Assembly: GCA_024643595.1 (NCBI GenBank)
Contig: JAHEMS010000002.1
Span: 1-40,899, forward strand
Direction of reading: 5' to 3'
Length of the DNA stretch: 40,899 nucleotides
Source of the DNA: Bacteroidota bacterium
GTDB taxonomy: Bacteria > Bacteroidota > Bacteroidia > Cytophagales > Cyclobacteriaceae
The notes under the pieces were generated by a model that was not told the origin of the DNA, did not search any database, and saw only the letters and a program-made list of their open reading frames with translations. Below are positions 1 through 40,899 of the stretch, piece by piece; the first letter of the stretch is position 1; every line of letters begins with the position of its first letter. Both the position numbers and the translations under genes were made by a program.

Positions 1-988
1 GTAAAGTGAATGATCCTCGATCAATACCTCTACGACTCATGAAGTTTCCTTCAGCATAGTACAAAACCTCATCACTATCGATATTGCTATGATTGTAGGG
101 CGCCGGTATAGCCTGAGGATGGTAATCAAATAACCGTGGAACAAAAGAGCAAATCACAAAGTTGTGCGCCTGAAATGTTTGATGAACTGGGGGTGGTTGA
201 TGGATACGGCCTGTAATGGGTTCAAAATCGTGGATGGAAAACGCGTAGGGCCACAAAAAACCATCCCAGCCTACTAAGTCCAGCGGACTGTAATCATAAA
301 TGTATTGATGCAAGTATCCTTGCTTTTTGATTTTCATCAAAAAGTCGCCCGTACTGAAGTCTGTGACCAATTCTTGCGGAGGTCTTATGTCTCGTTCGCA
401 ATAAGGTGAATGCTCACCTAGTTGGCCTAATCGGTTGCGATAACGCTTTACGGTTTCCACCGGTGAAGCAGATTCTATAATTAATAAGCGAAGTGGACCT
501 TCATTAAATTCAAGTTTATAAATAACGGTACGCGGGATAACCACATAATCTCCCTGTCGAATTTCAAGCTTTCCGAAAGGTGAGATCAATACTCCATTTC
601 CATCATGAATATAGATTACTTCATCTCCTTCTGCGTTTTTATAGAAGTAATCCATTTTCCGGTTAACAGGGGAGCAGATGGAGATGGAACAATCACTATT
701 GGCGAAAAGTACTTTTCGGGCGTTTAAATAGTCTTCTCCAGTCGTAGTTACTTTGGAGGTATTCAGGTGCGTTTGGCGCAGGGCGTAATCTTGGATTATT
801 TTGGGTCCGTATTTCAATGGTTCTTTTAACGCTTTAATGCGTGTTGGAGGATGTGTGTGATAGAGGTTTGAATAAATCCCAGAAAATCCTTCGGAACTTA
901 CTAATTCCTCTTTGTATAAACTGCCATCTGGTTGCCTGAATTGCGTGTGCCGCTTATGCGGAATATTTCCGAGATGATGATAGTACAT
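1..988 (-). CDS. hmgA: homogentisate 1,2-dioxygenase (C-terminus truncated by window edge)
   Basis: Absent from the ORF track. My own minus-strand translation from the ATG at 988 gives MYYHHLGNIPHKRHTQFRQPDGSLYKEELVSSEGFSGIYSNLYHTHPPTRI...NAEGDEVIYIHDGNGVL...GDYVVIPRTVIYKLEF...WDGFLWPYAFSIHDFEPITGRIHQPPPVHQTFQAHNFVICSFVPR, which is typical of homogentisate dioxygenase. The frame stays open to position 1. Confidence 0.9.
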   Translation of the reverse strand, partial: MYYHHLGNIPHKRHTQFRQPDGSLYKEELVSSEGFSGIYSNLYHTHPPTRIKALKEPLKYGPKIIQDYALRQTHLNTSKVTTTGEDYLNARKVLFANSDCSISICSPVNRKMDYFYKNAEGDEVIYIHDGNGVLISPFGKLEIRQGDYVVIPRTVIYKLEFNEGPLRLLIIESASPVETVKRYRNRLGQLGEHSPYCERDIRPPQELVTDFSTGDFLMKIKKQGYLHQYIYDYSPLDLVGWDGFLWPYAFSIHDFEPITGRIHQPPPVHQTFQAHNFVICSFVPRLFDYHPQAIPAPYNHSNIDSDEVLYYAEGNFMSRRGIDRGSFTL

Positions 989-1086
989 AGTGGAGTAGTT
1001 AAAGAAACAATGATCTTGTGAAGATACAAAAAAGACCTCATCCCATATTTTTAAAGGAGATAAGATAGGCCGAGGTAATAGGTAGA

Positions 1087-2712
1087 TTACATTTTATTCC
1101 TGTTTAATTCAGGAATTCGGTCGAAGAGTTTTATGGCTTGTTGAAGTACTTCGTTGGTTTCGTTGAAAATGGGATAAAAGTTTTCATATTTCCACGTATG
1201 ACGAGCCACCTCAGCTTTAATATATACCTGAAATAATCGCTTGTTTTTCATTAGGTCTTTAAAATCCGGTTGGATTTTATCTTTGCGACCCATATCAACG
1301 ACTTCATTGATCATGGCCTGACTAACTTCAAAATTTTTAAGATAATCTTCATAACCTCTCTTTTTCAATGACTCTTTATTGTCATTGGCAAAGCTTAGTG
1401 CATATTGACGCAAAATATTGGCATTAAATAATTGATTGAAATACCGACTATTGTTGGAAGTATCCAGGGGCACAAAATAGTCGGGCATTATTCCACCGCC
1501 TCCATATACCGAACGACCATGAGTAGTCTCGAATTTTAAGGAATCATTAAATCGTATACTATCAGCCGAGAAGTACTCACCTTTTTTATAACGCTTCAAT
1601 AAATCCTTTTCATAATCATCCAGGTTGTCATAGGGTTTTTGAATTGAGCGTCCACTGGGTGTATAGTACCGAGAAATGGTTAATCGAACTTCGGATCCAT
1701 CATTTAGATCAAATGGTCGTTGCACCAACCCTTTGCCATAAGATCTTCGGCCAACAACCAATGCGCGATCATTATCCTGAAGGGCACCAGCAACAATTTC
1801 GGAAGCAGAGGCACTGCCTTCACTCACCAGTACGATAAGGTCACCCTGCTCGAAATCTCCTTCCTCGGTAGCAAATGCATTTTCGTTGTATTTTTCTTCT
1901 TGCCCTTTTGTAAAAACAATTTTTTCTCCCTTAGGTAAAAACTCATCGGCTATGCTTATAGCCTGATCCATATAGCCGCCTGGATTTCCCTGTAGATCAA
2001 GAATTAATTTTTTCATTCCGTCTTTCTTCAGTTTGGTCATGGCTTCCTTTACTTCGGCATAGGTGGTTTGAGCAAACCGGTTTACTTTAATGTATCCGGT
2101 TTCATGGTCAAGCATATAAGATGCATCCACCGAAAACTGTGGGATCTTATCTCGAATGATCGTGAAAAGAATAGGATTTTTTGCATTTTTTCTATGTACT
2201 TCAATTTTGACTTCAGTACCCTTAGGCCCCTTTAAATACTTTTGAACATCACGTATAGAAAGGCCAATGCCTGTAATAATCTTATCATTTACTTTTATGA
2301 TTTTATCACCGGAAAGCAAGCCAACACTTTCTGAAGGCCCGCCACTGAGCGCAGAAACGACTACAAGGGTATCATGAAAAATATTGAACTCTATACCAAT
2401 CCCTTCAAAATTTCCTTTAAGGTCTTCATTTGCTTCGACGATGTCTTTGGCCGAAATGTAGGAGGAGTGGGGGTCTAGCTTACCCAGCATGTGTTCAATT
2501 GCATCCTCTACCAGGGCTTCGGTGTTGGTAGTATCTACATATTCATTTTTTATCAGGCTTAGCACTTCTCTCATTTTCTGAACTTCTTCACCAACATTTC
2601 CAGAGCCACTCTTAGTCGTGAGACTGGCTCCAATTAACACACCGGCAGCAAGACCAATCGCCAGAATAAGCGGTAAACTGATCTGATAATTTGAATTCTT
2701 TTGTTCTTCCAT
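1087..2712 (-). CDS. S41 family C-terminal processing peptidase (CtpA/Prc-like) with PDZ domain and N-terminal membrane anchor
   Basis: N-terminal TM segment; PDZ region (GIGIEFNIFHDTLVVVSALSGGPSESVGLLSGDKIIKVND); S41 catalytic region (LDLQGNPGGYMDQAISIADEFLP...SEGSASASEIVAGALQDNDRALVVGRRSYGKGLVQ). Confidence 0.95.
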   Translation of the reverse strand: MEEQKNSNYQISLPLILAIGLAAGVLIGASLTTKSGSGNVGEEVQKMREVLSLIKNEYVDTTNTEALVEDAIEHMLGKLDPHSSYISAKDIVEANEDLKGNFEGIGIEFNIFHDTLVVVSALSGGPSESVGLLSGDKIIKVNDKIITGIGLSIRDVQKYLKGPKGTEVKIEVHRKNAKNPILFTIIRDKIPQFSVDASYMLDHETGYIKVNRFAQTTYAEVKEAMTKLKKDGMKKLILDLQGNPGGYMDQAISIADEFLPKGEKIVFTKGQEEKYNENAFATEEGDFEQGDLIVLVSEGSASASEIVAGALQDNDRALVVGRRSYGKGLVQRPFDLNDGSEVRLTISRYYTPSGRSIQKPYDNLDDYEKDLLKRYKKGEYFSADSIRFNDSLKFETTHGRSVYGGGGIMPDYFVPLDTSNNSRYFNQLFNANILRQYALSFANDNKESLKKRGYEDYLKNFEVSQAMINEVVDMGRKDKIQPDFKDLMKNKRLFQVYIKAEVARHTWKYENFYPIFNETNEVLQQAIKLFDRIPELNRNKM

Positions 2713-2806
2713 AGTTTATCTTTGCGAAAGATAGTCCATCTAACGAAATGCCAAATTAATTGTTGAGTTGGGATTTTCGATAATCAGGTTAGTATATTTA
2801 CTTTTC

Positions 2807-3565
2807 ATGGAAGGAGAAATGTTGAAATACAGGCGTATTGCAGAACTCGTGGATCAGGATAACCTGCGCGCGCATGTATTGTATTATTTTGGAATCAAGT
2901 TTTTTGAATTTCCAGAACACACCCTAGAGCAGATCTGCCAAGAAAAAGGGTTAATCGTAGATTCTGTTGTGAAAGAGCTTGAATCCCCCGGTGAAAACTT
3001 TAAAGAAGTTGATCTTCCTCTAATCAGTTATCCGGTTGACTTGATTATGGAGTATCTGAAGCATGCTCATTTCTTATTTGTCAAGCATAAGCTACCCTAT
3101 ATTGGGAGATTAGTAGAAAGTTTCAAGGCCGAACATGACGAATATCGAGTTATTGAAAAAGACTTGAAGATTTTGTTCCCGTTATTTTTGGAAGATTTCA
3201 TACACCATATATACCAGGAAGAAGATACTCTATTTAAATACATAAAGTTGCTGGAGAAGGCTGAAATGGGCCAATACAATCCTTCGGAACTTTATCAAAT
3301 GATGGAAAAGCACTCTTTACAAAAATGTGCTATTGAACATGAAGCTCATGATGATGAGATGCAAGGAATCCGTATGATAACGAAAGATTATTACCTGGCT
3401 TCAGATGCTCCTCTCCATGTTAAGGTGATTTATTCAGAACTCATTGGCTTTGAAAAAGTACTTCAGGAGCATGCGCGTGTTGAAAATGAGATTTTGTTTC
3501 CCAAAGCCATGGCGCTTGAAAACGAAGTGAAGAAGAAATTTTTTGATCGATCTCGGTTTAATTAA
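2807..3565 (+). CDS. hemerythrin-domain protein with degenerate ScdA_N/RIC-like N-terminus (iron-sulfur repair-like)
   Basis: RIC-like layout: short N-terminal ScdA_N-like segment (LYYFGIKFFEFPEHTLEQICQEKGL) followed by His/Glu-rich hemerythrin helices (AEHDEY, FIHHIYQEEDTLF, IEHEAHDDEM, LQEHARVENEILFP). Start could be 2807 or 2819; the ORF is open from 2768. Confidence 0.8.
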   Translation: MEGEMLKYRRIAELVDQDNLRAHVLYYFGIKFFEFPEHTLEQICQEKGLIVDSVVKELESPGENFKEVDLPLISYPVDLIMEYLKHAHFLFVKHKLPYIGRLVESFKAEHDEYRVIEKDLKILFPLFLEDFIHHIYQEEDTLFKYIKLLEKAEMGQYNPSELYQMMEKHSLQKCAIEHEAHDDEMQGIRMITKDYYLASDAPLHVKVIYSELIGFEKVLQEHARVENEILFPKAMALENEVKKKFFDRSRFN

Positions 3566-3591
3566 TCCGAATTTTCAATTACCAGTTTTTA

Positions 3592-4002
3592 ATGGGAAGA
3601 ATCGTGGCCATAGATTACGGAATAAAGAGGACAGGACTTGCGGTAACTGATCCGCTTAGAATCATCGCTACGTCATTGGATATGGTAGAAACGGCAGATC
3701 TCATTGGCTATCTAAAAAAATACTTCCAAAAAGAAGAAGTAGAAAAAATAATCATAGGCTTACCCAAGCGACTTAATAACACTGATTCAGAAATAGCCCC
3801 GGCGGTTCGGAAATTCATAGGTGAGTTTAAAGACGCGTTCCCTCAAATACCAATTCAAGCGGTTGATGAACGGTTCACCAGCTCGATGGCTCAAAAAGCT
3901 ATGATTGAAGGAGGCATGAAAAAGAAAGATCGCCAGGTTAAGGGAAATGTGGATAAAATAAGTGCAGTGCTTATCCTTCAGTCATATATGCAAGGCATTT
4001 AA
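3592..4002 (+). CDS. ruvX: Holliday junction resolvase RuvX/YqgF family
   Basis: 136 aa, MGRIVAIDYGIKRTGLAVTDPLRIIA...IIIGLPKRLNNTDSE...VDERFTSSMAQKAMIEGG...KGNVDKISAVLILQSYM; RNase H-like fold motifs typical of RuvX. Confidence 0.95.
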   Translation: MGRIVAIDYGIKRTGLAVTDPLRIIATSLDMVETADLIGYLKKYFQKEEVEKIIIGLPKRLNNTDSEIAPAVRKFIGEFKDAFPQIPIQAVDERFTSSMAQKAMIEGGMKKKDRQVKGNVDKISAVLILQSYMQGI

Positions 4003-4064
4003 TCGTATAAAAATTTCGGACGAATATCATTAATTTTGTAGTTGCATTTAATTTATTGAAGGAC

Positions 4065-4619
4065 ATGATTTATCCGATTGTTGTTTATGGCGACGCTGTT
4101 TTGAGAAAGAGGGCGATAGACATTGAGCAGGGCACTGACCTGATTCAGTTGATACAGGATATGTATGAGACTATGCATGCCGCCCATGGCATTGGCTTAG
4201 CGGCTCCTCAGATTGGTAAGGGAATTCGGCTTTTTGTGGTTGATGGAACCACGCTGGAGGACGAACCTACACTTATGAATTTCAAACAGGCCTTTATAAA
4301 CCCTGTAATTTTAGGCGAAATGGGAACGAAATGGCAATTCGAAGAAGGATGCTTAAGCATACCCAACATTCGCGAAGAGGTTTCCCGCAAGGAGAAAATT
4401 AGAATGAAATATTTGGATGAAAACTGGCAACCCAAAGAAGAAGATTTTGATGGAATGAAAGCGCGGATAATTCAACATGAATATGATCACATTGAAGGGA
4501 AATTGTTCATTGATTATCTGACTCCCTTAAAAAAGAGAATGCTTAAAGGAAAACTGGCCGACATAAGTAAGGGAGATGTGGATACAGAATATCGTATTTT
4601 GGCACCGCTACGGAAATAA
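4065..4619 (+). CDS. def: peptide deformylase
   Basis: Motifs GIGLAAPQIG, EEGCLSIP and QHEYDHIEGKLFIDYL. Canonical start is probably the ATG at 4065 (MIYPIVVYGDAVLRK). Confidence 0.97.
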   Translation: MIYPIVVYGDAVLRKRAIDIEQGTDLIQLIQDMYETMHAAHGIGLAAPQIGKGIRLFVVDGTTLEDEPTLMNFKQAFINPVILGEMGTKWQFEEGCLSIPNIREEVSRKEKIRMKYLDENWQPKEEDFDGMKARIIQHEYDHIEGKLFIDYLTPLKKRMLKGKLADISKGDVDTEYRILAPLRK

Positions 4620-4657
4620 CTTGAATATTTTGAATGTAAATTATTGAGCCAGAAATC

Positions 4658-5800
4658 TTGAATATTGTTTCCCGTCTGCCTGAGGTTGGTACCTCCATTT
4701 TCACTGTCATGTCTCGCATGGCCCTCGAGCACGGAGCCATTAATTTATCCCAGGGATTTCCTGATTTTCCTGTATCGCAGGAATTAATTGAGCTTATTTA
4801 TCAAAATATGAAGGCTGGTCATAACCAATATGCACCGATGCCCGGAGCACCCGCACTCAAAAAATCAATTGCTGATGTGGTATTAAAATCATTCAACCGT
4901 CCCACCGATTTTGAAAATGAAGTAATTGTTACCGCGGGAGCCACGGAAGCAATTTTCTCGACGATTTCCGCATTAGTTAGTGTTGGAGACGAGGTTATTG
5001 TTTTTGATCCAGCCTATGATTCGTATGATCCCACTATTCGTTTGAATGGAGGCATACCATTGCACATAAAATTAACACCACCTCATTTCTCTATCAATTG
5101 GCAGGAAGTACGGGACAAAATTACTCCTCGCACGAAAATGATTGTGATTAACACGCCTCACAATCCAACGGGTTCCATAATGGAAGAAGAGGATATGAAG
5201 GCATTGGAAAAGATAGCCTTGGAATTTGGACTAATCGTGCTTAGCGATGAAGTGTATGAACGCATCATTTTTGATAAAAAGGAGCATCAAAGTATTTTGA
5301 AATATCCGGCACTTTCAGCTCAAAGTGTGGCTGTATTTTCATTTGGAAAAACTTTCCATGCTACCGGCTGGAAGGTAGGCTATACTGTTGCTCCTGAAAA
5401 TCTCACCAGCGAAATTCGAAAGGCACATCAATTTGTTACATTCAGCGTAAATACTCCCATTCAACTTGCATTGGCAGAGTATCTCACCAATCAGAATAAT
5501 TATTTGCACCTGGGATCATTTTATCAGAAAAAACGTGATTTTTTCCTCGATCAGGTTAAGGGATCTTCTTTTCAGCCAATTCCCAGCTATGGAAGTTACT
5601 TTCAGCTCTTATCCTATCAAGCAGTATCTGATTTAAATGAAACTGCAATGGCGGAATGGATGACCAAAGAGAAAAAACTCGCTCCTATTCCTGTATCGGC
5701 ATTTTATCACGACAAAGCAGATCACAAATTGCTTAGATTCTGCTTTGCAAAAGGTGAGGAGACTCTCGAAAAGGCAGGAGCAATTTTGCGAAAACTTTAA
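4658..5800 (+). CDS. PLP-dependent methionine/kynurenine-type aminotransferase (YbdL-like)
   Basis: INLSQGFPDFP, HNQYAPMPGAPALKKSI, NTPHNPTGS, SDEVYERIIFD, SFGKTFHATGWKVGY (PLP Lys); resembles the YbdL/KAT class I fold. Confidence 0.92.
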   Translation: MNIVSRLPEVGTSIFTVMSRMALEHGAINLSQGFPDFPVSQELIELIYQNMKAGHNQYAPMPGAPALKKSIADVVLKSFNRPTDFENEVIVTAGATEAIFSTISALVSVGDEVIVFDPAYDSYDPTIRLNGGIPLHIKLTPPHFSINWQEVRDKITPRTKMIVINTPHNPTGSIMEEEDMKALEKIALEFGLIVLSDEVYERIIFDKKEHQSILKYPALSAQSVAVFSFGKTFHATGWKVGYTVAPENLTSEIRKAHQFVTFSVNTPIQLALAEYLTNQNNYLHLGSFYQKKRDFFLDQVKGSSFQPIPSYGSYFQLLSYQAVSDLNETAMAEWMTKEKKLAPIPVSAFYHDKADHKLLRFCFAKGEETLEKAGAILRKL

Positions 5801-5871
5801 GGCTTTTATTTCCGCAGGGGTTCAATATTTGCTTGGGTATTGCTTTCTTTGCATTCCGTTTCACGGGAATT

Positions 5872-6708
5872 ATGCAGGATTTAAAAATCACAATTATTCA
5901 AGCAGATCTTCATTGGGAGGACCCGACAGCCAATTTGGCCATGTTTGAAGAAAAAATTTGGCAGATTGGTGAGTCCACTGATGTAATTGTTCTTCCTGAA
6001 ATGTTTACCACCGGGTTTACCATGAATGCTCAAAAACTGGCTGAGCATATGAATATGCGCACATTTAAGTGGATGAAGCAGATGGCGGACCAGACAGGGG
6101 CACTCATTTTAGGAAGTTTTATTGCTAATGTGCATGATCGCTTTTATAACCGTATGTTGTGGATGGAGCCAGGAGGCAATTTCAAAACGTATGATAAGCG
6201 GCATCTCTTCAGAATGGCACAAGAAAATCAAGTGTATACACCCGGAGAAAGCCTCTTGATTGGCCATTGGAAAGGTTGGCGAATTTGTCCTTTAGTATGT
6301 TATGATTTGCGTTTTCCGGTTTGGAGTCGCAACCGGTGGAATTCCTCATTAAAGAAACCCACTTATGATTTATTGGTGTATGTGGCTAACTGGCCCATGG
6401 TCAGATCATCAGCATGGGAGACATTATTGAAAGCAAGAGCAATCGAAAATCTAAGTTATGCGATTGGAGTAAATAGAGTAGGGCTGGATGGTAATGGCAT
6501 TGAATATAATGGACATTCGGCCTATATAGGACCAAAGGGAGATTCTTTCTTCTCCGTTGAAGGTGTGGAAGCTATAAAGACGCTGTCATTAAATGCTCAC
6601 GCTTTGCAATCCTATCGCGATAAATTTCCGGCCTTTTTAGATGCGGATGATTTCACCATAGAATTAGAGGAATTTGAAGAACGGGATTTCCTTCATGGAT
6701 TAAGCTAA
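5872..6708 (+). CDS. carbon-nitrogen hydrolase, omega-amidase (YafV-like)
   Basis: Start ATG 5872 (MQDLKITIIQADLHWEDPTANLAMFEEKI). Nitrilase catalytic triad context: LPEMFTTGF (Glu), YDKRHLFRM (Lys), PLVCYDLRFPVWSRN (Cys). Confidence 0.93.
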   Translation: MQDLKITIIQADLHWEDPTANLAMFEEKIWQIGESTDVIVLPEMFTTGFTMNAQKLAEHMNMRTFKWMKQMADQTGALILGSFIANVHDRFYNRMLWMEPGGNFKTYDKRHLFRMAQENQVYTPGESLLIGHWKGWRICPLVCYDLRFPVWSRNRWNSSLKKPTYDLLVYVANWPMVRSSAWETLLKARAIENLSYAIGVNRVGLDGNGIEYNGHSAYIGPKGDSFFSVEGVEAIKTLSLNAHALQSYRDKFPAFLDADDFTIELEEFEERDFLHGLS

Positions 6709-7092
6709 AGCAAATTCTTTAATCCAGGCTTCGATTTTTATTAACTCATTTTCTTTCTTAAACCGAAGCTCAAGCATTCGTAGCAATTTTTCGATCTGTT
6801 CATGGTTTCCGGTCAGCACAATGGTATGAACCTGATGTTCATTTCGTAATAAGTGATTCAATAATTTTAGCATTGATCCAATTGATTCATCGGGTTGTGC
6901 ATGGATTACGACAAATATTTTATTGGCCTGAGCGCAGAGTTTTATGACAACATCCACAATCGAGCCTTCAGAACGATTGTCGATTTCAGCCCCTATAACC
7001 TCACTTGAAAGTGAAGAAGCATACGATAACAAAGGCTTTTCGTAGCCTGAATCCTGCCATGGCCGAAGTTCCAGGTGAAGGAATAGTTTCAT
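6700..7092 (-). CDS. hypothetical protein, ~130 aa
   Basis: Open frame of 138 aa (7116 start) or 131 aa from the MKLFLHLEL start. It fills the gap between yafV-like and purH, with amphipathic alternation compatible with a Rossmann-like alpha/beta fold. 3' end overlaps the 3' end of the upstream gene by ~9 bp, convergent. Confidence 0.6.
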   Translation of the reverse strand: MKLFLHLELRPWQDSGYEKPLLSYASSLSSEVIGAEIDNRSEGSIVDVVIKLCAQANKIFVVIHAQPDESIGSMLKLLNHLLRNEHQVHTIVLTGNHEQIEKLLRMLELRFKKENELIKIEAWIKEFALA

Positions 7093-7196
7093 TTGAGATT
7101 CAGAGGTTTGCGTCAAAATGTGCTAAGGTAATTGAAACAAGAAGCTTTTTGCGATAAACATATAATTCCTGCATTTTTGCACCTCAATTTAATGTC

Positions 7197-8723
7197 ATGT
7201 CTCTAAAAAAAATTTCCCGGGCTCTTATATCTGTCTATTATAAAGAAAATCTTGAGCCAATCATTCATCAATTAGCTAAGCAAGATGTAGAATTCATATC
7301 GACAGGAGGTACACAGGACTTTATTGAAAAACTAGGTTATGCTGTAATTCCTGTAGAGGAACTCACTGGCTATCCATCCATTTTTGGTGGTCGAGTAAAA
7401 ACGCTGCATCCAGCTGTTTTTGGAGGAATACTTTATAGAAGAAATGACGAAGGCGATTTGAATCAAGCTGCTGAGTTTAAAATTTCAGCTATCGATTTAG
7501 TGATCGTTGATTTATATCCTTTTGAAGAAACGGTTTCCAAGGGTGGATCAAAGGAAGCTATCATAGAGAAAATTGATATAGGGGGTATATCCCTTATTCG
7601 CGGTGCAGCGAAGAATTTTAATGATGTATTGATTGTTTCAGAGCGCACCCAATACCAGGCTTTGCTCGAATTGTTAATGCTGAAAAACGGATCCACAGAA
7701 ATAACCGATAGAAAACATTTTGCTGCCCGTGCATTTGATGTTACCTCGCATTATGATACGGCTATTTTTAAATATTTCAACCAAGGGAAGGAAATTCCGA
7801 GTTTTAAAACAAGTTTTAAGCAGGGTAAAGTTTTGCGCTATGGAGAAAATCCTCATCAGCAGGGGATATTTTATGGCGACATTGAAAGTCTTTTCGATCA
7901 GTTAAATGGCAAAGAGCTTTCTTATAATAACTTGGTAGATGTGGATGCTGCCATTAATCTGGTTAGCGAGTTTAACAACGAAACTGCATTTGTGATCATC
8001 AAACACACCAATGCCTGCGGCGTTGCAACGGGAGCAGATGTGAAAGAGGCCTACCTGAAAGCATTCCAGGCTGATACCATTTCCGCATTTGGAGGAGTAC
8101 TGGCATCAAGTCGGAAAATAGATCTGGGGGCCGCTGAAGAAATTAATAAGTTATTCTTTGAAATTTTGATTGCACCAGATTATGATGCTGCAGCACTTGA
8201 AATCCTGAAATCGAAGAAGAACAGAATCATACTCAAACAGAAGCAAATCCTATCCGCGAAAAAACAATTTAAAAGCTTACTGAATGGAGTCATAGAGCAG
8301 GATTTGGATTTAAAAACCGATTCGAAAGAAGATCTGAAACAGGTAACAAAACAGGCACCAACCACTGAACAAATTGATGCATTACTTTTCGCCAGTAAGA
8401 TCTGTAAGCATACCAAATCTAATACTATTATTCTTGCCATTGATGGTCAGTTACTAGCGAGTGGAGTTGGACAAACAAGTCGAGTGGATGCGTTGAAGCA
8501 GGCTATTGAGAAAGCAGGGGCATTTGGATTTAACTTAAAAGGCGCTGTAATGGCTTCCGATGCGTTCTTCCCTTTTCCAGATTGTGTTGAGATCGCACAT
8601 CAAAATGGTATCGAGGCCGTTATTCAACCTGGAGGTTCAATCAAAGATAAGGACTCCATTGATTTTTGTGATCGCCACAACATTGCCATGGTTTTCACAG
8701 GCACACGCCATTTCAAACATTGA
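7197..8723 (+). CDS. purH: bifunctional phosphoribosylaminoimidazolecarboxamide formyltransferase / IMP cyclohydrolase
   Basis: RALISVYYKENLEPI, FISTGGTQDFIEKLGY, GGRVKTLHPAVFGGIL, LRYGENPHQQG, IIKHTNACGVA, ISAFGGVLA, SDAFFPFPDCVEIA, QPGGSIKDKDSIDFCDRHNIAMVFTGTRHFKH. Confidence 0.98.
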   Translation: MSLKKISRALISVYYKENLEPIIHQLAKQDVEFISTGGTQDFIEKLGYAVIPVEELTGYPSIFGGRVKTLHPAVFGGILYRRNDEGDLNQAAEFKISAIDLVIVDLYPFEETVSKGGSKEAIIEKIDIGGISLIRGAAKNFNDVLIVSERTQYQALLELLMLKNGSTEITDRKHFAARAFDVTSHYDTAIFKYFNQGKEIPSFKTSFKQGKVLRYGENPHQQGIFYGDIESLFDQLNGKELSYNNLVDVDAAINLVSEFNNETAFVIIKHTNACGVATGADVKEAYLKAFQADTISAFGGVLASSRKIDLGAAEEINKLFFEILIAPDYDAAALEILKSKKNRIILKQKQILSAKKQFKSLLNGVIEQDLDLKTDSKEDLKQVTKQAPTTEQIDALLFASKICKHTKSNTIILAIDGQLLASGVGQTSRVDALKQAIEKAGAFGFNLKGAVMASDAFFPFPDCVEIAHQNGIEAVIQPGGSIKDKDSIDFCDRHNIAMVFTGTRHFKH

Positions 8724-8816
8724 TTTGTGTAAGTTTTTCGGTAGAATACGCTTAAAATTACCCGGAATATTTCTGTAATTTCGTGCTTTATTTAACTATA
8801 CCTAGGGAAGTAACGA

Positions 8817-9842
8817 ATGGGACTTTTTGATTTCTTCACCAGCGATATTGCAATCGATCTGGGAACAGCGAATACACTTATTATTCACAAGGATAAAGTA
8901 GTAGTTGATGAGCCATCAATTATAGCACTTGACCGAACCACAGGTAAAGTGATTGCGATCGGCCGGGAAGCGATGCAGATGCACGAGAAGACGCATGATA
9001 ATATAAAAACAATCCGACCACTTAAGGAGGGTGTTATCGCGGACTTTCATGCTGCGGAGATGATGATTCGCGGAATGATTAAAATGATTGATACAGGCAG
9101 CAGACTATTTCCACCTTCTTTACGCATGGTGATATGTATACCATCGGCCATTACTGAAGTAGAAAAACGCGCGGTGCGAGATTCAGCGGAACATGCCAAT
9201 GCGAAGGAAGTGTATATGATTCATGAACCATTGGCTGCCGCCATAGGAATAGGAATTGATATTGAAGAGCCGATTGGAAATATGATTGTGGATATTGGAG
9301 GGGGTACTACCGACATTGCCGTCATTGCACTATCAGGTATCGTTTGTGATCAGTCCATTCGAATCGCAGGTGATACTTTTAACCGCGACATTCTGGATTA
9401 CATGCGCAGGCAACACAACTTATTGATCGGTGAACGTTCTGCGGAGCGTGTTAAGATAGAAGTAGGATCCGCACTGACTGAATTGGATGACGGTCCGGAC
9501 GATTATGAAATCCGCGGACGCGATTTGATGACTGGTATTCCTAAGACCATAAAGATATCGTATTCAGAAGTTGCATTTGCGCTCGATAAGTCAATATCGA
9601 AGTTGGAAGAAGCGGTGCTTAAAGCGCTTGAACTTTCTCCTCCTGAACTATCGGCTGATATTTATGAACAAGGAATCTATCTTACAGGAGGAGGGGCTAT
9701 GCTTCGTGGACTTGACAAGCGATTATCGCTTAAAACTAAATTGCCAATTCATGTCGCGGATGATCCACTTCGCGCGGTTGTGAGGGGTACCGGAGCTACT
9801 CTTAAGGATCTCAATAAATACAGGAAGGTTTTGATGACATAG
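8817..9842 (+). CDS. mreB: rod shape-determining actin homologue MreB
   Basis: 341 aa, FFTSDIAIDLGTANTLIIHKDKVVVDEPSIIA, MIVDIGGGTTDIAVIALSGIV, LTGGGAMLRGLDKRL. Confidence 0.99.
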   Translation: MGLFDFFTSDIAIDLGTANTLIIHKDKVVVDEPSIIALDRTTGKVIAIGREAMQMHEKTHDNIKTIRPLKEGVIADFHAAEMMIRGMIKMIDTGSRLFPPSLRMVICIPSAITEVEKRAVRDSAEHANAKEVYMIHEPLAAAIGIGIDIEEPIGNMIVDIGGGTTDIAVIALSGIVCDQSIRIAGDTFNRDILDYMRRQHNLLIGERSAERVKIEVGSALTELDDGPDDYEIRGRDLMTGIPKTIKISYSEVAFALDKSISKLEEAVLKALELSPPELSADIYEQGIYLTGGGAMLRGLDKRLSLKTKLPIHVADDPLRAVVRGTGATLKDLNKYRKVLMT

Positions 9843-9845
9843 TGA

Positions 9846-10685
9846 ATGGAGAGGCTCTTAAAGTTTATTTATGAGTATCGGGCTTTTTTTACATTTATAT
9901 TATTAGAGTTGACGTGTGTCTGGTTGATTGTTCAAAATAATCAATTTCAAAGTTCAACATACTTCAATTCCTCCAATCGATTAGCGGCAAATGTTCTTGA
10001 TTTTTCTCAGGGGGTAAGGGAATATTTTTCCTTACGAAACATTAATAGAGATCTGGCGGAAGAAAATGCAAATTTACGGAGTTTACTGGATCAGCGGAAT
10101 CAACGATTATTGTCTGATCGGATATTCAGTCCTAAGGATACGGTAATAGCCAATCGATTTGAATATATCAGTGCCAAAGTAATGTCAAATTCTACGGAAC
10201 TCTATAAAAACTATATTACCGTGGATAGAGGAAAGTTAGATGGCATTGAGCCTGGAATGGCAGCTATCAGCTCAACGGGTGCCGTTGGGAAAGTAAAGGT
10301 GGTGTCTGATCACTTCGCTGTATTGATTTCGTTGCTACACACCGATGAAATGGTATCCTGTATTATTAAAGAAAAAGATTATTTTGGAACGGCACAATGG
10401 GATGGATTCGATGCTCGTTACACCAATTTACGGTACATTCCTCGTCATGCAAATCCAACCGTTGGCGACACTGTGATTACTTCGGGATTTAATGCAGTTT
10501 TCCCAAAAGGAATATTAGTAGGCGTCATACACAATGCGACTTTGAGTGAGGAATCACCTTTTTGGGATATTAAGGTTTCATTGGCTCAAGACTATAGTAA
10601 GCTGGCGTTTGTCGAATTAGTGAAAAGTAATTTGAAAAATGAAAGGGATTCCTTAGTTGAAGTTACTATTGGAAATAATAGATGA
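9846..10685 (+). CDS. mreC: rod shape-determining protein MreC
   Basis: N-terminal TM, coiled coil, GIEPGMAAISSTGAVGKVKVVSDHFAVLISLLHTD, VITSGFNAVFPKGILVG; position directly after mreB. Confidence 0.95.
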   Translation: MERLLKFIYEYRAFFTFILLELTCVWLIVQNNQFQSSTYFNSSNRLAANVLDFSQGVREYFSLRNINRDLAEENANLRSLLDQRNQRLLSDRIFSPKDTVIANRFEYISAKVMSNSTELYKNYITVDRGKLDGIEPGMAAISSTGAVGKVKVVSDHFAVLISLLHTDEMVSCIIKEKDYFGTAQWDGFDARYTNLRYIPRHANPTVGDTVITSGFNAVFPKGILVGVIHNATLSEESPFWDIKVSLAQDYSKLAFVELVKSNLKNERDSLVEVTIGNNR

Positions 10686-11197
10686 TTAAATCAGGCATCA
10701 TACATATTATCTTCTTTTTTGTTTATGTCTTGGCCCAGGTGGTGTTATTGAAGAACATTGTGTTATTTGATTCCGCTTTTTGTTTTTTATATGTAGCGTT
10801 TATCCTTTTGCTACCTTTTGAAGTAAGTATCACCATGATTATTCTGATTGGATTTTTAATAGGGATATCAATCGACATTTTTTACAACAGCATGGGTCTT
10901 CATGCTTTTGCAACCGTTTTTATGAGCTTTTTACGTAACTATTGGTTATCCGTAATAACGCCACAGGGTGGATATGAATCGGGCAGTTCTCCTACACTCG
11001 CTGCCAATGGAGTTCAATGGTTTCTGGTTTATACTATACCGTTGGTATTCATACATCATTTCGTTTTGTTCTTCACAGAAGCTTCAGGATTTGATTTATT
11101 TTGGTTCACGATGCTCAAAATAATCGGTAGCATGCTCTTTACCGTTCTTGTGATGGTGTTATTGCAATTCCTCGCTCCACAGCGCAGAAGAATATGA
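10682..11197 (+). CDS. mreD: rod shape-determining protein MreD
   Basis: 171 aa polytopic membrane protein between mreC and mrdA; ATGA overlaps on both sides. Confidence 0.9.
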   Translation: MIKSGIIHIIFFFVYVLAQVVLLKNIVLFDSAFCFLYVAFILLLPFEVSITMIILIGFLIGISIDIFYNSMGLHAFATVFMSFLRNYWLSVITPQGGYESGSSPTLAANGVQWFLVYTIPLVFIHHFVLFFTEASGFDLFWFTMLKIIGSMLFTVLVMVLLQFLAPQRRRI

Positions 11198-13008
11198 ATG
11201 AGTCAAGGAAAGAAATATTGCAGATTGTTGTCGTTTTGGTTGGGATAATTTTCCTGATCAAACTTTTCTCCATTCAAGTACTGGACAGCCGATATGCTGA
11301 AATGGCAGACAGCAATGCAATTTTGCGACAGGTGGAATATCCTTTTCGCGGGCTAATCTACGATCGTAATCATAAGCTAATCGTTTACAATACGCCTGAG
11401 TACGACATTGAAGTAATAGTTAAAGACATAAAGAAATTTGACTCCCTAAAATTTTGTGAAGTATTTGAAATATCAAGCGATCAATTGCGCACAAAATTTA
11501 AGGAGATGAAAGCGCGCAAAGAGTATTCGCCATTCAAGCCTACTTTGTTTATTGATCAGCTTTCAAATATGGATTTTGCGCGAGTACAGGATCGAATGGA
11601 TGAGTTTCCTGGTTTTTACATACAAGCCCGAACAACACGCGCCTATTCATCCACTGCGTTGGCAAATGCGCTTGGTTATGTGAGCGAAATTAATAAGACT
11701 CAATTGGCTAATGATAAATCGAGAATTTATAAGCAGGGTGACTATATCGGGCAGAGTGGCATTGAGGCTTTTTATGAAGCGCAATTGAGAGGCAAACGGG
11801 GTATTCGTTTTAAACTCCGCGATGTTAAAGGAATAGAGAAAGGTTCATTCAACGAGGGTAAGTATGATACGCTTTCTGTTCCTGGACAAAATCTAATCAC
11901 AGGCATAGATATTGACTTACAGCTATATGGAGAGTATTTAATGAAAGGGAAATCTGGTAGTATTGTTGCCCTGGAGCCAGCTACTGGTGAAATATTGTCT
12001 TTGGTTTCAGGACCATCTTATGACCCTACGTTGCTTACGGGAAAAAATTACAGCGCCAATTTCAGATTGATTAATTCAGATACCCTGAAGCCTTTATTTA
12101 ATCGACCGCTCATGGCACAATATCGTCCGGGTTCAATTTTTAAAATTGCTCAAGCCATGACAGCTCTTCAGGAAAACGTGATCACCCCGGAGACCAGGAT
12201 TCGATGCGATCGGTCAATAATAAATTGTCATGGTGCGCATTCCAATGAAGACCTTCGTGGGGCAATCGCCAATTCATGCAATCCATATTTCTATAATGTA
12301 TTAAGGCGTATGTTGAATCAAGACGTTTCTCATGATCCTTACGAAGATACGCGAATCGGATTATCAGAATGGAATAAGCACATTACCAGTTTTGGATTTG
12401 GGAGCCCCTTGGGCATAGATTTGCCAAGTGAAAAAAGTGGATTAATTCCTACCCCGGCATATTATGATCGAGCCTACCATAACAGGCCGTGGAAATTTTC
12501 CAACATATATTCCATTGCTATTGGTGAAGGGGAAAACCTGGTAGTACCTATTCAAATGGCAAATTTCGCTGCCACTATCGCAAATCGGGGATATTATTTT
12601 ATTCCTCATTTGGTTAAGGCAGTAGGTGAAGATGGCAACCCCTTGCCGAAATATACTGAGCGTCATTATACCTCGATTAATTCATCTCACTTCGAAGTGG
12701 CTGTAGATGCTATGCAAAAAGTAGTGGAGGCAGGAACAGGGCAGTATAGAGCACGCCTTGCGGATATTATTGTCTGTGGCAAGACCGGTACCGTTGAAAA
12801 TGCACCTCCAATGCATGATCACTCAGTATTTATAGCGTTCGCACCGAAGGATAATCCAAAAATTGCGGTATCGGTTTATGTCGAAGATGCAGGACAAGGC
12901 GCGCGTGCAGCAGCTTCAATTGCCAGTTTGATGATTGAAAAATATTTGCTCGGACAGACCAAGCGACCTTATATTGAACAGTATGTGCTTAATAATAAGT
13001 TTGAATGA
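11194..13008 (+). CDS. mrdA: penicillin-binding protein 2 (elongasome transpeptidase)
   Basis: PBP dimerisation domain (RQVEYPFRGLIYDRNHKLIVYN), transpeptidase motif YRPGSIFKIAQ (SxxK), SNSC-like NSCNPYF, KTGTVEN (KTG). Confidence 0.97.
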   Translation: MNESRKEILQIVVVLVGIIFLIKLFSIQVLDSRYAEMADSNAILRQVEYPFRGLIYDRNHKLIVYNTPEYDIEVIVKDIKKFDSLKFCEVFEISSDQLRTKFKEMKARKEYSPFKPTLFIDQLSNMDFARVQDRMDEFPGFYIQARTTRAYSSTALANALGYVSEINKTQLANDKSRIYKQGDYIGQSGIEAFYEAQLRGKRGIRFKLRDVKGIEKGSFNEGKYDTLSVPGQNLITGIDIDLQLYGEYLMKGKSGSIVALEPATGEILSLVSGPSYDPTLLTGKNYSANFRLINSDTLKPLFNRPLMAQYRPGSIFKIAQAMTALQENVITPETRIRCDRSIINCHGAHSNEDLRGAIANSCNPYFYNVLRRMLNQDVSHDPYEDTRIGLSEWNKHITSFGFGSPLGIDLPSEKSGLIPTPAYYDRAYHNRPWKFSNIYSIAIGEGENLVVPIQMANFAATIANRGYYFIPHLVKAVGEDGNPLPKYTERHYTSINSSHFEVAVDAMQKVVEAGTGQYRARLADIIVCGKTGTVENAPPMHDHSVFIAFAPKDNPKIAVSVYVEDAGQGARAAASIASLMIEKYLLGQTKRPYIEQYVLNNKFE

Positions 13009-14279
13009 GAAGAGAGGAAGACATAGCGGGTAAATTAGACTGGGTTGCTGTGCTCCTCTATATCGCTATGGTGGGACTTGGTTGGCTTAATATTTTCGCG
13101 GCAGTTTATGATGAGTCAGTAAATCAGACTATCTGGGATTTATCGCTTAATTCGGGGCGACAATTGATTTTTATTGCTGCATCGTTTGTGATCATTCTCG
13201 CAATTGTTGTAATCGACATGCGATTTTATGAAACATTTGCGTATTTGTTTTTTGGTATTATTCTTATTGTTCTAATTCTTGTTCCTTTTATTGGCAAAGA
13301 AGTGGGTGGAAATAAAGCTTGGTTAGGGTTTGGTTCATTTGGGGTGCAGCCATCAGAATTCGCGAAGGTTATCACGGCAATGGCAGTTGCTAAGTTTATA
13401 GGTTCGGTTGGTTTCAGAATGGATAATATAAGGAATCAGTTGATTCTGTTTTCTATAATTGGGGCTCCCATGTTATTGATTCTCCTGCAGAAGGATACCG
13501 GAACGGCATTGGTATTCACTTCATTTGTTCTGGTATTTTATAGAGAAGGATTTCCGCCTTTCTTGCTGGTAGTTGGTATTTTTGCGGCCATTATTTTTGT
13601 TCTTACTCTATTGGTTCCCAATCAGATCTACCTGCATGCCGCCATCGCTATCGTATTAGTGGCATTGATTGTATTTGGTAAGAAGAAATTAAGGCAGGTG
13701 ATGCTGCTTGCGATAGGTGCCTTGTTGATTAGTGGCGTTATTGAAAGTGTAGATTATGTGATCACCGATGTGCTAAAGCCACACCAACAGAATCGGATCA
13801 AGGCATTAATCAACCCCGATGCTGACCCACTCGGTTTTGGATGGAATGTAACACAATCAAAAATTGCGATTGGTAGCGGAGGTTTTACGGGTAAAGGATT
13901 TCTGGAAGGCACCCAGACAAAATTTGATTTTGTGCCTGAGCAAAGTACTGATTTCATTTTTTGCACCATAGGAGAAGAGCACGGCTGGATAGGTAGCTTT
14001 TTGGTAATTGGGTTATTTGTTGCCCTTTTACTTAGGGTGATTTTTATATCGGAACGCCAGAAAAGCAGATTCGCCAGGGCCTATGGATATTCAGTGGCTA
14101 GCATATTCTTTTTTCACTTTGCCGTTAACATAGGTATGACCATTGGACTTTTTCCAGTAATTGGTATTCCGCTTCCTTTTTTCAGTTATGGAGGTTCTTC
14201 GTTGTGGGGCTTTACAATTTTACTTTTTGTATTACTGAAATTAGATGCACACCGCAGCCAGATGTTGCAGCGCGTTTAA
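13005..14279 (+). CDS. rodA: rod shape-determining SEDS glycosyltransferase RodA
   Basis: SEDS polytopic protein: GGNKAWLGFGSFGVQPSEFAKV, LLQKDTGTALVF, FVPEQSTDFIFCTIGEEHGWIG, PVIGIPLPFFSYGGSSLW. Confidence 0.98.
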   Translation: MRREEDIAGKLDWVAVLLYIAMVGLGWLNIFAAVYDESVNQTIWDLSLNSGRQLIFIAASFVIILAIVVIDMRFYETFAYLFFGIILIVLILVPFIGKEVGGNKAWLGFGSFGVQPSEFAKVITAMAVAKFIGSVGFRMDNIRNQLILFSIIGAPMLLILLQKDTGTALVFTSFVLVFYREGFPPFLLVVGIFAAIIFVLTLLVPNQIYLHAAIAIVLVALIVFGKKKLRQVMLLAIGALLISGVIESVDYVITDVLKPHQQNRIKALINPDADPLGFGWNVTQSKIAIGSGGFTGKGFLEGTQTKFDFVPEQSTDFIFCTIGEEHGWIGSFLVIGLFVALLLRVIFISERQKSRFARAYGYSVASIFFFHFAVNIGMTIGLFPVIGIPLPFFSYGGSSLWGFTILLFVLLKLDAHRSQMLQRV

Positions 14280-15274
14280 CTGTCAAATCTTTTTTCGATG
14301 ATCTCGATAAATTCGAGATACTCTTCGCTTTCTCTATCCCAATGTGGATATCCATCGTCAATAAAACGCATGGCTTGCGACAGGTTGTCGCAGCGGTCAA
14401 GTTTTTCAATAGTCTCTGAAAAAATTTCAAAATCACCATGAAACAAAATCTTGGTAAACATGAACTTTTGATTAATGGTAAGATTTTGCTTCAATAAGAC
14501 AATTTTTTTCTTGGCCAGGTCATCTGCTAATGTCTGCTTTGTCTCTTTTTGTACAGGTGTTGTGACAGCGTTTTGAGGACCTGGTAAGGGGATAGTTTCA
14601 GTCTTTGAAACGGATCGTGGAGATGTCACTGGTTTAGCTTCATAAAAGTTATCTACTTTCAACGGCACAGCCGCATTGAACAATTGAAGATAGGAATCTA
14701 CCTCCTCCGGTGTAAAATTCACTTCTTCAAGAATTTGATCGAGCATGGCAAAGGCTTCATTGCCGGAAATGGAATCCAATTTTTTCTCCTCTAATCGCAC
14801 CACCAGTTTTTCAAGTGGCGCCTTATTTATTTTTATATACTTAACTTCATTTCTTAGATCAGATGTGCTTATTGAGGTCTTGTCTTTTTTATCAAGTGTA
14901 TCGGAATAATAATCGTAGGGATCAAGGATGAGATATATCGTTTGATTTACCGCTCTTGTCAGTAATGGTAAAAAATGCTCTTTTTCAATTAGAATATGAT
15001 TGCTAAGAATGTTTTGAAATACGGTAAGGGCTTCGCTAACTTGCTTAGAGTCATAATCAAAATAGGGGCTTTTCAGTTTTTCACTCTCCTTCTTCCAGGC
15101 AATGAGCAGATCCCGAATAACAAAAAGGTTTACTTGCCTAATGGTCGACAATTCAAGAATCTCAGGTCCAGATATTTTATTCTTTTTTGAAAAATAAGAT
15201 TGGACAAGATGCAGCGCATATTGCTGAGCATATTGATCAACCGATTTCAAACTTATCTTTTCGTCCATGAGCAA
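14276..15274 (-). CDS. hypothetical protein, ~332 aa, no recognised domain
   Basis: Long ORF filling the gap between rodA and the ferredoxin gene; coding-like composition; convergent 4-bp overlap with rodA. I cannot assign a family. Confidence 0.75.
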   Translation of the reverse strand: MLMDEKISLKSVDQYAQQYALHLVQSYFSKKNKISGPEILELSTIRQVNLFVIRDLLIAWKKESEKLKSPYFDYDSKQVSEALTVFQNILSNHILIEKEHFLPLLTRAVNQTIYLILDPYDYYSDTLDKKDKTSISTSDLRNEVKYIKINKAPLEKLVVRLEEKKLDSISGNEAFAMLDQILEEVNFTPEEVDSYLQLFNAAVPLKVDNFYEAKPVTSPRSVSKTETIPLPGPQNAVTTPVQKETKQTLADDLAKKKIVLLKQNLTINQKFMFTKILFHGDFEIFSETIEKLDRCDNLSQAMRFIDDGYPHWDRESEEYLEFIEIIEKRFDS

Positions 15275-15330
15275 ATATTTTCATTAACCTTGGTAAGAAA
15301 CGAATTTAAGGGATTTAAATTGGACCTTAC

Positions 15331-15654
15331 GTGGTAAAGATAGTGATTGAAAATTTGGCTCAAAAAGAACTGTCCTATAAAGGATCGCCTAATTCTATTC
15401 TGCAGCTCGTTCAGTCTAATTTTATTGATTGGATGCATGCCTGTGGCGGTAAAGGCCGATGTACTACCTGTAAAATGATAGTCGTGAAAGGAATGGAGAA
15501 TCTTTCACCGCCAACAGCGGCTGAAATGAAGTATCTAATTGATGGGCAGTTGGCTGAAAATGAGCGACTGGCTTGTCAAACTCGAGCACAGGGGAATTGT
15601 CGAGTACGTATTCCTGACGAAAATAAAATGCCCCACATGATTTATACCTCTTAA
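15331..15654 (+). CDS. 2Fe-2S ferredoxin
   Basis: Plant/adrenodoxin-type cluster region ACGGKGRCTTCKM...LACQTRA; GTG start. Confidence 0.9.
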   Translation: MVKIVIENLAQKELSYKGSPNSILQLVQSNFIDWMHACGGKGRCTTCKMIVVKGMENLSPPTAAEMKYLIDGQLAENERLACQTRAQGNCRVRIPDENKMPHMIYTS

Positions 15655-15707
15655 AATCCGTTAATTAACTGTGGTTATATCTACTTTTCAAATCCTAACT
15701 TGCACCT

Positions 15708-16304
15708 ATGTTTATTGAACCTCGTTTGGGCAGATCAAAGTCGGGCAACCGTGCTGGTTGGATTGAGGTAATTTGTGGCTGCATGTTTTCTGGCAAAACT
15801 GAAGAACTAATCAGACGATTAAACCGCGCTTTGATTGCCAGGCAAAAAGTCGAAATATTTAAACCGCGGATGGATACCCGATACCACATCGAAAAGATTG
15901 TATCTCATAATGAGCGTGAGATTCGATCCACACCAGTGAATTTTGGGAACGACATTTTACTTATGGCTGGAGATTGTGATGTAGTCGGTATCGATGAAGC
16001 CCAGTTTTTTGATGAGTCAATAGTGGAAGTCTGTAACACGTTGGCTAATAGCGGAAAGCGGGTTATAATAGCCGGCCTGGACATGGACTATGAAGGCAAA
16101 CCATTTGGCCCTATGCCTAATTTACTGGCAGTGGCAGAATTTGTAACTAAAATTCATGCGATCTGTACTGAAACCGGAGAACTTGCCTCATTTTCATTTC
16201 GGTTAAATGAAGATAGTGCACAGGTCATGCTCGGTGAGAAGGATGTATATGAAGCCCGTAGTCGCCAATCATTTTTTAATGGAATGAAAAATCGTAAGAA
16301 GTAA
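15708..16304 (+). CDS. tdk: thymidine kinase
   Basis: IEVICGCMFSGKTEELIRRLNRA (P-loop), VGIDEAQFFDESIVEVC, RVIIAGLDMDYEGKPFGPMPNLLAVAEFVTKIHAIC. Confidence 0.97.
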   Translation: MFIEPRLGRSKSGNRAGWIEVICGCMFSGKTEELIRRLNRALIARQKVEIFKPRMDTRYHIEKIVSHNEREIRSTPVNFGNDILLMAGDCDVVGIDEAQFFDESIVEVCNTLANSGKRVIIAGLDMDYEGKPFGPMPNLLAVAEFVTKIHAICTETGELASFSFRLNEDSAQVMLGEKDVYEARSRQSFFNGMKNRKK

Positions 16305-16306
16305 TT

Positions 16307-16972
16307 GTGCTTAATAAAACCAGAGGAATTGTTTTCAGGTTTGTAAGATTTGGTGAGACCTCGATCATCACTACTATTTTTACGGAACAGTTTGGATTGC
16401 AGAGTTACGTGGTGAAGGGTGTAAGAACCAGCTCAAGAAAAAGCAAGATTGCCTTATTTCAACCGCTGACTTTGCTTGATATGGTGGTCTACCATAAGGA
16501 GAGTGGAGGCATCATGCACATAAAGGAAGTGAAGTGTTTTCATCCTTATCAATTTATTAACAGCGATATACGTAAGACAACCATTGCCATGTTTATCAAT
16601 GAAGTCTTAAACAAATCAGTTAAAGAGCAAAGTCATCCTCACGAGATTTTTAATTTTATTTTGGATTCATTGATAACACTAGACGGCTTAGAACACCCTG
16701 AAAATTTTCATTTAAAATTTTTGATTGGATTGAGTAAGCACCTTGGTTTTGGCCCCAATCAGGTGAGTGAAGTATTGGGTGGTAGGATGGTCTCCGAGGG
16801 TGAAGAAAAAGTGCTACAAGAAATGTTACAACAGGACTACCGTGTCAATGCATCATTAACGTATGAGCAAAGAAAAAGTATCCTTACAGTTTTACTAACA
16901 TTTTACCGGGCCCATTCCGAAGGATTTGGGGAAATGAAATCGGTGGCTGTCCTTAAAGAAGTATTGGGTTGA
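16307..16972 (+). CDS. recO: DNA repair protein RecO
   Basis: N-terminal OB fold (TRGIVFRFVRFGETSIITTIFTEQFGLQSYVVKGVR); GTG start. Confidence 0.92.
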   Translation: MLNKTRGIVFRFVRFGETSIITTIFTEQFGLQSYVVKGVRTSSRKSKIALFQPLTLLDMVVYHKESGGIMHIKEVKCFHPYQFINSDIRKTTIAMFINEVLNKSVKEQSHPHEIFNFILDSLITLDGLEHPENFHLKFLIGLSKHLGFGPNQVSEVLGGRMVSEGEEKVLQEMLQQDYRVNASLTYEQRKSILTVLLTFYRAHSEGFGEMKSVAVLKEVLG

Positions 16973-16987
16973 TCCGATCACTTTCAA

Positions 16988-18115
16988 TTATGCGGCAACG
17001 GATGATGCCGTTGCGAACGCAGGATTAGGTCTCTTGCTCAGAAACTTTAATTGCTTTGCGTGAGCAACAACGGCTTCGATAAAGGTTTCCTTTGTCTTAT
17101 AAGGTAATCCGAATTCTTTGGTGGTTTGCTCTACGATCTTGGCAATCTCGCGATAGTGTACATGACATATGTTGGGGAACAAGTGATGTTCAACCTGGTA
17201 GTTAAGGCCACCTACATACCATGAAAACAGTTTTTGCTTTTTACCAAAATCTGTTGTCGTGTGCAGCTGATGAATAGCCCAGCTGTTCTCAAGATTACCG
17301 GCTGAGTCGGGCAAAGGGTATTCTATACCTTCCACCACGTGTGCAGGTTGAAAGATCATCGCCAGTATAAATCCAGCGATGTAATGCATGATCAAAAATC
17401 CAACGAATACCTGGGCGAAACTTAGGCCTAACACCAACATCGGTAATACAAGTATATAAGTAAAGTAGATTACTTTGGTGGTGATCATAATCATCCACTC
17501 ACGTGCAGCCGTGGTTCTTTGTTTTTTAATCAGACCTTCTTGTTGATATTTAATAATTCTCGCAAAATCTTTTGTGACGACCCACACCAAGGTCATGAAT
17601 CCATAAAAAAACCATGCGTAATAATGTTGAAATTTATGAATGGGTTTCCATTTCGATTCTGGAGCCATTCTAATAATGCCTCGCGGGCTGATATCTTCGT
17701 CTACATCATGAACATTTGTATATGTATGATGGAGCACATTGTGCTGCACTTTCCAATTGGTTGCATGACCACCTACAAGATTAAGCGACATTCCTAATAA
17801 ATTATTTACCCAAGGTTTAGTTGAGTAGGCTCCGTGATTTGCATCGTGCATGATTGAAAGTCCGATTCCGGCAACACCAAATCCCATAACAATGGTTAGC
17901 CCCAGCATTACCCAATTACTTTCAATAACACCAGTCATCATTACGATATATGGAATCAGGTATAAGGAAAACATGAAAATGGTTTTTATAACCATTTCTG
18001 AATTGGCAGTTCGGTCAATATCCCTGGACTTAAAATATTGATTTACTCGTTGATTGAGTGTGATAAAAAAATCCTGCTGCTTGGTTGCAAACTTTAAATT
18101 CAAATTTATACTCAT
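16988..18115 (-). CDS. membrane fatty acid desaturase (acyl-CoA/acyl-lipid front-end-like)
   Basis: Three His boxes: HDANHG, HNVLHHTYTN, QVEHHLFPNICHVHY; 4 TM segments. Confidence 0.93.
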   Translation of the reverse strand: MSINLNLKFATKQQDFFITLNQRVNQYFKSRDIDRTANSEMVIKTIFMFSLYLIPYIVMMTGVIESNWVMLGLTIVMGFGVAGIGLSIMHDANHGAYSTKPWVNNLLGMSLNLVGGHATNWKVQHNVLHHTYTNVHDVDEDISPRGIIRMAPESKWKPIHKFQHYYAWFFYGFMTLVWVVTKDFARIIKYQQEGLIKKQRTTAAREWMIMITTKVIYFTYILVLPMLVLGLSFAQVFVGFLIMHYIAGFILAMIFQPAHVVEGIEYPLPDSAGNLENSWAIHQLHTTTDFGKKQKLFSWYVGGLNYQVEHHLFPNICHVHYREIAKIVEQTTKEFGLPYKTKETFIEAVVAHAKQLKFLSKRPNPAFATASSVAA

Positions 18116-18235
18116 AGCGTTGATGATGAGTTGACTAATTAAATATGATAATCTTGAAATGTAATCAATTGTATCCTTATAATAACAGTGAGATGTGAGT
18201 TATTTGAGAAGTGGTAACCATTCGTCTGTTAATAA

Positions 18236-18892
18236 TTAAAATTCAGCGATAATGGTTTTTCCTCCTTTGGTAACCTGTCCAACCTGAACAGTTACTTTTG
18301 CATCAAGAGGTAGGAAAATGTCAACCCGGGATCCAAACTTAATAAAGCCAAACTCGTCACCCTGGTCAAGTTTTTCACCTTCCTTTATGTACCACTTAAT
18401 TCTTCGGGCAAGAGCACCGGCAATTTGCCTGAATAAAATTTCACTGCCATTATCCATTTTAGCAACTATCGTGGTCCGTTCATTTTCAGTACTGGATTTC
18501 GGATGCCATGCTACTAAATATTTGCCAGGATGATAGCTGAAATATGATATTGAACCCCCTACGGGCATGCGATTCACATGGACATTGACTGGTGACATGA
18601 AAATTGATATTTGTCTTTTTCGGGATTTAAAATATTCAGATTCCTCTGTTTCTTCGATCACGACAACTTTGCCATCAGCAGGAGCTAATACTTTTTTTGA
18701 ATCTTTATTAATCTTAAATATTGGTATGCGAAAGAATTGAAGGATGATCAGGTAAAAAACGACACTAATACCTATTATAATATTTTGTAATGTGGAGGAA
18801 TCTGAAAAGAAAATGGAGATGGCCCAATTAAGTGCAAAGAGAATCACCAATAATATGAAAAGTAATTTGCGTCCTTCCCGATGAATTGTCAT
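18236..18892 (-). CDS. psd: phosphatidylserine decarboxylase (short Bacteroidota type)
   Basis: Likely start MTIHREGRKLL (18892; ORF open from 18925). VLAPADGKVVVIEE, FMSPVNVHVNRMPVGG, FGSRVDIFLP (Gly-Ser self-cleavage context). Confidence 0.93.
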   Translation of the reverse strand: MTIHREGRKLLFILLVILFALNWAISIFFSDSSTLQNIIIGISVVFYLIILQFFRIPIFKINKDSKKVLAPADGKVVVIEETEESEYFKSRKRQISIFMSPVNVHVNRMPVGGSISYFSYHPGKYLVAWHPKSSTENERTTIVAKMDNGSEILFRQIAGALARRIKWYIKEGEKLDQGDEFGFIKFGSRVDIFLPLDAKVTVQVGQVTKGGKTIIAEF

Positions 18893-18967
18893 GATCGTTG
18901 AATTAATGTTTAAAGGTAAGGGCACAAACCCTTAACTCATAGGAATCTTCATGTTTAACCTTAAGGA

Positions 18968-20242
18968 TTAGAAGCCTCCGCGGAATTTATACGTCTTCGC
19001 TACTTTATCGATAGCTACCATATAAGCTGCGATGCGAAGAGATACTTTATATTGGGTAGCTGTTTTATACACATTATTAAAGGCTTCTTTCATGATGCGG
19101 TCACTACGGCGATTAACCCTATCAGCGGTCCACTTATAACCTAGCCGATTTTGTACCCATTCAAAATAAGATACTGTTACGCCCCCCGCATTAGCTAGAA
19201 TATCGGGCACCACGCTGATCCCTTTCTCATAAATGATGTTATCTGCTTTGGATGAAGTAGGTCCGTTTGCTCCTTCAACAATTAGTTTAGCTTGAATTTT
19301 TCCAGCATTTGAACTGGTAATAACATCTTCTGTAGCAGCAGGCACAAGTACATCGACATTGAGTGTTAGTAAATCCGCCCCAGCAATTTTTTGTACTTCA
19401 GAATACCCTTCCAATGAGCCCTTATTTTTATCACGATAGGCTACTGCTGACTCTATGTTGATTCCGTTTTCATTATAGTAGGCACCTGAGATATCACTAA
19501 CGGCTACCACTTTCAATCCTCTTTCGGCTAAAAGTCGGGCGGCCCATGAGCCAACATTTCCAAATCCCTGAATAGCACAGGTTGCATTATATGGATTGAT
19601 CTTCAGTTTTTCCATGGCCGCCAAAGTCGATACCATTACCCCGCGTCCGGTTGCCTCTGTCCTTCCCAATGAGCCACCCATAACAAGTGGCTTTCCGGTA
19701 ACTACCGAAGCAACAGTCATTCCCTTGTTTCGCGAATATTGATCCATTAGCCAAGCCATTTCACGAGGTCCGGTACCCATATCCGGTGCCGGTATGTCCT
19801 GATCAGGTCCGAAAACATCCAACATGGCCTGCGTGTATGAGCGCATGAGACGTTCTATTTCTCCTGCTGACATTTCTCGAGGGTTGCAAGCAACACCACC
19901 TTTTGCTCCGCCATAAGGAATGTCAACAACAGCGCATTTCCAGGTCATCCAGGCTGCCAACGCTTTTACTTCATCAAGATTTACATGTGGATCGAAACGA
20001 ATACCTCCTTTGGAAGGTCCTAAGATCGTGCTGTGAATTACTCGATAACCTTCAAAAACCTTAATGCTTCCATCGTCCATGGTAACAGGCAATGAAACAA
20101 TAACCTGTTTGGCGGGAGACTTCAGAACGTGATACACTTCGTCCTCCAGGCCCAGAATCTGGGAGGCGGTGTGGAAGCGTGACATCATTGCTTCAAAAGG
20201 ATTTTCCTTATCAACTATAGGGGCTGGTTCTATATATGCCAT
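18968..20242 (-). CDS. Glu/Leu/Phe/Val dehydrogenase (glutamate dehydrogenase)
   Basis: MAYIEPAPIVDKENPFEAMMSRF (start 20242), GPSKGGIRFDPHVNLDEVKALAAWMTWKCAVVDIPYGGAKGG, AIQGFGNVGSWAARLL, VEGANGPT. Confidence 0.96.
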   Translation of the reverse strand: MAYIEPAPIVDKENPFEAMMSRFHTASQILGLEDEVYHVLKSPAKQVIVSLPVTMDDGSIKVFEGYRVIHSTILGPSKGGIRFDPHVNLDEVKALAAWMTWKCAVVDIPYGGAKGGVACNPREMSAGEIERLMRSYTQAMLDVFGPDQDIPAPDMGTGPREMAWLMDQYSRNKGMTVASVVTGKPLVMGGSLGRTEATGRGVMVSTLAAMEKLKINPYNATCAIQGFGNVGSWAARLLAERGLKVVAVSDISGAYYNENGINIESAVAYRDKNKGSLEGYSEVQKIAGADLLTLNVDVLVPAATEDVITSSNAGKIQAKLIVEGANGPTSSKADNIIYEKGISVVPDILANAGGVTVSYFEWVQNRLGYKWTADRVNRRSDRIMKEAFNNVYKTATQYKVSLRIAAYMVAIDKVAKTYKFRGGF

Positions 20243-20368
20243 AAATCTGTGAGATTTTAAGTTATTTAGGTTTGATTTTTTGCAAAAAATCCGCAAAAAG
20301 AGCCTCCTAAAACGGTTGCAAAGATATAGAAATTAGCTGCCGCTAAAGAAGCGTGGGACGGAAAATGG

Positions 20369-21214
20369 TTAAAAAATCTCCAAAAAAGCAACAATAAATG
20401 GGGCGGAAATTAACAACCCATCGAAGCGGTCTAAAAAGCCTCCATGACCAGGCAAGCTGTTTCCCGAATCCTTTATTTCAATACTTCTTTTAAGAAGTGA
20501 TTCAACCAAATCCCCAAATGTGCCACCGATAACGATGATTACTCCAATCACCATCCATTGCCAGGATTGAATCGTTGGTTCGTGCCCTATTGAAGAAAAA
20601 AAATAAGGTAGCCCATAAGCGAATACCATTGCAAGTACTGCGCCGCCAGCAAATCCTTCCCATGATTTTTTTGGTGAAATGCGTTCAAATAATTTTCTCT
20701 TCCCAAACAATGAGCCTGCAAAATATGCTCCTGTATCACTGGCCCAAAGAATAAACAAACAACCGAAAATGATTTGATAATCATAAGCCTCATTTTCAAA
20801 GGTGGCAATGTTAAGTAATGCAATAGGGGTGGCTACGTAAAATATTCCGAGGAAAGTATAAGCGATATTGGTGAATGGTTTTCGCTCTGTCTTTTTATAA
20901 AGTTTGATCATGTAAACACATGATACAGCCGGGAAAATCAGAAAATAATACCGATAAGAAATATCACCCCGCTCAATAAAGAATGACAAACAAAATATTA
21001 ATACACCGCAGATCGTCCCAAATGTTTTTTGCGGGATCATTCCATCCAGACCAGATAGTTTGTAAAATTCAAGGAGTGTAAAGAGACAAATAATTAAAAA
21101 TACGAGGAAGTAAGTCCACTCGCTATACATGATGCTAAACACAATCCCTGCTGCACCTAACAGTGCAGTAATGAGACGTTGCGAAAGGTTGCTGAATTTC
21201 GTTGGCGCTGTCAC
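20369..21214 (-). CDS. cdsA: phosphatidate cytidylyltransferase
   Basis: Polytopic; signature WASDTGAYFAGSLFGKRKLFERISPKKSWEGFAGG and IGGTFGDLVESLLKRSIEIKDSGNSLPGHGGFLDRFDGLL. Confidence 0.97.
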   Translation of the reverse strand: MTAPTKFSNLSQRLITALLGAAGIVFSIMYSEWTYFLVFLIICLFTLLEFYKLSGLDGMIPQKTFGTICGVLIFCLSFFIERGDISYRYYFLIFPAVSCVYMIKLYKKTERKPFTNIAYTFLGIFYVATPIALLNIATFENEAYDYQIIFGCLFILWASDTGAYFAGSLFGKRKLFERISPKKSWEGFAGGAVLAMVFAYGLPYFFSSIGHEPTIQSWQWMVIGVIIVIGGTFGDLVESLLKRSIEIKDSGNSLPGHGGFLDRFDGLLISAPFIVAFLEIF

Positions 21215-22146
21215 ACGGAAAATGAATTATGGCGGGTGTGATATCTTTTAAAATAAACTATAAGGACGGTAAAAACCAAGGTGAAACTGACTACTAAAGA
21301 CCAAGGGGCGGCATCAGGAGATTCCATATCCATAGTAATTATACCCTTCTGATTGAGGTACATCATGATTACTAAAAATCCATTATTGACAAAATGAGCA
21401 ATCATAGGTATAAGGAAATTTTCAGACCATAGATAAAGATACCCAAACAAAGCGCCTAAAAACACGCGAGGTATGAACCCGAAAAACTGCATATGAAATG
21501 CGCTAAAAATAATGGCAGAGGTCCAAATAGCAACGTGATGGTTGCCGCTGGCGCGATAGAATTCAGGTTGCAACAGCCCGCGAAAAACTAATTCTTCGCC
21601 AATGGCTGGTAACAAGGCAATCACCAATATGCCAAAAACAAAATCCCCAGTCGTATCGAATATGGTGAAAAATTTAGTGAGCTCTTCACCTTCTGTTTCG
21701 CGTTCGCGTGCCCAATCGCCAAATTCTTTCATGAAATCAGGAAAGGTAAAGTTGGCATTCCATTCAATGAATATTGAGTTGGTGACCATGAAAGATATTA
21801 CTATTAACGAGGTAACAACAACCATCAAAAGAGGGGTAGACTTATTAGTTATCCATGAAATAGGATTAATTCTTTCGCTGGACCATATGTATAAGCAAGG
21901 AATCAAAATCAATCCAAAGAGCGTAGCACATCCCTGCATAATCAGCATAGGGAGCTTTATTTCTGGATAAGATAAGGGATGTGTTAACTTATTGATAAGA
22001 TCAAACATGGAGCCATCATAAAATGGCATGGATACGAAAAAACCAATTAGAGGCCCAATTACGACAAATCCAAGGGTGGTCGTAAACAGTATTATTATTA
22101 TTGATAACCACGCTGGCTTTTGGGATATCCCCGTCAATTCCGACAT
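21211..22146 (-). CDS. CPBP family intramembrane glutamic endopeptidase (CAAX protease/bacteriocin-processing family)
   Basis: Start MSELTGISQ at 22146; motifs GEELVFRGLLQPEF, FSAFHMQFFGFIPR, HFVNNGF. Confidence 0.92.
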   Translation of the reverse strand: MSELTGISQKPAWLSIIIILFTTTLGFVVIGPLIGFFVSMPFYDGSMFDLINKLTHPLSYPEIKLPMLIMQGCATLFGLILIPCLYIWSSERINPISWITNKSTPLLMVVVTSLIVISFMVTNSIFIEWNANFTFPDFMKEFGDWARERETEGEELTKFFTIFDTTGDFVFGILVIALLPAIGEELVFRGLLQPEFYRASGNHHVAIWTSAIIFSAFHMQFFGFIPRVFLGALFGYLYLWSENFLIPMIAHFVNNGFLVIMMYLNQKGIITMDMESPDAAPWSLVVSFTLVFTVLIVYFKRYHTRHNSFSV

Positions 22147-22205
22147 CTCAACAAAAGAGTTAATTTTGCCCCGCAAACAACGCAGTTTTAACCAAATTAT
22201 CAAAC

Positions 22206-23198
22206 TTGGTCAAGATCGGAAATATTGAGTTGGGAGAGTTTCCCCTTCTGCTCGCACCTATGGAAGATGTGAGTGATCCGCCATTTCGTGCCGTCTGCAA
22301 AGAAGGTGGGGCCGACCTGATGTATACGGAGTTCATTTCTTCTGAAGGATTAATCCGGGATGCTGCCAAAAGCCGCCAAAAGCTCGACATATTTGAATAC
22401 GAACGTCCCATTGGCATTCAATTGTTCGGTGGCGATATCGGGAACATGGTTCATTCGGCGGAGATTGCTACCGAAGTGAATCCTGACCTGATAGATATTA
22501 ATTATGGATGCCCTGTAAAAGCCGTAGCCTGTCGTGGTGCGGGGGCAGCACTACTTCAGGATATACCTAAAATGGTGAAAATGACGGAGGAGATTGTAAA
22601 ATCAACGCATCTTCCGGTGACAGTGAAAACAAGATTGGGTTGGGATGACTCTACTAAAAACGTGGTAGAAGTTGCTGAGCGATTACAGGATATTGGTATT
22701 AAAGCCTTGACCATTCATGGTCGCACGCGAGTTCAGATGTATAAAGGTTCGGCTGATTGGTCGTTGATCGGAAAGATCAAAGAAAATCCCCGTATGCAAA
22801 TTCCTGTATTTGGTAATGGCGATGTTGATTCACCTCAGAAAGCGTTAGAATATCGTAATCGTTTTGGGATAGACGGGATAATGATTGGTCGTGCTGCAAT
22901 CGGATCGCCCTGGGTGTTTAATGAAATAAAACATTATTTCAATACCGGCGAATTACTGGCCCCTCCTGACATGGCGCAACGAGTAAACATTGCACGAAAG
23001 CACCTTGAATTTTCTATTCGATGGAAAGGAGATAAATTAGGCATTTTTGAAATGCGCAGGCATTACACCAACTATTTCAAAGGCACACCCGATTTTAAAC
23101 CATACAGAACGCGATTGGTTGAAGCGCTTACTGCTGAAGAGGTTAATCAAATTCTGGATGAAGTGATAAGCGTATTTAGTGGAGAGCCCGTTTGTTGA
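22206..23198 (+). CDS. dusB: tRNA dihydrouridine synthase B
   Basis: LLLAPMEDVSDPPFRAVCKEGGADLMYTEF, DINYGCPVKAVACRGAGAALLQD, TVKTRLGWD, LTIHGRTRVQMYKG, GRAAIGSPW; TTG start. Confidence 0.96.
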   Translation: MVKIGNIELGEFPLLLAPMEDVSDPPFRAVCKEGGADLMYTEFISSEGLIRDAAKSRQKLDIFEYERPIGIQLFGGDIGNMVHSAEIATEVNPDLIDINYGCPVKAVACRGAGAALLQDIPKMVKMTEEIVKSTHLPVTVKTRLGWDDSTKNVVEVAERLQDIGIKALTIHGRTRVQMYKGSADWSLIGKIKENPRMQIPVFGNGDVDSPQKALEYRNRFGIDGIMIGRAAIGSPWVFNEIKHYFNTGELLAPPDMAQRVNIARKHLEFSIRWKGDKLGIFEMRRHYTNYFKGTPDFKPYRTRLVEALTAEEVNQILDEVISVFSGEPVC

Positions 23199-23279
23199 AC
23201 CGAGTAATAATAGCAAGTAAACGTCTTTGAATTCCTTGTTGATTGCCGTTCTTTGCGATTGCTTTATTTCTCATTTCAC

Positions 23280-24158
23280 ATGGCTCAAAACAAAAACGCC
23301 TCAGCGCTCATTCTTCTACTCATCTTATCCCTTGTTTGGGGCACTTCTTTTATTTTAATCAAACAAGGGTTAAAAGCATTTTCACCGGATGTATTAGGTG
23401 CGCTTAGGGTAACGGCTGCATCAATTTTCTTGTTGCCGTTGGCAATTCCAAGATTAAAGGAACTAAAGCCTGGTGATTCATATAAATTATTTATTTCGGG
23501 TCTAATGGGCATTTTCTTTCCGGCATTCCTCTTTGCTTTTGCGCAGACAAAATTGAATAGTTCGTTGGCCGGAATACTCAATACGCTCTCACCCTTATGG
23601 ACTATGATTCTGGGCGCCATTTTTTTTACTCAACGTTTTCGGGGATACGCAATTCTAGGCATCATACTTTCATTTCTGGGTGCAGTTATGCTTGCTTTAT
23701 CAAGAACAGGTGGAGCTATTACAGGATTTAATATATATGCACTTTTAATTCTAATGGCCACTGCTCTTTACGGAGCAAATCTGAATTGGGTTAAGTTTAA
23801 AATTCATGATTTAGGATCAATAACCATTACGAGCATATCTATTCTCTTTATAGGGCCGATCTCAGCTGTATATCTTTTTTTCTTTACAGATTTTATCGAC
23901 ACGATGACACATCAACCCGAAGCTTGGAAAGCGTTTGGATTCATTGTATTACTGGCCTTGATGGGTACAGCGATTGCCGGGTTGTTGTTTAATAAATTAT
24001 TGCGTATTTCTTCTCCACTTTATGCAAGTTCTGTCACTTATATTATGCCCATTGTTGCGGTCATGTGGGGTGTGATCGATGGGGAGAAATTATTGCCAGG
24101 TCACTTCATAGGGATGGCGGCTATTTTAGGTGGTGTTTACCTCGCTAATAAAAAGTAA
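23280..24158 (+). CDS. EamA/DMT family transporter
   Basis: 10-TM pattern with LVWGTSFILIKQGLKAFSPDVLGALR, typical of EamA; start ATG 23280. Confidence 0.93.
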   Translation: MAQNKNASALILLLILSLVWGTSFILIKQGLKAFSPDVLGALRVTAASIFLLPLAIPRLKELKPGDSYKLFISGLMGIFFPAFLFAFAQTKLNSSLAGILNTLSPLWTMILGAIFFTQRFRGYAILGIILSFLGAVMLALSRTGGAITGFNIYALLILMATALYGANLNWVKFKIHDLGSITITSISILFIGPISAVYLFFFTDFIDTMTHQPEAWKAFGFIVLLALMGTAIAGLLFNKLLRISSPLYASSVTYIMPIVAVMWGVIDGEKLLPGHFIGMAAILGGVYLANKK

Positions 24159-24159
24159 T

Positions 24160-25032
24160 TTATTTTTCCAGAGAAAATGTTGCCAAAACCGGAAGGTGAT
24201 CAGAAGGATAATTTTTTCCGTCATGATCCTGAATCACCTGATAGCTTTCTGCTTTCCAGTGCGGTGAATGAAAAATGTAATCGATCGTCTTGCACTTGAT
24301 TGCATTCACTTCAAATCCACAATAAGTACCAGTAAGATTATTAGTAGGGCGTGAATCCAATAATGGCATAACCGTTCCATCAATCATAATTTGATAAGGT
24401 TCTTCCGTTGGTTCTGAATTAAAATCACCAGAAATGATTAGGGGAATATTATTAATCGAAGAGCCTGCTATTTTCATTCCAGCGATATAGGATTTAATTA
24501 GTTCTGCGCTCTTCTTTCTTGCTTCTTTACCCAGGTGATCAAAATGCGTGTTGAAATGGACAAATAATTGACCAGTGGAATTGTCCTTCATTACGGCATA
24601 GGTCACAATACGGGTAATAGCGGCATCCCAACTTTTACTGCCGGGCACTTCAGGATTTGTGGAAAGCCAAAAAGTATGCTGAAGTAATACCTTGTATTTA
24701 TTTTTTTTGAAGAATATAGCGGAGTATTCACCATTCATTTTCCCATCGTCGCGGCCAACGCCAACATATTCATAATCCGTTAAGTTTTCTTGAAGATCAA
24801 TTATCTGATCATGCAACGCCTCCTGGACACCGAGAAGATCAGGGTCATACGCGTGGATTAATTGGGTGACTTTTTCAATCCGATTTCCCCATTGATTAAT
24901 CCCATCCGCTTTGGTGTCATACCGGATGTTGTAGCTCATCACTCGCACTACCTGAGCGTTTGAATCATTGGAAGTTAATAACAATAGGATAAGGATAGTT
25001 GATAGCCGCATAATTAAAGATATCATAAACAC
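24160..25032 (-). CDS. secreted endonuclease/exonuclease/phosphatase (EEP) family protein
   Basis: Signal peptide, MSYNIRYDTKADGINQWGNR, LLGVQEA, FNTHFDHLG, ISGDFNSEP, TIDYIFHS, SDHLPVLATF. Confidence 0.93.
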   Translation of the reverse strand: MFMISLIMRLSTILILLLLTSNDSNAQVVRVMSYNIRYDTKADGINQWGNRIEKVTQLIHAYDPDLLGVQEALHDQIIDLQENLTDYEYVGVGRDDGKMNGEYSAIFFKKNKYKVLLQHTFWLSTNPEVPGSKSWDAAITRIVTYAVMKDNSTGQLFVHFNTHFDHLGKEARKKSAELIKSYIAGMKIAGSSINNIPLIISGDFNSEPTEEPYQIMIDGTVMPLLDSRPTNNLTGTYCGFEVNAIKCKTIDYIFHSPHWKAESYQVIQDHDGKNYPSDHLPVLATFSLEK

Positions 25033-25099
25033 TGGGGCTTTTGTGATGTATTTAAAGAATAATGACTGTACCTTTAATTCTTAACCTCATCCCCTCATA

Positions 25100-27022
25100 A
25101 TGAACAATCAAAAAGCAATATGGTGCATTTTTTTATTACTCGCACTGGCATCATGTAAAACAAAGGAATTGGAAAAGTCTCCTAAACTATATTCCATGAC
25201 CCAATTTATGGATATCGTGCAAATCGGTGGAGGATCATTTTCCCCGGATGACAGTAAAATCCTTATTAGTAGCAAAGAAACAGGAATTTTTAATGCAATA
25301 GAGATTGATATTAACACAGGACAGCAAACACCATTAACAAAATCAACAGACAATGCTATTTTTGGTTACAGTTATTTTCCCAGGGATAATCGGGTGTTAT
25401 ATGGGAGTGATCGGGGAGGAAACGAGATCACCCATTTGTTTGTGTTAACCAATGGTGATGTGATGGATTTGATCCAGGACTCTACCGCCAAAGCACAATT
25501 TTATGGATGGAGTTTTAATCAAAATCTCATGTATTATACATCGAATAGTCGTGATAAGCGCTACTTTGATTTGTATTCAGTACAGGTAAAAGACGACTCG
25601 GAAGAAAAAATATATCCCGCCAGTTTGGTCTATAAAAATGAAAAAGGGTTAACTCCTTCCATCATATCAAATGATGATCGTTACATCGCCTTATCTGAAA
25701 GGATTACTACCAGTAACGCCAACATGTATTTGAGGGATACACAATCCGGCAAAACGGAATTGTTATCTGCTCACGAGGGGGATATTATGTATAGTCCCCA
25801 ATATTTTAGTGTAGACGGCACAAAACTATTCTATCTGACAGACGAAGGAAGTGAATTCATGCATTTATCAAGTTATGACATTGCGACAAAAACTAAAGCT
25901 AAGGTTGACGAGGCTCCTTGGGATATCATGTATTCGAGCTTGTCGCGAAATGGGAAGTACAGAGTGGTGGCGATTAACAATGATGCACGAACTGAAATGA
26001 AAATATACGATGAATCAAGCGGTGGTAAACTTTTAAAAATTGAGGGTTTACCGGAGGGCGAAATCACCGGGGTTACCATTTCAGACAGCGAGAAGTTAAT
26101 GTCTTTCTATGTGAGCAGTTCAAAGTCGCCAAGTAATTTGTTTGTATATAATTTTGAAACCAAAGAGGTGAAGCAGCTTACTCACACAATGTCGAAAGAA
26201 ATTAATTCTGAAGATTTGGTGGAAGGAGAGGTAATTCGTTTTAGCTCTTTCGATGGAATGGAGATTCCTTCGTTGCTTTATAAGCCGAAAGGGTTGAAAG
26301 AAGGGGATAAAGCTCCGGCACTTTTATATATTCATGGAGGTCCAGGTGGACAGACCCGTTTAAATTATTCGTCCATTATACAGCACTTGGTAAATCATGG
26401 CTATGTAATTCTGGCAGTTAATAATCGTGGAAGCTCGGGATATGGCAAGACATTTTTTTCAGCGGATGATCGTAAACACGGTGACGAAGATTTACGGGAC
26501 TGTGTAGCATCGAAAAAATTCCTGGCCACTTTACCATACGTAGACATGGATAAAGTTGGAATCATGGGAGGAAGTTATGGTGGATATATGACCATGGCCG
26601 CCTTAGCATTCACTCCAGAGGAATTCAAAGTTGGCGTTAATCTGTTTGGGGTTACCAATTGGATACGCACGTTAAAAAGTATTCCGCCCTGGTGGGAAGC
26701 TGGAAGGAAAGCGTTATACGTAGAACTTGGCGATCCATTCACAGAAGATTCTGTGGCTCTTTACAATAAGTCGCCACTTTTTCATACCGATCAAATCACC
26801 AAACCATTTATTGTATTACAGGGAAGTAATGATCCTCGCGTACTACAGGTGGAATCGGATGAGATTGTTGCTAATGCCAGGAAAAATGGAGTGCCTGTGG
26901 AATATATAATTTTTCCGGATGAAGGCCATGGTTTTGTAAAGAAGGAAAACAACATAAAATCATCAGAAGAGATTTTAAAATTTCTCGACAAATATTTAAA
27001 AGCAAATACGGGAAGTGAATAA
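25100..27022 (+). CDS. S9 family peptidase (prolyl oligopeptidase/acylaminoacyl-peptidase type), lipoprotein
   Basis: Lipobox LALASCK; beta-propeller repeats; catalytic GGSYGGYM, GSNDPRV and DEGHGF. Confidence 0.95.
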   Translation: MNNQKAIWCIFLLLALASCKTKELEKSPKLYSMTQFMDIVQIGGGSFSPDDSKILISSKETGIFNAIEIDINTGQQTPLTKSTDNAIFGYSYFPRDNRVLYGSDRGGNEITHLFVLTNGDVMDLIQDSTAKAQFYGWSFNQNLMYYTSNSRDKRYFDLYSVQVKDDSEEKIYPASLVYKNEKGLTPSIISNDDRYIALSERITTSNANMYLRDTQSGKTELLSAHEGDIMYSPQYFSVDGTKLFYLTDEGSEFMHLSSYDIATKTKAKVDEAPWDIMYSSLSRNGKYRVVAINNDARTEMKIYDESSGGKLLKIEGLPEGEITGVTISDSEKLMSFYVSSSKSPSNLFVYNFETKEVKQLTHTMSKEINSEDLVEGEVIRFSSFDGMEIPSLLYKPKGLKEGDKAPALLYIHGGPGGQTRLNYSSIIQHLVNHGYVILAVNNRGSSGYGKTFFSADDRKHGDEDLRDCVASKKFLATLPYVDMDKVGIMGGSYGGYMTMAALAFTPEEFKVGVNLFGVTNWIRTLKSIPPWWEAGRKALYVELGDPFTEDSVALYNKSPLFHTDQITKPFIVLQGSNDPRVLQVESDEIVANARKNGVPVEYIIFPDEGHGFVKKENNIKSSEEILKFLDKYLKANTGSE

Positions 27023-27036
27023 AAAAGCTCTTAAAA

Positions 27037-27069
27037 AATAGAGGCTATCTCATTCAGATAGCCTCTATT
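27037..27069. terminator. bidirectional intrinsic-terminator-like hairpin between convergent genes
   Basis: Perfect 14-bp inverted repeat AATAGAGGCTATCT-cattc-AGATAGCCTCTATT in the spacer between the S9 peptidase (+) and nfu (-), flanked by A-rich (left) and T-rich (right) tracts. Confidence 0.85.
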
Positions 27070-27089
27070 ATTATTTCTGGATTTCAAAT

Positions 27090-27665
27090 TTATCCTAAGG
27101 CCTCTACTTCCTGCACTTCCTCCGGCATCATTTTCTTGAATAGATTTTCAATACCTGCCTTCAATGTTATTGTTGAAGATGGACAGCCACTGCATGAACC
27201 TTGGAGCGTGACTGTTACTTTTTTATCGGTATAGGAGTGAAACGTAATAGCGCCACCATCCTGCTCAACAGCCGGACGGATGTACTCATCCAGAATGGTC
27301 TTTATTTTTTTTATAGTTTCGGTTTCCTCTTGCTGTGGAGCTTCGGATTCTTTCACGTCTAGAATTAATTTTCCAGATTCCAAAAATGTTCGGATATGAT
27401 TTTTAAGTGTATCCTGAATTTCAATCCACTCAACATCTTCTTTTTTTGTAACGGTTACGAAGTTGCTCATGTAGAACACCCTATCCACAAAAGGATACAT
27501 GAACAGTTCCTGAGCAAGGGGTGCCTGTTCTGCTTCAACGGGAGTTGGGAAATCGAAACTCATTCCTTCAGGAACTAATACTTCACTCACTACGAATTTT
27601 AGTGAGTTAGGATTTGGATTAGATTCCAGATAGATATGGATATTTTTTGCAGCGGTTGGAGTCAT
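27090..27665 (-). CDS. NifU/Nfu family Fe-S scaffold protein
   Basis: Nfu N-terminal domain (ESNPNPNSLKFV) and NifU C-terminal CxxC (VTLQGSCSGCPSSTITLKAGIENLF). Confidence 0.93.
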   Translation of the reverse strand: MTPTAAKNIHIYLESNPNPNSLKFVVSEVLVPEGMSFDFPTPVEAEQAPLAQELFMYPFVDRVFYMSNFVTVTKKEDVEWIEIQDTLKNHIRTFLESGKLILDVKESEAPQQEETETIKKIKTILDEYIRPAVEQDGGAITFHSYTDKKVTVTLQGSCSGCPSSTITLKAGIENLFKKMMPEEVQEVEALG

Positions 27666-27797
27666 GTGTTTTTATGTTTTCAATAGAGGAAGCTATGAAT
27701 CAACAAAGTTATGAAATTTAAGTTCATCGTCTAGATTGAAAATCAGTATATTCACGCCTTTACAGAGTTATAAATTTGATATTATTTTGCTGATGCT

Positions 27798-29171
27798 ATG
27801 ACACAAAAGAGAATTGTTTGGTTTATTCTGGGATTTTTCCTCTTAGCTACGATACTGCACTCGATCGAATATTATACATCATTTACCTTATCTCACAGAT
27901 TGCTGGTTGCTAGTCGTCTGATTACATGGGCATGGCTGGTACTTTATGCGATTCGCAAAAAATCGCTTACTACCTGGATTTTATTAAGTATGGTAATCGG
28001 TGTTGAAATTGGATTGAACTTCCCTGAGTTCGCACAAAATCTTTCTGTCCTTAGTAAAATTTTCCTACGACTGGTAAAAACTATTATTGCACCTATTCTA
28101 TTTGCGACGCTGGTGGTTGGTATTGCTGGCCATTCCAATCTTAAACAAGTGGGTAGGATGGGCTGGAAATCAATCCTCTACTTTGAAGGGGTTACAACCA
28201 TGGCGTTAATGGTCGGATTGATTGCTATAAATTTAACACAGGCTGGTGCTGGTATTGTATTGCCTGAAGGATTTAATCAGGAGTTACCGGAAGCGATAGC
28301 TCAATCATGGTCAGATGTGATACTTCATGTTTTCCCTGAAAATTTTGTCAAGTCAGTATATAATGGTGATGTACTTCCCATTGTTGTCTTCAGCGTAATA
28401 TTTGGCATAGCGCTCGCTATGTTGCCAGAAGAAAAGAAAAGGCCATTACTCAATTTTTCGGAGAGCCTGGCAGAAACGATGTTTAAATTTACCAACATCA
28501 TCATGCACTTTGCTCCATTTGGTGTAGGCGCCGCAATCGCTGTTACCGTTGGTCACCTTGGTATTGATATCCTTACTTCATTGTTGAAATTATTGTTCAC
28601 GCTATACGGTTCGTTAGTCGTGTTTATAGGGGGAATTTTATTGCCCATAGCCTTAATTCTAAAAGTACCGGTAAAGAAATTCTTTAAAGCAGTTTCTGAG
28701 CCAGTCTCCATTGCTTTTGCTACCACCAGTTCAGAGTCTGCTTTACCTAAAGCCATGGAGAATATGGAGAAACTAGGAGTACCCCGCAAAATAGTTTCTT
28801 TTGTATTGCCGACAGGTTATACCTTTAATCTCGATGGCACTACGCTTTATCTCTCGTTGGCTTCCGTATTTGTGGCGCAGGCAGCGGGCATTCCATTAAC
28901 TATTGGTCAACAGATTTTAATGGGTCTTACCCTTATGCTCACGAGTAAAGGTGTTGCTGGCGTGCCTCGTGCTTCGCTGGTGATATTACTTGGAACAGCT
29001 GCTTCTTTTGGATTACCCCTTTGGCCTATTATGGCTATTTTGGGTATCGATGAATTAATGGATATGGCACGCACTTCTGTCAACGTAGCAGGTAATTGTC
29101 TGGCCACAGTAGTGATCGCAAAGTGGGAGGGAGAATATGTAGAGCCAGAAGGTGAAGTCAATTTTGATTAA
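27798..29171 (+). CDS. dicarboxylate/amino acid:cation symporter (DAACS/SLC1 family)
   Basis: FATTSSESALPKAMENMEKLGVP, FVLPTGYTFNLDGTTLYLSLASVFVAQAAG, GVAGVPRASLVIL, DMARTSVNVAGNCLATVVIAKWEGE. Confidence 0.95.
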   Translation: MTQKRIVWFILGFFLLATILHSIEYYTSFTLSHRLLVASRLITWAWLVLYAIRKKSLTTWILLSMVIGVEIGLNFPEFAQNLSVLSKIFLRLVKTIIAPILFATLVVGIAGHSNLKQVGRMGWKSILYFEGVTTMALMVGLIAINLTQAGAGIVLPEGFNQELPEAIAQSWSDVILHVFPENFVKSVYNGDVLPIVVFSVIFGIALAMLPEEKKRPLLNFSESLAETMFKFTNIIMHFAPFGVGAAIAVTVGHLGIDILTSLLKLLFTLYGSLVVFIGGILLPIALILKVPVKKFFKAVSEPVSIAFATTSSESALPKAMENMEKLGVPRKIVSFVLPTGYTFNLDGTTLYLSLASVFVAQAAGIPLTIGQQILMGLTLMLTSKGVAGVPRASLVILLGTAASFGLPLWPIMAILGIDELMDMARTSVNVAGNCLATVVIAKWEGEYVEPEGEVNFD

Positions 29172-29178
29172 TGCCTTC

Positions 29179-30249
29179 TTATATCTTAGAACTTTTCGAA
29201 CGCAATAAAAAATCAGCAATAACAAGAGCGGCCATGGCCTCTACAATGGGCACCGCCCTGGGAACTACGCATGGGTCATGTCTTCCTTTGCCAGAAACGA
29301 TGGTTTCATTACCATCTTTATCTACACTGGGCTGATCTTTCATAATCGTAGCCACGGGTTTGAATGCTACATTGAAATAAATATCTTCACCATTGCTGAT
29401 ACCACCTTGAATTCCTCCGGAGAAATTAGTTTTTGTCCGGATCTTGTTCCCATCATTATAAAATTCATCATTATGTTGTGAGCCCCGTAAAGTTATTCCG
29501 TCAAAACCACTACCATATTCAAACCCTTTTACCGCATTGATGCTAAGCATAGCTTTTCCAATTTCTGCATGAAGTTTATCAAAGACAGGCTCACCTAATC
29601 CAACCGGAGTATTTTTTATTACACAAGTCACCACACCTCCAATAGTATCACGCGCTAACCGTACCTGATCAATGAGAGAAATCATTTTTTCCGCGATCGA
29701 TACATCAGGGCAGCGTATTATGTTGTCTTCTGTTTTATTTAGATCAAGTTGTGTATAATGGGGTGCTTTTAGCTCTCCGACTTGAGAAACATAAGCATTT
29801 ATTTCAATGCCGACTTGCTTCAAGAGCAATTTGGCGATGGCTCCAGCGGCTACGCGCGCAGCTGTTTCGCGCGCAGAACTTCGGCCTCCACCACGATAAT
29901 CACGCACGCCATATTTGGATTCGTAGGTATAATCTGCATGTGATGGCCGAAAGGTATTTTGAATATGTGAATAGTCTTTGCTGCGTTGATCTTGATTTTC
30001 TATGGTGATGGCAATAGGGGTGCCGGTTGATTTTCCTTCAAAAACTCCGGAAAGAATTTTGAATGAGTCGTCTTCCTTGCGCTGGGTAGTGATTTTTGAT
30101 TGACCCGGTTTTCTCCGATCCAGTTCAGACTGGATGAAATTTAAATCAATCGTAAGACCTGCAGGGCAGCCATCAATAATAACACCAATGGCAGGTCCAT
30201 GCGATTCGCCAAAGGTGCTAATTCTAAAAAGTGTTCCGTAGGAGTTCAT
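29179..30249 (-). CDS. aroC: chorismate synthase
   Basis: [86 protein letters not shown]. Confidence 0.98.
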
Positions 30250-30301
30250 TTCATTAATTATTCAAAATTCAAGATCGTTTATTAAAATTTTTAATCTTGA
30301 A

Positions 30302-31744
30302 TTATTTTTTAAAGATAAGATAAGCGGATCCTCCTAACATCAATAATATGAAGATATTCAGGCTAACCTTCATCCAATCCATGGAGTCAACATGTTGAAG
30401 GTTATTTTCCGAGGCATCCAATCGGTCATAAAAGGATCCAAGATCAGTGCTTTCAATGTTTTGGTTCTTCTGACTTTCTCCTTTAACGCGCAGTGTATAT
30501 TGTGATCTTAAGGTATCGTATTTTTTTGATTTGGGATTAAAAAATACCCATTGAAAATAATCTCCCAAATTAAATTCACCCGGCTCTTTTGGAATCATAA
30601 AATAATTGAAAGTTTTGTTTCCCGCTACGCGACCACCTTCACGTCTGATATTTTGCTTCACATTGGGTTCATAGAAATCAAAATTGGCATCTTTTTTTAC
30701 CATTGGTTTTTCAATGGCGGTGATGTTTCCTTCGCCAATAATTCTAAATTCATACCCAATGCTTTGACCTGTTGTGGGCTCGGTTGCTGAAAATTGTTCA
30801 GCCAATTGATAATCTCCAACAGCTACTGAATTCCGCAATGGATGAGAAGGTAGTTCCTTCACGTGCACAGTTATCGGTCTCGAATAAAATGTTTTAAAAT
30901 CCTCTTGCCTGTTTTGGCCAAAGAAGGATGGGTTCTTAGCTACTTTAAATTTGATCATTTCCAGGCCAACACTTGAAAAATTAATTGACTGTGTATTCAA
31001 GGGATAGAATGCTGCCTGGTAGATTTTATACTGCGTATAACCTTTACCATTAATATCGATGGTTTCTCCTTCAATGTTTTCAATATTAAAATTTTCCTCC
31101 CAGCAATTGGCAGGCTTAAGTTTTTTGAGGATTTCTGAAAGTTGCTTGCCTAACTCATGAAATTGCATCGGAGCACGATTGTTGTCGGCCACTAAAAAGG
31201 ATAGGGTGGCAGTAAATCCTTCACCCACATACACTTCACTTTTGCTGGTAGTAAGGGCCAGGAGTGCATCTTCTTTGACATCGATAAACTCCGTTTCACC
31301 CCGGCCAAAAAAGCCATCAGAAGGGTCATCAAACATACTCCGAAAGGGGTCACGTTGCGCCTGTACAGCAGGACCTACTTTTACTTTTTTGCCGGTAACT
31401 GAAATGATCTGATCATTAACTTTCATTTTAAAGGAAGGAACTACAAACACACCTTGTTTAGTTGGGGTATAGGTCATCACCACACTTTGTGATGAGCTCA
31501 TTTGTCCATTAACAATACTGGTTTGCGACTGGTTAGAAGTGCCTCTTTTTCGAAATCCATCGATGTCAGGAAAATTCTCATAACTTTTTAATCGGTCATT
31601 ATTTACTGTGACCGTGATCGTCCAGGCTTGATTTTCACCAATTTCGTCTGGGCCAAGTGCGATTTGGATGTTATTTTGACCATATACCGCACCAGTAAAA
31701 AGCAACAAATAGGTTAAGAGGGTCGTTCTTGAAGAAAAAATCAT
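30302..31744 (-). CDS. BatD family protein
   Basis: Likely start MIFSSRTTLLTYLLLF (31744; ORF open from 31825). Signal peptide, BatD beta-sandwich (IQIALGPDEIGENQAWTITVTVNN...SQSVVMTYTPTKQGVFVVPSFKMKVND), C-terminal TM anchor. Confidence 0.85.
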   Translation of the reverse strand: MIFSSRTTLLTYLLLFTGAVYGQNNIQIALGPDEIGENQAWTITVTVNNDRLKSYENFPDIDGFRKRGTSNQSQTSIVNGQMSSSQSVVMTYTPTKQGVFVVPSFKMKVNDQIISVTGKKVKVGPAVQAQRDPFRSMFDDPSDGFFGRGETEFIDVKEDALLALTTSKSEVYVGEGFTATLSFLVADNNRAPMQFHELGKQLSEILKKLKPANCWEENFNIENIEGETIDINGKGYTQYKIYQAAFYPLNTQSINFSSVGLEMIKFKVAKNPSFFGQNRQEDFKTFYSRPITVHVKELPSHPLRNSVAVGDYQLAEQFSATEPTTGQSIGYEFRIIGEGNITAIEKPMVKKDANFDFYEPNVKQNIRREGGRVAGNKTFNYFMIPKEPGEFNLGDYFQWVFFNPKSKKYDTLRSQYTLRVKGESQKNQNIESTDLGSFYDRLDASENNLQHVDSMDWMKVSLNIFILLMLGGSAYLIFKK

Positions 31745-31873
31745 AATCACATAGTTCCGCAACTTGTTGCAGGTACGCAAAATTAAGGCCTTCTTTTTAT
31801 TCTTCAATTGCTTTTGTATTTTCATATCTGCAACACATGTTAAAAACTCAACAAACGCACTTTACAATTTTTA

Positions 31874-32065
31874 ATGAAAATGCTTAATTATGTAAAGCAA
31901 ATACTCACAAGGGTGAGTTTTGACGCCAGGCTCTTTGAAAAAGAGTTGAGAAAGGCTATCAAAATGTTAATAGCCGATGAAGTACGGGAACTCCAACGTT
32001 GGTGTTATGCCAATTATAGGGGGGAATACGAAGCCATCTTGAATAGATGCTTCGTGGCTGTTTAA
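31874..32065 (+). CDS. small conserved-looking hypothetical protein (63 aa)
   Basis: Compact ORF MKMLNYVKQILTRVSFDARLFEKELRKAIKMLIADEVRELQRWCYANYRGEYEAILNRCFVAV in the only sizeable gap here, followed within ~25 bp by a terminator-like hairpin. Confidence 0.6.
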   Translation: MKMLNYVKQILTRVSFDARLFEKELRKAIKMLIADEVRELQRWCYANYRGEYEAILNRCFVAV

Positions 32066-32089
32066 AGTTGCTAATTTGTCTAATCAATA

Positions 32090-32115
32090 AATCCTGCTAA
32101 CAGCAGGATTTTTTT
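32090..32115 (+). terminator. rho-independent terminator
   Basis: AATCCTGCT-aac-AGCAGGATT perfect 9-bp stem followed by T tract, just after the 63-aa ORF; also near the 3' end of convergent queG. Confidence 0.85.
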
Positions 32116-33100
32116 ATTCCCTGCCAGTCAAGAAGGAAATGTTGCGCTTAAGTCCTTGCAGTTTGGCCCTCTTTACGGCTGATTTTTTGAACAATTTTTC
32201 AAATACATCCGCAGTGATTTCCTTCCAATCTTGTGAATTCATCTTTTCAAGATCCGGGTCGGGCTGAAAGCGAGATTCTGTATTTGGCTTAGAAAATCGA
32301 TTCCATGGACACACATCCTGACAGATGTCGCAACCAAAAATCCAGTTTTCAAATTTGCCCTTTACCGCTATGGGAATATCTTCTTTTAATTCGATAGTGT
32401 AGTAAGAAATGCATTTGCTTCCATCCACCATGTAAGGTTGTGGTATGGCATCGGTTGGGCAAGCATCCATACACGCAGTACAGGTTCCACAATAGTCTTT
32501 TGCTGGTCCGTCATATTCCAATTCAAGGTCGATGATGAGTTCTGCCAGGAAGAAGAAACTGCCCATCGATCGATTCAGGAGCAAACTGTTTTTGCCAATC
32601 CAGCCCAGTCCAGATTTTTTTGCCCAGGCTCTTTCATGCACGGGTGCAGAATCCACAAAAGCGCGACCACCCACTTCTCCAATTGTTTGCTGAATTTTAT
32701 TTAACAAAATTTTCAACTTGTCTTTAATCACGAAGTGATAATCTTCACCATAAGCATATTTGGCAATCTTAAATTGATCAGGATTGGCCGAGGAGAGATC
32801 TTTTTCTGGATAATAATTATAGATCAGGCTGATGACAGATTTTGCTCCAGGTACTAACAAAGTTGGGTTGAGCCGTTTGTCAAAATAATTTTCCAGGTAA
32901 CTCATCGATCCATGATGCCCTTGCCTCAGCCAATCTTCCAGTCGGGGAGCTTCCTCATGGAGAAATTCAGCTTTTGCTATCCCGCAATAACTAAAACCCA
33001 ACGCGGCAGCGGTTAATTTGATAAAATCACTATGCTTTTGTCTGGAATCCAAGGCATTAAAAAATTTACTCAAAATGCGGAAGAAAAAGCATTTCAACAA
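32114..33100 (-). CDS. queG: epoxyqueuosine reductase
   Basis: [103 protein letters not shown], two 4Fe-4S motifs ([27 protein letters not shown]). True start may be internal (for example TTG at 33052). Confidence 0.95.
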
Positions 33101-33197
33101 AAAGCTAACTTATTTTCTGGAAGGTTGCGGCGCTTATAAAAAAAATCTCTTGATGAGTGAAGCACAAAACCATACATTAGGTTTCAATTCGGTCATT

Positions 33198-34406
33198 ATG
33201 AAGTTTTCTTTTTTTTTAATGGCAATCGTAACGCTTTTGGTCACAATAAGCTGTGAACAATCGAAGTCTTCTTTAACCAAAGGCGCTTATGATTATGACG
33301 TTAACTTTCTGAAAAAACATTCCGAGAATTTAATTGAACTGAGCGATGAATCAGGCCAGGCAATGGTTCTGGTGTCCGCTGACTACCAAGGCCGTGTAAT
33401 GACCAGCACTGCTTCGGGTAACAAGGGAACCAGCTATGGATGGCTCAATTATGAATTGATTTCGTCCGGTAAAAAGAAACCACAATTCAATCCGGTAGGA
33501 GGTGAAGAACGATTTTGGTTGGGTCCTGAAGGTGGTCAATATTCTTTGTATTTCCATTCGGGAGATTCCTTTTCAATTCGCAACTGGCAGGTGCCTCCGA
33601 TAATTGATATCGAAGCGTTTGAAGTAGTAACAAGCAGTAAGTTGAGTGCCACTTTTTCAAAACAAGCATCCCTTACCAATTACAGTGGAACTATATTTGA
33701 TCTTCTTATCACAAGAAAGATTTCATTATTGGCAAAAACTGATCTTGAATCGAAACTTGGACTGAATATTTCGGAAGGAATTAAATATGTGGGTTATCAA
33801 ACGGAAAATCAAATCAAAAATGTGGGTTCGCTTGACTGGAAAAAGGAAAGTGGTTTGGTTTCCATCTGGTTACTTGGGATGTTTACACCATCGGATCAGG
33901 TAACGGTTATTATTCCTTTCAAGCCATTTGCGGGTGCGAAGGAGCTAATCACTACCTCCTATTTTGGTGAGATTCCTAAAGAGAGAATTAGCATTGATGA
34001 CAGCGTTTTATACTTTACCTGTGATGGAAAATATCGAAGTAAAATTGGCTTGTCCCCTGTTATAGCAAAACCCCTATCCGCAAGTTATGATTTCATCAAA
34101 CAGGTGCTCACCATCACACAATTTGAAATAATGCCCGACGCCTCTTACGTGAATTCAAAGTGGGAAATGCAACAGGAACCTTTCCTGGGCGATGCAGTAA
34201 ACTCCTATAATGACGGTCCGCTTGCTGATGGATCACAGCTTGGTCCATTCTATGAATTGGAATCCTCATCACCTGCATTGGAATTGAAAGTGGGAGAAAG
34301 TACCATGTATAGTCAAATGACTTGTCATTTGGAAGGTGATTTTGAAAAGCTTAATGCGTTAAGTAAGAATATTCTAGGTGTTGACTTAAGTACGATAAAA
34401 AAGTAA
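33198..34406 (+). CDS. DUF6786-like secreted lipoprotein
   Basis: In-frame ATG at 33198: MKFSFFLMAIVTLLVTISCEQSK (lipobox). Body includes ELSDESGQAMVLVSADYQGRVMTSTASG, GWLNYELI, GGEERFWLGPEGGQYSLYFHSG and EPFLGDAVNSYNDGPLADGSQLGPFYELESSSPALEL, which I recall as DUF6786. ORF open from 33018. Confidence 0.75.
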   Translation: MKFSFFLMAIVTLLVTISCEQSKSSLTKGAYDYDVNFLKKHSENLIELSDESGQAMVLVSADYQGRVMTSTASGNKGTSYGWLNYELISSGKKKPQFNPVGGEERFWLGPEGGQYSLYFHSGDSFSIRNWQVPPIIDIEAFEVVTSSKLSATFSKQASLTNYSGTIFDLLITRKISLLAKTDLESKLGLNISEGIKYVGYQTENQIKNVGSLDWKKESGLVSIWLLGMFTPSDQVTVIIPFKPFAGAKELITTSYFGEIPKERISIDDSVLYFTCDGKYRSKIGLSPVIAKPLSASYDFIKQVLTITQFEIMPDASYVNSKWEMQQEPFLGDAVNSYNDGPLADGSQLGPFYELESSSPALELKVGESTMYSQMTCHLEGDFEKLNALSKNILGVDLSTIKK

Positions 34407-34409
34407 ACT

Positions 34410-35252
34410 ATGCAATTATATAAAACTAAAGAAGGGGCCTTGTTGGTTGCTTCGAACCAGACATTCCTTCTTAACGAGAGTTGGGATTCAATTATTAACC
34501 GATCAAACCTCTATCATTATTTAATGGAACTCTCGCAAATTTCAGAACCTCTTCCATTTGATCGTAGTCAACAGTTATTAAGTAATGTGCTTGCGCCTAT
34601 AGGCAGTCAGGAGGTGTGGGCAGCCGGCGTAACCTACTTGCTTAGTCGCGATGCACGCATGGAGGAGTCAAAAGAATCGGGAGCATCAGATGTATATTTA
34701 AAAGTATACGAGGCTGACCGACCGGAATTATTTTTTAAAGCATTGCCTCACCGCGTAAGTGCACCAGGGGAAGAAGTTTATATACGAAAGGATTCTACCT
34801 GGAATGTACCGGAACCAGAACTCACGTTATTCATTAATTCTGAAGGAAACATTCAGGCTTACACGGTTGGCAACGACATGAGCTCGCGTAGCATTGAAGG
34901 AGAAAACCCATTGTACCTTCCACAGGCGAAAGTATATGAACGCAGCTGTGCTCTAGGCCCATGTTTGTTTGTGCCTGAAAATCCTATTTCATCAGAAACA
35001 GTAATAGCAATTGTCATCAAAAGAAATCATCAGGAAGTCTTTCAGGGTTCCATTCCTTTGAACCGCATGAAAAGAAGTCTTCCGGAATTATCTTCGTGGC
35101 TTTTTAAGGCATGCAGGTTTCAATATGGTAGTTTTTTGATGACAGGAACGGGCATCGTGCCCACCAATGAATTTACATTGGAGGCCAACGATGAAATTTC
35201 AATAACGATAGATGGCATCGGAACGCTGACGAATACGGTTCAACTCATTTAA
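34410..35252 (+). CDS. fumarylacetoacetate hydrolase (FAH)-fold protein, 2-keto-3-deoxy-arabinonate dehydratase-like
   Basis: VWAAGVTYLLSRDARMEES, LFFKALPHRVSAPGEEVYIRKDSTWNVPEPELTLFINSEGNIQAYTVGNDMSSRSIEGENPLYLPQAKVYERSCALGPC: FAH metal-site/substrate pattern, KdaD-like. Confidence 0.85.
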   Translation: MQLYKTKEGALLVASNQTFLLNESWDSIINRSNLYHYLMELSQISEPLPFDRSQQLLSNVLAPIGSQEVWAAGVTYLLSRDARMEESKESGASDVYLKVYEADRPELFFKALPHRVSAPGEEVYIRKDSTWNVPEPELTLFINSEGNIQAYTVGNDMSSRSIEGENPLYLPQAKVYERSCALGPCLFVPENPISSETVIAIVIKRNHQEVFQGSIPLNRMKRSLPELSSWLFKACRFQYGSFLMTGTGIVPTNEFTLEANDEISITIDGIGTLTNTVQLI

Positions 35253-35268
35253 TCATCAACGCGGCACT

Positions 35269-36177
35269 ATGGACAATAAAGAAACTGATGTACGCAGAAA
35301 TTTCTTAAAGAAACTGCTGGTTGCACCGGTTTTAATGACAACATCATTATCCGAAGCTGGAATTGAAAAGGATACTACTTCCCCTCTTAAACTCGGCCTT
35401 AACGCTTTTTCTTTTAACGATTTGCTGCTTGCGGGCCAGATGAGTTTAGATCAATTACTAACATTCTGTTATGATGAAGGAATTGGAGCGGTAGATATTA
35501 CAGCTTATTATTTTCAGGGATACCCTGCTGTTCCTTCAGATGAAATTCTATTTCAATTTAAGCGAAAAGCGTTTCAGTTAGGTGTGGACATCAGCGGTAC
35601 AGGTATTCGTAATGATTTTACTGAACCTGATATGACAAAAAGAAAAGAGCATATCGATTTGGTAAAAAACTGGATTGTGGCCGCATCGAAAATTGGCGCA
35701 CCAGTGATCCGAATTTTTGCCGGAAACAAAAATCCAAAAGGAACAGAGCGTGAACAAATGCGGAAGTGGATGTTGGCCTCTATTCAGGAGTGTGTAGAAT
35801 TTGGTGAAAAATATGGTGTAGTGGTCGCGCTACAGAACCATAATGATTTTATTCAAACAGCTGATCAAGCACTTGAGTTTATCAAAGACATTAATTCGAA
35901 CTGGTTTGGGTTGGTTCTAGACACCGGCAGTTATCGTGTGGGCGATCCCTATCAGGAGATTGCTAAAACGGCCATGCATGCAGTGAACTGGCAGATCAAA
36001 GAAAATGTATTTGTAAACGGTCAGGAGTTGGAAGCCGACATTAGCCGGATTATTAAAATAATTATTGAATCAGGATATAAGGGCTATATACCGATTGAGA
36101 CATTGGGGAAGGGAGACCCAAAATTGAAAGTAACAACACTATTAAATAAGGTAAAGTTAGCCATCGCTGATTCGTAA
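35269..36177 (+). CDS. xylose isomerase-like TIM barrel (sugar phosphate isomerase/epimerase family), Tat-like signal
   Basis: N-terminal RRNFLKKLLVAPVLMTTSL twin-arginine-like signal; LNAFSFNDLL, AVDITAYYFQGYP, GAPVIRIFAG, VVALQNHNDF, FGLVLDTGSYRVGDPYQEI, QIKENV, GYIPIETLGKGDP. Confidence 0.88.
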   Translation: MDNKETDVRRNFLKKLLVAPVLMTTSLSEAGIEKDTTSPLKLGLNAFSFNDLLLAGQMSLDQLLTFCYDEGIGAVDITAYYFQGYPAVPSDEILFQFKRKAFQLGVDISGTGIRNDFTEPDMTKRKEHIDLVKNWIVAASKIGAPVIRIFAGNKNPKGTEREQMRKWMLASIQECVEFGEKYGVVVALQNHNDFIQTADQALEFIKDINSNWFGLVLDTGSYRVGDPYQEIAKTAMHAVNWQIKENVFVNGQELEADISRIIKIIIESGYKGYIPIETLGKGDPKLKVTTLLNKVKLAIADS

Positions 36178-36202
36178 AGATATTTTTTATTCAGCGTAAA
36201 TA

Positions 36203-37564
36203 ATGATTATAAGATTACCATTGCTTCTGATATCATTGGGGTGTTCAATGATAATCCTCAACGGTTTCGGCCAAATTGATGCAGATGCAACAATCCAATC
36301 AAAAGCGCTATATAGAAATCTGAAGGTGGTTGCAGAAAGCAAGAACATTCTCTTCGGTCAGGAGTTTTTCAACAGTTTTCGCTATAGTGCAGGAAGTGCC
36401 CACGGTGATAAGGACTATTCAGATTCAAAAGCGGTAACAGGATCGCATCCGGCAGTATTGGGATCTGATTTTCATTATTATCTGGAGAAAACAGCAACAG
36501 AAAGATTGTACCATACGGAAGCTGTGAAATGGGCATTTCAGCAGGGCTATGTAATTACGTTTGATTGGCATCTTAGTGCCAGGGGAACATCTTCCTATCA
36601 ATTTGTTGGTTCGCCCCCCGACCTGGTAAACAATATTGTCAGTGACTTGAATGGCGATCGTGCCTGGTTTCTGGGTGAACTGGATAAGGTAATTGACATT
36701 ATCAATCATGATCTTAAGATTGGTAATGATACCATTCCCATTGTGTTCAGGCCATTTCATGAAATGAATGGAAATTGGTTTTGGTGGGGAAGCGCTGCCA
36801 CTTCGGCAACCACGTATCGTGCTCTATATGCGCTAACCGTAAATTATGTCAGGGACAGAACGAAAAGTGTTTTATTCTGCTGGTCTCCTAATATTCCGCT
36901 GGATTTAAATTATTATCCCGGCGATGAGTATGTGGATTTTGTTGGTTTGGATTATTATGAAGTTAATGCTGCTACACTGAGAACGCAATTGGGGGTATTG
37001 GTTGATTTTGCTGTCCAACATAACAAAGTAGCCGTTTTGTCGGAAACCGGAAACCGGGTGATTGGCGATAATGCCAGCACCTATTGGAATGATATCGTGC
37101 TGCCGGCTCTCTTAAACGATCCGTCAGAAAAAGCATGGAAGATTGGCTGGCTGTTAACATGGATTAATGCGAGCTGGGCTTTTCCATACGTACCACATGC
37201 ATTAAGTAGTCAGTCTGCTAAAAACAGTTTTATCAGCTTTATGCAGTCACCCAATATTATATTCGGAAATGAAATTTCAGCAATGTATAGTGAGGAACTT
37301 ATTACCTCGGTTGCACCGAAGGAGATACCCCATATTGAGGTTTATCCGATTCCTGCTTCTTCAGAACTCACTGTTGAAATATATGGCTTTAAGCGAGGGG
37401 CCTCTGTAATTTTTTATGATCAGACCAGAAGAGTAATGAATTCGATAACGGTTTCGGGCGAAGAAATCATTCACCCATCAGTATCTTTTTTTGCTCCTGG
37501 TATTTACTGGATACAGGTTTCTGATGGATTGAAGTCCATCGGAAGGAAATTCGTCGTGAATTAA
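36203..37564 (+). CDS. secreted glycoside hydrolase family 26 (beta-mannanase-like) with C-terminal T9SS type A sorting domain
   Basis: Signal peptide; acid/base motif PIVFRPFHEMNGNWFWWG; nucleophile context VAVLSETGNR; WSPN and PGDEYVDFVGLDYY; C-terminal IEVYPIPASSELTVEIYGFKRG...GIYWIQVSDGLKSIGRKFVVN, typical of a Por secretion tail. Confidence 0.93.
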   Translation: MIIRLPLLLISLGCSMIILNGFGQIDADATIQSKALYRNLKVVAESKNILFGQEFFNSFRYSAGSAHGDKDYSDSKAVTGSHPAVLGSDFHYYLEKTATERLYHTEAVKWAFQQGYVITFDWHLSARGTSSYQFVGSPPDLVNNIVSDLNGDRAWFLGELDKVIDIINHDLKIGNDTIPIVFRPFHEMNGNWFWWGSAATSATTYRALYALTVNYVRDRTKSVLFCWSPNIPLDLNYYPGDEYVDFVGLDYYEVNAATLRTQLGVLVDFAVQHNKVAVLSETGNRVIGDNASTYWNDIVLPALLNDPSEKAWKIGWLLTWINASWAFPYVPHALSSQSAKNSFISFMQSPNIIFGNEISAMYSEELITSVAPKEIPHIEVYPIPASSELTVEIYGFKRGASVIFYDQTRRVMNSITVSGEEIIHPSVSFFAPGIYWIQVSDGLKSIGRKFVVN

Positions 37565-37581
37565 AGTAGAAGAGGTTTTAC

Positions 37582-38439
37582 CTATTGTTTCAAACTTTTA
37601 AGATAATTGATGCTTTGAGGAATTTGCTTCATGTAAATACTGCTTTCGTCTTCAATGAAGTAGTGTTTTATTCCTGCTTTTTTGGCTTGCTTCAATATTG
37701 CCGGAATGTCAAGTTCACCTGTGCCGATAGCAACATCATTTTCGGGTGAAGTTAATCCGGTAAGGTCTTTGGGTGTGCCTTTTTTCAGGTCTTTCAGATG
37801 CATCAGCTTCCAGCGGTCTTTGTATTTCTTCAGTAATGCAACAGGGTCGCCACCGCCAAAGTATATCCACATGATGTCCATTTCAAATGATACATATTCG
37901 GGATTGGTATTTTGAATGATGTAATCCAGGAGTGTTCCTTTTTCATGCGGCCAGAATTCATAGCCGTGGGCGTGATAGCAAAAGGTAAGTCCATTTTCTT
38001 TCATCACTTTTCCTATCGTGTTAAAATCCTCCACTGCTTTTTTAGCATTCTCAAAGTTAAAGCTTCCTGTTTTGTGCGGTATCCAGGCGCACATCACATA
38101 TTTAGATCCCAGCGCTTTTGCACGGTCAGCAATCTCCTGTGGATTTTTTACTAATTGTTCATACCCTCCTCCAGTGCCAGGTATGCTGATGCCTCGTTCA
38201 TCACATAACTTCTTAAACTCTTCGGGTGCCATTCGGCCACCGCCTCCCTCCAGTTCTGTGAAGCCCAGCATCTTGATCGTATCTAATGTGGCAGCAATAC
38301 TTACTGGCCAGCTTTTCCGCAAGGTAAAGGAAGCTACTCCAAACGGGGCCTCATATAGCGGTTTGTTTTTCTGTGCCCAAGTTGGGGTGCCGGTACATAT
38401 AGTAATGAATAGCACAACCCAGGTAAAATTCTTTTTCAT
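37582..38439 (-). CDS. xylose isomerase-like TIM barrel (sugar phosphate isomerase/epimerase family), Sec signal peptide
   Basis: MKKNFTWVVLFITICTGTPTWAQ signal; FTELEGGGGRMAPEEFKKLCDERGISIPGTGGGYEQL, FCYHAHGYEFWPHEKGTLLDYIIQNTNPEYVSFEMDIMWIYFGGGDPVALLKKY, MHLKDLKKG, HYFIEDES. Confidence 0.9.
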   Translation of the reverse strand: MKKNFTWVVLFITICTGTPTWAQKNKPLYEAPFGVASFTLRKSWPVSIAATLDTIKMLGFTELEGGGGRMAPEEFKKLCDERGISIPGTGGGYEQLVKNPQEIADRAKALGSKYVMCAWIPHKTGSFNFENAKKAVEDFNTIGKVMKENGLTFCYHAHGYEFWPHEKGTLLDYIIQNTNPEYVSFEMDIMWIYFGGGDPVALLKKYKDRWKLMHLKDLKKGTPKDLTGLTSPENDVAIGTGELDIPAILKQAKKAGIKHYFIEDESSIYMKQIPQSINYLKSLKQ

Positions 38440-38450
38440 GATAGATATAA

Positions 38451-40154
38451 TTAGATGTTCCTTTTTTTCAATTCATCAACGGCATAGTTGGCAGCACGCG
38501 CAGTAATAGCCATGAATGTTAATGTAGGATTTTGAGTTCCGGTGGAAGTCATGCAAGCGCCATCTGTAACAAAAACATTTTTGCAAAGATGCAGTTGATT
38601 CCAGTTGTTGAGCAATGATGTTTTAGGATCGTTACCCATGCGCACACCACCCATTTCATGGATATCGGAACCAGGAGGGGATTTAGTGTCCTCCGCAGTA
38701 ATGTTAATGAAGCCTGCCTTTTCAAACATTTCTTTGGATTGTTCGATATAATCGTTGACCATCTTATCATCATTTTCAGACCAATCACAGGAAATGATTA
38801 GCTGAGGAATTCCGTACTTGTCTTTTAACTCCGGATGAAGACGCACATGGTTTTTTTCCAGCGGAACCGTTTCGCCCATCATCCAGCTGCTGATGTTCCA
38901 GTTACCAAGAGTGGGATTCAAAATATTTTCCCTTAATTGATCGCCAATCACAGAGGTATCGGTACGCATTCCCCTGCCTCCACCAATGCCAATTGCGTAA
39001 CCCCTTAAAAAGTCAGCATCTTGCTGTCGCACATTTCTGAATCGTGGAATATAACTATGACTTGGATTGCGGCCGCTCGTTTTTTTATCCTTAAATCCTT
39101 CAAATTGAGCGTTGGCTTTTCCGCGATAATTATGCCACGCAACAAACTTTCCTAGCAAACCACTGTCATTACCAAGTCCACCAGGGAATCGTGACGATGT
39201 TGAATTCAGTAAGATTGCATTGGAGTTGATCGCGGAAGCATTGACAAAAATGATCTTCGCGTTGTATTCTATCATTTCTTTTGTTACACCATCAATAACA
39301 CGAACACCTGTAGCTTTCTTTTTTCTTTCATTATAGATGATAGAATGAACTACGGAAAAGGGCCGGACGGTTAAGTTGCCGGTTTTCAATGCCCACGGCA
39401 GTGTGGATGAATTGCTGCTGAAGTATCCACCAAACTGACAACCCCGGTTGCACAAGTTTTGATTCAGGCATTTGTTTCTTCCCTGCTGCTTTTGAATCGG
39501 CTCAATGCTGGTGATGTGCGCACAACGGCCCTGGATGAGATGACGATCAGGAAAATATTTACCTAAGCTATCTTTAAAATATTCTTCAATACAACTCATT
39601 TCAAAACCAGGCTGGCATTCGCTGTCCGGCAGTTCAGGTAAACCGTCTTTGTTTCCTGCTATACCTGCAAACTTTTCAACATGGGTATACCAGGCTTCAA
39701 GATCTTTGTAGCGTATCGGCCAGTCTACCGCAAATCCATCCCTGGCTGGTCCTTCAAAATCGTAATCACTCCATCGTTGCGTTTGTCTTGCCCACAACAA
39801 CGACTTGCCTCCCATATGGTATCCACGAAACCAACGAAATGGTTTTTCTTGAATAAAGGGCTGCTCATCATCGCGTATTACCCAGTGAAAGGTCTCTTCT
39901 CTCGCGAAGCGAGATGATTTAAAATCAATTCGTTTTTCAAGAGGCACCGTGCCCCGAAATTCAAATTGCCATGGTGCTTTACCTGCCGTTGGGTAATCGA
40001 CAATGTGCTTTACATCGCGGCCCCGCTCCAATACAAGCGTTTTTAATCCGCGATCACATAATTCCTTAGCGGCCCATCCACCACTGGCACCTGAGCCAAT
40101 AACGATGGCATCGTAAGTCCTTTTTTTTGCGGAATCAATAGCGAGGTTACTCAT
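38451..40154 (-). CDS. GMC family FAD-dependent oxidoreductase (sugar/gluconate dehydrogenase large subunit-like)
   Basis: FAD Rossmann motif YDAIVIGSGASGGWAAKELCDRGLKTLVLERG; RGYHMGGKSLLWARQTQRW; C-terminal GMC (HEMGGVRMGNDPKTSLLN...VTDGACMTSTGTQNPTLTFMAITARAANYAVDEL). Confidence 0.95.
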   Translation of the reverse strand: MSNLAIDSAKKRTYDAIVIGSGASGGWAAKELCDRGLKTLVLERGRDVKHIVDYPTAGKAPWQFEFRGTVPLEKRIDFKSSRFAREETFHWVIRDDEQPFIQEKPFRWFRGYHMGGKSLLWARQTQRWSDYDFEGPARDGFAVDWPIRYKDLEAWYTHVEKFAGIAGNKDGLPELPDSECQPGFEMSCIEEYFKDSLGKYFPDRHLIQGRCAHITSIEPIQKQQGRNKCLNQNLCNRGCQFGGYFSSNSSTLPWALKTGNLTVRPFSVVHSIIYNERKKKATGVRVIDGVTKEMIEYNAKIIFVNASAINSNAILLNSTSSRFPGGLGNDSGLLGKFVAWHNYRGKANAQFEGFKDKKTSGRNPSHSYIPRFRNVRQQDADFLRGYAIGIGGGRGMRTDTSVIGDQLRENILNPTLGNWNISSWMMGETVPLEKNHVRLHPELKDKYGIPQLIISCDWSENDDKMVNDYIEQSKEMFEKAGFINITAEDTKSPPGSDIHEMGGVRMGNDPKTSLLNNWNQLHLCKNVFVTDGACMTSTGTQNPTLTFMAITARAANYAVDELKKRNI

Positions 40155-40173
40155 GGGTTATATTTTTCTGGGG

Positions 40174-40704
40174 TTAAATTTCAACGCAGCCTTTGTAATG
40201 CCCTGGGATTACTTTGTATTTTAGATGATCTCCCATTACTTCTTTGGAGGTGCTATATCCCCGAATGGTTTCTGATTTTATAAGTTTTAAGAAGTCCTTT
40301 TTATCCGGTTCATCTTCTGCCATTTTCAAAAGAAGTGCTTGACGCTGCAAGATATCCGCGGAAGAATACGATTTGCCGTACTCAGACAAGGCCTGGTTTT
40401 CCAGGTTGTTCAATTGTCTTTTCACGTTTTCCTGAGTAGCCACCTCATAACACTGCGCAAATAATTTTTCCAGGAACTTGTCAACACCCACAGTAAGTGC
40501 TCCAATGGAGTCACCAGCAGGTATGATCGCGTCTACGACTGCAGCAAGGATTTCTTGCTCAGACGAACTAAAAACGGATGCGTTATAGTTCAGCGTTTCA
40601 ATCCGCCAGCCATTCGCCCAGGCTGGTAATGAAATTAACCCTGCAGACAGGGTTGCGAGGTGCTTTATCGATTTTCTTCTGTTCACAGATAAGTTGATTT
40701 TCAA
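40174..40704 (-). CDS. gluconate 2-dehydrogenase subunit 3 family protein, Tat-like signal
   Basis: NRRKSIKHLATLSAGLISLPAWANG twin-arginine-like signal; FSSSEQEILAAVVDAIIPAGDSIGALTVGVDKFLEKLFAQCY typical of GluDH subunit 3; directly upstream of the GMC subunit. Confidence 0.92.
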   Translation of the reverse strand: MKINLSVNRRKSIKHLATLSAGLISLPAWANGWRIETLNYNASVFSSSEQEILAAVVDAIIPAGDSIGALTVGVDKFLEKLFAQCYEVATQENVKRQLNNLENQALSEYGKSYSSADILQRQALLLKMAEDEPDKKDFLKLIKSETIRGYSTSKEVMGDHLKYKVIPGHYKGCVEI

Positions 40705-40899
40705 TTAAGATAGAAAGTCGTTGTGCCAGGATCAAACAGGATTATGCAAGCGGCGCTTATTTAAATAAGAGAAACCAAGGAATAAATAATAAGGAGATTA
40801 CAGGAAACTTGGGATTTCCAATTCGGTTAGAAATCGGGATCATCGTTCAAGGCCAAGATGGCAGTTTTTTAGCCCGACCTCAATCAAACAATCCCTGTG

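Follow-up and report, generated by a model that had tools for sequence, protein, structure and literature searches.

D-Arabinose is uncommon except in mycobacterial-type walls and certain bacterial glycans, and L-fucose is its 5-methyl homologue. The nonphosphorylative Route II pathway for D-arabinose, described for Sulfolobus (KdaD) and for Herbaspirillum and Paraburkholderia (PMC6336799), combines an aldose dehydrogenase, an acid-sugar dehydratase, a KdaD-type FAH-family protein, and a semialdehyde dehydrogenase. In bacteria, the enzyme that dehydrates D-arabinonate belongs to the UxaA/GarD type, and D-arabinose is also a substrate of L-fucose dehydrogenase (PMC6336799). D-Arabinan utilization clusters carry GH183, GH172, and GH116 enzymes, including exo-D-arabinofuranosidases of the GH172 and GH116 types (PMC10509167, PMC10115798), and isomerase/kinase metabolism of the sugar has been proposed (PMC10509167).

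A second group of systems oxidizes sugars outside the cytoplasm. The LacABC, FDH, and BcGDH complexes pair a GMC subunit, which has three Fe-S cysteines and a His/Asn pair, with a small subunit carrying an RR motif (PMC6719666, PMC9007349). In glucose dehydrogenase the Cys trio holds a 3Fe-4S cluster and the small (gamma) subunit is a Tat hitchhiker (PMC6719666), while 3-ketoglycosides are the products of LacABC-type GMC dehydrogenases from Bacteroidetes and Caulobacter (PMC9007349). AtOGE is a 3-keto-O-glycoside eliminase (PMC10628242), and a Bacteroides thetaiotaomicron lyase is a further case of 3-keto-glycoside β-elimination/hydration (PMC13273386), a pathway for which that paper cites Nasseri 2024. 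The interval that we describe here is mosaic, being composed of two convergent units, one comparable to each group, and is not a single mannan pathway.

Results

Seven genes form two convergent units

The window, i.e., the whole stretch of DNA that was analyzed (40,899 bp), is a complete contig (C115) of a 3.76-Mb genome that is 78% complete and comprises 559 contigs. Family searches confirmed seven genes at positions 33198 to 40704, all with the families and export signals that a preliminary description of the sequence had given them:

33198..34406, + strand: DUF6786 lipoprotein (PF20583, E = 7e-159)
34410..35252, + strand: FAH, KdaD-like, cytoplasmic (PF01557, E = 7e-18)
35269..36177, + strand: TIM1, xylose-isomerase-like TIM barrel with Tat-type export (PF01261, E = 2e-26)
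36203..37564, + strand: GH26 glycosidase with a T9SS sorting tail (PF02156, E = 5e-35)
37582..38439, − strand: TIM2, Sec-exported TIM barrel (E = 8.5e-17)
38451..40154, − strand: GMC FAD dehydrogenase catalytic subunit (E = 4e-18)
40174..40704, − strand: GluDH3 small subunit (PF13618, E = 2e-26)

The + unit is ordered DUF6786, FAH, TIM1, GH26 with gaps of 3, 16, and 25 bp, the − unit GluDH3, GMC, TIM2 with gaps of 19 and 11 bp, and the convergent stops lie 17 bp apart. The preliminary description had given no emphasis to this split into two units as opposed to one operon. By inspection, there is a lipobox (VTISC) in DUF6786, Tat-like motifs are present in TIM1 (RRNFLKK) and GluDH3 (RRKSIKH), and GH26 and TIM2 have Sec signals, which bears out the earlier count of five exported products out of seven; FAH and GMC are without an export signal. 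The GH26 sorting tail scored just over the NCBIfam cutoff (TIGR04183, 23.4 versus 23 bits) and under that of Pfam (21.5 versus 27). A promoter and terminator scan returned about the shuffled expectation. We also considered a mannan utilization locus with SusC/SusD and GH26, but an open reading frame survey of the window found none of SusC size (the largest is 640 aa), in agreement with the earlier remark that no SusC/D pair is visible.

DUF6786 and FAH are the conserved core of the + unit

We collected 80 DUF6786 loci with flanks of up to 10 kb from named genomes and clustered all of their genes; these loci are top matches and are mutually related. The same FAH was the commonest partner (29 of 80), nearly always directly downstream on the same strand. 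Further neighbors included DUF2961/GH172, an MFS transporter, GH116, sulfatases, LacI, a GarD-type dehydratase, an SDR, an aldehyde dehydrogenase (ALDH), FucI, and GH29. Representatives of the SDR, MFS, and isomerase clusters passed the NCBIfam cutoffs for L-fucose dehydrogenase (FucDH), FucP, and L-fucose isomerase. The GH172 representative best matched the exo-α-D-arabinofuranosidase 8ic8 (E = 1.5e-128), and that of GH116 the exo-β-D-arabinofuranosidase 8ic6 (4e-128, versus 1e-16 for β-glucosidases). The same exo-acting families as in D-arabinan utilization clusters adjoin DUF6786, but GH183, the endo-D-arabinanase of those clusters, is mostly missing. A search of 25 DUF6786 genomes did not find it in 15, that of the window among them, and we therefore do not claim whole D-arabinan degradation.

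Of the 51 loci flanked by 5 kb or more on each side, 40 contained one or more D-arabinose/L-fucose markers, counted as D-arabinofuranosidase-like GH172 or GH116, L-fucose/D-arabinose dehydrogenase, UxaA/GarD-type dehydratase, and FucP or FucI. A binomial estimate that took the copy numbers of the window genome as background gave <1e-12 per marker, a rough and overstated value given that the loci are related top matches and the GH116 copy number was assumed. In a broader, less selected sample of the window's family, a marker was found in 15 of 35 DUF6786 loci and KdaD in one, which indicates that DUF6786 has other contexts too. Across 59 relatives, DUF6786 co-occurred with FAH (8/9, P = 8e-5), FucDH (9/9, P = 2e-5), and GH172 (5/9, P = 0.002), these and the other co-occurrence P values being overstated because the loci are related.

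The oxidative genes are grouped with FAH in several relatives. In Chitinophaga the order is LacI-GH172-ALDH-FucDH-GarD-DUF6786-KdaD-FucP; Route II genes are likewise clustered in L180, L178, and L233, the last with ALDH-DUF6786-KdaD, and oxidative genes accompany FAH in L175 as well. Relatives of the module hold together the same four types of enzyme gene as the described Route II pathway, with the difference that FAH is here paired with DUF6786, an exported lipoprotein, and in relatives also with GH172/GH116 and FucP. One genome (G034) shares the window's QueG-DUF6786-FAH order, and its synteny stops directly after FAH, where different genes follow, so that, compared with this genome, TIM1, GH26, and the − unit are the outcome of insertion or rearrangement.

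The interval is not a single mannan pathway

The preliminary description had joined the seven genes into one mannan pathway outside the cytoplasm, where GH26 depolymerizes, GMC/GluDH3 oxidizes, the TIM barrels cleave, and FAH handles the keto-deoxy acid. All of the parts are present and intact, including, as far as can be seen, the GH26 catalytic residues E187 and E281, and TIM1 and GH26 are probably cotranscribed with DUF6786-FAH given the gaps of 16 and 25 bp. There is also one locus in an unrelated MAG (L077) with TIM-GMC-GluDH3-TIM-DUF6786 in a row. However, the full set was found nowhere else, an absence of conserved co-occurrence that the preliminary description itself had named as refuting it. 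The 80 DUF6786 loci contained 0 GH26, 0 GluDH3, 1 GMC, 3 TIM2, and 0 TIM1 relatives; GH26 was not associated with DUF6786 among 59 relatives (P = 0.49); and GH26 orthologues (51 to 54% identical) lie without these genes in SusCD-type loci of G008, G018, and G009, with GH5/GH30-like genes (Pfam was run on G008 only). Moreover, the two units are convergent, and the company kept by DUF6786-FAH is D-arabinose/L-fucose genes, not mannan genes. We consider the mannan pathway very improbable, and GH26 is a passenger.

Set against about a dozen GMC copies in the window genome, we did not treat the single GMC and three TIM2 genes near DUF6786 as enrichment; L077 is a striking single case.

TIM1 is loosely linked to DUF6786 as a downstream passenger. 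Close orthologues were found in only 4 of 58 relatives, all with DUF6786, and in an additional genome (G086) TIM1 lies near ALDH-DUF6786-KdaD (L233). Because TIM1 probably shares a transcript with DUF6786 and all five TIM1-bearing genomes have DUF6786 (P = 2.5e-5), it may not be a mere passenger. In one of the four relatives (L165), TIM1 adjoins a homologue of TIM2 together with a DUF1080 3-keto-disaccharide hydrolase. By eye, TIM1 has Gln/Lys at the position of the AtOGE β-7 metal histidine, which makes a lyase role doubtful.

FAH is a predicted 2-keto-3-deoxy-D-arabinonate dehydratase

The nearest characterized structure to FAH is PDB 2q18 (E = 9e-50 over residues 60 to 277). E106, E135, E137, D156, and K174 of FAH align with E114, E143, E145, D164, and K182 of the 2q18 enzyme, and all five were invariant in a 12-sequence alignment with homologues 55 to 80% identical to the window protein. 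We take the latter set to be the active-site residues of KdaD, with the catalytic roles assigned in its structure paper. The earlier KdaD-like annotation thus stands, and FAH is probably a 2-keto-3-deoxy-D-arabinonate (or L-fuconate) dehydratase.

Homologues of all four Route II steps are present in the window genome, where they are scattered: FucDH on C432, GarD on C542 (58% identical to DUF6786-linked ones), KdaD in the window, and an aldehyde dehydrogenase whose gene is divided between the termini of C424 and C449 and adjoins hydroxyproline-pathway-like genes. One GH172 (C170) is 79% identical to the DUF6786-linked cluster, and a second (C150) lies beside a FucP-like gene. The location of the pathway genes on separate contigs of a 78% complete MAG, and that of the aldehyde dehydrogenase in a hydroxyproline-type cluster, count against the D-arabinose/L-fucose reading.

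The module could instead serve L-fucose, with FAH acting on 2-keto-3-deoxy-L-fuconate and with FucDH, FucP, FucI, GH29, and sulfatases as fucose/fucoidan markers. A number of marine and Bacteroidales loci do have GH29, sulfatases, FucI, and RhaM next to DUF6786, and the known dehydrogenase takes both sugars (PMC6336799). Yet the window genome has a separate L-fucose cluster on C432, where the L-fucose dehydrogenase and FucP are accompanied by RhaM, a fuconolactonase-like gene, a canonical FAH, and a second SDR. In addition, the closest characterized FAH is a D-arabinonate enzyme, the GH172/GH116 neighbors best match D-arabinofuranosidases, and a semialdehyde dehydrogenase is required only for the pentose. 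A role in the use of L-fucose instead of D-arabinose appears rather unlikely. Judged from families and neighborhoods, DUF6786 and the KdaD-like FAH are probably parts of a D-arabinose and/or L-fucose system that lies beside a separate sugar-dehydrogenase unit.

DUF6786 has a predicted galactose-mutarotase fold

The AlphaFold model of DUF6786 is confident (pLDDT 94) and has a supersandwich fold. Its top Foldseek matches are single-domain aldose epimerases, with the aldose 1-epimerase 3nre as the best (E = 2e-11; TM = 0.65 by target length). The sequence matched none of the PDB profiles, and hhalign gave a probability of 1.6% against YphB. Invariant residues of DUF6786 are E104, E112, D277, D333, D340, E354, E356, and H378. 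DUF6786 is thus modeled with a galactose-mutarotase fold but is without a detectable sequence relationship to mutarotases, and we do not file it as a member of that group. The window protein has a lipobox at its N terminus, and 67 of 88 members of the DUF6786 cluster have a lipobox-like motif. KdaD was found in 29 and FucI in 9 of the 80 loci, never in the same one, which suggests that DUF6786 probably acts on an extracytoplasmic sugar upstream of both routes, before the oxidative (KdaD) and isomerase (FucI) routes diverge. From the fold and the lipoprotein signal, our best guess, put forward tentatively, is an extracytoplasmic D-arabinose/L-fucose mutarotase.

The same supersandwich scaffold could also belong to a glycoside-cleaving enzyme or a carbohydrate-binding lipoprotein, for example, a D-arabinofuranoside-active stand-in for GH183. 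Foldseek finds this type of fold in parts of glycoside phosphorylases and GH116, DUF6786 exceeds the best-matching aldose epimerase in length by ∼110 residues, and the frequent lack of a detected GH183, also in the window genome, would fit a cleaving enzyme. The closest fold matches are nevertheless the single-domain epimerases, and the occurrence of DUF6786 in fucose loci without D-arabinofuranosidases is easier to reconcile with a free sugar as substrate than with a single linkage. We regard a cleaving or binding role as possible but somewhat doubtful.

The − unit resembles 3-keto-glycoside systems

GMC aligned end to end with the fructose dehydrogenase large subunit 7w2j (E = 3.5e-29). Cys229, Cys235, and Cys239 align with its Cys cluster and the His/Asn pair (H499/N542) is kept, as in DET-type FAD sugar dehydrogenases with a 3Fe-4S cluster. 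GluDH3 has the RR motif and, by analogy, is probably the Tat hitchhiker for the GMC subunit. The unit differs from the LacABC, FDH, and BcGDH complexes in that the intersubunit disulfide cysteine is absent and TIM2 is added. No cytochrome c subunit is in view; the contig ends at position 40899, ∼195 bp past GluDH3.

TIM2 carries His/Asp/His/Glu motifs. Its nearest matches are 8tct (E = 4e-24), 8tcs, and 8tcd, presumably enzymes of 3-keto-glycoside chemistry, and it also matches AtOGE (8bvk, E = 5e-11). The unit places an oxidase and a lyase/hydratase-homologous TIM barrel together. This recalls the described 3-keto-glycoside elimination/hydration pathways, which likewise have an exported oxidase and a TIM barrel with metal-site motifs, although no Gfo/Idh reductase or DUF1080 hydrolase adjoins the unit here.

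GluDH3-GMC-TIM2 might instead oxidize a free aldose or polyol, with TIM2 as an ordinary sugar epimerase; among solved structures, GMC is closest to fructose and glucose dehydrogenases, and about a dozen GMC paralogues occur in this 3.8-Mb genome. The closeness of TIM2 to 8tct/8tcs/8tcd and its match to an eliminase speak against this, as do the 3-ketoglycosides made by LacABC-type GMC enzymes, and we consider it rather unlikely. Of the earlier proposal that GMC, GluDH3, and the TIM barrels form a 3-keto-glycoside set, what survives is the GMC/GluDH3/TIM2 unit, which resembles a known kind linked to this chemistry. The − unit would then be a separate sugar dehydrogenase of the FAD/3Fe-4S type, exported by Tat and accompanied by a TIM barrel of the lyase/hydratase type.

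Discussion

We infer activities, substrate, localization, and the mutarotase role from families, residues, neighborhoods, co-occurrence, and predicted fold, and on this basis propose the following scheme for D-arabinose. Secreted GH172/GH116-type enzymes would release free D-arabinofuranose, and the DUF6786 lipoprotein would equilibrate the ring and anomeric forms of the freed sugar outside the cytoplasm, for import by FucP. A mutarotase could act in this way, ahead of import by FucP, on furanose that GH172/GH116 set free or on fucose liberated by GH29. L-Fucose/D-arabinose dehydrogenase and a UxaA/GarD-type dehydratase would then yield 2-keto-3-deoxy-D-arabinonate, which FAH would dehydrate to α-ketoglutarate semialdehyde, and an aldehyde dehydrogenase would convert the latter to α-ketoglutarate (Route II, nonphosphorylative), the remaining pathway genes presumably being those elsewhere in the window genome.

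We found no paper on DUF6786 in the literature searched, and the D-arabinan cluster report PMC10115798 does not mention it. DUF6786 could quite possibly be a new family of extracytoplasmic lipoproteins that act on free D-arabinose/L-fucose, as a mutarotase, or on D-arabinofuranosides, and that mark a widespread, undescribed Bacteroidota system coupling GH172/GH116 D-arabinofuranosidases to FucP uptake and the Route II D-arabinose pathway.

The D-arabinose/L-fucose reading corrects a mannan reading that would have pointed experiments at the wrong substrate. The DUF6786 neighborhoods provide a first functional setting for an uncharacterized family, and the new content is this D-arabinose/L-fucose setting together with the predicted fold. 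As a marker of D-arabinose use, with an enzyme named at every step, DUF6786 would help to find Bacteroidota that degrade D-arabinan or D-arabinofuranosides and to trace the sugar into central metabolism.

Loci and paralogues resembling parts of the gene combination

The preliminary description had joined DUF6786, a FAH protein, two exported TIM barrels, GH26 and GMC/GluDH3 into a suggested mannan oxidation pathway. Among 80 DUF6786 loci compared, the closest match to this combination was a single one, L077, in which a Tat-type TIM barrel, GMC, a protein that on inspection looks GluDH3-like, another Tat-type barrel and DUF6786 are encoded consecutively and in the same orientation.

L077:5529-11182, one strand, five-gene row, Bacteroidetes MAG casp40-mb.97
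Window 38451-40154, GMC gene; further GMC paralogues on contigs C542, C16, C349, C33, C92, C538, C321, C226, C86 and C362 of the source genome
Window 35269-36177, TIM1, the Tat-type exported barrel

The 3.8-Mb source genome carries about a dozen GMC paralogues, two of which, by inspection, adjoin SMP-30/gluconolactonase-like genes. On C86, GMC, GluDH3 and a homologue of TIM2, the Sec-exported barrel, recur together inside 5 kb. As judged by eye, TIM1 has WQIKEN at the expected position of the beta-7 metal-binding histidine, and because of this replacement it may not bind metal as 3-keto-glycoside lyases do.

Neighbors of FAH, TIM1 and DUF6786, and possible origin of DUF6786

L169:5770-8843, KdaD-like FAH with another partner; likewise in L170-L173
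L165:5805-7460, L168:9654-11162 and L058:12261-13754, PD40 beta-propeller protein of ∼500 aa
L136:10004-14956 (contig C432, source genome), SDR, FAH, fuconolactonase-like protein, L-fucose dehydrogenase, FucP and RhaM

In the relatives whose KdaD-like FAH gene does not adjoin DUF6786 (L169 to L173), it is accompanied by an alternative partner, a gene of ∼730 codons; its product in L169 is exported and DUF5916/CBM9-like. The PD40 protein was found repeatedly close to TIM1 orthologues and also to DUF6786-FucI loci, and a similar N terminus occurs in L233 and L077. The C432 genes, apparently a complete nonphosphorylative L-fucose cluster, stand apart from the DUF6786-FAH pair within the same genome. 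Outside its own group, the DUF6786 protein of the window (33198-34406) is most similar to Ferruginibacter proteins (60 to 63%, versus 55% for Chryseolinea). As the genome itself nonetheless appears to be a member of the Chryseolinea family, horizontal transfer of the DUF6786 gene is possible.
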